Positions 1 through 44,845 of a DNA stretch of 44,845 nucleotides are shown here, one piece after another. The stretch comes from Candidatus Magasanikbacteria bacterium RIFCSPLOWO2_12_FULL_43_12 (GTDB taxonomy: Bacteria > Patescibacteriota > Patescibacteriia > Magasanikbacterales > UBA922). The translations under genes were made by a program, and so were the position numbers. The first letter of the stretch is position 1. Each line of letters begins with the position of its first letter. The notes below the pieces were generated by a model. The model searched no databases. It saw only the letters and a list, made by a program, of their open reading frames with translations, and was not told where the DNA came from. The DNA is taken from positions 25,859 to 70,703 of the forward strand of contig MFQN01000033.1 in the NCBI GenBank assembly GCA_001783065.1. The letters are read 5' to 3'.

Positions 1-376
1 TGCGCGGATAATATCTTTTCAAATCCGCGTCCGATACCTCCGGCTCAATCGGAACATTCGGCGCGATATCCACGACTTCGCCGTTGTTTAACCAAATAAT
101 ATCTATTGAAAATTCCATATCGCGCATCACAATTCCGTGTTTGCCCATTTTACCAAACACCAAAAGCATTCCATGATTTTCCGTCAAACTTTTTTTATCG
201 CCCAAACCTTTATATAAACGCTCCGGAGTTTTTGCCACCCAGACCGTTATTTTTTGCCCTCTTAACTCAACCTCCGCCTGCGGCAAACGTAATTGCCACA
301 ATTTCAACCCGGCATAGGATAGGATAAATAAAGCAATGAAGAGGAGATGAATTTTTTTGAATTTGCGTTCGGACAT
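1..376 (-). CDS. DUF192 family protein, partial (3' end outside window)
   Basis: Reading the minus strand from an ATG at 376 gives 125 codons open to the window edge, so the C-terminus is missing. The N-terminus has a positively charged start followed by one hydrophobic segment (about residues 9-26, signal anchor or signal peptide). The remainder matches the DUF192 pattern as I know it: a 'TPERLYKGLGDKKSL' stretch, then 'GMLLVFGKMGKHGIVMRDM' and 'IDIIWLNNGEVVDI'. DUF192 proteins are small exported beta-rich proteins of unknown biochemical role. Both DUF192 and the ClpC-like gene upstream of it are on the minus strand, separated by a palindromic repeat block. Confidence 0.85.
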   Translation of the reverse strand, partial: MSERKFKKIHLLFIALFILSYAGLKLWQLRLPQAEVELRGQKITVWVAKTPERLYKGLGDKKSLTENHGMLLVFGKMGKHGIVMRDMEFSIDIIWLNNGEVVDIAPNVPIEPEVSDADLKRYYPR

Positions 377-385
377 AGTCGATTT

Positions 386-485
386 GTGTCCCCTCTCCTC
401 ATTAGGAGAGGGTTGGGTGAGGTCTCGTCGCAATTGGCGAGCGAGACCCCCTCCCGAACCTCCCCCTAGTGAAGGGGGAGGGATT
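386..485. repeat. REP-like cluster of three palindromes
   Basis: Three hairpins follow each other between the DUF192 and ClpC-like genes: CCCTCTCC...GGAGAGGG (about 394-416), GGTCTCG...CGAGACC (about 420-447) and CCTCCCCCT...AGGGGGAGG (about 459-481). They resemble the short palindromes dispersed in many bacterial genomes. They could also slow transcription, but no clear T-run follows on either strand. The adjacent 505-540 stretch is a CTTACA-type microsatellite. Confidence 0.6.
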
Positions 486-529
486 AAAAAACTTAGCCAA
501 CTTATTTACTTACACACTTACAAACTTAC

Positions 530-3289
530 TCACTTCTCTTCCACTCTCATCTCCAAATCCCCGCCAATCACCACCACATCCCTTCGTTTTAATTTATTCG
601 CCAAAATAAGCTCGGCCAGTTTGTTTTCTATATGCTCCTGAATCGCGCGGCGCATGGGGCGGGCGCCGAATTCCGGATCAAATCCGACTTTCACCAATGC
701 ATCCAAAGCCGCGTCATCCACTTTTAAGCCAACTCCGCGTTTTTCCAAATCTTTGCCAACGCGCTTTAGCATCAAGCCGGCGATTTTCTTTATTTCATCG
801 CGCTCCAAAGATTTAAATAATATAATGCCGTCAAAACGATTTAAAAATTCCGGACGATAATATTTTTTTAATTCGCCGCGAATTAACGCTTGCCTGATAT
901 TTTCCAACGGCTCGCCTTTGTTAATTTGCTCCTGCGCGTAAGAAGTGCCGGCGTTGGAAGTCGCAATAATAATCGTATTAGTGAAATCTATGACTTTGCC
1001 AACGCTGTCAGTCAAACGACCGTCATCAAAAACCTGTAAAAATAAATTTAAAACATCCGGCTCGGCTTTTTCCATTTCATCCAACAAAACCAATGAAAAC
1101 GGATGCTGACGCACCGCTTCAGTCAAAAGGCCGGTGCCTTGCTGGGCCGGCTGGCCGATTAAGCGATAAATGCTCCCCTTTTCTTGATATTCACTCATAT
1201 CCACCCGAACCATCCGCTGTTCGCCGCCGAAATAAACTTCGGCAATGGTCTTTGCCAGCTCGGTTTTACCAACACCGGTCGGTCCTAAAAATAAAAAGCT
1301 GGAGATTGGCTTAGTTTGCGTTCTAACTTCAGCCCGCGCGCGGCGCAAAGCGTTGGCAATCAAATTAACCGCCTCATCCTGACCCACGACGCGTTTGTGC
1401 ATTTCTTCTTCCAGACGCAATAATTTAACTGACTCATCTTCGGAAATACTGGCAACCGGAATACCGGTTTTATCAGCGACAATCATTGCCACATCATTGG
1501 CGGTCACCAATTGATTTTCACCTTTTTTGTGCTGAACTACGCCGGCCGCTTCAGTCATTACCGAAATCGCGCTGCCGGGCAAAGTCTGGTCGCGCAAAAA
1601 CTTTTTCGCCATATCAACCGACTGCGCCAGCGCGTCGTAAGAAAAAAATACATTATGTTTGTATTCCACACTGCCGACTTTTGATTCCAAAACTTGAATC
1701 GTTTGATTTTTATCCATCTCCTTCACATCCACCCGAGCCAGGGCCGAACCGATTTCAGAATTCAAAATATGGCGATTATAGCCGTCAATTGTGCTGGTGC
1801 TTAGAGTTAAAAACCGGCTTGAGCCCAAATATTCCGCCAAAGTTTCCGAAACATCCATGCCTTCCCCGCCTTCGCCGCTATTTATACTGACTAAGTCCTG
1901 GATATTTTTTATAAATAAAATAATGTTTTTCGCGCGAGCGATTTCGTTCATTATTCTGATCAATCTTTCCTGCGCGCCTGAAATTGTCGTTCCGGCCAGC
2001 AGAGAGGAAGTTGACAATTGGACCAGACGCTTGTCCCGCAGACGTTTCGGCACGTCTTCTTCCACCATTTTCTGCGCGATGCCTTCAATGATGCTCATTT
2101 TGCCAACTCCGCGCTCGCCCACTAACGCCACGCTTTGCCGTCCACCCTCAACTATGCGGAAAATTTCTTCAATCTCTTTATCTCGAGCCACGCAAGGAGA
2201 CAGATAACCGAATTTAGCGGCCAAAGTCAAATCCTGGCTATAACTGTTCAAATAAGGCGTAGCTATCGCGGTCATTGCCCGATCCATGCCGTATTTACTG
2301 CGCCGCGCCGCGGCCCGGCTGAATTTCTTATACTGCCAGCGCAATCGTTCCCTGATTCTCAACCACTCCACTACATTGTTTAATTTATCTTTATCAATTT
2401 TTAAATCATACAACAATTCTTGAATAGGTTCTGACTGACGCACCGCCGCGACTAACAGTTCGGTAACGTGGACAAACTCCTGTCGATCGCTGAACGCTTT
2501 TTCATAAGCTTGAAATAAAATCTGTTGGACATCGTTGGAAATAATCGGGATTCTCTTTTCAGTGCTTTTTGTAAATAATTTATTTAAAAACGCTTGTAAA
2601 GTCTGCACCGAAACTCCCAACCTAATAAACAAACCGGCAATTTTTGACGAAGCAAGCAAAGCGGAAAAAACGTGAAACACGCCCACTTCGTTGTGCTCAT
2701 ATTTTAATGCCAAACGATACGCTTCTTCCAAAATGGCTTTGGCTTCCTCGGTAAATGAAGTGGAGATATCAACCCGCTTGCGCCGCGGCAGTTTCAATAC
2801 TTGAGTCCAAACCTGCAGAACATCGCCTTTTTCCAATTCAACTTGCTCTTTTTTGTCATGATAATCATGCCATTCCACCGGCTCCGGCTTTCGGTTGGAA
2901 ATAATCAGACGATAAATTAAAAAACTGAAAGAAATAATCGCCAACCAAAATAAAACCGGCAAATTACTGATATAAGTAATCCAAAAACCGCGCGTGAAAA
3001 CCGTTGCGATCAAATTATCGCGATAAACCAGCCAGCCGAACAAAGCTAAAAATCCGATGCCAAAAATCACCGCGCCCAAAACTTCAAAACGATCCAGCCA
3101 ACGCCGCGCTTTTCTAACATTGATATGATACTTGGTCAACGGTTCGCCCCAATACAAAAACCTAGCACGCGCGAATCGACCCATACTCATACCTTTGCAT
3201 TCATGGCATTTTCTCACCCCTTCATAACCACTGCCCCAGCAGGTATTGCAGGGAAGGAGGTTAAGCGGAATTTGTTTCTCAAACAACAT
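530..3289 (-). CDS. Membrane-anchored ClpC-like AAA+ ATPase with zinc ribbon; D1 site degenerate
   Basis: 919 aa from the ATG at 3289, which lies just after the stop of the upstream gene. The longer reading frame to 3442 only overlaps that gene. In order: a CxxC...CxxC zinc ribbon (C14, C17, C28, C31), two membrane segments (about 68-90 and 107-130), a Clp_N-like helical region (about 175-310), AAA+ D1 (about 360-600) and AAA+ D2 (about 630-919). D2 has an intact Walker A (GPTGVGKT, 669-676), Walker B (LVLLDE, 733-738) and an arginine-finger-like NRF. D1 has GERGVGKM with Met in place of Thr/Ser, and its Walker B reads ILFIKN instead of hhhhDE, so D1 probably does not hydrolyse ATP. The likely role is protein remodelling or unfolding at the membrane; no ClpP is seen here. 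Confidence 0.85.
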   Translation of the reverse strand: MLFEKQIPLNLLPCNTCWGSGYEGVRKCHECKGMSMGRFARARFLYWGEPLTKYHINVRKARRWLDRFEVLGAVIFGIGFLALFGWLVYRDNLIATVFTRGFWITYISNLPVLFWLAIISFSFLIYRLIISNRKPEPVEWHDYHDKKEQVELEKGDVLQVWTQVLKLPRRKRVDISTSFTEEAKAILEEAYRLALKYEHNEVGVFHVFSALLASSKIAGLFIRLGVSVQTLQAFLNKLFTKSTEKRIPIISNDVQQILFQAYEKAFSDRQEFVHVTELLVAAVRQSEPIQELLYDLKIDKDKLNNVVEWLRIRERLRWQYKKFSRAAARRSKYGMDRAMTAIATPYLNSYSQDLTLAAKFGYLSPCVARDKEIEEIFRIVEGGRQSVALVGERGVGKMSIIEGIAQKMVEEDVPKRLRDKRLVQLSTSSLLAGTTISGAQERLIRIMNEIARAKNIILFIKNIQDLVSINSGEGGEGMDVSETLAEYLGSSRFLTLSTSTIDGYNRHILNSEIGSALARVDVKEMDKNQTIQVLESKVGSVEYKHNVFFSYDALAQSVDMAKKFLRDQTLPGSAISVMTEAAGVVQHKKGENQLVTANDVAMIVADKTGIPVASISEDESVKLLRLEEEMHKRVVGQDEAVNLIANALRRARAEVRTQTKPISSFLFLGPTGVGKTELAKTIAEVYFGGEQRMVRVDMSEYQEKGSIYRLIGQPAQQGTGLLTEAVRQHPFSLVLLDEMEKAEPDVLNLFLQVFDDGRLTDSVGKVIDFTNTIIIATSNAGTSYAQEQINKGEPLENIRQALIRGELKKYYRPEFLNRFDGIILFKSLERDEIKKIAGLMLKRVGKDLEKRGVGLKVDDAALDALVKVGFDPEFGARPMRRAIQEHIENKLAELILANKLKRRDVVVIGGDLEMRVEEK

Positions 3290-3291
3290 AA

Positions 3292-3648
3292 CTAAACTGT
3301 CATCATATAAATCACAAAAATTGGGAACACCAGCCAAAGCGCGAAAATCACGGCAACAACCACCAGCCAGACTGCCATCGCAATCGCGCGAACGATAACA
3401 TTCATAATCCGCATAAACACACTCATCAATCTGCCCTGCCAATCAGTCTGGCCAAACATCGGCACAAAAATATTTCTCAACCACAAACCGGGCGCTAAAG
3501 TCAAATTCGCGTCTTGAATCAAATGATAACAAAAAATCAGCGCTTTTTTCGCGCCGCCGGTGTACCACCACAACGGAAAATAAATCAGGTCAAGAAGAAG
3601 CTCCAACAACATTCGTTGAAAGACTAATATCCACATAGAACGAGTCAA
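3292..3648 (-). CDS. Small membrane protein, partner of the ClpC-like ATPase
   Basis: 118 aa, largely hydrophobic, with a possible membrane segment near residues 9-30 and a strong pair between about 85 and 117. I do not recognise the family. It ends 3 nt before the start of the ClpC-like gene, so the two are almost certainly co-transcribed and translationally coupled, which suggests a shared membrane complex. The start could also be at Met5 or Met13; the first ATG is used here. No catalytic motif is visible. Confidence 0.65.
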   Translation of the reverse strand: MTRSMWILVFQRMLLELLLDLIYFPLWWYTGGAKKALIFCYHLIQDANLTLAPGLWLRNIFVPMFGQTDWQGRLMSVFMRIMNVIVRAIAMAVWLVVVAVIFALWLVFPIFVIYMMTV

Positions 3649-3724
3649 AAGTCTATAAAGTCAAAAGTCTATAAAGTACTTTACGGACTTTATGACTTTC
3701 GAACTTAATTATATTATACCACAA
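3649..3724. repeat. Direct and inverted 'AAAGTCTATAAAGT' repeats
   Basis: The unit GTCTATAAAGTCAAAA occurs twice in tandem, and an inverted partner follows (ACTTTACGGACTTTATGACTTT). This is an AT-rich low-complexity hairpin just upstream of the 118-aa membrane protein gene. No gene is seen. Confidence 0.5.
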
Positions 3725-3748
3725 AATAAAAAACTCCCATAGCGGGAG
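3725..3748 (-). terminator. Rho-independent terminator downstream of ftsL
   Basis: On the minus strand the stem CTCCC (3748-3744) / GGGAG (3738-3734), with a 5-nt loop, is followed by TTTTTTATTTT. It ends the mraZ-rsmH-ftsL transcript. Between it and ftsL lies a TAAATATT/GGATATT microsatellite (3754-3811). Confidence 0.7.
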
Positions 3749-3808
3749 CGGATTAAATATTAAATATTGGATATTAAATATTAAATATTAAATATTGGAT
3801 ATTGGATA

Positions 3809-4102
3809 TTAACGGCGAGCGACGGACGAGCCAGTCAAAGTAACATATTTGACATTATCAGTAGCGACCAAATTCAAATTTGACAACCTGCTTTGGATAC
3901 TCCGCATTGACCGATGGGTGGCAATTTCAAATTCTAGTTTCTGATTTTGCTGCTTCAGCGCTTGAATCCGCCTCTCAATGTCATTCATTGTATAACCTTT
4001 GGTAGAAATAGCGTTAGTCTGCGCCACATACATTACGCCAAAGACAACAACGAACGCGCCAAATATGAAACGGCAAGAAGCGCTTAAAAACCATTTTTTC
4101 AT
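3809..4102 (-). CDS. ftsL: FtsL/DivIC-like septum formation protein
   Basis: 97 aa from the ATG at 4102 (sequence begins MKKWFL), preceded by a weak AAGAG. A longer frame to 4156 has no better start. It has a short cytoplasmic N-terminus, one membrane segment (about residues 10-28) and then a coiled coil rich in Gln/Leu/Glu ('IERRIQALKQQNQKLEFEI'). This is the FtsL/DivIC layout: a bitopic divisome protein that scaffolds FtsQ/FtsB and activates septal wall synthesis. Position downstream of mraZ and rsmH supports ftsL. A 98-bp palindromic element separates it from rsmH, and no ftsI follows. Confidence 0.75.
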   Translation of the reverse strand: MKKWFLSASCRFIFGAFVVVFGVMYVAQTNAISTKGYTMNDIERRIQALKQQNQKLEFEIATHRSMRSIQSRLSNLNLVATDNVKYVTLTGSSVARR

Positions 4103-4236
4103 TAATTCTCTTTTTTGTCTCAATGTTGGCTGTTGACAAAGGTATTCGGCGACCATAGTTTGAAAGTTTATAACGTTAAATATATAAGAGACTTAGATGC
4201 TATTTATAGTTTATCACTTGCGAATCGGCATTCTTC

Positions 4237-4334
4237 TGTCATTGCGAGCCTTCGCAGGCGAAGCAATCCACGTCGTTGTTATACTCTCACGCCATTGCTG
4301 GATTGCTTCGTCGCGCGAGCTCCTCGCAATGACA
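4237..4334. mobile_element. MITE-like palindromic element, copy 1
   Basis: Termini TGTCATTGCGAG (4237-4248) and CTCGCAATGACA (4323-4334) are perfect inverted repeats. Internal inverted motifs are GAAGCAATCC and GGATTGCTTC. It has no coding capacity of its own and sits between ftsL and rsmH. A second, inverted copy lies at 15932-16052. Confidence 0.75.
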
Positions 4335-4361
4335 GACATACCCTCAATCACCTATCACCTA

Positions 4362-5288
4362 TCACCTTTTCTCCACCACCCTCAACTTCGCTGACCTCGC
4401 CCGTGAATTAGCTTTATACTCTTCGGATGAACAGACAATCGGCTTTTTGCTGATAATTTTAATTGTTTTACCCTCTTGATCCTTAAAAAAATGCTTCACT
4501 ATTCTATCTTCTAACGAGTGAAATGTGATAACTGACAGTCTCCCGCCGGACGCTAATATTTCAATCGCTTGCGGCAAAACTTTTTCCAACACACCCAACT
4601 CATCATTCACTGCCATCCGCAAGGCCTGAAACACTTTCGTCGCCGGATGCAACCCGCCTACCCATGGAATTTCTTTTTTGCTTTTCAATTTGTTTCTATA
4701 AACAGTCAAAATTATTTCCACCAAATCACCCACCCTTTCAATTCTTTTCTCTTTTCTATTTTCAACCATCGCTTTCGCAATCTCTTTGCTTAATTTTTCT
4801 TCTCCATACTCACGAAATATTTTCTCAAGCTCTTCCACACTCAATTCATTCACCAAATCACTCGCTGTTGGATTTTGAAAATTGAAAATTGAAAATTGAA
4901 AATTACCGTATCTCATATCCAACCCCTCATCTTCTTTCAAAAAACTGAATCCCCTCCCCCGCTCTTCAAACTGCGGACTTGACCAACCGAGATCTAACAA
5001 AATTCCATTTACCGGATTAAAATTATTTTCATCAACAATCTTTTTTAAATTTGTAAAATTATCTCTGACAAAAATCACTTGCTTGTTGAAACTATATAGA
5101 TATTGTTTAGCTCGTAAAATTGCTTCCGCGTCAGCGTCAATTCCCAGCAACTTTCCATCCGAACCAATTTTTTCTAAAATCTTTTCCGCGTGGCCCGCGT
5201 CGCCAAGAGTGCAATCAACAACGCTCATTCCCGGCTTAAGCTGTAGAAAATCAACTGTTTCGTTCAGTAAGACTGGAACATGGCGCAT
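4362..5288 (-). CDS. rsmH: 16S rRNA m4C1402 methyltransferase RsmH
   Basis: 308 aa, usual family length. RsmH transfers methyl from SAM to N4 of C1402 in 16S rRNA. The N-terminal 'RHVPVLLNETV' is the family signature, and the SAM-binding motif I region reads 'VVDCTLGDAGH' (usual form DGTLGxGGH). 'ILLDLGWSSPQ', 'RGFSF', 'LDMRY' and the C-terminal 'VITFHSLEDRIVK' are all present. Between LDMRY and PTASD, where the family is variable, about ten residues (NFQFSIFNFQ) are encoded by an in-frame AT-rich microsatellite at 4876-4904. It follows mraZ in the same transcript. Confidence 0.95.
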   Translation of the reverse strand: MRHVPVLLNETVDFLQLKPGMSVVDCTLGDAGHAEKILEKIGSDGKLLGIDADAEAILRAKQYLYSFNKQVIFVRDNFTNLKKIVDENNFNPVNGILLDLGWSSPQFEERGRGFSFLKEDEGLDMRYGNFQFSIFNFQNPTASDLVNELSVEELEKIFREYGEEKLSKEIAKAMVENRKEKRIERVGDLVEIILTVYRNKLKSKKEIPWVGGLHPATKVFQALRMAVNDELGVLEKVLPQAIEILASGGRLSVITFHSLEDRIVKHFFKDQEGKTIKIISKKPIVCSSEEYKANSRARSAKLRVVEKR

Positions 5289-5411
5289 AAATTCAATTTC
5301 TAATTTTTAATTTTCAATTTTTAAACAATTTCCAATTATTTAATTCCTAATTTTTAATTGAAAATTGAGACATTAAAACTTGTTTGAAAATTAAAAATTA
5401 GAAATTGAAAA
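5289..5411. repeat. AT-rich microsatellite between mraZ and rsmH
   Basis: Degenerate repeats of AATTTTCAATTT / AAATTGAAAATT in both orientations fill the mraZ-rsmH spacer and can fold on themselves. The same word (AATTTTCAATTTTCAA) appears inside rsmH at 4876-4904. No gene or promoter is evident. Confidence 0.6.
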
Positions 5412-5843
5412 TTACACACCCAACTCACTCATCTGTTCCGCAATTTTTGTACTCTCGGCTTCTGTTTTTGCTTTGTATTCATTCCATTTCGCGCTATCCC
5501 AAATTTCCAATCGGCTGTATAAACCCGCCACGATCACTTCTTTGCTTAACCCGGCGAATTGACGCAAATATTCCGGCAAAACAATCCTGCCCTGGCCGTC
5601 AATTTCCACTTCCATCGCGCCGGCAAGCATTGAGCGAGAAAAAGCTCGGCTATTGGCTTGCGCGAAAGGCAAACTGGCTAATTTTTCAGCTAATTTGTCC
5701 CATTCCTTTTTTGTGTATAAAAATAAACAAGAATCCAAACCCTTGGTAACCACAGCGCCTTTATGCAAATCCGACCGAAATTTTTTCGGTATGGCAATAC
5801 GGCCCTTGTCATCTAAATTGTGCGAATATTCTCCGATAAACAT
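5412..5843 (-). CDS. mraZ: Transcriptional regulator MraZ
   Basis: 143 aa, family length. Two SpoVT/AbrB-type repeats are seen: 'YSHNLDDKGRIAIPKKFR' near the N-terminus and 'VEIDGQGRIVLPEYLRQFA' in the second half, each with the DxxGRI-P core. MraZ is a DNA-binding ring-forming regulator of the division and cell-wall cluster and usually represses its own promoter. The upstream region contains three TGGGG-like repeats at 10-bp period downstream of a -10 box, which fits autoregulation. It is followed by rsmH. Confidence 0.95.
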   Translation of the reverse strand: MFIGEYSHNLDDKGRIAIPKKFRSDLHKGAVVTKGLDSCLFLYTKKEWDKLAEKLASLPFAQANSRAFSRSMLAGAMEVEIDGQGRIVLPEYLRQFAGLSKEVIVAGLYSRLEIWDSAKWNEYKAKTEAESTKIAEQMSELGV

Positions 5844-5856
5844 AGGAACACGAATC

Positions 5857-5999
5857 TTTGCACGAATCTACACTAATTTAATTAGTTTGCCAACGAATCG
5901 TTAGTTAATACGCAGACAAGCATGGCGCGAATTAATTGACGATTCGCCGATAAAATAAACCATCGGGAGTAAAAAGAAATTAGTGTAGATTCGTGCAAA
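5857..5999. mobile_element. Long inverted-repeat element in the mraZ leader
   Basis: A 23-bp perfect inverted repeat (5857-5879 against 5977-5999, core CACGAATCTACACTAATT) encloses about 97 bp. An inner inverted pair is CGAATCGT (5894-5901) / ACGATTCG (5939-5946). It lies between the mraZ promoter/operator and the mraZ start, so it would be transcribed in the 5' leader as a long hairpin. No ORF is convincing. Confidence 0.65.
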
Positions 6000-6009
6000 A
6001 ATTAGTGTT

Positions 6010-6062
6010 CCCCACCTTTCCCCACTTAACTCCATTATATACCACTTTAAAACACTACGCAA
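6010..6062 (-). promoter_or_regulatory. mraZ promoter with MraZ-type operator
   Basis: On the minus strand: -35 TTGCGT (6062-6057), 17-bp spacer, -10 TATAAT (6039-6034), then TGGAG (6034-6030), TGGGG (6024-6020) and TGGGG (6014-6010) in exact 10-bp phase. MraZ is known to bind tandem TGGGN-type repeats upstream of its own gene, so these three repeats at the transcription start are the expected operator. Confidence 0.8.
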
Positions 6063-6104
6063 CACTTTTGAACCATAAGTTATCCACACCCCGCCCTTCC
6101 CTAA

Positions 6105-6137
6105 AATAAAAAAACAATCCCTATTTGGGATTGTTTT
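6105..6137 (-). terminator. Terminator downstream of the beta-CASP hydrolase
   Basis: An 11-bp stem AAAACAATCCC (6111-6121) / GGGATTGTTTT (6127-6137) with a 5-nt loop is followed on the minus strand by TTTTTTTATTTT. It ends the gene at 6169. It may also act weakly on the plus strand. A TATCTCC microsatellite lies at 6139-6163. Confidence 0.75.
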
Positions 6138-6168
6138 AAATATCTCCTATCTCTTATCTCCCATTAAT

Positions 6169-7518
6169 TCATACTTCGACCTCTTCCCCATACTCAGGCA
6201 ACAACGCCTCAATGCCGAAATTATCTTTCAACCGATGCGCCAACTCGGTCGCGGCGTGGGGCTCGCCGTGAACGCAGAAAACTTTTTTCGGTCTGCCTTC
6301 TCCGGCCCACCTTAATAATTTTTTCTGATCGCCATGCGCTGACAAAGCGCCGATGGCTTCAATTTTGCATTTTACATAAACTGTCTCGCCAAATATTTTT
6401 ACTTTACTCGCGCCCTCATAAAGCCGGCGGCCGAGTGTGCCTTCCGCTTGATAACCGACAATTAACAGTGTTGACGCCGGGTCGGATAAATAACGAAAAG
6501 CGTGATGCACAATCCGACCCCCATTCATCATTCCGGAACCGGCGATAATCAATTTTGCTCCGCGAATTTTATTTATTTTTTTTGATTCTTCTCTTGTGCG
6601 GGTCGCGACTAAATTTGGAAATTGCAAAAAATCATCGCCAACCAGATGCAGACGCGTTGCTTCTTCATCATAATACTCCGGAAACTTTCCATAGACTTTC
6701 GTCGCGTCAATCGCCAATGGACTGTCTAAATAAATCGGAATGTTAGGCAAACTTTTATCATGCTCGCTTAACAAATTTAATTCATATAAAAGTTCTTGCG
6801 TGCGCTCCAAAGAAAAAGCCGGTATCATAATTGTCCCGCCTCGCTCCGCGCCGTGTTTAACAGCCTGTAAAATAACATTTCGCCGAGTGTCAATATCTTC
6901 ATGAATCCGGTCGCCGTAAGTTGATTCGCACAAAAGCAAATCCGCGTCCGCGCTCAATTTTTCCGTGTCCCGCAAAATCGGCACATTCTCATTGCCAATA
7001 TCTCCGGAAAAAACTATCAGCTTGTTATCCGCCTCAACTTCAATAAACGCTGAACCAAAAATATGCCCCGCGTCTTTCCACACAGCTGACACGCCAAACG
7101 CGACTTCAGTTGTCTCTCCGTATTTCACGCCTTGACACAATGCCACAGCGTTAGCAATGTCGCTGGAATCAAACAAGATCGGCGTGCCGTACTTCTCGTT
7201 ATTTTCCACCATGATGCCATACGCGTCGTCCCAAATCAGCCGCGCGAAATCAGCCGTAGCTTCGGTCAAATAAATTTTACCGGCGAATCCCTCTTTAACT
7301 AACTTTGGAATCCGCCCGACATGATCCAAATGCGCGTGCGTAACCAGCAAAGCGTTAATTTCTTTTGGAGTAAACGGAAACGCGTCATGATTTTTCCCCT
7401 CGTTAAAATTAGATCCCTGAAACATGCCGCAATCCACCAAGATTTTAGCTTTTTTTGTTTGCAGAAAATAACAAGATCCTGTCACCTCCCGCGCCGCCCC
7501 GCAAAATTTTAATTTCAT
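6169..7518 (-). CDS. MBL-fold beta-CASP ribonuclease/exonuclease family protein
   Basis: 449 aa. The N-terminal metallo-beta-lactamase domain carries HxHxDH (THAHLDH, H61-H66) plus later metal ligands ('DAGHIFGSAF', 'FSGDIGN'). A beta-CASP domain follows, and the C-terminal RNA-specificity (RMMBL) region shows 'IGALSAHGDQKKLLRWA' and 'VCVHGEP'-like ligand positions (FCVHGEPHA). Members are zinc-dependent RNA-processing nucleases (CPSF/KEGG K07576-like family). It is a single-gene transcript between two terminator/promoter regions. The promoter has an extended -10 TGCTATAAT at 7576-7584 (minus). Confidence 0.88.
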   Translation of the reverse strand: MKLKFCGAAREVTGSCYFLQTKKAKILVDCGMFQGSNFNEGKNHDAFPFTPKEINALLVTHAHLDHVGRIPKLVKEGFAGKIYLTEATADFARLIWDDAYGIMVENNEKYGTPILFDSSDIANAVALCQGVKYGETTEVAFGVSAVWKDAGHIFGSAFIEVEADNKLIVFSGDIGNENVPILRDTEKLSADADLLLCESTYGDRIHEDIDTRRNVILQAVKHGAERGGTIMIPAFSLERTQELLYELNLLSEHDKSLPNIPIYLDSPLAIDATKVYGKFPEYYDEEATRLHLVGDDFLQFPNLVATRTREESKKINKIRGAKLIIAGSGMMNGGRIVHHAFRYLSDPASTLLIVGYQAEGTLGRRLYEGASKVKIFGETVYVKCKIEAIGALSAHGDQKKLLRWAGEGRPKKVFCVHGEPHAATELAHRLKDNFGIEALLPEYGEEVEV

Positions 7519-7662
7519 AGACGTTTAATTTAGTGTGGATTCATAGCTTGACTCTGATTACACATTTCTGATAAGATTATAGCATAAATAAGACAAAAAA
7601 ATAAGTAGTTGGTATATAGGTTGTTCAGCAACATCGCTCGCCTTTTAAATACTAAAATTATT

Positions 7663-7908
7663 ATGTCAAAAAAAATTTTAATCGCCCTTGTTATAATTAT
7701 GTTGCTAATCCTCGGCTGGGCACCATGGCTTAGTAACGACGATGTTAGGGTAATCGTCAGAACATACTCTAACTTTCAAGAGCAACATAGTGCTGAAAGA
7801 GAACAAGAAAACCCAGAAATCGTCGTTACTCGACTACCATTTTGCAGATTGGCAGCCACCTACGAAGGCGCATGGTCTGTTTGTTTTTGGCAGACACCGA
7901 AAAAGTAA
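7663..7908 (+). CDS. Small membrane or exported protein of unknown function
   Basis: 81 aa from the ATG at 7663 (MSKKIL); an in-frame upstream start at 7609 is less likely because it precedes the lysine-rich signal. Residues 5-22 form a hydrophobic signal/anchor segment, followed by a polar domain with two cysteines. I do not recognise the family. It is the first gene of the plus-strand accessory island, and its stop codon immediately precedes non-coding block A, just as the Nudix gene precedes block B. Confidence 0.55.
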   Translation: MSKKILIALVIIMLLILGWAPWLSNDDVRVIVRTYSNFQEQHSAEREQENPEIVVTRLPFCRLAATYEGAWSVCFWQTPKK

Positions 7909-7921
7909 CGGCGAGCAATAC

Positions 7922-8151
7922 ATCCGATAACTAATTATATCCCCGTCAACTCCAATCTGTGGATAACCAAAGAGGCCGTCAGGCCTCTTTTCAGTTGTCG
8001 GCGGTGTAATCAACAAACGGTTTGCTGTTGATCCAGATGGATAGATATGCCGGATTGGTGAACCAGTGAATCCAAGCCGACAAACGCTGTCAACTCCGAT
8101 TTCTTGGTAAACCGAGATGTCGACTTGTCCAAAAGTGGGTGGCCTGATACA
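7922..8151 (+). repeat. Non-coding repeat block A (copy of block B at 10035)
   Basis: The first part (about 7930-8013) matches 10035-10122 closely: TAACTAATTAT, CCCCGTCAACTCCAATCTG, a hairpin AGAGGCC-GTCA-GGCCTCT with TTTT (7968-7990) and GTTGTCGGCGGTGTAATCAA. A further degenerate GTCAACTCC... unit begins at 8088, and both blocks end in GGCCTGATACA (8141-8151). The hairpin plus T-run could terminate the upstream gene. It may be an attachment or recombination site flanking the island. Confidence 0.65.
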
Positions 8152-8156
8152 GAAAT

Positions 8157-8185
8157 TTGACTTATTTTTTTAAACTATATATAAT
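8157..8185 (+). promoter_or_regulatory. Promoter of the hicB-like gene
   Basis: -35 TTGACT (8157-8162), 17-bp spacer, -10 TATAAT (8180-8185). It lies inside the longer possible reading frame, which shows that the true start is downstream, at 8208. Confidence 0.7.
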
Positions 8186-8207
8186 GCCCTTAATTATACA
8201 TAAATAT

Positions 8208-8426
8208 ATGCGTAAAATAGACCTAAAATCTGTAGTTTGGAAAGAGGGTAAACATTACATTTCTCAATGCTTGGAAGTGGATGTTTCTAGTTATGGCAAA
8301 ACCAAAAAAGAAGCATTAACTATGTTACAAGATGCTTTATCATTGTATTTTGAGGATGTGCCCCTTCCTAAAAAAGCTGAAGTAACCAGACCAGCTATTG
8401 CTTCGGTCACTCTTCAATATGCCTAA
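8208..8426 (+). CDS. hicB: HicB-family antitoxin
   Basis: 72 aa from the ATG at 8208, chosen because the promoter occupies 8157-8185. The pattern 'VVWKEGKHYISQCLEVDVSSYGKT' followed by 'EALTMLQDALSLYFED' is the HicB partial-RNase-H-like antitoxin fold (strand-strand-helix). HicB antitoxins neutralise HicA mRNA interferases and often repress their own operon. Only a 24-codon ORF overlaps its end where HicA would be expected, so this may be an orphan antitoxin. Confidence 0.75.
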   Translation: MRKIDLKSVVWKEGKHYISQCLEVDVSSYGKTKKEALTMLQDALSLYFEDVPLPKKAEVTRPAIASVTLQYA

Positions 8427-8493
8427 ACCCTATCCACTACGGCTGGTCTTGCGCCAAGCCAATTTGACGGAAGATGATTTTGAGAAAAAATAA
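8419..8493 (+). pseudogene. 24-aa ORF overlapping hicB, possible toxin remnant
   Basis: An ATG at 8419 overlaps the hicB stop region by a frame shift and reads 24 codons (MPKPYPLRLVLRQAN...) to TAA at 8491. The position and overlap are those of a coupled second TA gene, but it is far shorter than HicA (about 60-80 aa) and lacks its catalytic His. It could be a decayed toxin or a chance ORF. Confidence 0.3.
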
Positions 8494-8562
8494 ATCAAAC
8501 TTTGTATAAGCGCGCCCCGTTATATGAAATTGTTCTAATTTTTTTTTCCACAGCGGTTGCAC

Positions 8563-8591
8563 TTGTAAATTGAATGTGGGTGTTATATAAT
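8563..8591 (+). promoter_or_regulatory. Promoter of the 8619 gene
   Basis: -35 TTGTAA (8563-8568), 17-bp spacer, -10 TATAAT (8586-8591), 28 nt before the ATG. No Shine-Dalgarno is visible in the AT-rich leader. Confidence 0.65.
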
Positions 8592-8618
8592 TTAAACATT
8601 AATTAAATAACAAATATT

Positions 8619-8861
8619 ATGACACCACTAGAAGAAAAACGTGAACCCAACAAGGAAATTCTTGCGATTAAAGATCAAGTTACGAGTGGATTAGAACAAG
8701 ATAAAATCCCATCGCGTGAAGCACTTTCGCGCCTTAAAAATTTCATGACTGGATATTCCGAAGATCACAAACCGACAGAAGAAGAACTGAAGAAATTCTT
8801 AGAGGAACTATCAGATTTAAAATCGGATGAAGGAAGCGAAATTTCTGGTAACAACATATAA
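8619..8861 (+). CDS. Small acidic helical protein of unknown function
   Basis: 80 aa, strongly charged (many Glu/Lys/Asp), predicted almost wholly helical, with no membrane segment or cysteine. I do not recognise it. It has its own promoter (8563-8591) and terminator (8886-8912), so it is a single-gene unit. Its position just before a possible BECR-fold nuclease would suit an antitoxin, but the terminator between them argues against a single operon. Confidence 0.55.
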   Translation: MTPLEEKREPNKEILAIKDQVTSGLEQDKIPSREALSRLKNFMTGYSEDHKPTEEELKKFLEELSDLKSDEGSEISGNNI

Positions 8862-8885
8862 CAGCCAATATGCGGTTCCATAAAA

Positions 8886-8912
8886 CTGCCCGCGAGAGCA
8901 GTTTTATTTCAC
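8886..8912 (+). terminator. Terminator after the small acidic gene
   Basis: The stem AAAACTGC / GCAGTTTT with an 8-nt loop is followed by ATTT. The stem's A-rich 5' arm allows some function in the opposite direction too. Confidence 0.65.
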
Positions 8913-8963
8913 CCAAATTTCGGTCTTTTCCTTTGGGTGGTAAAGTGGTAAAATACGCCTACC

Positions 8964-9374
8964 ATGAAAGCATACCAAGCCAAAGCCAGACCATTCCCAG
9001 GGACAAACTATAAGGAAATTTATCAAAAGGCTTTCGGCTTTTATAATACCCTGCGCGAGAGAACAAAAAGACGACCCTACATTAGGTCGGCTTATTTTGA
9101 AAAAGACAAGATTTTTCTCCAGCTTTTTTGGAATCATCTGCACGAAAAAAATTTCCGTGACCGAGTGCGTCGGTTAAAATATTTTGCCTGTGCCATCGAG
9201 CTTATTGAAAATAGCCGGCACGACCCAAGAACTATTCAAACCATTGAAAAACCTTCTGAGCTCCTACATAAATTTACTGGAATAACAAAAGACGGACAAA
9301 TTTTTTTCGTGCAGATAAAGGAAGAGAAAAAAACTGGAGAAAAATGGCTTACTTCTATTTTCCCGGAAGATTAG
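8964..9374 (+). CDS. Possible BECR-fold (barnase/EndoU/ColicinE5/RelE-like) nuclease
   Basis: 136 aa. The N-terminal half is basic and helical. The C-terminal half ('RDRVRRLKYFACAIELI', then 'LHKFTGITKDGQIFFVQIKEE...KWLTSIFPED') follows the RDR...strand...K...S-x-FP layout of phage-type BECR nucleases, where the terminal Ser/Phe-Pro strand closes the sheet. This assignment rests on pattern resemblance only. If right, it is a small RNase of TA or phage origin. The neighbours (HicB, Nudix) are accessory genes of the same island. An alternative is an uncharacterised CPR protein family. Confidence 0.5.
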   Translation: MKAYQAKARPFPGTNYKEIYQKAFGFYNTLRERTKRRPYIRSAYFEKDKIFLQLFWNHLHEKNFRDRVRRLKYFACAIELIENSRHDPRTIQTIEKPSELLHKFTGITKDGQIFFVQIKEEKKTGEKWLTSIFPED

Positions 9375-9575
9375 CTAAAAACAAAAAAGGACCTTCCGCC
9401 AAGTTGTGCCTTAATGCATATAGCACGGCCGAAAGCCTTTTTCTAATATAATTATACCAGGTATACTGAATATGTCAAGTGGGCTGTGGATAGATAAAGA
9501 AAAGGACAAAACATCGCATATCAGCAACGTTGTACGAAATTGTCTTGCCTTAAATAATTTTATAAACTAACTATT

Positions 9576-10037
9576 ATGAAAACTAAAGATAACGCAAATT
9601 TCCATATTGTCCTTGTGAAAGCTTGGGTGAAAAAAGATGGAAAATTTCTCATGGCTCAACGAGGCTCGACCGAGTTACATAAACCGGGTGCTTGGTCGTT
9701 GCCAGGTGGCAAAGTAGACAACGAGGTAGTGAGGGATATCTTGCAATCAACTTTGAAGAAAGAAGTGGTCGAGGAGGTGGGGATCAAGATCACTGACAAT
9801 ATTGAGCTAGTCTATAACAATTCATTTATTCGGTCTGATGGTGCGCATGTGGTAAATCTGACATTTCTCTGCCACTGGAAATCTGGTAGCGCCCAAGCAC
9901 TTGAAGATACCGCCAATGTCCAATGGTTTACAGTGGAGGAATTGAGAAATTTTCCTGACGCAGAGGACTTTTTGCAGATTGAGATAAACGAACTAGTTGA
10001 ATACTTAAAGGGGAGCGGCAAGACAACTATCGCCTAA
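9576..10037 (+). CDS. Nudix hydrolase
   Basis: 153 aa. The Nudix fold is indicated by 'KDGKFLMAQRGS', 'PGAWSLPGGKV' and a Nudix-box-like 'KKEVVEEVGI'. The box deviates from GX5EX7REUXEEXGU: Lys replaces Arg and the spacing between the first Glu and the KE is longer by a few residues. Members hydrolyse nucleoside diphosphate derivatives (for example oxidised dNTPs); the substrate cannot be read from the sequence. Its stop codon (GCC TAA C) is directly followed by repeat block B, as the first gene of the island is by block A. Confidence 0.85.
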   Translation: MKTKDNANFHIVLVKAWVKKDGKFLMAQRGSTELHKPGAWSLPGGKVDNEVVRDILQSTLKKEVVEEVGIKITDNIELVYNNSFIRSDGAHVVNLTFLCHWKSGSAQALEDTANVQWFTVEELRNFPDAEDFLQIEINELVEYLKGSGKTTIA

Positions 10038-10172
10038 CTAATTATCTCCCCGTCAACTCCAATCTGTGGATAACCAGAGAGGTCGTCAGGCCTCTTTTCG
10101 GTTGTCGGCGGTGTAATCAACAAATGAAAAAAAATCTTTGGAAAAGGTTGTGGTGGAGGCCTGATACACCCA
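10035..10172 (+). repeat. Non-coding repeat block B
   Basis: Homologous to block A at 7922-8151: TAACTAATTAT, CCCCGTCAACTCCAATCTG, hairpin AGAGGTC-GTCA-GGCCTCT with TTTT (10077-10099), GTTGTCGGCGGTGTAATCAA, and the terminal GGCCTGATACA. It is shorter because it lacks the middle segment of A. The start reads GCCTAAC, like one end of an integron attC site, but no matching GTTRGRY end is present. Confidence 0.65.
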
Positions 10173-10190
10173 CCCAAACGGCGCTTTTGA

Positions 10191-10219
10191 TTGCGTGATG
10201 GAGCAAAATTTGCTATAAT
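10191..10219 (+). promoter_or_regulatory. Promoter upstream of the murJ-linked gene
   Basis: -35 TTGCGT (10191-10196), 17-bp spacer, -10 TATAAT (10214-10219). It sits at the end of block B and drives the 10230 gene and probably murJ. Confidence 0.7.
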
Positions 10220-10229
10220 ACATCAACTT

Positions 10230-10880
10230 ATGCGCCGCAACATTGACAACATTGAAATCAAAGACCCGCCGATTAGAGAATTGGGCAAAAAAAGATCCTG
10301 TCTTAAAAGAAGTTGCTCAACCGGCTGCGGCGGCATCGTTATTTTTATTATCGCTTCGCTGATTATTTTAAAATTGAGCGCTTCACCTCGACAAAAAGAG
10401 CTGCAAACCGTCCCGCCAAATTTTCCCGCCGCGGTGCCTATTTATGATATCGGCAACTCTGATCGCATCGCTTTAATCTATGGAAAAGAAAAAGGCCGGT
10501 GGCTGGAAATCGCGGCTTACGCGCCGAAATTGGTTGTCGCCCCAATCGTAATTATTATCAATGATAAATTATTCCCTTCATCTACCACCACTGATGAAAA
10601 CCGCTTCAGCCGATTCACGCGCTTGCTCAAAGAACCGGTAATCGATCATCGTGATACGATTCAGATTGATTGGACAGAATTAACCGCCGAACCTCGTTTT
10701 GTATATGATTATTATAAAAAAGAACTTGAAAAATCCGAATTTTTAATCAAACCCTCGCAGAACAGCGACCGGGTGAAACAATTTTCATTTCAAAAAGACT
10801 CAATTGAGGGGGCGATATTTATAGAAGATAATCCGGAAAACAAAGGCACTGATTATCTTTCTTTGACAGTTAATTTTTAA
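10230..10880 (+). CDS. Single-pass membrane protein of unknown function, upstream of murJ
   Basis: 216 aa from the ATG at 10230; the longer frame starts at the -35 box itself and is ruled out by the promoter. A basic, Cys-containing cytoplasmic head (CLKRSCSTGCGG) leads into one membrane segment (about residues 35-52). About 160 extracytoplasmic residues follow, with a 'FVYDYYKKELEKSEFLI' helix like those of exported lipoprotein-type domains. I do not recognise a named family. It ends 34 nt before murJ with no terminator, so co-transcription and a cell-envelope role are likely. Confidence 0.65.
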   Translation: MRRNIDNIEIKDPPIRELGKKRSCLKRSCSTGCGGIVIFIIASLIILKLSASPRQKELQTVPPNFPAAVPIYDIGNSDRIALIYGKEKGRWLEIAAYAPKLVVAPIVIIINDKLFPSSTTTDENRFSRFTRLLKEPVIDHRDTIQIDWTELTAEPRFVYDYYKKELEKSEFLIKPSQNSDRVKQFSFQKDSIEGAIFIEDNPENKGTDYLSLTVNF

Positions 10881-10914
10881 CAACACAGCCATCCAGACAG
10901 TGTAAACAAACAAA

Positions 10915-12519
10915 ATGGGTATCAAAAATTTTTCCAATCAATCGCAAACAATCGTCGGCGCGGCCGTGGTTCTCGGCCTCATGTCACTCGTGAGCCGTCT
11001 GATCGGCATCTTGCGCGACCGAGTTTTCGCCAACCAATTCGGCGCTGGCGATATTTTGGACGCTTATTACGCCGCTTTCCGCATTCCGGATTTTATTTAT
11101 AATTTGATTATCGTCGGCGCGCTGTCCGCCGGATTTATTCCGGTTTTTTTGCATTTAATAAATAAAGACAGGCGAAAAGCTTGGCGCGTTACCAACAGTG
11201 TGATTAATATTTTGGGAATTTTATTATTAATAATCTGCGGCCTATTTTTTATTTTCACTCCGCAATTAACGCGCTGGCTGGCGCCCGGATTTGACGCGGA
11301 GAAAATCAAATTAACAATCTCGCTTACCCGCATTATGTTTTTAAGTCCGATATTGCTTGGTCTAAGCGGAATTGCCAGCAGTGTTCTGCAATCATTCAAA
11401 AATTTTTTCATTTACTCGCTTACGCCGATAATGTATAACATCGGCATTATCATCGGCGCGATGTTTTTTGTTCCGATTTGGGGAATAAACGGCTTGGCCT
11501 ATGGCGTAATCTTAGGCGCGTTTTTACACTTGATTTTGCAATTGCCGACTCTTTGGCAACACGGCTTCCGCTACCAGCCGCTGATTTTGTGGCGCGATAA
11601 ACACGTGCGGGAAATTGGCAAACTAATGATCCCTCGCACTTTAGGCATCGCGATTAATCAATTAAATTTTCTGGCAATCACGATTATCGGTTCAACTTTA
11701 ATTTCCGGCAGTATCGCGATTTTTAATTTGGCTAATAATTTGCAATATTTTCCCATTGGAATTATCGGCGTGTCATTTGCCATTGCCGCTTTCCCGACTT
11801 TGTCGCAAGCCGTGGCGGAAAACCGCAGACATGATGTCATTACCGAATTATCCGCGACAATACGGCAGATACTTTTCTTTATCATACCAATCACGATTAT
11901 TTTCCTGCTCTTGCGCGCGCAGATTGTCCGGGTGGTGCTTGGTTCCGGTCAATTCAATTGGAATGACACGATTCTCACTGCCAACACTCTCGCCTTTTTT
12001 TCTTTCTCGCTTTTCGCGCAATGTCTGATTCCTCTGCTCGCTCGCGCTTTTTACGCTTTGCACGATACTTGGACGCCTTTTTTAATTGGTCTCGCTACCA
12101 CAGTTGCCAACATTACCACCGCGATTTATTTCAAATCCTCGCTCGGAGTCAGCGGTCTGGCGCTTGCTTTTTCTATTTCAACGATCATTCAGTTAGTATT
12201 AATCTGGCTATTCCTGCGCAAAAAACTTGGCACGCTTAAAGAAAACGAAATTATTACTTCTTTATATAAAATTTCCGTTGCCGCGCTGATTATGGCTATC
12301 GTAGTGCAATTGTTCAAAGCCCCGCTGTCAGGAATCGTAAATATGGAAAAATTCTGGGGCATCTTTACCCAAGGCGCGATTGCCGGCACAGTCGGCCTGC
12401 TCGTTTACTGCGGTATTTTATTTTTGCTTAAATCTCAAGAAATATTACAATTCAACGCGAGTCTAAAAAAACGATGGCTGAGATTGTGGAGTGTGGAGGG
12501 AGAGGTGAATAAAGAGTAG
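10915..12519 (+). CDS. murJ: Lipid II flippase MurJ
   Basis: 534 aa, with about 14 membrane segments. The MVF/MurJ signature is clear: 'SLVSRLIGILRDRVFANQFGAG', 'LDAYYAAFRIPDFIYNLIIVGALSAGFIPVF', and the basic residues in early helices that line the lipid II cavity. MurJ moves lipid-linked peptidoglycan precursor to the outer leaflet. No mur ligases lie nearby. It is followed by a GGAGATA microsatellite (about 12536-12597). Confidence 0.93.
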   Translation: MGIKNFSNQSQTIVGAAVVLGLMSLVSRLIGILRDRVFANQFGAGDILDAYYAAFRIPDFIYNLIIVGALSAGFIPVFLHLINKDRRKAWRVTNSVINILGILLLIICGLFFIFTPQLTRWLAPGFDAEKIKLTISLTRIMFLSPILLGLSGIASSVLQSFKNFFIYSLTPIMYNIGIIIGAMFFVPIWGINGLAYGVILGAFLHLILQLPTLWQHGFRYQPLILWRDKHVREIGKLMIPRTLGIAINQLNFLAITIIGSTLISGSIAIFNLANNLQYFPIGIIGVSFAIAAFPTLSQAVAENRRHDVITELSATIRQILFFIIPITIIFLLLRAQIVRVVLGSGQFNWNDTILTANTLAFFSFSLFAQCLIPLLARAFYALHDTWTPFLIGLATTVANITTAIYFKSSLGVSGLALAFSISTIIQLVLIWLFLRKKLGTLKENEIITSLYKISVAALIMAIVVQLFKAPLSGIVNMEKFWGIFTQGAIAGTVGLLVYCGILFLLKSQEILQFNASLKKRWLRLWSVEGEVNKE

Positions 12520-12603
12520 CGATTGTAGATGAAAGATATCGGAGATAAATGGAGATAAAAAATGTGAGATAAGAGATAATTGGAGATAGATAGAGATAAT
12601 TTC

Positions 12604-12632
12604 TTGACAGGGCTATGTAAAAAAGTTATAAT
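12604..12632 (+). promoter_or_regulatory. Consensus sigma70 promoter of the 12654 gene
   Basis: -35 TTGACA (12604-12609), 17-bp spacer, -10 TATAAT (12627-12632): a perfect match. The ATG is only 22 nt beyond the -10, and no Shine-Dalgarno is seen, so the mRNA has a very short leader. Confidence 0.85.
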
Positions 12633-12653
12633 GGAAACAGTAAAAAATATCCT

Positions 12654-12989
12654 ATGAATAATGAAGAAAAAATTTTACAAAAACTAGACCAGCATGATGG
12701 GCAGTTCAAACGTGTCATGGACAAACTAGACCAGCATGATGGGCAATTTAAACAAGTTGATAAACAATTTGACCGTGTCATAACAAAGTTGATAGAGCAT
12801 GATGGAGAATTAAAAAATATTAAAGAAACCATGTCAACCAAAGAAATGATGGACGAACTCATGCGCGGTCAAGACAAAATGATCCAAATTTTAATTCGTG
12901 TTGACCAAGAACGCGTATTCACTAACGAAAAAATACGCCAGCTGGAAACGGATGTAAAACGAATAAAATTACAGTTGCAGATTGCCTAA
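12654..12989 (+). CDS. Coiled-coil protein with internal repeats
   Basis: 111 aa, all-helical. A 'KLDQHDGQFK' unit is duplicated at protein and DNA level (12683-12709 and 12725-12751), with a third degenerate copy (KLIEHDGELK). The C-terminal half 'MRGQDKMIQIL...TNEKIRQLETDVKRI' resembles the 18983 gene (SGQDKIIKLL...KTDRLEKRIDE), so the two are probably paralogues. No enzymatic motif. It is a soluble parallel coiled coil of unknown role, a single-gene unit with its own consensus promoter and terminator. Confidence 0.7.
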   Translation: MNNEEKILQKLDQHDGQFKRVMDKLDQHDGQFKQVDKQFDRVITKLIEHDGELKNIKETMSTKEMMDELMRGQDKMIQILIRVDQERVFTNEKIRQLETDVKRIKLQLQIA

Positions 12990-13004
12990 ACAAAATTACC
13001 AAAC

Positions 13005-13041
13005 AAAAAACCGTCTCGGGTTTAACGAAGGACGGTTTTTT
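13005..13041 (+). terminator. Terminator after the coiled-coil gene
   Basis: The stem AAAAAACCGTC (13005-13015) / GACGGTTTTTT (13031-13041) is bidirectional in form. Downstream a separate perfect hairpin GGTCAGCGTG-TGCGGG-CACGCTGACC (13081-13106) has no T-run and lies past the 3' end of the minus-strand MopE-like gene. Confidence 0.75.
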
Positions 13042-13167
13042 ATTACCCACTATTTATGACCACATAAACACTGGGGATTTGGTCAGCGTGTGCGGGCACG
13101 CTGACCTGAATTGTGTCTGAAAGCGGCTCTTGTCCCTCGCGGAACTTGAACCAGCTTGGTTGGTGGG

Positions 13168-13695
13168 CTATGGTGCGTAGTCGCAAAAGCCATCTTGGTC
13201 TGTGTCACGACATGAAGCACACTTCTGGTCTATACATCCATAGCTATCAACTCCGTTGGACCAGAATGTATCGTCCCCTGGGAATGGCTTGAAACCAGTA
13301 GGAGGCGAGTCGCAGTCCTCGTTCGTGAAGCACATCATCTCGTCCACCTCGCCGTCGCAGTCGTTGTCCTTGCCATCGTTGAGCTCAGAAGCCCCCGGGT
13401 GCACGGTCGAGTCCCTACCGTCGCAGTCGCCAGCCTTGAAGGATGCCGTGAGAATGGACACGCACTTCTCGTGCGACCAACCCGTGGGAGCGTTACGACA
13501 GGCTTCCTCCACACTACCGACGATGAACCAATCACCATCTTCGTCGGGGATGATGTTGAAGACCGCCGTGGTGGTAGGCTTGGACTTCTTGACGTCGTCC
13601 GGCTTGGGTGGTGAATCAAAGAACACCCACCATACCACTACGGAACAGAGCAGCAAAGCACAAACAAACCGTAAATTATCCCACCGATAAATCAT
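13168..13695 (-). CDS. Exported MopE-like metal-binding-motif protein
   Basis: 175 aa from the ATG at 13695, preceded by a strong Shine-Dalgarno (AAAGGGG, 9 nt upstream). The earlier in-frame starts lack this. One N-terminal membrane segment (about residues 9-25) anchors or exports it. The Asp-rich 'GDCDGRDSTVHPGASE...GKDNDCDGEVDE' is the repeated calcium/metal-binding motif found in MopE-like and myxobacterial surface proteins, and several Cys suggest disulfides. GC content and codon use are clearly higher than in neighbouring genes. It stands alone on the opposite strand to its neighbours, with its own promoter and a long structured leader, so recent acquisition is likely. Confidence 0.75.
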   Translation of the reverse strand: MIYRWDNLRFVCALLLCSVVVWWVFFDSPPKPDDVKKSKPTTTAVFNIIPDEDGDWFIVGSVEEACRNAPTGWSHEKCVSILTASFKAGDCDGRDSTVHPGASELNDGKDNDCDGEVDEMMCFTNEDCDSPPTGFKPFPGDDTFWSNGVDSYGCIDQKCASCRDTDQDGFCDYAP

Positions 13696-13885
13696 CTTCT
13701 TACCCCTTTCGTTTATTTTTGTCCACGACACGGAACACCTTGAACTTTAATCACCAAATCTACAGTTCCCGCAAACTGTTGATCTGGCGCTTTTCTGCCT
13801 GTCACCTGTCGGTGGCAAAACATAAATAGAGCCAGATTAACACATTTTTCTTATCAGACACGGTAATGGTATTGTAAAGAACAAC
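13696..13885 (-). promoter_or_regulatory. Long structured 5' leader of the MopE-like gene
   Basis: About 185 nt between the promoter and start codon. It contains a nested hairpin, ATCTGGC (13782-13788) with GCCAGAT (13831-13837) and inner TTTTCTGCC / GGCAAAA, then a second hairpin CAGTT/AACTG (13763-13778) nearer the gene. No known riboswitch consensus is recognised. It could be regulatory or a relic of insertion. Confidence 0.45.
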
Positions 13886-13887
13886 AT

Positions 13888-13916
13888 AGTATAGCACAAA
13901 AACCGCCTCTTGTCAA
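13888..13916 (-). promoter_or_regulatory. Promoter of the MopE-like gene
   Basis: Minus strand: -35 TTGACA (13916-13911), 17-bp spacer ending TTGTGC, -10 TATACT (13893-13888). The TTGTGC-TATACT-AT segment (extended -10) is identical to that of the promoter at 36482. Confidence 0.8.
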
Positions 13917-14025
13917 GGCCTGTTCAAGGTGATAAAATAGTCCAGCCAAACATCAGACATACTCCGAATCATACAACTCAATACTTACACACTTAAAAAC
14001 CTACACACTTATATACTTCACCACC

Positions 14026-15813
14026 ATGAACATACGAAACTTCTGCATTATCGCGCATATTGACCATGGCAAATCCACCCTCGCGGACCGGTTTTTGGAG
14101 TTGACCGGCACTGTGGAAAAACGCAATATGAAAGCGCAAATGTTGGATAGTATGGAGTTGGAGCAGGAGCGGGGAATCACAATCAAACTTACTCCTGTCC
14201 GCATGGCATACAAAAATTATATTCTAAATTTAATAGACACCCCTGGCCATGTTGACTTTAACTATGAAGTGTCTCGTTCTCTTGCCGCGGTTGAAGGCGC
14301 GATTTTACTCGTTGACGCGACACAGGGGGTGCAAGCGCAAACCATTGGCAATCTTTATTTGGCTCTTGAACAAAATTTAACTATCATTCCGGTTCTGAAT
14401 AAAATTGACCTGCCAATCGCGGAAATAGAAAAAACCAAAACAGAAATTATCCACTTATTAGGCTGTAAAGAAGAAGAAATTTTAATGTGTTCGGCAAAAA
14501 CCGGACAAGGAGTGGAAGAGGTTCTGCGAGCGGTGATTGAACGCGTCCCGCCGCCAACCACACCCCAAAACCAAGATTTATTATCAGCTCTCATCTTTGA
14601 TTCCACTTATGATGACTATCGCGGCGTTGTGGCCGCAGTAAGAGTTGTTTCCGGAGAAATAAAAAAGGGGCAAAAAATAAAATTCATGCGCACCGGCGCG
14701 GTTGCCGAAGCATTGGAAGTTGGTCATTACGCGCCGGAATTCAAGGCTGATCCAATAATCGCCAGCGGACAAATCGGTTATGTTGTTACCGGCTTGAAAG
14801 AACTAAAAGATGTCCGCGTTGGCGACACGATTACTTTGGCCAACTCCCCCGCCAGTGAACCATTGCCCGGCTATAAAGAAATCAAACCAATGGTGTTCGC
14901 TGGAATTTTTCCGCAAGAAGGCGATGACTACAATTCGCTTCGCGATGCCGTGGACAGATTAAAACTAAGTGACGCTTCCTTATTCTACGAACCGGAACAT
15001 TCTCAAGCTATGGGCTTTGGTTTTCGCTGCGGTTTTCTCGGCATGTTGCATTTGGATATTTTTCAAGAACGATTAAAACGCGAATTTGGCCTGCGTGTAG
15101 TCGTAACCGTGCCGAGCGTGGCTTACAAAGTTTTGAAAACTGATGGAAAAGAAATCATCGCCAAAAGTCCGCAAGATCTGCCGGAACCGAATTACATCAA
15201 CCAAATTGAAGAACCGTGGATGAATGTGGATGTGATAACTCCGCAAGATTATATCGGTAATGTGATGGGTCTGATTGCCGAACGCAAAGGACGATACTTA
15301 AATACTGAATATTTAAGCGCCGGAGCGGGTCAGCGCGCCATGCTCCATTATGAATTGCCGTTAGCCTCGCTTATCACTGATTTTTATGATAAACTGAAAA
15401 CAGTAACCAGCGGTTACGCGTCTTTAAACTATGAATTCAAGCGATACGAAAAAACCGATGTTGTTAAACTTGATATCATTGTCGCTGATGAAAAGGTGGA
15501 ATCACTCTCAACTCTGGTTTGGCGCGATTCCGCTTTTAAAGTCGGCAAGCAAATTGTCAATTCATTAAAAGACACTTTGCCCAAACAGCAATTTGTGGTG
15601 AAGATTCAAGCCGCCATCGGCGGAAAAATTGTCGCGGCCGAACGGTTGTCCGCCCTGCGCAAAGATGTTACCGCCAAACTTTACGGCGGAGACGTAACGC
15701 GTAAAAACAAATTGTTGGAAAAACAAAAAAAAGGCAAGAAAAAAATGTTGGCGATGGGAAAAGGGAAGGTGGAAATTCCAACCGAAGCGTATTTGGCGGT
15801 GTTAAAACGATAA
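14026..15813 (+). CDS. lepA: Elongation factor 4 (LepA), ribosome back-translocating GTPase
   Basis: 595 aa, family length. G1 is AHIDHGKS near residue 10, G2 'GITIKLTPVRM', G3 'DTPGHVDF', G4 'NKID', followed by domains II, III and V and the LepA-specific C-terminal domain ending 'KKGKKKMLAMGKGKVEIPTEAYLAVLK'. The leader is a CTTACACA-type microsatellite (13977-14024) with no evident Shine-Dalgarno. It has no apparent operon partner. Confidence 0.97.
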   Translation: MNIRNFCIIAHIDHGKSTLADRFLELTGTVEKRNMKAQMLDSMELEQERGITIKLTPVRMAYKNYILNLIDTPGHVDFNYEVSRSLAAVEGAILLVDATQGVQAQTIGNLYLALEQNLTIIPVLNKIDLPIAEIEKTKTEIIHLLGCKEEEILMCSAKTGQGVEEVLRAVIERVPPPTTPQNQDLLSALIFDSTYDDYRGVVAAVRVVSGEIKKGQKIKFMRTGAVAEALEVGHYAPEFKADPIIASGQIGYVVTGLKELKDVRVGDTITLANSPASEPLPGYKEIKPMVFAGIFPQEGDDYNSLRDAVDRLKLSDASLFYEPEHSQAMGFGFRCGFLGMLHLDIFQERLKREFGLRVVVTVPSVAYKVLKTDGKEIIAKSPQDLPEPNYINQIEEPWMNVDVITPQDYIGNVMGLIAERKGRYLNTEYLSAGAGQRAMLHYELPLASLITDFYDKLKTVTSGYASLNYEFKRYEKTDVVKLDIIVADEKVESLSTLVWRDSAFKVGKQIVNSLKDTLPKQQFVVKIQAAIGGKIVAAERLSALRKDVTAKLYGGDVTRKNKLLEKQKKGKKKMLAMGKGKVEIPTEAYLAVLKR

Positions 15814-16117
15814 ATATAATGCCAATATACAAATGAATACTAATGCAACAAATTATACTATTGGTAGTAGGTAATTAGTTGTTAGAAAGCCCAGCATTGT
15901 TTACAGTTTCACAACTGTTAAACGACTAATCTGTCATTGCGAGGAGCTCGCGCGATCCCTCGCATTCACTCGGGACAGGCTCCGCAATCCAGCAATCACA
16001 TTAGAACGCGATAACGGTGTGGATTGCTTCGCCTGCGAAGGCTCGCAATGACTTACAAAAGTGTATACAGCGCTATTAAATCTTACAAATTAGTATATAA
16101 GCATTTTACTAAAAAAT
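15814..16117. other. Intergenic stretch holding a MITE-like element
   Basis: No gene is seen between lepA and the 32-aa ORF. Apart from the palindromic element at 15932-16052 the DNA is AT-rich and featureless; no clear terminator follows lepA. Confidence 0.6.
15932..16052. mobile_element. MITE-like palindromic element, copy 2 (inverted)
   Basis: Ends TGTCATTGCGAG (15932-15943) and CTCGCAATGAC (16042-16052). Its reverse complement aligns with copy 1 (4237-4334) along both arms (GCCTTCGCAGGCGAAGCAATCCAC and GCGCGAGCTCCTCGCAATGACA halves) but carries an extra segment of about 20-25 bp in one arm. Confidence 0.75.
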
Positions 16118-16216
16118 ATGTACGGTTCCAAAAAATTCAAAACTCTGTGGACAATCATTACGATTTTAGGCGTGCTGGCAATGATTTTTTTTAGCATTCT
16201 GCCAGCATTTCAATAA
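16118..16216 (+). CDS. 32-aa single-pass membrane peptide
   Basis: ATG at 16118 to TAA at 16214-16216. The layout is a lysine-containing head (MYGSKKFKTLW) followed by one hydrophobic helix to the C-terminus (ITILGVLAMIFFSILPAF). It begins 8 nt before the next gene after its stop and is in a likely transcription unit with 16225 and recJ. The charge-then-helix layout and GSKKF start make it a credible small protein, though too short for a homology judgement by eye. Confidence 0.5.
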   Translation: MYGSKKFKTLWTIITILGVLAMIFFSILPAFQ

Positions 16217-16224
16217 ATAAAACT

Positions 16225-16656
16225 ATGGATTGGAAAAAATTTTCATCACTAAAACACCATTCTCTTCTTCCTCACCATCACTACCAAATGGCAGTGATTC
16301 TTTTATTTGTTTTCTGCTTTTTTCTCTTCGTCCCCTACTATTTCGTGATGGAGGAGTTCAAATTGGATCTGCAGGAATGGCAGTGGTATTTTTTTCTGCC
16401 GCTGATGCTATTTTATAGTATTTATTGTTTAAAAGAGCGCGGTAAAATTCTGCCGGAGGAACGAGTTGAGCCGCTCAAACGCCCGATCGCTCATTGGATT
16501 TTGCTGGGCGTTACTATTTTGGCGTATCAGTTACAACCGCAAGAAAATCAACTGGAAAAATTAGCCGCGCTTAATTTCGCTTTCACCATCTTCTCAATCT
16601 TTTTGGCAGACTCGTACTGGGATTTTCGGAATTTTAAAAAATGGTACAGACAATAG
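16225..16656 (+). CDS. Multi-pass membrane protein of unknown function
   Basis: 143 aa with about four membrane segments (near residues 22-42, 53-69, 88-106, 115-132) and a His-rich N-terminal patch (KHHSLLPHHHY). I do not recognise a family. Its stop codon TAG lies inside the left arm of the CGGAT palindrome at 16652-16733, so the last residues may have been altered by insertion of that element. Next is recJ. Confidence 0.6.
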   Translation: MDWKKFSSLKHHSLLPHHHYQMAVILLFVFCFFLFVPYYFVMEEFKLDLQEWQWYFFLPLMLFYSIYCLKERGKILPEERVEPLKRPIAHWILLGVTILAYQLQPQENQLEKLAALNFAFTIFSIFLADSYWDFRNFKKWYRQ

Positions 16657-16733
16657 CGCACGGATAACACGGATCAAACGGATTTTAAATGATCCGTGAT
16701 GATCTATTTAATCCGTGTCATCCGTGTGCTATT
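16652..16733. mobile_element. Solo CGGAT-type palindromic element, no cargo
   Basis: Imperfect inverted repeat of about 31 bp per arm (AATAGCGCACGGATAACACG... against CGTGTCATCCGTGTGCTATT) with a short centre. The repeated word CGGATAA(C/T)ACGGAT is related to the arms that flank the GxxExxY gene at 35939-36440. It looks like an empty or collapsed relative. Confidence 0.6.
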
Positions 16734-16743
16734 CAAATCTCTT

Positions 16744-18489
16744 ATGCAAAAAGTTTGGAAAATTCTTGACCCGGCGCCGAAATCTTTTTTGGAAGAACAT
16801 CCGGAACTGCCGCCAACAGCGGCTAATTTGTTATACCATCGCCGCATAACCACATCAGAAAAAATTGATGAATTTTTAAACCCTGATTATTTGCAGGATA
16901 TTTTTGACCCATATCTTTTTCGCGATATGGCCAAGGCGGTAGAACGGATTTTTAGAGCGATAGAAAATAAAGAAAAAATTATTGTTCACGGCGATTATGA
17001 CGCTGACGGCGTTTCCGCGTCAGTAATTTTGGTTTCAACCCTCAAAACGCTTGGCGCGAATGATGTTGATGTCTTCCTGCCGCATCGTGAAATTGATGGC
17101 TACGGTCTGAACAAATATACTGTTCAAACGCTGGCCCAACAAAAAACCAGCCTAATCATCACTTGCGACTGCGGGGTAAGCAATTTTCAAGAAGTGAAAA
17201 TCGCCAATCAAAACAACATTGATGTGATAATCACTGACCACCATGGCATTCCTGAAAAACTTCCGCCGGCTTTTGCGATTATTCATCCCCTGCTCCCCGG
17301 AGAAACTTATCCTGACAAGGGCCTGTGCGGTGGCGGCGTTGCCTTTAAACTCGCGCAGGCGCTCTTGCAAAAACGCCAACCTGAAAATAAAGACGGTTGG
17401 GAAAAATGGCTGCTAGATTTGGTCGCGATTGCCAGTGTGGCCGACATGGTGCCTCTCCTCGGCGAAAGCCGGACGCTTACTAAATACGGCCTGGTCGTTC
17501 TTAATAAAACAAGAAGAATCGGTTTGCAAAAATTATTGTTGGAAGCGCGGCTGACGCAAGAAGACGGAAGTAAAAAACGAGAATTGGATACTTATAATAT
17601 CGGCTTCCATATCGCCCCGCGCTTAAACGCCGCCGGCAGAATGAATCATGCTAATACCGCCTACAACCTACTCATTACCGAAGATCCGATTGAAGCGACT
17701 GATCTGGCTTATCAATTAAACCAAAACAACACGGAACGACAAAAATCAACCGAGGAATTAGTCAAAAAGGCGATTGCGCAGGTTGAAGCTGAACAAAAAA
17801 ACGCGCCGGTACTGTTTATAATCGGCGAAGGATGGCCCACCGGCATTATCGGCTTGATCGCAGGAAAAATAAAAGATAAATACTATAAACCGACTCTGGT
17901 AATGAGCAGGCATGAAAATGAAATCGTCGGTTCGGGGCGCAGTGTGGAAGGATTTAGCTTAATCGGCAATTTACAAGAAATGCCGGAAGTGTTTCACAAG
18001 TTCGGCGGCCACCCGATGGCTTGCGGTTTTACTTTGCGGGATAAAGACGCGTTAGGTGAATTCAAAATAAAATTGACGGAAAAGTTTCTCGCGAAAACCG
18101 CCGTGATGGATATGATTCCCTCTCTCCCGGTTGACGCTAAAATTAGTTTGGATGATGTAAGTTGGGAACTTTATGATCTCTTAAGCAAATTTGAACCATT
18201 CGGACAAGGAAATGAAAAACCAAAATACCTCGCGGAAAATTTAGAAATTTATTCGCTGGAGCCGGTCGGACAAGAAGGAAAACACTTGCGGATCATGATT
18301 AAAACGCCAACCGGCAAAATCCGTAAAACCATCGGCTGGTCGTTATGCAACGGCAATGGCAATGAAACTAATTGGTGCAAAAAACTAAAACCCGGAGATA
18401 AAATTGACCTGGTGTTTGAGATTGGCGTTAACGAATGGAATGGCAACAGAGAATTACAATTGACAATTATTGATTTGAAAAAATGTTAA
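16744..18489 (+). CDS. recJ: Single-stranded-DNA-specific exonuclease RecJ
   Basis: 581 aa from the ATG at 16744; the longer frame starts inside the palindrome at 16652-16733. It has the DHH family motifs: HGDYDADG, 'IITCDCGVSN', 'DVIITDHHG', then the DHHA1 region with 'GSGRSVEGFSLIGNL' and 'KFGGHPMACGFTL' and an OB-like C-terminus. RecJ degrades ssDNA 5' to 3' in recombination and mismatch repair using Mn/Mg. RNase HI follows 41 nt downstream, giving a nucleic-acid maintenance pair. Confidence 0.94.
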   Translation: MQKVWKILDPAPKSFLEEHPELPPTAANLLYHRRITTSEKIDEFLNPDYLQDIFDPYLFRDMAKAVERIFRAIENKEKIIVHGDYDADGVSASVILVSTLKTLGANDVDVFLPHREIDGYGLNKYTVQTLAQQKTSLIITCDCGVSNFQEVKIANQNNIDVIITDHHGIPEKLPPAFAIIHPLLPGETYPDKGLCGGGVAFKLAQALLQKRQPENKDGWEKWLLDLVAIASVADMVPLLGESRTLTKYGLVVLNKTRRIGLQKLLLEARLTQEDGSKKRELDTYNIGFHIAPRLNAAGRMNHANTAYNLLITEDPIEATDLAYQLNQNNTERQKSTEELVKKAIAQVEAEQKNAPVLFIIGEGWPTGIIGLIAGKIKDKYYKPTLVMSRHENEIVGSGRSVEGFSLIGNLQEMPEVFHKFGGHPMACGFTLRDKDALGEFKIKLTEKFLAKTAVMDMIPSLPVDAKISLDDVSWELYDLLSKFEPFGQGNEKPKYLAENLEIYSLEPVGQEGKHLRIMIKTPTGKIRKTIGWSLCNGNGNETNWCKKLKPGDKIDLVFEIGVNEWNGNRELQLTIIDLKKC

Positions 18490-18530
18490 ATCATTCTCTT
18501 GTTTTAAAGTTTTAATGCTTTAATGTTTTT

Positions 18531-18932
18531 ATGAAACTGACAATCTTTACTGACGGCGGCGCGCGCGGTAATCCAGGCCCGGCCGCGACCGGCGTGGTGA
18601 TAAAAAACGAAAAAGGTAAGACTCTCGCCTCCTATGGTGAATATCTTGGCGCGCAAACAAATAATTACGCCGAATACTCGGCGGTAATTTCCGGACTGAA
18701 AAAAGCCAAAGAATTGGGCGCGGTTGAAGTTGAATGTATTATGGATAGTGAATTGGTGATGAAGCAAATGCGGCGGGAATACAAAGTGAAAGAGCCGACT
18801 CTGCAAAAACTTTTTATTCGGGCCTACAACGCCGCGTCACAATTTAAAAAAGTTACTTATAAACACACTCGGCGTGAAAACAACAAAGCGGCCGACGCGG
18901 AAGTAAATAAAATTTTAGACAAACAGATCTGA
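18531..18932 (+). CDS. rnhA: Ribonuclease HI family protein
   Basis: 133 aa. The start 'TDGGARGNPGPAATGVVI' is the RNase HI signature, and the catalytic DEDD set is seen at D8, E48, D72 and D122. The basic handle helix of E. coli RNase HI is absent, as in the shorter archaeal/plant-like subgroup. It cleaves RNA in RNA-DNA hybrids. It is co-directional with recJ. Confidence 0.92.
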   Translation: MKLTIFTDGGARGNPGPAATGVVIKNEKGKTLASYGEYLGAQTNNYAEYSAVISGLKKAKELGAVEVECIMDSELVMKQMRREYKVKEPTLQKLFIRAYNAASQFKKVTYKHTRRENNKAADAEVNKILDKQI

Positions 18933-18945
18933 TAAAATCAAAAAT

Positions 18946-18974
18946 TTGACAAACCCAACTTATTCTTTTATACT
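18946..18974 (+). promoter_or_regulatory. Promoter of the 18983 gene
   Basis: -35 TTGACA (18946-18951), 17-bp spacer, -10 TATACT (18969-18974). The ATG follows only 9 nt after the -10, so the transcript should be nearly leaderless. Confidence 0.8.
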
Positions 18975-18982
18975 GTCTTCAT

Positions 18983-19216
18983 ATGAATGAAGACCTTGTA
19001 ATACAAAAAATTATCAACCTTGAAGAAGGCGTGGTTGAAGTTAAAGAGAAAGTAAAAAAACTTGATGAATGGGATACTCTCATGAGTGGCCAAGATAAAA
19101 TAATTAAGCTATTAGAAACTATCCGAATTGAAGACGCGGCCGCAAAAAGCAAAACTGACCGACTTGAAAAACGGATTGATGAATTCGCTATTCTATCCAC
19201 CCTCTCCTCGTCTTAA
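18983..19216 (+). CDS. Short coiled-coil protein, paralogue of the 12654 gene
   Basis: 77 aa, helical heptad pattern throughout, rich in Lys/Glu. 'MSGQDKIIKLL...SKTDRLEKRIDE' parallels 'MRGQDKMIQIL...TNEKIRQLETDVK' of the 12654 product. No catalytic residues. Its last 29 bp overlap the 3' end of the minus-strand gene at 19188, so the two genes are convergent. Like its paralogue it has an isolated consensus promoter and essentially no leader. Confidence 0.6.
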   Translation: MNEDLVIQKIINLEEGVVEVKEKVKKLDEWDTLMSGQDKIIKLLETIRIEDAAAKSKTDRLEKRIDEFAILSTLSSS

Positions 19217-19697
19217 ACCTGTACGCGAAAGCCATGCTCAACGGAATAATAAACCATACCGCCATAGCGATCAAATTCAAAAATAGTGTTTTAGTTAACA
19301 AACCAAAATTTATTTTAATCGCGTCCGGTAAAAAATATATTACTGTGGTAAAAAATAATCCTGTCAGAGCGACGCGATAGATTAAAGAAGTGATAAATTG
19401 TGTCGGAGTGAGATTTTTTGAAAATTCGGCCAAGTTGCTGAAAGACAATAAAATATATAAGAGCAAAATTAAACCAACAAAAACGGCTATTCTTCCGAAT
19501 GGATGCGCTTGCAACCAACTCAACACTGTCGCGTTAAACATCGGCAAAACCAGAACAATCACAAAACTAGCGTATAAAGCAACTAAGCCCGTCAACAGCT
19601 TGGATTTTTTTATGAATAACAAATGTAAAATTACTATTGCAACAAATAAAAACAAAATAAAGATGTCTAATGATGGAAAAAGATTGATGAAGTTCAT
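19188..19697 (-). CDS. Multi-pass membrane protein of unknown function
   Basis: 169 aa with about five hydrophobic segments (near 8-26, 33-52, 65-85, 104-123, 135-158). It ends with basic residues (FKTRRGWIE), consistent with a cytoplasmic C-terminus. I do not recognise the family, and there are no conserved motifs. It converges on the coiled-coil gene with a 29-bp overlap. Confidence 0.65.
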   Translation of the reverse strand: MNFINLFPSLDIFILFLFVAIVILHLLFIKKSKLLTGLVALYASFVIVLVLPMFNATVLSWLQAHPFGRIAVFVGLILLLYILLSFSNLAEFSKNLTPTQFITSLIYRVALTGLFFTTVIYFLPDAIKINFGLLTKTLFLNLIAMAVWFIIPLSMAFAYRFKTRRGWIE

Positions 19698-19735
19698 ATA
19701 TATACATTATAGCTCAATAAACCAAAACTGGCAAT

Positions 19736-19766
19736 AAAAAATCCCGATTAAGTCGAGATTATTTAT
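19736..19766 (-). terminator. Terminator after the SPOR-domain gene
   Basis: On the minus strand AATCTCGA / TCGGGATT with a 5-nt loop (19763-19743) is followed by TTTTTTATT. It ends the single-gene transcript of the SPOR protein. Confidence 0.7.
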
Positions 19767-19776
19767 TCCCCGCTGC

Positions 19777-20502
19777 CTACAAAATAAGCACTGGGAACTG
19801 GTCCGGCCAAGGTGGGAAGATGGCCAGACCTTGTGGTTTGGTGGGTGGAATAGAAATTGACGCGATACTGCTGATCACCGGTTGAGGCAGATCTGGAATC
19901 GGAGTTACGGAATGAAAGCGGCGCAGGAAGCTTTCGTCAACCAAAAGCGTTGGTATCTTTGCGCCAGTCAATCGACTCTGCGGCTTGATCGCGTCCTTCC
20001 GCGTCCGAAATGGTCCCACAAGTAGTGTGAACCGCTGATTACCAACCGTGCCGCGGACTCCCATCCAGCACTCATCAACGTCGTGTTCTGACAGTATACT
20101 ATCTGCGTACTCAACCGCCTCTGCTTCTGAAGAGAATCTCTGATTGACTCGCAAAAAGTACGATCCGGTTGACAGGAACGACGGCAACGTGTATGGCGGA
20201 GCTTCGGCTGTGGTGCCTGCCTGAATCGACATGTCGTTGATGATTGACTCCAAGACCATAATGACCGCATCAATAGACAAAACTGCCACATCAGTTGCGT
20301 CAAACGGCATGCAGATGTCCTGACTAGCCGACGTGTCAGGCGAGTTGATAAATGAGAGCGGAGGCACAACTTGAGCCGTCGCAACCCATTCGATGTGTTT
20401 GGAACTAAACTGCTTCGGCGGACGGAATATCCACAAACTAATTGACACCAGGAACGCGACCAGCGCCATCACCAGCGCTATCCGCTGAATCACTCGTTGC
20501 AT
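19777..20502 (-). CDS. Membrane-anchored SPOR-domain protein
   Basis: 241 aa from the ATG at 20502, which has a very strong Shine-Dalgarno (GGGGGAG, 7 nt upstream); earlier in-frame starts do not. One N-terminal membrane helix (about residues 8-27) precedes a Pro/Ser-rich linker. A SPOR-like domain follows ('YFLRVNQRFSSEAEAVEYADSI...FTLLVGPFRTRKDAIKP'), a fold that binds denuded septal glycan. A Pro-rich tail ends the protein. It could act in division or wall remodelling. It is GC-richer than its neighbours and has its own promoter and terminator, like three other isolated genes in this window. Confidence 0.7.
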   Translation of the reverse strand: MQRVIQRIALVMALVAFLVSISLWIFRPPKQFSSKHIEWVATAQVVPPLSFINSPDTSASQDICMPFDATDVAVLSIDAVIMVLESIINDMSIQAGTTAEAPPYTLPSFLSTGSYFLRVNQRFSSEAEAVEYADSILSEHDVDECWMGVRGTVGNQRFTLLVGPFRTRKDAIKPQSRLTGAKIPTLLVDESFLRRFHSVTPIPDLPQPVISSIASISIPPTKPQGLAIFPPWPDQFPVLIL

Positions 20503-20552
20503 CTTTTCTCCCCCTTCAAATATCGTCTTGCCAACCCAGCAAACCATTTGCT

Positions 20553-20606
20553 GATTCGGCGTTATTCCTATCAATCAAACAACAAACAGAAATAACGCCG
20601 AATCAA
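20553..20606 (-). promoter_or_regulatory. Leader hairpin of the SPOR gene
   Basis: The inverted repeat ATTCGGCGTTATT / AATAACGCCGAAT (13 bp, loop about 23 nt) lies in the leader between a putative promoter (TTGGAA 20653-20648, 16-bp spacer, TATAAT 20631-20626, minus strand, within the end of dnaJ) and the gene. It has no T-run, so it is not a standard terminator. Confidence 0.5.
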
Positions 20607-20626
20607 ACTAAATTATAAAGAACAAA

Positions 20627-21748
20627 TTATAACTCACTTTTTAATTCTTCCAATGTTTTCCTTACCTTACGGCTCACTCTGCGCGGAATCCTGATTTTTA
20701 TTTTAACATAATGATCACCTCTGCCGGAACGACCAAGATAAAAAATCCCGCGGCCTTTCAAACGAATCAGCTGGCCTGACTCCGTGCCTTCCGGCACAGC
20801 AACTCTAATTTGGCCGTCAATTGTTTCCACTTCAATTTTATCACCTAAAACCGCTTGTGTAAAATTAATTTCATTATCAGTGTACACATCAAAACCTTCG
20901 CGATGAAAAACTTTTTGCGGCCTAACATGCGCTTGCACGTACAAATCCCCGCTTTGTCCGCCATGCGGAGCGGCTTCGCCGTGGCCGGATAAACGAATAG
21001 ATTGCCCATCGTCTATGCCGGCGGGAATTTTAATATTGATACTGGATGTTTTAGCAAGAATACCATCGCCACCGCAGTGCTTACAAATTTTGCTGGATTT
21101 TTCTCCGCGGCCATTGCAGGCCGAACAAGTGACGACAGTTTGCATCGCTCCCAAAAAAGTGCGTTGAACTTGCGTCACCTGACCTTGCCCGTGGCAAATG
21201 CCGCAGGTTTCTTTCTTGCTTCCCGGTTCGCCCCCACTACCGCCGCAAACATCGCACTTTGATTGTTTCCTCAATGACAATTCTTTTTCCACGCCAAAAG
21301 CGGCTTCTTTAAAATCAATCTCAACATCAACTTGAATGTCACGGCCGCGAGACGAATGTCCGTTGCGGCGAGAAGAACCGCCGCCAAACAAGTCGCCGAA
21401 ACCGCCAAACAAGTCTCCAAAATCCGCGCCGCCGAAATTAAAAGAAAAACCGCCTTGTCCAGCACCGCCCTGTTGCTGACGGAAAGCGTTCATCACATCT
21501 TCCCAACTGCCGCCAGCCCCGCCCCAACCGCCCTGTTGTTCAAAGTCAGAACCGAATTGATCAAACTTTTTGCGCTTCTCAGCGTCTCCGAGTACCTGAA
21601 AAGCCTCGTTTATTTCTTTAAACTTTTTTTCATCTCCGCCCGGTCGGTCCGGATGATGTTGCATTGCTAGCTTCTTGAAGGCCTTTTTCAACTCATCCTG
21701 CGTCGCATTTTTTTCCACGCCGAGAATTTTGTAGTAGTCTTTACTCAT
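20627..21748 (-). CDS. dnaJ: Chaperone DnaJ
   Basis: 373 aa from the ATG at 21748 (MSKDYYKILG); ten upstream in-frame residues are unlikely. It has an N-terminal J domain with HPD, a Gly/Phe-rich linker, four CxxCxGxG zinc repeats (CDVCGGSG, CGICHGQG, CSACNGRG, CKHCGGDG) and the C-terminal substrate-binding domain. It stimulates DnaK ATPase. It lies 57 nt downstream of dnaK; the spacer (21749-21805) is a repeat of AAGCA/TGCTT words. Confidence 0.97.
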   Translation of the reverse strand: MSKDYYKILGVEKNATQDELKKAFKKLAMQHHPDRPGGDEKKFKEINEAFQVLGDAEKRKKFDQFGSDFEQQGGWGGAGGSWEDVMNAFRQQQGGAGQGGFSFNFGGADFGDLFGGFGDLFGGGSSRRNGHSSRGRDIQVDVEIDFKEAAFGVEKELSLRKQSKCDVCGGSGGEPGSKKETCGICHGQGQVTQVQRTFLGAMQTVVTCSACNGRGEKSSKICKHCGGDGILAKTSSINIKIPAGIDDGQSIRLSGHGEAAPHGGQSGDLYVQAHVRPQKVFHREGFDVYTDNEINFTQAVLGDKIEVETIDGQIRVAVPEGTESGQLIRLKGRGIFYLGRSGRGDHYVKIKIRIPRRVSRKVRKTLEELKSEL

Positions 21749-21805
21749 AAAGCAAATTAAGCAAGATAAGCAGAGCACTGGCTCGTGCTTAATCTGCTTA
21801 CAAAC

Positions 21806-23731
21806 TTAGTTAACAACCTCGCCCTCAATAGGCCCTTCATCTTTTTTATCCTCTTTCTTTTCCGCGTTCGGGTCATCCGTTGGCCCACCGGCTGGCGAAC
21901 CATTAGCGCTATTTTTATCTTGCGAAGCAGAATACATTTTCATCCCCACGGCTTGCGCGGCTTTGGATAATTCTTCCGCGATTTTTTTAATTGCTTCAAC
22001 ATCATCTTTGTCTTTGACATCTTTCACTGCCAGTAAACCGATTTCAACCGCTTTTTTTTCTTCATCGGTAATCACGATTTTTTTCTCTTCAACATCTTTC
22101 ATCATTTTTTCCGTGGTGTAGATCATTGTGTCCGCGATATTGCGCGCTTCAATCAACTCTTGTTTTTGTTTATCTTCGGTCGCGTGCGTTTCCGCGTCTT
22201 TTTTCATTTTTTCAATTTCATCTTTTGACAAACCGGAAGATGATTCAATTCTGATTGATTGTTCTTTGCTGGTCGCTTTGTCTTTCGCTTTAACGCTCAA
22301 AATACCGTTGGCATCAATATCAAAAGAAACTTCAACCTGCGGCACACCTCTTGGGGCCGGCGGAATGCCGTCTAACATAAATCTGCCCAATGTTTTGTTA
22401 TCATGCGCCATCGGACGTTCGCCTTGCAAAACATGAATCTCCACGCTCGGCTGATTGTCAGCCGCGGTAGAGAAAGTCTGTGATTTTGAAGTTGGAATCG
22501 TGGTATTGCGTTCAATTAATTTGGTCATCACGCTACCCATTGTTTCAATACCAAGAGACAGCGGCGTAACATCCAACAACAGCACATCTTTTACATCCCC
22601 GCGCAAAACTCCGCCCTGCACTGCCGCGCCAACCGCGACCACTTCATCGGGATTAACGCTGATATTCGGTTTCTTGCCGAAAAATTCTTCAACTTTCTTT
22701 AACACCAACGGCATGCGAGTCATTCCGCCGACCATTACCACTTCATGCAAATCAGACGGTTTGAGTTTCGCGTCTTCCATAGCTTTTCGTACCGGTACAA
22801 ATGTTTTCTCCACCAAATCGCCGATTAACTCTTCCAGTTTGGCGCGGGAAAATTTCATTACCAAATGTTTTGGACCATTTGCGTCAGAAGTAATAAACGG
22901 CTGATTAATTTCCGTATCCTGCGAAGTTGATAATTCAATTTTAGCTTTTTCCGCGGCTTCTTTAATCCGCTGTAAAGCCAGCGGGTCTTTGCCCAAATCA
23001 ATTCCTTCGTTCCGTTTAAATTCATCTTGAATCCATTTGATGATAATCTGGTCAAAATCGTCGCCGCCCAAATGCGTGTCGCCATTCGTTGACAACACCT
23101 GCACATTGTCCGGCGCGATTTCCAAAATGGAGATATCAAATGTGCCGCCGCCCAAATCATAAACCGCGATTTTCTGTTCTGTTTTTTTGTCAAAACCATA
23201 AGCCAGCGCCGCGGCCGTCGGTTCATTGATAATGCGCAAGACTTTCAACCCGGCAATCTCGCCAGCGTCTTTGGTAGCTTGGCGCTGTGAATCATCAAAA
23301 TACGCCGGCACGGTAATTACCGCTTCAGTAATTTTCTCGCCCAAACGCTCTTCCGCGTCAGCTTTCATCTTTTGCAAAACCATTGCGGAAATTTCCTGCG
23401 GACTGTAATCTTTGTCCTGCATCTTGATTTTAACGCCTTCGCCGGACTGAATAATTTTATACGGCATCAACTTCAGATCGCGCTGAACTTCCGCGTCGCT
23501 AAACCTGCGGCCGATAAGCCGTTTGATGGAATACAAAGTATTTTCCGGATTCGTCACTGATTGCCTTTTGGCTAATTGCCCAACCAGCCGCTCGCCAGTT
23601 TTGGAAATCGCCACCACCGACGGTGTAGTCCGCGCGCCTTCTTTATTTTCCAACACCTTTGGCTGTCCGCCCTCAATAATGGCCATGCAGGAGTTAGTCG
23701 TGCCGAGATCGATACCGAGAACTTTTGACAT
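21806..23731 (-). CDS. dnaK: Chaperone DnaK (Hsp70)
   Basis: 641 aa, full length. Nucleotide-binding domain motifs are '[13 protein letters not shown]', '[20 protein letters not shown]', '[11 protein letters not shown]', '[10 protein letters not shown]' and '[10 protein letters not shown]'. The substrate-binding domain is followed by an acidic tail ending '[10 protein letters not shown]'. It works with DnaJ and GrpE. The heat-shock genes are in the order hrcA, grpE, dnaK, dnaJ with two accessory ORFs inserted between grpE and dnaK. CIRCE is seen only upstream of hrcA. Confidence 0.98.
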
Positions 23732-23757
23732 ATACGTTAATTTTTAATTTATAATTT

Positions 23758-23985
23758 TTAATATTTTTTAATCAATTTTTCCAAAAAAATCTTCAGTGGC
23801 AACCGCCAATCATGTTCCAACTGTGTTTTTAACAACTTTATAACTTCTCTGTCTGATTTTAATAGCTTCTTCTTCTCTATCTGTTTTATGAGATTCATTA
23901 TCTCAAAATCGTCGTCAACTGACATCACATACTTATCAGACACTTTCTTAAACGGGACTTTTTTTATTAAACACTTCTTATCCAC
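23758..23985 (-). CDS. Small basic helical protein of unknown function
   Basis: 75 aa, starting at a GTG at 23985, or 55 aa from Met21 (ATG). Rich in Lys and Leu with an amphipathic helical pattern; no family is recognised. It sits 26 nt upstream of dnaK on the same strand. The GTG start region faces a plus-strand promoter at 23993, so the shorter form may be the real one. Confidence 0.45.
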   Translation of the reverse strand: MDKKCLIKKVPFKKVSDKYVMSVDDDFEIMNLIKQIEKKKLLKSDREVIKLLKTQLEHDWRLPLKIFLEKLIKKY

Positions 23986-23992
23986 ACACCTA

Positions 23993-24020
23993 TTGACAAA
24001 TTTTTAACAACTGGTATAAT
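23993..24020 (+). promoter_or_regulatory. Plus-strand promoter of a candidate small RNA
   Basis: -35 TTGACA (23993-23998), 16-bp spacer, -10 TATAAT (24015-24020). No plus-strand ORF follows; a hairpin and T-run do. Confidence 0.7.
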
Positions 24021-24026
24021 AGCCTC

Positions 24027-24078
24027 ATCACGATGAAAGGCTACCCAAAGGGTTTCGTCCCGCGGTTATGCCTTTTTT
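24027..24078 (+). ncRNA. Candidate ~52-nt small RNA with two alternative folds
   Basis: After the promoter, GATGAAA (24032-24038) can pair with TTTCGTC (24053-24059) with CCC-AAA-GGG stacked inside and GGCTA bulged. Alternatively AAAGGC (24036-24041) pairs with GCCTTT (24070-24075) followed by a T6 run, giving a terminator. The two folds exclude each other. It ends inside the 3' end of the convergent NYN gene, so it would also be antisense to that mRNA's end. No known RNA family is recognised. Confidence 0.5.
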
Positions 24079-24560
24079 ATTTTGCCCAATTTATCTTTTG
24101 TATTATTTAAAAAAGTGATAAATGTGTTGAAACGACGCAACAACGATGAATACTTAAACTTATTCGGGATAATTAAACGTTCAATTTTATTTTGATTTTC
24201 CAAATATTCAATTAAACAATGAAAGTCCCCGTCGCCAGTCACTATAACAGCTCTGCTATAATTAGGATACTCTATCATCGTGTGCAAGACTAAATCGGCG
24301 TCAACATTGCCTTTTACTTTTCCATTCGGCAATATCAATGTCGGTTTAAAGACTAAGATATACCCGAGTTTCTGCAGATAAATATAGAGCGACTGGTTGT
24401 CAAACACGAAACCAATAAACAGAAAAACATTACAAACGGAAAACCTGTCCTCCAGATACCGCTTAAACTTCGCAAAGTCCAAAACCCATCCCTGCTCGCG
24501 AATAGATAAATTCAAATTCTGGCTATCAATAAACGCGTAATTGTTTTTTCTGCCCTCCAT
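24066..24560 (-). CDS. NYN-domain (PIN-like, LabA/DUF88) putative ribonuclease
   Basis: 164 aa. The NYN fold is indicated by 'AFIDSQNLNL' (first acidic residue), 'KGNVDADLVLHTM' and 'AVIVTGDGDFHCLIEYL', the conserved acidic set of PIN-like nucleases. It probably cleaves RNA with a divalent metal. It lies among heat-shock genes on the same strand, between grpE and dnaK, with a small remnant ORF upstream. Confidence 0.88.
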   Translation of the reverse strand: MEGRKNNYAFIDSQNLNLSIREQGWVLDFAKFKRYLEDRFSVCNVFLFIGFVFDNQSLYIYLQKLGYILVFKPTLILPNGKVKGNVDADLVLHTMIEYPNYSRAVIVTGDGDFHCLIEYLENQNKIERLIIPNKFKYSSLLRRFNTFITFLNNTKDKLGKIKKA

Positions 24561-24589
24561 AAATTATATGGATAAATTATAATCCCGCT

Positions 24590-24682
24590 TTATTCCATCC
24601 CAGTCGGCAAATACCCCATCTCCTTCAACTTATTCTTAAATTCTTGCGTGGTAATCTGTTGTTTCTGAAGTTCATCTACCAT
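24590..24682 (-). pseudogene. 30-aa SHOCT-like fragment downstream of grpE
   Basis: ATG at 24682 to TAA at 24590. The ORF MVDELQKQQITTQEFKNKL... has the 'L...ITxxEFxxKL' spacing of SHOCT-type short C-terminal domains. About ten further in-frame codons upstream lack a start and run into a stop. It is probably the tail of a decayed gene; a real micro-protein is possible. Confidence 0.3.
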
Positions 24683-24721
24683 GTCTAAAATCTTTTCCTT
24701 ATTCTGACATATTTTTTATTT

Positions 24722-25324
24722 TTATTTCGCCACAATCACTTTCGCTGCTTTAACCACTCTACCGCCCATCACATATCCGGTTTCAACTTCTTTCACAATT
24801 TTTCCCGCTTCAATTCCTTCCACCGCTTCCTCGCCAACCGCTTCGTGGAATTTCAGATCTAATTGTTCGCCGACTGTTTTGATTTCTTCCAAACCATGCG
24901 CTCTCAATACATCGCCGAATTGCTTCATAATATGCTCAATTCCCTTTCGCCAATCCTCTTGTTCAATGCTCCATGCTCCATGTTCCATGCTAAGTGCTAA
25001 TTTCAAATGCTCATACACCGGCAAAAAATCATTCAATACTTGCGTTTCGCTCATTTGCGCCCATTCACCTCGACGCTTTTCAATTTCGGTTTGTAAATTC
25101 TTGTAATCCGCAAGCGCCCTCTGCCAACCGGACTTATATTCCGCGCACTCTAATTCTAATTTCTCGCAATTTTTGCAATGACGATTAAAAAATGACTTCG
25201 GACTTCGGACTTCGGACTTCTCTTTTTCCTCTTCATCCAAATCGCCCTGCTTGCTATTTTCTGTCATCTGCCCGCGGTCTTCTAAAGTCTTATCTTCCGA
25301 TTTTATTTTTTCTTCGTCCGTCAT
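24722..25324 (-). CDS. grpE: Nucleotide exchange factor GrpE
   Basis: 200 aa. An acidic, low-complexity N-terminus (about 1-45) is followed by the long coiled coil with 'GWQRALADYKNLQTEIEKRR' and the beta-wing domain with 'FHEAVGEEAVEGIEAGKIVKEVETGYVMGGRVVKAAKVIVAK'. It releases ADP from DnaK. Two stretches are encoded by in-frame microsatellites: (GACTTCGGA)n at 25194-25220 in the tail, and ATGCTCC-type repeats at 24964-24990 encoding SMEHGAWSIEQ near the end of the coiled coil. hrcA lies 34 nt upstream. Confidence 0.95.
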   Translation of the reverse strand: MTDEEKIKSEDKTLEDRGQMTENSKQGDLDEEEKEKSEVRSPKSFFNRHCKNCEKLELECAEYKSGWQRALADYKNLQTEIEKRRGEWAQMSETQVLNDFLPVYEHLKLALSMEHGAWSIEQEDWRKGIEHIMKQFGDVLRAHGLEEIKTVGEQLDLKFHEAVGEEAVEGIEAGKIVKEVETGYVMGGRVVKAAKVIVAK

Positions 25325-25358
25325 ATCAATTTAATAATTTAACAATCAATCGCTTATT

Positions 25359-26042
25359 TTATTCAAACAATTCGCTAACAAACTCCGCCACGCTGGCATT
25401 ACGCGCGTAATCCATCCGCACAGGTCCCAACAAAACAAATAAACCGCCATTCCTCACCCGCGTGCCGACTAAACTGCAAGCCGCGCCTAATGGGTTTTGT
25501 CCGCCGACTAAAATTTTTATCTGATTATTTTTAATTAAAGCGAACAAATATTCAATCCTGTCCTCGCATTGATCAAAAATATTGGAAAACTGCACCACCC
25601 TATCATAATCTTGAAACTCCGGCTGGGAAAATAAATTTGAAATGCCGGTGTAATAAATATTATCAGGACTGAAAGCAACCACCACCGCGCTATCAGTCCA
25701 TTCAGCGATAAATTTGCCAACGCGTTTTATCTGCGCCGCGAGCTCTTTCTCTGTTTGAGCTAACTCTTCCATTTCACTTTTAACTTTCTTGGACAAAACC
25801 ACTGAAAGCATGATGTTTTCCACATAATACTTGTAACCGGCCTCGGTTGGAATCCGTCCGGAAGAAGTATGCGGGTGAGTCAAATAACCCTGTTCTTCCA
25901 ACTCGCGCATCTCGTTTCTAATCGTCGCGCCACTGACTTCCAAATCACCCTCGTCCGCCAACAATTTAGATCCAATCGGTTCGGCCAGATTAATGTGGCT
26001 TTCAACTATAAATTTAAGCAATTGTTCTTGGCGTTCATTCAT
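25359..26042 (-). CDS. hrcA: Heat-inducible transcription repressor HrcA (short form)
   Basis: 227 aa, against about 340 in Bacillus. The N-terminal winged helix is well preserved ('EPIGSKLLADEGDLEVSGATIRNEMRELEEQGYLTHPHTSSGRIPTEAGYKYYV'-type region, split here by my reading). A shorter GAF-like dimerisation part follows, ending 'GPVRMDYARNASVAEFVSELF'. The central inserted domain of classical HrcA is missing or much reduced. It represses via CIRCE, found directly upstream at 26047-26073, so it autoregulates the hrcA-grpE transcript. Confidence 0.9.
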   Translation of the reverse strand: MNERQEQLLKFIVESHINLAEPIGSKLLADEGDLEVSGATIRNEMRELEEQGYLTHPHTSSGRIPTEAGYKYYVENIMLSVVLSKKVKSEMEELAQTEKELAAQIKRVGKFIAEWTDSAVVVAFSPDNIYYTGISNLFSQPEFQDYDRVVQFSNIFDQCEDRIEYLFALIKNNQIKILVGGQNPLGAACSLVGTRVRNGGLFVLLGPVRMDYARNASVAEFVSELFE

Positions 26043-26046
26043 ACTT

Positions 26047-26100
26047 TTGGCACTCTATACTAACGAGTGATAATATAACATTGCCGCTCTAATATGTCAA
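26047..26100 (-). promoter_or_regulatory. hrcA promoter with CIRCE operator
   Basis: CIRCE: TTGGCACTC (26047-26055), N9, GAGTGATAA (26065-26073), compared with consensus TTAGCACTC-N9-GAGTGCTAA. Minus-strand promoter: -35 TTGACA (26100-26095), 17-bp spacer, -10 TATATT (26077-26072), which abuts the operator, as expected for HrcA repression. Confidence 0.9.
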
Positions 26101-26167
26101 ATATTGACTTATCCACAAGGCTTCGCACCGCCGTGGCCGGACTACGCCTTGTAAACTGGTATTCACT

Positions 26168-26189
26168 AAAAGACGGGGTTAACCCCGTC
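26168..26189 (-). terminator. Hairpin downstream of the SPFH gene
   Basis: A perfect 22-bp palindrome (AAGACGGGG-TTAA-CCCCGTCTT) is followed on the minus strand by TTTTAG. It could end the SPFH/YidC transcript. A second hairpin ACAAGGC...GCCTTGT lies at 26113-26149, and a CTTACA microsatellite at 26189-26228. Confidence 0.55.
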
Positions 26190-26228
26190 TTTACTTACAC
26201 ACTTACATACTTACAAACCTACACACTC

Positions 26229-26819
26229 TTATTTGTCCGCTATCCTCTTGTACTCCCCCACATCAGCAATCTCGCTCAACAAAACATTTTCAACATAAAT
26301 ACCGCGGGAATAAAATATACGCTCCAATTCACTTTTTAATTCGGCTTCAACGGAATCGCGTTTCGCGCCGACAATTTCTTGCTTATCAAACCGGCTCATC
26401 ACCATGCGAATGCGGCTGCGGATTGTCGGGCGCACGATTTTAGCGACGAAATCCTCGCCAATGGTCTGCCAAATCGCTGGAATTTGGTGAATATCCAAAC
26501 GCAACAATATTGTGCCTTCAACCCCGATGCGCATCCCGTCTTGAGTAACCGCCGCGGTCGGAATATCACCCATTGCCTTCTCATTCTCCGGATTAAACTC
26601 GCGGGAAATGCTGTATTCAAGCGTTTGGGTGTTGAATAATTTGGCTTTCTGCCAAAAAGGAATTTTTAAATGCAACCCGGGCGTTAAAACTTTTTTCAAC
26701 ACGCCGCGGCCCAAATCATAGACGCAGGCGACATACCCTGGCGGAACGTAAATAAACACGCCTTTTAGGACATCCTCCATGACGAAAGAATACATCAGTT
26801 TATCTAATGAGTCGGCCAT
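26229..26819 (-). CDS. SPFH/Band 7 (prohibitin-like) domain protein
   Basis: 196 aa. 'VPPGYVACVYDLGRGVLKKVLTPGLHLKIPFWQKAKLFNTQTLEYSI' opens the SPFH core, and 'TQDGMRIGVEGTILLRLD' and the helical 'VEAELKSELERIFYSRGIYVENVLLSEI' follow. It lacks a long hydrophobic N-terminal helix; membrane association may come from a short segment before residue 25. SPFH proteins scaffold membrane microdomains or modulate membrane proteases. It lies 11 nt downstream of yidC, suggesting a coupled role in membrane-protein quality control. Confidence 0.85.
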   Translation of the reverse strand: MADSLDKLMYSFVMEDVLKGVFIYVPPGYVACVYDLGRGVLKKVLTPGLHLKIPFWQKAKLFNTQTLEYSISREFNPENEKAMGDIPTAAVTQDGMRIGVEGTILLRLDIHQIPAIWQTIGEDFVAKIVRPTIRSRIRMVMSRFDKQEIVGAKRDSVEAELKSELERIFYSRGIYVENVLLSEIADVGEYKRIADK

Positions 26820-26830
26820 ATAATTTAAAA

Positions 26831-27592
26831 TTATTTTTTAACTGTCTTTACCACCTCTGAAGTGATTTTTTTTGCTTCTCTTGCCGCCTTCTCCGCCACA
26901 CCGACGCTCCTGAATATCAGACCACTAAACTGATGAATTATAGCAGAAAACAGGATGGATGTCAAGATGAAGAGGGATTTTACCATCGGCAGTATCCACA
27001 ACACGACAAAGCTGAAGGCCGGAAAAAGTATGAAATAAGCCAAATCCGCTTTGCTTATTGTGAATTTTTTCTTTCGATAATCAAAATATATTTCCGCCAA
27101 TAATCCGATTGCCACAATACCAGGCCAAACAATATCGTGGGTACTGCCCAAATTAAACCCATAAAAATCCGTGTTAATTCTCCCGGGAAAATCAACCCAA
27201 GCGTACAAAATCTTCATCATTTTATCTCCGGTGATTCCACGTAAAAATACCTGATAAAGCAAAATCAACACTAAGACTTGCACACCCAGAGAAACCAACT
27301 TGCTCCAAGGCCGCACTTTTTTTTGCTTTAAAATCCTGCGCACCTCCTCTTTCTTCAAAAGATTATCATTGTGAAACTCTTTATCTATGCGCTTTACCTC
27401 ACGCACTAATTCCTCCTCACCACGACGATTTTTCTCCGTAACCAAAGTAAACGGCAAAAGAATCAATCGCAGAATGATGGTTAAATAGACTACCGCCCAA
27501 CCTAAATTTTGATCAGCCCAGTTATTATAAATCCAAATCAAAACATTAAATAACGGCTGATAAAAATAATCATGCCAGATTATTCCAAACAT
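26831..27592 (-). CDS. yidC: Membrane protein insertase YidC/Oxa1 family
   Basis: 253 aa, the short Gram-positive-like form. 'NWGWAVVYLTIILRLILLPFTL'-type first core helix (here NLGWAVVYLTIILRLILLP) carries the conserved basic residue R42 of the hydrophilic groove. A charged cytoplasmic hairpin follows (EELVREVKRIDKEF...), and then three or four more membrane helices. It has no large periplasmic domain. It is in a unit with the SPFH gene. Neither rnpA nor rpmH is next to it here. Confidence 0.85.
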   Translation of the reverse strand: MFGIIWHDYFYQPLFNVLIWIYNNWADQNLGWAVVYLTIILRLILLPFTLVTEKNRRGEEELVREVKRIDKEFHNDNLLKKEEVRRILKQKKVRPWSKLVSLGVQVLVLILLYQVFLRGITGDKMMKILYAWVDFPGRINTDFYGFNLGSTHDIVWPGIVAIGLLAEIYFDYRKKKFTISKADLAYFILFPAFSFVVLWILPMVKSLFILTSILFSAIIHQFSGLIFRSVGVAEKAAREAKKITSEVVKTVKK

Positions 27593-27644
27593 ATTATTGA
27601 TATTATAGCAGACGGCTTAAAAAACCGCAATACAAACTCCCCTA

Positions 27645-27673
27645 TTGACAAAAGACAATTTATCAACTATCAT
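27645..27673 (+). promoter_or_regulatory. Plus-strand promoter of a structured intergenic RNA
   Basis: -35 TTGACA (27645-27650), 17-bp spacer, -10 TATCAT (27668-27673). It points away from yidC into a gene-free stretch that ends in a terminator on the same strand. Confidence 0.75.
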
Positions 27674-27679
27674 TACCCT

Positions 27680-27941
27680 ACCCTCCGTCCAGTCTTGGCA
27701 GACGGAGCAAACCCATCCATCCATTTAGCTTCGTCTGCCACTTTTGACCCCGTCCGCTCTCCTGACTATTAGTGATGTAATTCGGGTTTGACTCCTTACC
27801 CGGAACGCATCCGATACGATGTCTGGAGAGCTCTTACCCCCGGCGCGAGGGATCCCATAGGATCGACATTCCTATGGTAATCCCTCGCGCCACCTTCCAC
27901 CCTTACTATTCAATCACTCCGCCTTACGGCAGGGTTTTTTT
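27680..27941 (+). ncRNA. Candidate ~260-nt structured non-coding RNA
   Basis: No CDS explains 27593-27939. The predicted transcript contains a competing pair of hairpins (CTCCGTC 27683-27689 / GACGGAG 27701-27707, versus GGCAGACG 27697-27704 / CGTCTGCC 27732-27739). A closing stem GCTCTCC (27756-27762) / GGAGAGC (27825-27831) encloses GATG/CATC and a 7-bp hairpin at 27781-27804. Next comes a 20-bp hairpin at 27842-27891 and a terminator at 27918-27941. I find no RNase P, tmRNA, 6S or SRP signature. The family is unknown. Confidence 0.65.
27918..27941 (+). terminator. Terminator of the 27680 RNA
   Basis: The stem TCCGCC / GGCAGGG with one bulged A and a TTAC loop is followed by seven T (27935-27941). 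The T-run overlaps the stop codon of the convergent permease gene. Confidence 0.75.
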
Positions 27942-29190
27942 ATTCCCGACGCAACGCGTCAATCGGATTCAACGCGGCCGCTTTGCGCGCCGGGTAAAGG
28001 CCGAAAATAAAACCGATTAACCCGGAAAAACCGACGGCGATAAAAATTGAAAAAAGAGATATGTGATATATCCATGCCAAACCGTAAGAACGAGCTAAAA
28101 TCGCTACTAAATAAGCCAGTATAGCGCCAAATATTATACCCACCACACCGCCGCTGAATGTGATTAAAAGCGCTTCAAATAAAAACTGCCACAAAATCGC
28201 CCTGCGGTCGGCGCCGACGGACTTCCGCAAACCGATTTCAAAAGTCCTTTCCGCGACTGAAACATACATTATATTCATGATTCCCACGCCGCCGACAGCA
28301 AGCGAAATACAGACTAAGGCTACCAGCAGAAAAGTAATGCCTCGAACAACATTGCCTAACATGTCAGCCGCCTCATCCATGGTGTTGACCGCGAAATCGT
28401 CTTTATCAAAATCATCGGTAGCGATGCCGTGTTGTTCGCGCATAATCCGCGTCAAATCTAACTGCGTCTGTTGTCCTTGGCTTGGATCATTCATCTTAGC
28501 CACCGCGAAAGTTACGTAATCAACGCCCATAATTCGTTTTTGGAAAGTGCGCAAAGGCACGTAAATCATATCATCCAAATTAAAGAAAAACGCCGAGCCG
28601 CGCTCTGCCAAAACGCCGATCACCCGATATTTTTTTCCTTTAATGGTAATAAATTCGCCGACCGGATCAGAACCATTAAATAATTTCTGCCAAGCGCCGT
28701 GCCCCAGCGCCGCCACGCGCGACAATCCTTGTTCTTCTTCTTTGGTAAAAAATCTTCCCTGCTCTATTTCCGTACCATCAACCAGCGGCGCTTCAAAACC
28801 CGCGCCCATCAAAAACATTTTTTTTAATTCATCGCCATAACCGACCGCCTCTTGTCCCATCATCGCGCCATAGATATATTTAATATTTTTATTTTCTCGC
28901 ATTGCTTCCACGTCATCATTTTTAAAAGTGGTAATCGTATTCCCCATCGCCATACCGGAAGCGTTTTCATTGGAAGTCTTGCTCACATTCGGAACTTTAA
29001 CCTCAATCTCAATCACGCCCGCTCCGAATGTGTCCAGTTCGCTTTTCACTACCCCATCCAAACCATCGCCGGCGGCAAAAACCGTTACCACCAGCGCAAT
29101 GCCGATGCTGATAGCCAAAACAGTCAAAATGGTTCTGGCCTTCTGTTTAAGCAAAGATTGATAGGCAAAGAAAAAACTTGATTCATTCAT
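27940..29190 (-). CDS. MacB-type ABC transporter permease (second copy)
   Basis: 416 aa. An N-terminal membrane helix (about 17-40) is followed by a large extracytoplasmic MacB_PCD domain (about 45-270) and three C-terminal helices with the FtsX signature: 'GGVGIMNIMYVSVAERTFEIGLRKSVGADRRAI' region and the final 'GFIFGLYPARKAAALNPIDALR'. It overlaps the preceding permease by 8 bp. With the ATPase (30503) and the adaptor (33093) it forms a MacAB-like mechanotransmission export system, probably for peptides, lipids or lipoproteins. Confidence 0.9.
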   Translation of the reverse strand: MNESSFFFAYQSLLKQKARTILTVLAISIGIALVVTVFAAGDGLDGVVKSELDTFGAGVIEIEVKVPNVSKTSNENASGMAMGNTITTFKNDDVEAMRENKNIKYIYGAMMGQEAVGYGDELKKMFLMGAGFEAPLVDGTEIEQGRFFTKEEEQGLSRVAALGHGAWQKLFNGSDPVGEFITIKGKKYRVIGVLAERGSAFFFNLDDMIYVPLRTFQKRIMGVDYVTFAVAKMNDPSQGQQTQLDLTRIMREQHGIATDDFDKDDFAVNTMDEAADMLGNVVRGITFLLVALVCISLAVGGVGIMNIMYVSVAERTFEIGLRKSVGADRRAILWQFLFEALLITFSGGVVGIIFGAILAYLVAILARSYGLAWIYHISLFSIFIAVGFSGLIGFIFGLYPARKAAALNPIDALRRE

Positions 29191-30424
29191 ACCTCAACGC
29201 CTCAATTGGGTCTAATCTGCCGGCGCGACGGGCTGGGACTAGACCAAAAATAAAACCAATTATGGAGGATACGCCGACAGACAATATGATTGACAAAATA
29301 GAAACACTAAACTCCCAATCATAACCCAACCCGCGCACAATGACAGAGATAATATAAGCCGCAATGATGCCAAAAACCATGCCGATAATGCCGGCGAGTG
29401 AGGTGATAACAACGGTCTCAACCAAAAATTGCGACAGAATCTGCCAGCTCTGCGCGCCGACGGCTTTGCGCAGACCGATCTCCCGCACTCGTTCTTGCAC
29501 CGATGCCAGCATGATATTCATGATGCCTATGCCGCCGACCAATAGAGCAACTGCGGCTACGGCCACGAGAAAAAATTTAACCGCGTTCGTAACTTTAAAT
29601 AAAACATCCAAAGCGTCGCGCTGGCTGCGGACGTCAAAATCAACCGGCGCGCCGATATCAATATTATGTCTTTCCCGCAAAATCTCCCTTATATCATCCA
29701 TTGCCGCGCTGATTTTATTTTCATCGTTGATTTTAACGCGAGCGAAATTAACATAGTTAATCCCGGATAATAATTTCTGCGCGGTGGTAATCGGCACATA
29801 AATCTGATTGTCTTGATTCGTAAACCCGGCGGTGCCGCGCTCGCGCATCACGCCGATAACGCGAAAACTGTGTTTGCCCATTTTAACCAGTTCCCCGATC
29901 GGGTCCTGGTCGTTAAACAAATCTTTCTTCACGTCTGACCCAAGCACAGCGACTTTTTGCAGACCGTTCTCGTCCTCCGCGGTAAAAAAACTCCCTGTTT
30001 GCGTGGTGGTATCCTCAATAAAAGGCAAAGACGCTGACACACCGACGTACGAAGTATTCGCCTTATTCCCCTGCCACGAAGCGTCAATACTGCCGCGCAC
30101 ATAACCCGTGTAATCTAAAACATCCGGCGCGCGCACCGAATTTTTCAACGCTTTGACATCTTCATATTTTAAAGTTGTGATAACAATTCCCATGACGGAA
30201 ACTGGCGGCCCCTCATCGTCGCCATTGCCGGGGAAAATCGCCACTAAATTTGAACCTTGACTCTTTATCTGATTGGTAATCAAGCTCTGCGCGCCATTAC
30301 CGGCCGAAATAATCACAATCACGCCGGCGATGCCGATGATAATTCCGAGCATGGTCAAAAAAGCCCGAGTTTTATTCTGACGAAATAGATTTACGGAATT
30401 GTGGATGTTGTCTTTAAAATTCAT
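29183..30424 (-). CDS. MacB-type ABC transporter permease (first copy)
   Basis: 413 aa, same architecture as the next gene and clearly its paralogue: 'MLGIIIGIAGVIVIISAGNG' helix, MacB core domain, then 'GGIGIMNIMLASVQERVREIGLRKAVGAQ' and the terminal 'FIFGLVPARRAGRLDPIEALRYE'. MacB usually works as a homodimer of ATPase-permease fusions; here ATPase and two permeases are separate, so a heterodimer is likely. The ATPase gene ends 78 nt upstream, across an AAGCTTAC inverted-repeat spacer. Confidence 0.9.
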   Translation of the reverse strand: MNFKDNIHNSVNLFRQNKTRAFLTMLGIIIGIAGVIVIISAGNGAQSLITNQIKSQGSNLVAIFPGNGDDEGPPVSVMGIVITTLKYEDVKALKNSVRAPDVLDYTGYVRGSIDASWQGNKANTSYVGVSASLPFIEDTTTQTGSFFTAEDENGLQKVAVLGSDVKKDLFNDQDPIGELVKMGKHSFRVIGVMRERGTAGFTNQDNQIYVPITTAQKLLSGINYVNFARVKINDENKISAAMDDIREILRERHNIDIGAPVDFDVRSQRDALDVLFKVTNAVKFFLVAVAAVALLVGGIGIMNIMLASVQERVREIGLRKAVGAQSWQILSQFLVETVVITSLAGIIGMVFGIIAAYIISVIVRGLGYDWEFSVSILSIILSVGVSSIIGFIFGLVPARRAGRLDPIEALRYE

Positions 30425-30502
30425 AAAGCTTACGAGGCTTACAAAGCTAACAAAGCTTACAAGGCCTTGTTAGCCTCGTAAGCTTGATTGGCCTTGTAAG
30501 CA
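30425..30502. repeat. AAGCTTAC inverted-repeat spacer
   Basis: Alternating AAAGCTTAC/GAGGCTTAC words form an imperfect palindrome (AAGCTTACGAGGCT ... AGCCTCGTAAGCTT) between the ABC ATPase and permease genes. A related (G)GGCTGACAAGGCTTAC block is at 43627-43707 and a weaker one at 21749-21805. Confidence 0.55.
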
Positions 30503-31231
30503 TTATTTTACCAACTCGTCTCTACCATCCGTCACCTGTCGGTTGTCAACTTTTTCATCCGACTCCAACAGCCCATCTTTAATCTTAATGATCCGTTCCG
30601 CGTGTTCGGCAGTATATTTTTCATGAGTAACCAAAATAATCGTATGGCCTTGTTTTAAATTTAAATCTTGCAAAATTTTCATTACTTGCAAACCTGATTT
30701 TGAGTCAAGATTGCCGGTTGGCTCATCCGCAAAAATAACCGACGGATTATTTATCAATGCGCGGGCGATGGCCACGCGTTGTTTCTCGCCGCCTGACAAT
30801 TGGTTTGATAAATTATTTATGCGATGACCCAGCCCTACAGATTCAATCGCTTCTTTGGCGCGATTAGTTCTTTCCGCGCCCGTTAATTTAACATACATCA
30901 GAGGCAACATCACATTATCAAGCACTGTGGTACGTGGCAGAAGATTGAACGCTTGAAAAACAAATCCGACTTTTTGGCTCCGCTTATTTGCCAACAAATC
31001 ATCATCAAGCTGACTGACATCTTGGCCTTCAAAAAAATATTTACCATCTGACAATTTATCTAAAAATCCAAGAATATGCATCAGGGTTGACTTGCCTGAT
31101 CCGGACGGCCCCATGATGGCGACAAATTCGCCTTGATGAATTTCAAAACTGACGCCATTCAAAACATGAGTAATAACGCCGTCATTGTCAAAATGTTTTT
31201 TTAAATTTTCTGTTTTAATTAAGGTGTTCAT
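30503..31231 (-). CDS. MacB/LolD-type ABC transporter ATP-binding protein
   Basis: 242 aa from the ATG at 31231 (MNTLIK); the upstream 19 in-frame codons run through the plus-strand RNA promoter and are unlikely. Walker [11 protein letters not shown]-loop 'VFQAFNLLP', signature LSGGEKQR, Walker B '[12 protein letters not shown]' and the H-loop 'ILVTHE' are all intact. The LolD/MacB-specific '[10 protein letters not shown]' is present. It energises the two permeases that follow. Confidence 0.95.
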
Positions 31232-31241
31232 ACGTGACCGC

Positions 31242-31270
31242 TTGCAAATTTTAAATTTTTGTGATATAAA
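31242..31270 (+). promoter_or_regulatory. Promoter of the 31277 RNA
   Basis: -35 TTGCAA (31242-31247), 17-bp spacer, -10 TATAAA (31265-31270), on the plus strand, divergent from the ABC ATPase gene. It predicts a start near 31277, just before a long stem. Confidence 0.6.
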
Positions 31271-31276
31271 TTCAAT

Positions 31277-31412
31277 CGTCCCGGTCAAGGGCAGTAGGTG
31301 TAGCTAGTGGGACCGAGTGAATCAATTCACCCGGGTAACACAACGGATTCCCGCAAGTTTCTTTTGTCACCACTCGCTACAGTGGAAAACGCCTCTCTTC
31401 CACCCCTTGGCC
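31277..31412 (+). ncRNA. Structured 5' domain preceding a tRNA-like gene
   Basis: A 9-bp stem GGTCAAGGG (31283-31291) / CCCTTGGCC (31404-31412), with one G-U pair, closes a domain with three internal hairpins: GTGAA/TTCAC (31317-31330), CGGG/CCCG (31332-31353) and CCACT/AGTGG (31370-31385). An alternative stem GTCCC (31278-31282) / GGGAC (31309-31313) competes with the closing stem. No protein frame is evident. It ends 4 nt before the tRNA-like structure. The family is unknown. Confidence 0.55.
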
Positions 31413-31416
31413 ATTT

Positions 31417-31506
31417 GCGGAAGTAGCTCAGTAGTAGAGCACCGAGCATGGGACTAAACACCCCAGCCAAACTCGGAGGCCGGAGGTTCAATTCCTCCTT
31501 TCCGCT
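31417..31506 (+). tRNA. tRNA-Gly-like gene with a 25-nt anticodon loop (intron or tRNA mimic)
   Basis: Acceptor GCGGAAG (31417-31423) / TTTCCGC (31499-31505), D-stem GCTC/GAGC, anticodon stem CCGAG/CTCGG (31442-31446, 31472-31476), 5-nt variable loop and T-arm GGAGG-TTCAATT-CCTCC (31482-31498) are all perfect. Acceptor start GCGG and U73 fit bacterial tRNA-Gly. The anticodon loop (31447-31471) has 25 nt instead of 7 and contains a TGGG/CCCA mini-stem, then GCCAAA. No way of excising a single block gives a 7-nt loop with U33. The D-loop reads AGTAGTA, lacking the usual GG. CCA is not encoded. It may be an intron-bearing tRNA, a decayed tRNA, or a tRNA mimic. Confidence 0.6.
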
Positions 31507-31523
31507 CCTCGCTCTTTCTTTTC

Positions 31524-31551
31524 GCCCGGACTTACACTCCGGGCTTCACTT
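31524..31551 (+). terminator. Hairpin after the tRNA-like gene
   Basis: The stem GCCCGG (31524-31529) / CCGGGC (31539-31544) is followed by TTCACTTTAT. The T-run is weak, so it is a possible terminator only. 31552-31646 is AT-rich with a TATCTCC microsatellite and no gene. Confidence 0.45.
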
Positions 31552-31646
31552 TATAAAAAATCGTCAATAATTTAGCAATCGTCAATAATATTCTTTAAAA
31601 TTTTGTTAATATTTCAATATCTCCTATCTCTATCTATCTCCAATTA

Positions 31647-33062
31647 TCAAATTTTCTCCCACTCCCCCGCCTTTTTTAAATACTCGTCTTTAATTCCTTC
31701 AAAATATTTCTTCGCCTCGTCATAATCATTTTTAATTTTTCCGTCTAAAATCGCCTCTTCAATTGCGTCTTTTATCTTGCCGATTGTCGGGCCGGGTTTT
31801 AAACCACAGACAGACATGATTTCCTCGCCTCTAACCGGTGACTGAAACGCGCGCAGTTTATCTGTTTCAATCACTTCCGTGATTCTTTTTTCCAAATAAT
31901 CATAATTTTTCAAACGTTTGTCTTTTTTGATTGGATTACCGGTGGTAATGTCAGAACGGCATAAAATCAATAAATCATTAAGCTCATCGCCAAGAGTAAC
32001 AATTAAACGCCTAATCGCGCTGTCAGTAATTTTTGCGTCCATCAAACCAATCGGCTGTTGATGCCAGCGCACTAACTTCGCGATGTATTTAGTGTCATCT
32101 GAACTGAAACGCAAACGCCGTCCGATGATATGAACAAATTTTTTACCCAAATGTTCGTGCATGTCAAATGTCCAGCCGCGGCCGCGAACAAATTTTTTGG
32201 TCACCGGCTTGCCAATGTCATGCAGTAATCCGGCCAAACGCAATGTTACTTTATCACTTTTTTCCGCGATATTATCCACCACCTTAAAAGTGTGTTCTAA
32301 CACATCTTTATGAATCTGACCAAAAACCTCATCCACGCCGTAAAGACTTTTTACTTCCGGTAAAAACATGCCAAACAAACCTGCATCGTAAAGAATACGC
32401 AAACCGATTGATGGTTTTTTTGTTGCCAGTAATTTGAAAAATTCTTCCTGTATCCGTTCGGCGGAAACAATCCGTAAACGTTTGCAATTCCGACTCATCG
32501 CCTCATATGTATTCGCCTCAATCATAAACCCGAGCTGGCTGGCAAACCGCGCCGCTCTTAACATACGCAAAGGGTCCTCGGAAAAAGTCGTGTCCGGATT
32601 GAGCGGAGTGCGGAGAATTTTGTTTTTCAAATCTTTTTCTCCGCCAAATGGGTCAACAATTGTTTTACTCAAACCGGACGCGATAACTTTCTGCGCCATC
32701 GCGTTAACCGTAAAATCCCGGCGCTGTAAATCTATTTCCAAATTTGTCGCGGAAACTTTAGGCTTGCGAGATGTTTCATTATAACTCTCTATCCTCGCTC
32801 CGGCAAATTCTAATTCTAAATTTGGCAACACATAACGCGCTGTGTCAAAATCTGGAAATTCAACCAAGCTCCCAGCTTGCTTCATCGCCTCATCAAATTT
32901 TTTAGCAAATTTTAACCCGCTGCCAATCACGACAAAATCAAGATCTTTGCTATTTTCAAAACCCAATAAACGATCACGGACAAAACCGCCGACCGCGTAC
33001 ACGTCAACTTTTTCTTTTTTCGTGATACTATAAATTATATTTAATATCTTTTTCAAATTCAT
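31647..33062 (-). CDS. cca: CCA tRNA nucleotidyltransferase with HD domain
   Basis: 471 aa from the ATG at 33062 (MNLKKI). The class II nucleotidyltransferase motif is 'YAVGGFVRDRLLG...KDLDFVVIG', followed by 'RRDFTVNAMA', 'DPLRMLRAARFASQLGF' (nucleotide selection helix) and an HD motif 'LAGLLHDIGKP' with a C-terminal hydrolase-like domain. It adds CCA to tRNA 3' ends, which matches the lack of encoded CCA in the two tRNA(-like) genes of this window. It lies between the MacA-like adaptor and the tRNA-like RNA, so the export genes are interrupted here. Confidence 0.93.
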   Translation of the reverse strand: MNLKKILNIIYSITKKEKVDVYAVGGFVRDRLLGFENSKDLDFVVIGSGLKFAKKFDEAMKQAGSLVEFPDFDTARYVLPNLELEFAGARIESYNETSRKPKVSATNLEIDLQRRDFTVNAMAQKVIASGLSKTIVDPFGGEKDLKNKILRTPLNPDTTFSEDPLRMLRAARFASQLGFMIEANTYEAMSRNCKRLRIVSAERIQEEFFKLLATKKPSIGLRILYDAGLFGMFLPEVKSLYGVDEVFGQIHKDVLEHTFKVVDNIAEKSDKVTLRLAGLLHDIGKPVTKKFVRGRGWTFDMHEHLGKKFVHIIGRRLRFSSDDTKYIAKLVRWHQQPIGLMDAKITDSAIRRLIVTLGDELNDLLILCRSDITTGNPIKKDKRLKNYDYLEKRITEVIETDKLRAFQSPVRGEEIMSVCGLKPGPTIGKIKDAIEEAILDGKIKNDYDEAKKYFEGIKDEYLKKAGEWEKI

Positions 33063-33072
33063 ATTTTTGTAC

Positions 33073-33092
33073 AGACGCATTGCAATGCGTCT
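33073..33092. repeat. 20-bp perfect palindrome, intergenic copy
   Basis: AGACGCATTGCAATGCGTCT, immediately after the adaptor gene stop, whose TAG is part of the flanking GTAGAGACGC word. A near-identical palindrome lies inside the adaptor gene at 33150-33169. Confidence 0.75.
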
Positions 33093-34922
33093 CTACTTTT
33101 TGGTATCAATCTCTTTGACAACCACCTCCTGCCATTCGCTCAAACCTCCAGACGCAAAATCTTGCGTCTCTACTATTTCTACCAACCCGCCGTCGCCGCG
33201 TAAACCTATTTTAACAACAACTTCTTTGGCTTCGCCATTCTCTAAAACTCTAACATATCTAACGCCATCTTTTGATAAGACAGCGCGTTGAGGAATATAT
33301 AAAACATTTTCTTTTGTTTCCGTGTTAAACACCACATTCGCGGTCATGCCATTCAAAATCTCGCGCGCCGGATCATCAGTTAGCGTTAAAGTGACGGTGT
33401 AATAGACCACATCTTGAATCACGGTCTCGCCCTTTTCCACTTCCACAACCGTGGCTTGAAAAATAACATCATCGCCAAACGCGTCCAAGTTCACTTGAGC
33501 GGTGTTACCTAAAGAAATTTTTACGATATCAGTCTCCGGAATGTCAACTTTAACTTCAAAATGCGGACTGACGATTTTCACCACTTCATCTTGCGAACTC
33601 ACATACTCCCCGACTTTGAAATCAATCTTGCCGATAACGCCGTCAACCGGAGCGAAAATGATTGATTTGTTTCGAGTGGCGGCTGATTGCGCCAAACTTG
33701 CTTGAGCGGCAGAAAGCGCCGCGTAATATCCGGCTGAATCAACATCGCGCGGAGGATTTTTTGCGTCCGCATAATTCGCTTCCGCCTGTTTTACCAGCGC
33801 TTCGTAAGAAGCAGTGTCGGCGTCAGCTTTCTTTTTTGTATTTTCCAAATTACTCGTCGCTTTGTTAAAAGCAATCAAATAGGTGTCGTAACTGTTCAGC
33901 GCGTCTTTAGCTAACTGTTTCTGATTAATCAACGATGTATATTGAGTAGCCACGCTTTCCCGCGCGGTTTGAATATTGGTTTTTAAAGTGTCCAATTCAC
34001 TTTGGCTTAAATCCCCAATCGGCGCGGTTTGATCCAATACCGCGGCAACTGCAAACAATAATTCTTTCATCATCACCAAAGCTTCTTCGGCTGTGTCAGC
34101 AGCCCAATCTATTGTCGCGTGTTCTGACGCGCTTGATAATGGATTTACAGCGATATCAGCGTCGCTTTTCGCGGCCTTAGCCGCGTGATATTTATTTTTT
34201 GCTATATTTATTTTGCCGGTATCCAGCGCGTTTAATTCACTTTCAAAATCATCATTGGCCAAAGTATTATCAACGCCCAAAATATTGTCAGCCTCCGTCA
34301 ACGCGTCAGCCAGCGCGTTCTGTGTCGCGTTCAACACAGAAATCATGTCTCCATAAGCGTCATTCACAATCAAACTATTCTCGCCGCCTTCGGCCAATTT
34401 CAGATTATTTTTCGCCGTATCCAGCGCCGCCTCCGCGTCAGTAATACTGTTGGCATAACCGGCTTTAATTTGTTCCTGATTTGCTTTTGCCTGATCGACT
34501 TTGGCAGAAAGACTATTCAAAGATTCTTGAGAACTGCCAATTAAAATTTTATTTAAATCAGCTTCCGCTTTTTTGACATTGGCGCTCGCCTGACCGACTT
34601 CGGCATTTAAAAACTGCAAATTCAATGTGGCAATCAGCTCGCCTTTTTTGACCGCATCACCAACCTGTTTATAAATATTGGAAATCTTCCCGCTGGATTC
34701 AAAACGCAAACCGATTTCATCAGCTGACTCAACCTTGCCGGTAGCATCAACGGTTTGAACTAAATTACCGCGAAGAACTTTGGCGGTCTCATATTGCGAA
34801 GCTGAATCCCCACGCATTTTGCCCCACACCGCGCCAGCAACCAATAACAAAAGAATCGCCGCTATATACGGCCATTTTTTCTTCAACCACTTACTCTTTT
34901 TAAAAAAAATTTCTTGTTCCAT
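33093..34922 (-). CDS. MacA/HlyD-type periplasmic adaptor (membrane fusion protein)
   Basis: 609 aa from the ATG at 34922 (MEQEIF). An N-terminal membrane helix (about 19-36), a split lipoyl domain ('VDATGKVESADEIGLRFESSGKI...VGDAVKKGELIA' and 'APVDGVIGKIDFKVGEYVSS') and an unusually long helical hairpin between them (about 95-415) are followed by a beta-barrel domain. MacA homologues are about 370-400 aa, so the hairpin is expanded. It pairs with the MacB-type permeases. The C-terminus contains an in-frame palindrome encoding ETQDFAS (33150-33169). Confidence 0.88.
   Translation of the reverse strand: MEQEIFFKKSKWLKKKWPYIAAILLLLVAGAVWGKMRGDSASQYETAKVLRGNLVQTVDATGKVESADEIGLRFESSGKISNIYKQVGDAVKKGELIATLNLQFLNAEVGQASANVKKAEADLNKILIGSSQESLNSLSAKVDQAKANQEQIKAGYANSITDAEAALDTAKNNLKLAEGGENSLIVNDAYGDMISVLNATQNALADALTEADNILGVDNTLANDDFESELNALDTGKINIAKNKYHAAKAAKSDADIAVNPLSSASEHATIDWAADTAEEALVMMKELLFAVAAVLDQTAPIGDLSQSELDTLKTNIQTARESVATQYTSLINQKQLAKDALNSYDTYLIAFNKATSNLENTKKKADADTASYEALVKQAEANYADAKNPPRDVDSAGYYAALSAAQASLAQSAATRNKSIIFAPVDGVIGKIDFKVGEYVSSQDEVVKIVSPHFEVKVDIPETDIVKISLGNTAQVNLDAFGDDVIFQATVVEVEKGETVIQDVVYYTVTLTLTDDPAREILNGMTANVVFNTETKENVLYIPQRAVLSKDGVRYVRVLENGEAKEVVVKIGLRGDGGLVEIVETQDFASGGLSEWQEVVVKEIDTKK
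33150..33169. repeat. 20-bp palindrome inside the adaptor gene, in frame
   Basis: AGACGCAAAATCTTGCGTCT with flanking CTAC, the same family as the intergenic copy at 33073-33092 (GTAGAGACGC...GCGTCT). It is read as codons ETQDFAS near the C-terminus. Confidence 0.75.
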
Positions 34923-34926
34923 ATAG

Positions 34927-35928
34927 CTATAAACTACTAACAAACTTCTTAAAAGTCAAGCGTGGGTCCCTCTTAGTGTTAACACAAGTAAAAATCGCCT
35001 CGGCAAACGGAGTCTTTACTTTGTGTCTTTCCGCTAAACGCACCAAACAATTTACTGCGTCAACGCCTTCAACAGTTTGCTTCATCCGCTTTAACGCCTG
35101 TTTGCCGGATATACCTTTGCCTAAATATTCGCCAAAAGTTCTGTTTCTGCTTTCCGGACAGAGCGAAGTGCCGATTAAATCACCAACGCCGGCCAATTCG
35201 TAAGCGGTGTCTCTTTTGCCGCCCATGGCTTTGATTAAATCGGCGATCTCTCGCAAAGCATAAGTCAGTAATGCCGCTTTAGTATTCAAACCTAAACCCA
35301 GACCATCACACATACCAACCGCGATAGTGTAGGCATTTTTGAAAGAACCGCCCACTTCCACACCAATCACATCAGTAGTCGGGACTAATTTAATATATTT
35401 ATTTTCCATCGCGTCTATAACTTTTTTTATCGCTGATTTATTGGCCGAAGCGACATTCATCGCCGTATAGCGCTTGCTTGCCATTTGACCTGCCACAGCC
35501 GGACCGGAAATTGTCACAATATTTTTTCGCAAACTCGCGCGCACGTGTTTAGCGATAATCTCCGTCATAATCCGCAATGAGTGCGGCTCAATGCCCTTGG
35601 ATACATCAACTAAAATGGCGTTATGCTGAATACTGCGCGCGGCAAAAGAAATCGTATGCTCCATCGCTCCGCTCGGCACCACGAAGAAAATAATCGCCGC
35701 GTTTTCCAACGCCTTTTCAATCTTATATTTAGGAATAATATTTTTTGACAGCTTGACTTTTGGCAAGTATTTCTTGTTCTCGTGATATTTTTCAATCTGC
35801 TGTAAAGGCAGATGGTCGCCTTCCCAATTCCAAATCCTAACCTCATGGCCGTTGTCAGCCAAAACTTGAGCAACTGCCGTGCCCATATTTCCCGCGCCAA
35901 GGACTGCGATTGTGATTTGTTTTTTCAT
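34927..35928 (-). CDS. gpsA: Glycerol-3-phosphate dehydrogenase [NAD(P)+]
   Basis: 333 aa from the ATG at 35928 (MKKQIT); the longer frame reads through the CGGAT inverted repeat and is rejected. The Rossmann motif is 'VLGAGNMGTAVAQVLADNGHEV'. The catalytic Lys lies in 'GGSFKNAYTIAVG', preceded by 'SGPAVAGQMA' (usual form SGPSFA). It reduces dihydroxyacetone phosphate to sn-glycerol-3-phosphate for phospholipid synthesis. It ends only 5 nt before the adaptor gene. Confidence 0.93.
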   Translation of the reverse strand: MKKQITIAVLGAGNMGTAVAQVLADNGHEVRIWNWEGDHLPLQQIEKYHENKKYLPKVKLSKNIIPKYKIEKALENAAIIFFVVPSGAMEHTISFAARSIQHNAILVDVSKGIEPHSLRIMTEIIAKHVRASLRKNIVTISGPAVAGQMASKRYTAMNVASANKSAIKKVIDAMENKYIKLVPTTDVIGVEVGGSFKNAYTIAVGMCDGLGLGLNTKAALLTYALREIADLIKAMGGKRDTAYELAGVGDLIGTSLCPESRNRTFGEYLGKGISGKQALKRMKQTVEGVDAVNCLVRLAERHKVKTPFAEAIFTCVNTKRDPRLTFKKFVSSL

Positions 35929-35938
35929 AGTAAATAAT

Positions 35939-36440
35939 AATCCGGATAATACGGATAATCCAGATCTACGGATGCGATTGTGGACGATCATGATTGGCGA
36001 GCTTTTGGTTGTAGAGCTCGTGATTTAGTATTCTTTTGATAGTTAGATACTTAGTCCGAAAATTTACCAACAAAGCCAATTCTAACCCGGCGGTTGCTAA
36101 ATATCGCTGGCATTGAAAATAATCATCTTTTGTCAATAAACTAACTGCTTTTAATTCCACTATTATTTTATTTTCTATTATGAAATCCGTTCGGCAACGA
36201 CGTTTTCTTTCCATTAACGTGTTACCAAACACAAACTCCTCTCTTTTGTATATCAACCCATGATACTTGAATTTTTCTTCCAAATAATCAGCATATTGCT
36301 TCTCATTTAACATCCTTCCAAGCTCGTTGTGTGTTTCAAACAAAATCCCACGTATTTCATAGGTCAAATCTTTGTACAACAACTTATCCTCCATATAAGT
36401 TCGTTATCCGTAAATCTGGATTATCCGTATTATCTGGATT
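35939..36440. mobile_element. Inverted-repeat unit carrying a GxxExxY gene
   Basis: Arms of 35 bp at 35939-35973 and 36406-36440 are inverted repeats with 2 mismatches, built of CGGATAAT-type words. The enclosed single gene (35966-36394) ends inside the left arm. The whole unit is 502 bp. No transposase is present, so it would have to be moved by the encoded nuclease-fold protein or in trans. Confidence 0.65.
35966..36394 (-). CDS. GxxExxY family protein (PD-(D/E)XK nuclease-like)
   Basis: 142 aa. 'YEIRGILFETHNELGRMLNEKQYADYLEEKF' is the family's opening helix (GxxExxY corresponds to GRMLNEKQYA with altered spacing). 'RTDFIIENKIIVELKAV' gives the PD-(D/E)XK core (D then E-x-K). 'QRYLATAGLELALLVNF' closes the domain. 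The biochemical role is not established. The last codons lie in the left inverted repeat, and the gene fills the unit between the repeats. Confidence 0.82.
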   Translation of the reverse strand: MEDKLLYKDLTYEIRGILFETHNELGRMLNEKQYADYLEEKFKYHGLIYKREEFVFGNTLMERKRRCRTDFIIENKIIVELKAVSLLTKDDYFQCQRYLATAGLELALLVNFRTKYLTIKRILNHELYNQKLANHDRPQSHP

Positions 36441-36481
36441 ATTAAAAGTCGCCTTAACTAACCTCCATTATACCAAAACCC

Positions 36482-36536
36482 TTGACAAAATGGTAGAATT
36501 GTGCTATACTATATCGTTGTTTAGGCTGAAAGGAGG
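36482..36536 (+). promoter_or_regulatory. Promoter and strong ribosome-binding site of the 36545 gene
   Basis: -35 TTGACA (36482-36487), 17-bp spacer ending TTGTGC, -10 TATACT (36505-36510), then AAAGGAGG (36529-36536) 8 nt before the ATG. The TTGTGC-TATACT-AT block is the same as in the MopE-like gene promoter. Confidence 0.85.
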
Positions 36537-36544
36537 ATTTTATT

Positions 36545-36937
36545 ATGATCAGCCGCAACTACAACTTGACCTGGTTCGTGATCTTGGTCGTTCTGTTCGC
36601 CAGTGGAAGCGCCATGTGGGCACTTGCCGTGGGACAGACCACCGTCGGGTTCGACCTCACTGCCATTGTCCTGATGACCGTCGGCGGGTACTCCCTCGTC
36701 GCCTGGTTCCTCTCGGAGCCGCGCACGATACTGGAGGCCATCGCGCTACCGGTGTTGGCACGGCTTGAACGCCGTCGCATCACCAGCTCGCCATTCTGGC
36801 GGCGCGGACGATGCTCGCCGGAAGAACTGACGGCTCACATCATACCACGCCTCTGCTACTGCGGTGTCGGATGGGTGCAACGATTCGGCATCACCATCTA
36901 CGCCATCTCCCTTCCCAACGCTCCTTCCTTGGGCTAA
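36545..36937 (+). CDS. Small membrane protein of unknown function, GC-rich
   Basis: 130 aa with two membrane helices (about residues 8-27 and 36-55), then a Cys- and Arg-rich cytoplasmic or exposed tail (PFWRRGRCSPEEL...RLCYCG). I do not recognise a family. Codons are GC-rich compared with the AT-rich surroundings. It stands alone on the plus strand among minus-strand genes, with a near-consensus promoter, an ideal Shine-Dalgarno and a terminator, which suggests separate acquisition. Confidence 0.65.
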   Translation: MISRNYNLTWFVILVVLFASGSAMWALAVGQTTVGFDLTAIVLMTVGGYSLVAWFLSEPRTILEAIALPVLARLERRRITSSPFWRRGRCSPEELTAHIIPRLCYCGVGWVQRFGITIYAISLPNAPSLG

Positions 36938-37002
36938 CCTTGATTCTTCCAATCAACGCCAGCCCAACCCATTCCTTTTTTCATAAATCTTTGTGGAAAA
37001 AG

Positions 37003-37052
37003 AAGTAACAAAAAACCGTCCTTCGACAAGCTCAGGGCGGTTTTTTGTTACT
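37003..37052. terminator. Bidirectional terminator between the 36545 gene and metK
   Basis: The long stem AAGTAACAAAAAACCG.CC / GG.CGGTTTTTTGTTACTT serves the plus-strand gene and, on the other strand, metK. The loop contains TTCGACAAGCTCA. Confidence 0.8.
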
Positions 37053-38201
37053 TTAAACGCACGCTCTTTTTAGTTCATCAACCTTGTCCGTCTTCTCCCA
37101 ACTAAACTCATTCCGCCCAAAATGCCCATACGCCGCGGTAGCGCGATAAATCGGTTTGAGTAAATCAAGATGCTGGATAATTTTGCCCGGACGCAAGTCA
37201 AACACTTTTCTAATCGCGTCAACTAGTTTCTCATCGCTTACTTTTCCAGTGCCAAAAGTGTTAACACCAACCGATGTCGGTTCAGCGCGGCCGATGACAT
37301 AGGCGAATTGCACTTCGCACTTATCAGCCAAATCAGCGGCGACGATATTTTTCGCGACATAACGCGCCATGTAAGCGGCCGAACGATCAACTTTGGACGG
37401 ATCTTTGCCGGAAAAACAGCCGCCGCCGTGCCTACCCATGCCGCCATAAGTATCAACAATAATTTTCCGGCCGGTCAGACCGGTGTCGCCGTGCGGTCCG
37501 CCAATCACAAACTTACCGGTCATGTTGATAAAAAATTCGGTCGCGTCATCAATATAACCTTCACAAACCGGCTTAATTACTTGCGCGACAATATCCGCGC
37601 GCAGTTGTTCCAAAGTAATATCCGGGTTATGCTGTGCCGCGATAACGACATTATGCAATCGCGTCGGCTTGCCGACAACATATTCCACAGCGACTTGTGA
37701 TTTGCCATCGGGACGCAGATATTTTAATGTTCCGTTTTTGCGCACTTCTGCCAAACGACGCGCCAATTTGTGCGCTAACATGATTGGCAACGGCATCAGC
37801 TCCGGCGTTTCTTTGCAGGCAAAACCGAACATTAAACCCTGATCTCCGGCGCCCTGTTCTTCAATACTCTGTTTTGACACGCCTTGATTTATGTCCGGCG
37901 ACTGGCCATGGATGGAGACTAAGACTCCGGCGTGTTCAGCGTCAATGCCAAAGTCCGGATCAGTATAACCAATGCTCTCCAAGACTTCCCGAGTAGTTTT
38001 CTGCACATCAACATAACCGCGCGTGGTCACTTCGCCGCCAACAATAACCAAGCCGGTGGTAGTGAAACACTCCACCGCCACATGGGAGGTCGGATCCTGC
38101 GCCACTAATGTATCCAAAATCGCGTCAGAAATCTGATCGCAGATTTTATCCGGGTGGCCTTCGGTGACAGACTCTGACGTAAATAATATTTTTTCGCTCA
38201 T
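37053..38201 (-). CDS. metK: S-adenosylmethionine synthetase
   Basis: 382 aa, family length. '[22 protein letters not shown]' carries the catalytic His and ATP-site residues. '[10 protein letters not shown]' is the hexapeptide-type signature. '[21 protein letters not shown]' and '[19 protein letters not shown]' (P-loop-like) are intact. It makes SAM from methionine and ATP. No Shine-Dalgarno precedes the ATG. The leader carries a strong promoter, a long hairpin RNA and a terminator ending about 10-20 nt before the start, so attenuation is likely. Confidence 0.97.
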
Positions 38202-38206
38202 ATTTT

Positions 38207-38336
38207 TATAATAAATAAAAACAACGTTAAAATGCGTTGTTCAAGAAGATAGACAGGATGTTGTTGAGCAGTAATCGCGCCTATCGACCCAAGCGCGATC
38301 TGGACCGGCCAACAACAAACACCATTTTCTTGAACG
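38207..38336 (-). ncRNA. metK leader RNA with terminator (candidate riboswitch or stand-alone RNA)
   Basis: On the minus strand: P1 GTTCAAGAA (38335-38327) / TTCTTGAAC (38247-38239), P2 GTTGTTG (38316-38310) / CAACAAC (38266-38260), P3 ATCGCGC (38299-38293) / GCGCGAT (38280-38274) with a 12-nt loop, and large internal loops. A terminator follows, AACAACG (38241-38235) / CGTTGTT (38226-38220) plus TTTTATTTAT. The 3' strand of P1 overlaps the terminator arm by 3 nt, and the P2 5' strand could pair instead with the terminator's AACAAC. No known SAM riboswitch consensus is recognised. Confidence 0.65.
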
Positions 38337-38341
38337 AGTGA

Positions 38342-38370
38342 ATTATACTTTAATTCTTAAACTGTGTCAA
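38342..38370 (-). promoter_or_regulatory. Perfect consensus promoter of the metK leader
   Basis: Minus strand: -35 TTGACA (38370-38365), 17-bp spacer, -10 TATAAT (38347-38342). Transcription should start near 38336, at the foot of P1. Confidence 0.88.
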
Positions 38371-38389
38371 TTATGCGCTAAAAATTCGT

Positions 38390-38585
38390 TAGTCCCGTCA
38401 GGGACTTTAGATAGTAGCCAGGCACTTTAGTGCCTGGAAAAACATTCAATAGAATTCAAAAGTCCCAGAGGGACGACACATCTGTCTTGTCTGCCGTCCC
38501 TACGGGACTTGTGTATTGAAATAATCATTTTCCCCAGGCCTTAAAAGGCCTGGCTACTATCAAACGCCCCTACGGGGCTAACAAT
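38390..38585. repeat. Cluster of REP-like palindromes
   Basis: Six small palindromes: AGTCCCGTCAGGGACT, CCAGGCACTTTAGTGCCTGG, AGTCCCAGAGGGAC, GTCCCTACGGGAC, CCAGGCCTTAAAAGGCCTGG and GCCCCTACGGGGC. The outer parts GATAGTAGCCAGGC and GCCTGGCTACTATC also pair with each other, making one composite inverted structure. There is no gene. Such arrays are often spread by REP-associated tyrosine transposases; none is in this window. Confidence 0.7.
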
Positions 38586-38629
38586 AGATGCTGGCATCAA
38601 AAATTAATTTCTTCCGGCGAATACTTACT

Positions 38630-39022
38630 CTATAGATTCTCTTCAATAAATTTTTTCAACGCAACAAGGTCTTTTTTATCATTGTTATAATAAAAAGCGG
38701 ATATACCGACAGACTGGGCGCTTTTTACCGCGTTTTCATTATGTTCAAAATATATCGCTTCATCGGCGCTTAGATTAAACTGTTTGAGCAAAATTTCAAA
38801 ATACTTTGGATTAGTTTTTTCCGGATCATGTTTTAACGTGAAGACTTCGTAAGGCATTCTGTCCAAACCAAATTGTTTAATCTGTTCATCTTTCGCGCCA
38901 GTCAAGATAATTTTCCTATTCGGAAAAGCTTCAAGAAAATTATGCATTTCCTTAAAAATCTTAAAACTACCGCTCTCTTCTATTATGAAACAATCAACCG
39001 CGTCTACTAAAATTGTCTTCAT
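38630..39022 (-). CDS. HAD-superfamily-like protein
   Basis: 130 aa. The pattern resembles HAD hydrolases: motif I-like 'ILVDAVDCFII' (DxxD rather than DxDx[TV]), motif II-like 'IILTGAKDEQ' (Thr after hydrophobic strand), a Lys in 'LKHDPEKTNPKYFEILLKQF' and motif III/IV-like 'DEAIYFEHNENAVKSAQSVGISAFYY'. The nucleophile motif is altered, so phosphatase activity is uncertain. It is followed by the amino-acid permease on the same strand. Confidence 0.65.
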   Translation of the reverse strand: MKTILVDAVDCFIIEESGSFKIFKEMHNFLEAFPNRKIILTGAKDEQIKQFGLDRMPYEVFTLKHDPEKTNPKYFEILLKQFNLSADEAIYFEHNENAVKSAQSVGISAFYYNNDKKDLVALKKFIEENL

Positions 39023-39039
39023 ATTTTTAATTTTTTAAT

Positions 39040-40230
39040 TTAAAACAGTTTTACTACGCTGTAAATCCCTCCCACCATCAACAATAATATCAACAACGCC
39101 ACCAAGAGCCAAGTGTGGTGCAGTTTGTAAGGCCCGACCGGCAGATCGCCTTTGCGTTTGGCTTGCCAGTAAATTAAAATGATCAACAACATCTCCGTGC
39201 TGAAAAAAACCCCGCCGATTAAATCAATCGCCATAATAAAACCGCGCAGACCGAATAGATATAAAACAAACGGCACGCCGCAAACAAGCAGAGACGCTTT
39301 CCATGAAGGCAGACGATAATCCCAGCGCAGAGAGTCTCTAAATAACAGGCTGTTAGTAATAAAACTGGTAGCCATAGCCAGCGCGGCGAAAATATTACCC
39401 AGCCAAAAAACCGTACTGCCGATTTTATTCCCTAAACCGATCGTCGCGATCTCGGTTGTTTCCGCGCCGGTTACGCCCAAAACCACTAACGCGAACACCA
39501 AATAAATCGCCATGATAATGCCGCCGGCGATTAAAATCGCTTTACGAAAAAGTTTACGATCTCCGCCGATTAAACTGTGCGCTTCCAAGACCGAGCCGCT
39601 ACCGGAAAACGCGAACAAGATAACACCAAAAGGCAACAAGAAATACGTCCAGTTATGATAAGAAAAATTAATTAATTCAATATTTGGCGTGGAAACCGTT
39701 ATGATGAAAATTATCACTGATAAAAGCAGAAGGCTTAAAATAACATCCATCACTTTAATTACGCGCAGACCGACGACAACCAACAACGAACCTATCAGCC
39801 AAAAAAATAAACCCCAGGCCAGAGGCGAACCGCCAAATAGGGCTGACAAAGACTCGCCCTCGCCGATTATATAAATAACCAAAATGCCAAAACTTACCAA
39901 ATATACTAATATCGTCATCAGACCTTTCCCGGCTTGACCCAAATACTTGCCGGCCATACCAACCAGATGAAAATCGCCTTTGGTACGCACAGCAATCTCG
40001 CCAACCAGCAAATTAAACCCGATCATCAACGCTCCAATCGCGATAATATAAAAAATACCGATCAAACTTCCGACTTTCGCCACCGCGTATGGCAAACCTA
40101 AAATTCCGGCGCCAATCGTGCCGGAAAAAATCAAAGCCACAGCCTCGGATAGGCCGATTCTTCTCTGAAATGTGCCGAGGTGCTGTTCCACCCTTTCTTT
40201 ATCCAGACGGAAATAATTAAAACCGAACAT
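39040..40230 (-). CDS. Amino-acid permease (aromatic amino-acid/HAAAP-like)
   Basis: 396 aa with about 11 membrane helices. 'LIFSGTIGAGILGLPYAVAKVGSLIGI' is the first broken helix of the APC-superfamily fold with the GxGxLxLP substrate site, as in the Tyr/Trp permease and HAAAP families. 'FSGSGSVLEAHSLIGGDRKLFRKAI' (TM6-like unwound region) also fits. It takes up amino acids by H+ or Na+ symport; specificity is not readable. Such uptake would suit a host-dependent organism with few biosynthetic genes. Confidence 0.8.
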   Translation of the reverse strand: MFGFNYFRLDKERVEQHLGTFQRRIGLSEAVALIFSGTIGAGILGLPYAVAKVGSLIGIFYIIAIGALMIGFNLLVGEIAVRTKGDFHLVGMAGKYLGQAGKGLMTILVYLVSFGILVIYIIGEGESLSALFGGSPLAWGLFFWLIGSLLVVVGLRVIKVMDVILSLLLLSVIIFIITVSTPNIELINFSYHNWTYFLLPFGVILFAFSGSGSVLEAHSLIGGDRKLFRKAILIAGGIIMAIYLVFALVVLGVTGAETTEIATIGLGNKIGSTVFWLGNIFAALAMATSFITNSLLFRDSLRWDYRLPSWKASLLVCGVPFVLYLFGLRGFIMAIDLIGGVFFSTEMLLIILIYWQAKRKGDLPVGPYKLHHTWLLVALLILLLMVGGIYSVVKLF

Positions 40231-40270
40231 AATCTTTAAATTTATTGCAGTATATCACAAAAATTTGTCG

Positions 40271-40299
40271 TTGACAAAAACCAACGAACATAATATAAT
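40271..40299 (+). promoter_or_regulatory. Promoter of tRNA-Val
   Basis: -35 TTGACA (40271-40276), 17-bp spacer, -10 TATAAT (40294-40299), perfect consensus, 12 nt before the mature 5' end. Confidence 0.85.
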
Positions 40300-40311
40300 T
40301 TAACGCACACC

Positions 40312-40385
40312 GCGCGCCTAGCTCAGCTGGTTAGAGCACCTCCTTTACACGGAGGGGGTCAGGGGTTCGAATCCCTTGGCGCGCA
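40312..40385 (+). tRNA. tRNA-Val (anticodon TAC)
   Basis: Acceptor GCGCGCC (40312-40318) / GGCGCGC (40378-40384), A73 discriminator, D-arm GCTC-AGCTGGTTA-GAGC, anticodon arm CCTCC-TTTACAC-GGAGG with TAC at 40346-40348, variable loop GGGTC and T-arm AGGGG-TTCGAAT-CCCTT. CCA is not encoded. It overlaps the 3' end of the convergent glycoside hydrolase gene. Confidence 0.96.
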
Positions 40386-41353
40386 CGAATAACATCCCAA
40401 TACCTCTCATCGCCTTGTTTTTCCTTCATCCAATACCACCACTCCACTCCCCATAAATAAGCGCGGGAAGCGCCGATGTGTTGGACAAAATCAAGATGTT
40501 TTTGCAAACGCTCCGGATTCATGGTTTTTTCTTGTTCCTCAATGACAGTATTGGTTGGATTGCTATCGTTAAACCACGGCTCGGCTTGCAATTCCGAAAC
40601 AAAAAAATCTTCGTATGAACGGCCGAATAGTTTTGCTTTCCATTTATAAAATCCCGCCGGCAGCCAATCATACTTCCAATATCGGCCGCTTGGCGACATC
40701 ACAATGCGATAAACAGTAGTACCAAAAATATCCCCGGCTCGGCTGGCGGAAATCCACGTGCTCAACTCGCCACTGTCAGTGATAATTATTTTACGCTGTT
40801 TATCCAACAAATGAACTAAATCAATTTCTTCTTTCACCAAACTTTCATCAAAATTCTCGCATTCGCCAAAACGAAATTTAATATATGGCTCGTTTTCCAC
40901 TTGCCAAATTTCCAACGCCGGATGATTGCGATAACGCTCAACGACATATTTGACATAATCTTTCGCGGCTTGTTTATATTCATCACTTTTTAAATCATTC
41001 GCCCAACCCGGCACATGGCACTCGGGCCAGCGCGGGGCTTTTTGGCCGACCACCAAAGTAACTTTAACCCCGCGCTTCGCCGCTTCCAGCATCTGCCAAT
41101 CAACAAAGTCGCTGTTTTTTTTGCCTTTTTCCGACTCCGTCTCGCTCCAAGTGGCAGAAACGCGGATGTATTTCGGTTTTAGTTCGTCCAACATGGCTAA
41201 ATATGTTTGCTTCCAATCAAGTCCGAGCGATTCAGCATGCTCTTTGCTAAAACTGATGCCGTAGTCCACTTTGTACGATTTGATACTGGCGAGCCAAAAA
41301 AAACCGTACAACGCCAGAAGAATAATTAAAGTTGTTAACATAATTTTTTTCAT
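40331..41353 (-). CDS. Membrane-anchored (beta/alpha)8 glycoside hydrolase, cellulase-like
   Basis: 340 aa with an N-terminal signal anchor (about 5-23), then a TIM-barrel pattern: 'PKYIRVSATWSETE', 'VTLVVGQKAPRWPE', 'ALEIWQVENEP' (acid/base Glu in NEP) and 'DFFVSELQAEPW' (candidate nucleophile Glu), ending 'RAYLWGVEWWYWM'. This fits clan GH-A (GH5/GH39-like), acting on external or envelope glycans. The last 18 residues (RARQGIRTPDPLRVKEVL) are the antisense translation of tRNA-Val, so the ORF has been extended into the tRNA gene. Confidence 0.78.
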   Translation of the reverse strand: MKKIMLTTLIILLALYGFFWLASIKSYKVDYGISFSKEHAESLGLDWKQTYLAMLDELKPKYIRVSATWSETESEKGKKNSDFVDWQMLEAAKRGVKVTLVVGQKAPRWPECHVPGWANDLKSDEYKQAAKDYVKYVVERYRNHPALEIWQVENEPYIKFRFGECENFDESLVKEEIDLVHLLDKQRKIIITDSGELSTWISASRAGDIFGTTVYRIVMSPSGRYWKYDWLPAGFYKWKAKLFGRSYEDFFVSELQAEPWFNDSNPTNTVIEEQEKTMNPERLQKHLDFVQHIGASRAYLWGVEWWYWMKEKQGDERYWDVIRARQGIRTPDPLRVKEVL

Positions 41354-42252
41354 ATCATAAATACCAACCCAATTACCACTAACACCAACGCGATTAGTTC
41401 AACAGCGATCTCTTTTTTAGTAAAATATTCTTTGAACACGCGCGGGAGTAATTTTGTTAAAAGCAAAACCATCACAAACATCAGAACAAATTGCAAACCG
41501 CTCATCGCGCCGACCAAAGTGACGACGCCGATAGCCATCGCATACTGGATCAATAAATTTGAAGCAATCGCAAAAATTTTATCCGCGGTGATAATCCAGC
41601 CCGCGTGGCGCCGAGCGTAAGTTTTCGGTTTGGCTTTAATGTGTTTAAGCGCGGCGCGAACGGTTGGCGACAACAGAACTATCAAACCAACCAAACCAGT
41701 GGCGGCGCGCGTCCAAGTCAACACAGTCCAAAACGGATAAATGCCATACAAATATTTTGTGCTGACATGTGAAATGGCGAACAGCAAACCTGATAAAATC
41801 GCCCACCAAAAACCGATATGGAAGCCGTTGTGCTTGCGGCTTTTCTCAAATGATAGCAATAATGAAGCAAAAATCAAAATCACAATTCCTCCCATTTGTA
41901 AACCGGATAATTTTTCTCCCAAAAATTGCCAGCCTAAAACATAAAGAAAAACCGTCACCATCGCGCCATTGAACGGACCAATATGCGTAACTTCGCCATG
42001 ATGAACCGCGAGATAAAAAGTCCACAAAGCCAGACCAAAAGCTACGCCGGAAATAACTGCCCACAGCCAATCCATTCCGACTAATAAATCAAAACCAATA
42101 AACGGCAGGACTGCTAACGCGCCGAACATTATTATCGTTGAATAAAAAGTATACACCGCCGGCTTGCTAACGGACTTTTGGACAATCAGCTTGTCAAGAA
42201 TGAAGACGATGGCCAGCAGAAAATAGCCAGCGATTGCGATAAGAAACCACAT
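41350..42252 (-). CDS. EamA/DMT-superfamily transporter
   Basis: 300 aa from Met at 42252 (MWFLIA); the ORF opens nine codons earlier but that overlaps the upstream gene's end. It has ten membrane helices in two EamA repeats ('FGALAVLPFIG...ALWTFYLAVHHGEVTHIGPFNGAMVTVFLYVLGWQFLGEKL' and a second half 'GVVTLVGAMSGLQFVLMF'). Members export metabolites or amino acids. Its stop overlaps the start of the glycoside hydrolase by 4 bp (ATGA), so they are translationally coupled. Confidence 0.85.
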   Translation of the reverse strand: MWFLIAIAGYFLLAIVFILDKLIVQKSVSKPAVYTFYSTIIMFGALAVLPFIGFDLLVGMDWLWAVISGVAFGLALWTFYLAVHHGEVTHIGPFNGAMVTVFLYVLGWQFLGEKLSGLQMGGIVILIFASLLLSFEKSRKHNGFHIGFWWAILSGLLFAISHVSTKYLYGIYPFWTVLTWTRAATGLVGLIVLLSPTVRAALKHIKAKPKTYARRHAGWIITADKIFAIASNLLIQYAMAIGVVTLVGAMSGLQFVLMFVMVLLLTKLLPRVFKEYFTKKEIAVELIALVLVVIGLVFMI

Positions 42253-42256
42253 AAAA

Positions 42257-43627
42257 TTACAAAAGATGAATGTCTTCAATTTCGCTTCGCTTCCCTTTCA
42301 AAACAACTTCTTCAATATGATAGGCGCCGTTGCGAGGGGCGTGGAGGAAACCATTCATCGCCGCCTCGGCCAGCCAGCCGGACTTCAGCCAATCAAACAG
42401 CCACTCGTGTGCGTATCGCGGATCTTCTTGTTGAACGCCGGCGCCGGTTGATTCCAACCAAGTCCGATTAAACTCTTCCTGCGAGCCAACCGTCGGCGCC
42501 ATAATTATCGGCAAACCAAGACCGGCGTAAAAAGACAGCTCGCTTGGCTTAGTCCACAAAATATCGGTCGTTAATAATATTTGATTAAACTTTTTAAAAT
42601 ATTCCGATTTACTTTCGGCAAATAAAATATTCACGTGGCCGTTTTGTTTTTTTAATAATCCCAATTCTTTAATCACGCGCTGATAATATAAATACACATC
42701 GTTGCGCGTGCCAGCTACCAAGTTTAATTTTAACAAACCCCTACCAATATGATGGCGCAGGCTGGTTAAAATCTGGACGCCCAATTCTCTCTGCGCGCCG
42801 GCTCCGCCCACCGCGAAAGTAATCGTCAGCGGATGTTTTGAATCACAGCCGCGCTGGCAGTAATTATCACCTAAAAATTCTTTCAGTGTTTCATGATATT
42901 TTTTGCGATACCGGCCATCTTGATCCAAATGAGCGACTCTTTCTCCCAAACTTTTTTTCAATACTTTTAAATCGCGGCCACCGATATTTTCTTTTGGCAA
43001 GGGAAAACCGGTAACAAAAATTTGCTCCGATTTAACGCCATACAATCCCAACCGCTCTTTAACGCGGCGATTCGGCACCAAATATTTTATCCGGCTTTTG
43101 ATTGGAACCAGCGGCGCCCAAGCGCGCGACACGTCAGTATCGCAGCAAAGCAGATAAATATCGCCTTTGTACCCATGTTCCTCGGCAAAATAGGCCGGAG
43201 AAAAAAACGCGTTGACGAGCGGCAGGGGATTTTTATTCAGCCGCTCAATCAAATCCCTCCCCCACCCTTTTTTAATCATTGAATAAATCATTTTTAGCTG
43301 GATTGTTGGTTTGGATAAATCCCGCTTTGGATAAAATGACTCAATGCGCTGAAAATAATCCATTATTGAAAACACGCTCTCGCCGATTAAAGGCAAATTT
43401 TTCAAACGAGAAATTCTTTCATACAATCTCCGTCCGCTATCCCAGCGCCGGCGGTCTGTGTTCGGAATCCCCGCGTAATGATTCGCATTGATTATCGCGT
43501 CTTCGTTTTTAATTCCATCCAAACCAACAGCAAAATCACGCAACGGAAAAGCCGCCCGCTGATGGCCATAGCCCATGTCAACGGTGACGACATAAGCGCC
43601 GGAATTGGAAGATTGTTTTGGGGACAT
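42257..43627 (-). CDS. GT-B-like glycosyltransferase-related protein (MGDG synthase/MurG-like)
   Basis: 456 aa. The start 'VVTVDMGYGHQRAAFPLRDF' resembles the N-terminal GxGH motif of GT28/MGDG synthase enzymes. The second half has 'ITFAVGGAGAQRELGVQILTSL' (GG-hinge) and 'ILWTKPSELSFYAGLGLPIIMAPTVGSQEEFNRTWL', like the MurG/MGDG acceptor-side 'KPGGLT.EAL..G.P.I'. The Gly-Gly of KPGG is replaced by KPSE. Probably it glycosylates a lipid. It sits 5 nt upstream of the EamA start, so a membrane-glycan operon with the transporter and hydrolase is likely. Confidence 0.65.
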   Translation of the reverse strand: MSPKQSSNSGAYVVTVDMGYGHQRAAFPLRDFAVGLDGIKNEDAIINANHYAGIPNTDRRRWDSGRRLYERISRLKNLPLIGESVFSIMDYFQRIESFYPKRDLSKPTIQLKMIYSMIKKGWGRDLIERLNKNPLPLVNAFFSPAYFAEEHGYKGDIYLLCCDTDVSRAWAPLVPIKSRIKYLVPNRRVKERLGLYGVKSEQIFVTGFPLPKENIGGRDLKVLKKSLGERVAHLDQDGRYRKKYHETLKEFLGDNYCQRGCDSKHPLTITFAVGGAGAQRELGVQILTSLRHHIGRGLLKLNLVAGTRNDVYLYYQRVIKELGLLKKQNGHVNILFAESKSEYFKKFNQILLTTDILWTKPSELSFYAGLGLPIIMAPTVGSQEEFNRTWLESTGAGVQQEDPRYAHEWLFDWLKSGWLAEAAMNGFLHAPRNGAYHIEEVVLKGKRSEIEDIHLL

Positions 43628-43707
43628 AACAAGGCTGACAAGGCTTACTATGCTTAAAAGGCTGACAAGGCTTCGTAAGCCTTGTCAGCCTCATCAGCCT
43701 TTTAAGC
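43627..43707. repeat. GGCTGACAAGGCTTAC inverted-repeat leader
   Basis: Words AAGGCTGACAAGGCTTAC are repeated and then inverted (GTAAGCCTTGTCAGCCT), forming a long imperfect hairpin directly upstream of the GT-B-like gene. Related blocks are at 30425-30502 and 21749-21805. Confidence 0.55.
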
Positions 43708-43726
43708 TTTTTAATTATACCACAAA

Positions 43727-43757
43727 AACAAAAAATCCGCCTGTGTTTACGGCGGAT
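43727..43757 (-). terminator. Terminator of the 43866 gene
   Basis: On the minus strand AATCCGCC / GGCGGATT with a 9-nt loop is followed by TTTTGTTTTTG. 43758-43865 has no gene that I can support. Confidence 0.75.
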
Positions 43758-43865
43758 TATTCATCTTCCTCTTGTGTACAATTACGTGGACAAAATAGGA
43801 AGGGATGCTCGCGGAGTTGGTGAGGAGCGCGAGCGACTCCGAAAGAACTATGAGGAGGAAAAAGG

Positions 43866-44243
43866 CTACTGCCAATAAGATCGATTGCGGTGTGAACGAC
43901 CGAATGGGGAATTAGCGAACAGGTGTCTGCTCCCGCCGCACTTGAAAGCGTCAGACGGGCTCAACGGCGAGTCGCTCTCCGGGAACATCGCGTACGGAAA
44001 TTCCACTTCCGCGCTGCCTTCGACGATCAGTCCTGTCGTCTGCGGTTTGCGACCCTGGATCTTGATATCCCTGATAGCTCCGGATACGCACGTGCCAAGC
44101 AGAGCGGCTAGACACTCTACCGTGCCCCCACTGGCATCATCTTCCGGATCTACCAACAGAGCGAAGCTAACTTCGCGATCTGTTGTCCGTCTGATGAACG
44201 ATGTGGTGGCACAAGAACCAATTCCCGAGAAACCTGAAAACAT
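43866..44243 (-). CDS. Small GC-rich ORFan protein
   Basis: 125 aa. It has a strong Shine-Dalgarno (AGGGGAAGAG just before the ATG) and its own promoter (44316-44344), which is why this strand was chosen over an overlapping plus-strand frame at 43885. The start (MFSGFSGIGSCATTSF) is mildly hydrophobic, without a clear signal. The middle 'VSFALLVDPEDDASGGTVECLAALLG' and 'IRDIKIQGRKPQTTGLIVEGSAEVEFPY' look like alternating strand/helix. I do not recognise the family. Its GC-rich codons are unlike those of its neighbours. Confidence 0.55.
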   Translation of the reverse strand: MFSGFSGIGSCATTSFIRRTTDREVSFALLVDPEDDASGGTVECLAALLGTCVSGAIRDIKIQGRKPQTTGLIVEGSAEVEFPYAMFPESDSPLSPSDAFKCGGSRHLFANSPFGRSHRNRSYWQ

Positions 44244-44315
44244 TTCTCTTCCCCTCTACTTGATTCCCCCGTCAACATACCGCGCCTTGCGATATGCTGA
44301 TTTAGAGAATAAAAT

Positions 44316-44344
44316 ATTCTATACTTTTTAGATAAAACTGTCAA
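44316..44344 (-). promoter_or_regulatory. Promoter of the 43866 gene
   Basis: Minus strand: -35 TTGACA (44344-44339), 17-bp spacer, -10 TAGAAT (44321-44316). The -35 overlaps the stop codon of the translin-like gene. The leader of about 65 nt contains a hairpin near 44277-44297. Confidence 0.75.
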
Positions 44345-44845
44345 GCCCTTAAACTCACCTCATACACCACCTGCTCCAATTTATGCACTGCTTGCTTGGC
44401 TTGGTCAAGTTTAGTGCGCAAATAACTGGTTAAATTAAATTCTATTAATTCTCCGATGATTTCCTGCGCCATATCCGCGCATTTTTTTACAGTCTTGATG
44501 TCGCGGTTAGTCGCGGCTTTGATGGCAAAACGATACAATTCGCCAGGAACATCGCACAAGCCGGCCAAATAAACCTCGCCGTCAACCGTTAAATTTTTTA
44601 CTTCGCCTATTTTTCCAACTGTAACAAAATCAAAAAATAATTTCGCTTCCACGTATTCTTCCAAAGCGGCCAAAAACGCGCCTTCGTGCATCATCTTGCT
44701 GTCTTTTTGATGAGTTTTGCGCAAATCAGACAACAGGCTTTCCGCGAAATTTAATTTTTCCTTCGCTTCAGCGGCATTGTCCCGATGCAAAGCGAAAATC
44801 ACCCGTTTGGCATGGTGCAAAGCTTCGTTTGATTTACCAATCACT
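44341..44845 (-). CDS. Translin family protein, partial (5' end outside window)
   Basis: At least 167 codons, open at the window's right edge; the GTG at 44844 is probably internal. All-helical, with 'HHAKRVIFALHRDNAAEAKEKL', 'EEYVEAKLFFDFV' and the family's later signature 'YLAGLCDVPGELYRFAIKAATNRD...IIGELIEFN...LRTKLDQAKQAVHKLEQVVYEVSLR'. Translins form octameric rings that bind single-stranded nucleic acids; with TRAX they make an RNase (C3PO) in eukaryotes. The acidic residues needed for TRAX-type catalysis cannot be judged by eye. Archaeal and CPR homologues exist, but bacteria generally lack it. Confidence 0.8.
   Translation of the reverse strand, partial: VIGKSNEALHHAKRVIFALHRDNAAEAKEKLNFAESLLSDLRKTHQKDSKMMHEGAFLAALEEYVEAKLFFDFVTVGKIGEVKNLTVDGEVYLAGLCDVPGELYRFAIKAATNRDIKTVKKCADMAQEIIGELIEFNLTSYLRTKLDQAKQAVHKLEQVVYEVSLRA

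Follow-up and report, generated by a model that had tools for sequence, protein, structure and literature searches.

The stretch of DNA analysed here (the window; 44,845 nucleotides from an uncultivated groundwater member of Candidatus Magasanikbacteria, Patescibacteria, with a genome of 1.05 Mb) contains, between yidC and a gene for a MacB/FtsX-like permease, a spacer that folds strongly and in which no protein gene is evident (27593-27939), as a preliminary description had already stated. This raises a question that can be asked in two parts: does the spacer hold an RNA gene, and what kind of RNA would it be? To the first part it can be answered that the spacer is very probably a real candidate RNA gene, as far as the sequence allows one to judge, and the proposal of a structured RNA gene, unassigned to any family and equipped with a promoter and a terminator of its own, is supported. 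For the second, the preferred reading, to which we give a probability of about 0.6, is that of an independently transcribed, structured non-coding RNA of about 260 nt, restricted to one genus of Magasanikbacteria and acting in trans through a protein or RNA partner. No earlier account of such an RNA turned up in literature searches, nor any of small RNAs in Magasanikbacteria.

The transcription unit and its predicted fold

The yidC gene (60KD_IMP, PF02096) lies to the left of the RNA and is transcribed leftwards from 27592, and the permease gene (MacB_PCD/FtsX), to its right, is transcribed leftwards as well and ends at 27940, so the RNA is oriented divergently from the former and convergently with the latter. 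The near-consensus plus-strand promoter announced in the preliminary description is there (Table 1) and is one of the two best in a promoter scan which, taken as a whole, gave five promoter-like sites against 4.1 expected by chance; at the equivalent position, the sister species of the same genus (G002) carries TTGACA-18-TATTAT. The T7 terminator can also be found, although its hairpin is weak and absent from the list of a strict terminator scan; in the sister species the terminator hairpin is local and more distinct (ACCCG...CGGGU), and T6 comes after it. The minus-strand promoter of yidC is located downstream of the whole RNA structure, and its arrangement recurs in the sister species and in G006 (TTGCGG-17-TATACT). 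Since yidC thus has its own promoter beyond the structure, the RNA is to be regarded as a separate unit, divergent from yidC.

Table 1. Features of the spacer between yidC and the permease gene, in window coordinates.
Feature	Position	Strand	Remarks
yidC promoter, TTGCGG-17-TATAAT with extended TG	27602-27630	-	-10 box ends 9 nt before the yidC ATG; read from the sequence
RNA promoter, TTGACA-17-TATCAT	27645-27673	+	-35 at 27645-27650, -10 at 27668-27673; 11 of 12 consensus bases
Structured RNA, about 260 nt	27680-27941	+	z of -9.96 and homologue in G002; likely start near 27680 from promoter spacing, end at the T run
Early (nascent) hairpin, CTCCGTC/GACGGAG	27683-27707	+	Mutually exclusive with hairpin I
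Hairpin I, 13 bp, C-rich loop	27696-27740	+	G002 has a hairpin of different sequence in the same place
Linker CCACTTTTGACCCC, 14 nt	27738-27751	+	Identical in G002
Hairpin II: GCTCTCC/GGAGAGC, GAC/GTC, GATGT/GCATC, TTCGGGT/ACCCGGA	27756-27831	+	Apical 7-bp stem, 10-nt loop
Hairpin III, 20 bp (12 + 8 bp)	27842-27891	+	From the fold and the comparison with G002
Intrinsic terminator, weak hairpin and T7	27919-27941	+	Hairpin CCGCC-UUAC-GGCAGG (27919-27933, bulged A), T run 27935-27941; overlaps the stop codon of the convergent MacB-like gene

The predicted layout consists of three strong hairpins in a row, followed by the weak hairpin of the terminator, and it includes the 20-bp hairpin and the GCTCTCC/GGAGAGC module that had been pointed out before (hairpins III and II, respectively). 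Hairpin II is capped by a 10-nt loop, TTGACTCCTT, and the linker that precedes it is predicted to be unpaired, save for its first three nucleotides, which form the closing pairs of hairpin I in the fold of the window RNA. On the plus strand the folding energy is -107 kcal/mol, compared with -63 for dinucleotide shuffles (none of 200 was as good), and the minus strand of the same region folds less well (z of -5.6). Nevertheless, z is below -8 in 34 of the 186 scored intergenic regions of the host genome, and many of these 34 are, by eye, tRNA regions or repeat palindromes. In this organism a strong fold is therefore weak evidence by itself: it is conservation that carries the case for the RNA.

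Conservation in the sister species

Among 59 genomes compared by DNA similarity, the RNA was found only in that of the window and in the sister species, where it occupies the same slot. The alignment of both shows that the promoter, the linker, hairpins II and III and the terminator are kept, and that hairpin I differs in sequence. All 34 core pairs stand in the two species in spite of seven changed pairs (one changed on both sides and six through G-U), hairpin II keeping its 22 pairs, five of them with compatible changes, and hairpin III keeping its lower 12 bp with one two-sided change, while its upper part has diverged and is still paired. The eight stem substitutions are all compatible with pairing, an outcome that random changes of equal number and kind reached in 1.3% of trials (P = 0.013), and when the window RNA was mutated neutrally to a similar divergence, none of 300 products folded as well as the real RNA of the sister species. 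When the same columns are read as the minus strand only 30 of the 34 pairs are kept, and because the G-U changes break pairs on that strand, the RNA is assigned to the plus strand. Conservation of the unpaired stretches equals that of the stems: besides the linker, nine of the ten positions of the apical loop are identical.

These figures on pairing and covariation rest on two sequences, the same two from which a covariance model was built. Across 46 genomes of the family the model had two hits, both within the genus, and in the window genome it gave one full match plus a weak second row that corresponds to the reverse strand of hairpin III, which is palindromic enough for its own reverse complement to match it; the RNA is thus single-copy in its host. 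The pairs are kept in the sister species, but homologues are limited to two species and covariation is thin. An exact 18-mer from the conserved loop arm was found, among all GTDB contigs, in the sister species and in three hits from unrelated taxa, which are taken as chance, and it is absent from the viral contigs searched. As for known families, Rfam 15 has no match at gathering score for the region 27400-28150, only chance hits appearing at an E value of 10, and none for the homologue of the sister species. Loss of pairing in relatives and membership of a known family, the two findings that would have spoken against the proposal from the start, are hence not what was seen, within the two sequences at hand.

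Taken together, a promoter-like site in both species, a plus-strand fold whose pairing is kept by compensatory or compatible change, a terminator, a single copy, no coding capacity and no Rfam match argue for an independent RNA gene. Could the transcript act instead through a small protein? The two species share no conserved open reading frame. Could it be a switch, as the preliminary description suggested on account of its two mutually exclusive 5' hairpins? Both hairpins are indeed predicted: in simulated nascent transcripts of the window the early hairpin is best at lengths of 28-54 nt and gives way to hairpin I from 56 nt, and the same exchange occurs at 72 nt in the sister species. However, the early hairpin exceeds shuffled sequences in only one of the two species (p = 0.017 in the window, p = 0.23 in the sister species), the long-range stem that closes the window RNA has no counterpart in the predicted fold of the other species, and the locus shows no output for a switch to act on, for instance a plus-strand gene further along. 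For these reasons no regulatory switch is inferred and the idea of a switchable fold is not well supported; ordinary co-transcriptional refolding would explain the competing hairpins, according to the folding model.

Possible roles and rival explanations

How might such an RNA work? It would be transcribed and act in trans as a stable RNA; hairpin I would form co-transcriptionally in place of the early 5' hairpin, and a protein or another RNA may bind to the conserved, largely unpaired elements that the three hairpins expose, namely the 10-nt loop UUnACUCCUU and the 14-nt linker CCACUUUUGACCCC.

The composition of these elements suggests a regulator that masks ribosome binding sites by base pairing, as RsaA and RNAIII do with their C-rich parts (PMC3961350). 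The apical loop, UUGACUCCUU, has CUCCUU in common with the 3' end of the 16S rRNA (GGATCACCTCCTTT is present in the host genome), it is nearly invariant in the sister species and the linkers are C-rich, so that an unpaired C-rich seed is indeed available. The resemblance to these two RNAs of S. aureus (Firmicutes) extends to the several hairpins, the C-rich unpaired stretches, the anti-Shine-Dalgarno-like loop and the independent transcript; it is not one of homology, and the host of the window RNA, in contrast, barely uses Shine-Dalgarno sites. A Shine-Dalgarno-like motif precedes one of the 26 genes of the window and 61 of 653 genes genome-wide, against 46 in shuffles, and when five unpaired segments were tested for duplexes with 764 gene starts, they performed no better than shuffled segments, so complementary ribosome-binding-site targets like those of RNAIII and RsaA did not emerge. 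After these motif counts and the target test with shuffled controls, masking of Shine-Dalgarno sites was dropped as the leading explanation and is considered improbable, which in turn favours a stable trans-acting RNA with a protein or another RNA as partner. Concerning translation in the host more generally, Shine-Dalgarno motifs are nearly absent upstream of its genes though the 16S tail keeps CCTCCTTT, and -10 boxes are frequently found 5-9 nt ahead of the ATG, in agreement with many of the mRNAs being leaderless.

A feature without RNA function, be it a hairpin-rich spacer, a repeat palindrome or a cluster of terminators acting passively or at the DNA level, would be in keeping with the many strongly folding, often palindromic spacers of this genome and with the near-palindromic hairpin III. 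It is nonetheless unlikely, given that the element is single-copy, that its G-U changes suit a plus-strand RNA only and that linker, loop and promoter are conserved in both species. It is far less probable that the structure belongs to the minus strand, whether as an attenuator or leader for yidC or as an element between cistrons that follows macB: on that strand the region does follow the stop codon of macB and precede the start of yidC, yet the -10 and -35 boxes of yidC come after the structure, right in front of the ATG, and the minus-strand fold is the weaker one and loses pairs in the sister species. Nor does the plus strand have the layout of a cis-regulatory leader or riboswitch, since the gene that it reaches is on the minus strand and is entered from its 3' end.

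It is equally hard to credit that the window RNA is a housekeeping RNA, 6S or SRP, that has diverged. RNase P (C20; below the family cut-off, E value 2e-16) and tmRNA (C29) are encoded elsewhere in the host genome, and the absence of any match to 6S RNA (RF00013) or small SRP RNA (RF00169) in the window or the rest of that genome would leave two vacancies to fill. The window RNA, however, matches neither model even at an E value of 10, has neither the single rod of 6S nor a GNRA-capped S domain of the SRP type, and the GTPase motifs of the SRP were not found in the host either. 6S RNA shares with it a similar size class, a structured nature and an independent gene, but is one long rod with a central bubble, whereas the window RNA has several hairpins. 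Model searches and GTPase motif searches thus gave no support to a divergent SRP or 6S, and the lack of likeness to RNase P, tmRNA, SRP and 6S noted in the preliminary description is borne out. In a relative (G004), a 6S-like sequence (L065 430-545; 37.9 bits, below the family cut-off) lies at a different locus, just upstream of a prfB-like gene. A separate observation is that, in about 97% of the host genome, one model and simple motif searches found neither small SRP RNA nor Ffh/FtsY-like GTPase motifs, YidC being present.

The place upstream of yidC in related bacteria

Is the window RNA alone in its position? A survey of the slot in 40 family genomes with this yidC revealed in several of them a long structured stretch upstream of the gene that has no sequence relationship to the window RNA and often comes with a promoter and a terminator (G022, G031, G059, G034, G021, G015, G007, G006 and G005, with a tRNA in G003), and in many other family genomes yidC almost abuts the next gene. 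The plus-strand z values of these stretches range from -2.7 to -12.4. In a filters-off search no credible match was found among the other slot RNAs, model R1 detecting no kinship, and on the other side of yidC long structured spacers are fewer, in a comparison that is small and not a proper control. The loci concerned with other structured RNAs are L033, L034, L037, L048, L049, L055, L061, L062 and L030; several have a tRNA or tRNA-like unit and then a terminator, the slot of G022 has a tRNA-Thr, three hairpins and a terminator, and that of G005 (L030 430-790) shows two similar modules of about 160 nt by eye.

The window RNA looks like one of several fast-changing RNAs at this slot in related bacteria. 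A bolder version is rather unlikely: the position upstream of yidC would be a conserved site for an RNA gene that is exchanged, or changes in sequence almost past recognition, from genus to genus, in many cases with a tRNA or tRNA-like unit placed ahead of an ornate RNA and a terminator. The window RNA would then be one form of a single fast-evolving functional RNA. Ornate RNAs such as GOLLD, ROOL and OLE are also strongly folded, intergenic and of unknown function, and GOLLD and ROOL are often found near tRNAs (PMC12286853), as several slot RNAs of the relatives are; in contrast to these three, the window RNA has only about 260 nt, no Rfam match, no joined tRNA and no phage context that could be seen.

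Other structured stretches were noticed along the way. At 31300-31560 of the window, beside the gene for the CCA-adding enzyme, lies a second one, missing in the sister species; its tRNA-like element with an enlarged anticodon arm (31417-31506) scores 55.9 bits with the Rfam tRNA model and is not called by ARAGORN. Hairpin clusters with the GTAGCCAGGCACTTTAGTGCCTGG motif (window 38340-38600; L087 14756-14986; L093 3413-3652; L079 5170-5808) are Acido-Lenti-1 according to Rfam in the window and in L079 and look like a multicopy palindromic repeat, and L071 4923-5131 is a Group I intron (RF00028, 57 bits).

As regards the organism, the standard base-pairing mode of small RNAs would be hard to sustain with so little use of Shine-Dalgarno sites in a genome of about 1 Mb, which is why the partner of the window RNA would be informative. 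A recurring RNA seat by yidC and the CCA-adding enzyme gene would, in addition, be a testable place in which to seek fast-evolving RNA genes.

Follow-up and report, generated by a model that had tools for sequence, protein, structure and literature searches.

In the 1.05-Mb genome of a Candidatus Magasanikbacteria organism (G000; 1,049,956 bases including the window, listed as 99.56% complete), the segment between an ABC-transporter ATPase gene and the gene of a presumed CCA-adding enzyme is best explained, with somewhat better than even confidence, as carrying a free-standing gene for a non-decoding RNA. This RNA would consist of a structured 5′ domain, 4 nt and a mimic derived from tRNA-Gly, and would be one occupant of a hypervariable slot. 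Coordinates given without a handle are positions in the window, the whole stretch of 44,845 nt of contig MFQN01000033.1 that was analyzed. The following features were located:

30503–31231, minus strand: gene of an ABC-transporter ATPase with a probable start codon ATG at 31231, divergent relative to the RNA (open reading frame, aligned in L011–L018)
31232–31645, no strand: inserted segment of about 410 bp with the RNA gene, absent in the same-genus genome G002
31242–31270, plus strand: predicted extended −10 promoter TTGCAA-17-TGA-TATAAA (read from the sequence)
31283–31412, plus strand: 5′ structured domain with a 9-bp closing stem and two internal hairpin arms (MFE, shuffles)
31417–31506, plus strand: tRNA-Gly-like cloverleaf with U73 and no encoded CCA (RF00005, 55.9 bits)
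31447–31471, plus strand: 25-nt anticodon loop with the mini-hairpin TGGG/CCCA at 31449–31465 (sequence, fold, excision listing)
31524–31544, plus strand: terminator-like hairpin of 7 bp, then TTCACTTTAT (terminator scan)
31559–31589, no strand: direct repeat, two copies of AATCGTCAATAAT (31559–31571 and 31577–31589)
31647–33080, minus strand: gene taken to encode the CCA-adding enzyme (tRNA nucleotidyltransferase), convergent with the RNA (open reading frame of 477 aa)

The promoter named in the original prediction (TTGCAA-17-TATAAA) could be read again from the sequence, with TTGCAA at 31242–31247, a 17-nt spacer and TATAAA at 31265–31270, and a TGA preceding the latter makes it an extended −10 promoter. 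The consensus promoter scanner did not list this site because it demands a T at position 6. Judged from these motifs, the RNA is probably transcribed from its own promoter and ends at its own terminator, the terminator-like site being GCCCGGA-N7-TCCGGGC followed by TTCACTTTAT. The domain of about 130 nt closed by a long-range 9-bp stem, likewise predicted before, was recovered: GGUCAAGGG (31283–31291) pairs with CCCUUGGCC (31404–31412), including one G-U pair. Its 130 nt fold at −47.0 kcal/mol compared to a mean of −35.7 kcal/mol for shuffled sequences (z −3.0), and none of 200 shuffles was as stable. For the entire RNA of 272 nt, a z of −3.2 was obtained, again with 0 of 200 shuffles. The G + C content is about 0.33 in the flanks and increases to 0.58 in the RNA gene.

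Starting 4 nt after this domain, the cloverleaf at 31417–31506 scores 55.9 bits against RF00005 (gathering score 29), and its four helices are all intact, with a T-loop of the type UUCRANN. ARAGORN misses this tRNA without the intron mode; with it, the tRNA is detected as ‘Pro tgg’, a meaningless assignment, and its insertion is given as 18 nt. Both the 18 extra nucleotides and the TGGG/CCCA mini-stem of the original prediction are borne out. The identity elements of a glycine acceptor are G1-C72, C2-G71, G3-C70 and U73. These are present in the window RNA (GCGGAAG...UUUCCGCU), whose acceptor (GCGGAAG...UUUCCGC-U73) is similar to the host's tRNA-Gly; among the host tRNAs, Gly-CCC gives the best alignment score.

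The other features of a functional elongator tRNA-Gly are missing, namely G18-G19 and an anticodon loop of 7 nt that contains U33 and a glycine anticodon. The anticodon loop (31447–31471) comprises 25 nt, CATGGGACTAAACACCCCAGCCAAA, in which TGGG (31449–31452) and CCCA (31462–31465) form the mini-stem. A full listing of all single-block excisions upheld the earlier statement that none leads to a 7-nt loop with U33, and the same holds for 8 nt. After excision of the 16-nt mini-hairpin GGGACUAAACACCCCA (31450–31465), CAUGCCAAA remains. U33-GCC-A37 appears in this 9-nt loop, its GCC being the one noted before and matching the Gly acceptor; with a C-A mismatch as the closing pair, the loop can also be viewed as the 7-nt AUGCCAA. 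The mini-hairpin helix has 4 bp and a 2/6 asymmetric internal loop, compared to the 3-nt bulges that flank the 4-bp helix of an archaeal-type bulge-helix-bulge. The D-loop, AGTAGTA, was correctly described as devoid of GG, having A18-G19 at this place. Since the genome's own tRNA-Cys also has no D-loop GG, its absence alone is not decisive.

The 48 RF00005 matches in the host genome were typed, and all amino acids are covered without the gene at 31417–31506. Among them are intact tRNAs Gly-GCC, Gly-UCC and Gly-CCC, so that the second tRNA-Gly(GCC) whose presence the original prediction left to be checked does exist and decoding does not depend on the copy in the window. When all 1,049,956 bases of the genome were scanned for a 7-bp acceptor with a T-arm stacked on it, requiring U54-U55-C56, this motif turned up 40 times. 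Outside of ARAGORN genes, it occurs only at 31417–31506 and in a tRNA fragment on the border of a repeated element; three more matches to a looser T-loop pattern are chance-like. The fragment (C2:9143–9278) was set aside. It lies at the edge of an inverted repeat of about 210 bp (L207:8940–9350 and G000:C2:4757–4966) that encloses about 4 kb and is bordered on one side by a tRNA 3′ fragment. This repeat recurs in pieces, often as inverted pairs, in many genomes of the order and probably represents a mobile element. Further observations in this genome are an odd tRNA with a short variable arm, the anticodon UGA and C37 (L079:101–176, G000:C18) and a match to the Acido-Lenti-1 RNA (RF01687, 40.1 bits) at 38534–38579 of the window. 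DNA similar to the latter lies upstream of the CCA-enzyme gene in L022.

The protein encoded at 31647–33080, assigned to the CCA-adding enzymes from general knowledge of the family, has relatives with 60–88% identity. In the same-genus genome G002 (L011/L094), the ATPase and CCA-enzyme genes abut without an insert, and the DNA around this point is 80–85% identical. An 8-bp duplication of CAAATTTT (31245–31252 and 31648–31655) is AT-rich and could be due to chance. No homologue of the window RNA was found in the family or order by DNA and covariance-model searches. In particular, the 5′ domain gave no homologue by blastn in 46 genomes, and a covariance-model search yielded none in 86 genomes of the order. 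Phage and plasmid records gave only short tRNA or AT-rich matches, and an exact pattern search of viral contigs gave no match. In the Rfam search of the locus, nothing but tRNA reached the gathering score, and hits below it were at chance level. No description of such an RNA was found in the literature on CPR tRNA introns or Patescibacteria tRNA-like ncRNAs.

The slot was defined as the region 3′ of the CCA-enzyme gene, and this flank was examined in 40 genomes of the family, in two of which a contig end cuts it off, and in 20 of the sister family. Structured RNAs were found in about 10 of the 39 readable family slots (G003, G007, G015, G017, G018, G020, G024, G025, G028 and G000), and no slot RNA lies directly at the slot in the 20 sister-family genomes. 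The slot RNAs are located on the strand opposite to, and convergent with, the CCA-enzyme gene, and several have clear TTGACA/TATAAT-type promoters and terminators. The window RNA shares this position and orientation and carries a T-arm/acceptor as well. Of all slot RNAs, it has the least conspicuous fold (z −2.6 to −3.2): in the same test, it reaches a z of −2.6 versus −4.1 to −9.1 in the other genomes. Strict T-arm-on-acceptor motifs occur in six slots including that of the window, all on the strand convergent with the enzyme gene, and none occurs in the flanking genes of the slot regions. At the strict rate, measured as background across G000 and loci near the CCA-enzyme gene only, about 0.02–0.03 odd matches would be expected in the approximately 16 kb of family slot sequence.

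Most occupants carry a tRNA-like element of aberrant form, and these elements differ in shape. The G024 slot holds a tRNA-like element without a D-arm and with a long hairpin, G017 and G015 have acceptor/T-arm minihelices, and the G007 RNA is class-II-like, its acceptor being long and its variable region comprising about 95 nt. In G015, a tRNA without U33 is located next to ordinary tRNAs, the odd tRNAs in G003 and G025 could be ordinary though odd ones, and the G020 occupant contains no tRNA-like element. As the sequence common to the slot RNAs is limited to T-arm and terminator pieces, they may be independent insertions. Taken together, the differently shaped tRNA-like RNAs of the relatives at one spot hint at an undescribed, fast-changing RNA class.

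Some slots hold additional elements. A tRNA-Pro, a tRNA without U33, a tRNA-Gly and an acceptor/T-arm minihelix are arranged on the minus strand of L013:6095–6588, in a slot that also includes a very stable region of 251 nt (z −5.5). In G018 (L112:1870–2500), a tRNA-like element precedes two structured RNAs, tandem paralogues that show compensatory changes and of which no further copy was found in 86 genomes of the order. The 3′ part of the L096 slot contains a short ORF (MGFFKRLFSG..., CxxC) with a promoter and a ribosome-binding site directly after the slot RNA terminator. Furthermore, a tRNA with a CUA anticodon (ARAGORN ‘Pyl’), a possible amber reader in a CPR genome, was detected in G060 (L154:879–953, reverse-complement coordinates).

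For the sibling pair G007 and G008, two sister species whose slot RNAs are 72% identical, 6 of 47 base pairs are compensatory, 4 are changed on one side and none is broken, and a slid-structure control gave 0 compensatory pairs. The G008 RNA occupies the corresponding position, at the end of a contig and upstream of the ATPase gene, and the contig with the G008 enzyme gene ends 5 bp past the gene match. This covariation is supportive, not conclusive, of selection on the structure, being one pair with the structure predicted on the same pair. The tandem G018 paralogues show 5 compensatory pairs. The covariation evidence covers these siblings and not the window RNA, as the latter has no homologue to compare.

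The interpretation as a non-decoding mimic is favored because a 55.9-bit cloverleaf cannot present its anticodon in a 7- or 8-nt loop, because the tRNA set is complete without it and the unit has a promoter, a terminator-like site and counterparts in the same slot, and because the genome scan leaves only this locus and one tRNA fragment outside of the ordinary tRNAs. It is weakened by the missing homologue of the window RNA, by the least exceptional fold and by the G020 occupant, which is free of tRNA-like elements. Two alternatives compete with it above all, a decayed tRNA copy and, at a much lower likelihood, a tiny hairpin intron. The former, a recent tRNA-Gly pseudogene that was duplicated or laterally acquired, gained a loop insertion and G18A and lies by chance beside an unrelated or non-functional GC-rich stretch, is rather improbable. 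It would agree with the functional Gly tRNAs elsewhere in the genome and with the window RNA not being conserved and missing in G002, and the small tRNA array with a degenerate member in the L013 slot would be a plausible source. All helices of the cloverleaf are intact, however, the loop insert is itself a hairpin, a promoter and a terminator flank the unit, and other slot occupants are strongly structured, one of them with covariation. The original prediction had named an intact tRNA-Gly(GCC) elsewhere and a non-conserved 5′ domain as refuting its own reading; both apply to the window RNA taken alone. The promoter, the terminator, the recurrence in the slot and the one covarying pair argue against mere decay.

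A tRNA-Gly(GCC) that is functional once some unknown bacterial splicing activity has removed a 16-nt hairpin intron, GGGACTAAACACCCCA, from between U33 and G34 is very doubtful. The U33-GCC-A37 left by its excision agrees with the Gly acceptor, but the resulting loop would comprise 9 nt or be closed by a C-A mismatch, the genome has an intact Gly-GCC, G18 is missing and no RtcB-like ligase turned up in a crude motif scan. Splicing of introns of this hairpin type is not known from bacteria, which also counts against it. A little is added in its favor by a tRNA-Tyr of another Magasanikbacterium (L027), where removal of a 47-nt two-hairpin insertion leads to a perfect 7-nt CUGUAAG loop. The tiny non-group-I intron offered by the original prediction thus retains the restored U33-GCC and this second insertion on its side and is weak overall. 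Quite unlikely, too, is cargo of a mobile element or phage that repeatedly inserts at the operon break, like the tRNA islands accompanying ROOL and GOLLD RNAs. The presence/absence pattern among the genomes, the insert of about 410 bp and the tRNA array in L013 would fit, whereas phage and plasmid matches are short tRNA or AT-rich pieces only, viral contigs gave none, the insert is single-copy without a transposase or long terminal repeats, and within one genus a slot RNA is kept in place.

Insertions in tRNA anticodon loops are also known from bacterial tRNAs with group I introns, and the host's tRNA-Tyr is interrupted by one (L093:1475–1765, G000:C1), the only RF00028 match of the genome. 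Unlike these, the insertion in the window has only 16–18 nt and is far too short; a group I intron at 31417–31506 is excluded by its size (18 nt versus a core of about 200 nt or more) and by the lack of an RF00028 match. The insertion in L027:396–525 (G033, PFLZ01000048.1) is not of the group I type, lies between G34 and U35 and is a candidate for a tiny bacterial tRNA intron; L026 and L028 have an uninterrupted tRNA-Tyr at the same place. In G011 (L053:1340–1920 and L092:2533–2943), a tRNA-Asn(GTT) gene is interrupted by a group I intron, and two copies of its 5′ half stand in tandem ahead of it.

Bacterial Y RNAs of the YrlA type, partners of Ro60, are ncRNAs in which a tRNA-like domain takes no part in decoding, and the proposed RNA resembles them in this respect. 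It differs by having no Rfam match besides tRNA and a host without Ro60: the TROVE/Ro60 protein (PF05731) is absent from the genome, and a Y RNA/Ro60 system was rejected. From the three options of the original prediction, the tRNA mimic fits best without the link to YrlA and Ro60, and a decayed tRNA fused to a new ncRNA may describe its origin. The mascRNA/menRNA family (RF01684) similarly has a 3′ tRNA-like module that tRNA enzymes release from a longer ncRNA, but it is eukaryotic, and the module in the window is a full four-arm cloverleaf; the slot RNA L108 scores 29.5 bits against RF01684, below the cut-off of 42.5. A tmRNA also joins a tRNA-like domain to other domains, whereas the window RNA has neither a tag frame nor a split acceptor, and the RF00023 match of the genome is a separate gene at C29. 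GOLLD and ROOL are large ornate RNAs located near tRNAs or containing them (PMC12286853). In contrast to the window RNA, which has no Rfam match besides tRNA, they are phage-borne and much larger.

If the window RNA is a non-decoding mimic, enzymes of tRNA maturation would likely recognize its acceptor/T-arm stack. RNase P would cut at G1 and separate the 130-nt domain from the mimic, and the CCA enzyme would complete the 3′ end, as CCA is not encoded by the gene. The enlarged anticodon loop would bar the RNA from translation, so that, instead of acting as an adaptor, it could offer tRNA-binding proteins a stable bait or scaffold. A more far-reaching proposal, which we consider unlikely, is that the slot produces fast-evolving tRNA-mimic regulatory RNAs tied to the adjacent CCA enzyme, e.g., CCA-tailed baits or sensors of tRNA-end repair, and that some enlarged loops may be tiny hairpin introns using an unknown bacterial splicing route.

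Bacterial tRNA mimics outside of translation are rare, and CPR genomes of 1 Mb should have little room for dispensable RNA. If the proposed explanation is true, a slot at a fixed chromosomal site that is refilled with variously built tRNA-like RNAs beside a tRNA-end enzyme would suggest either an RNA arms race or a role of tRNA mimicry that is as yet undescribed, and the CCA-enzyme slot provides a concrete, searchable locus for testing tRNA mimicry.
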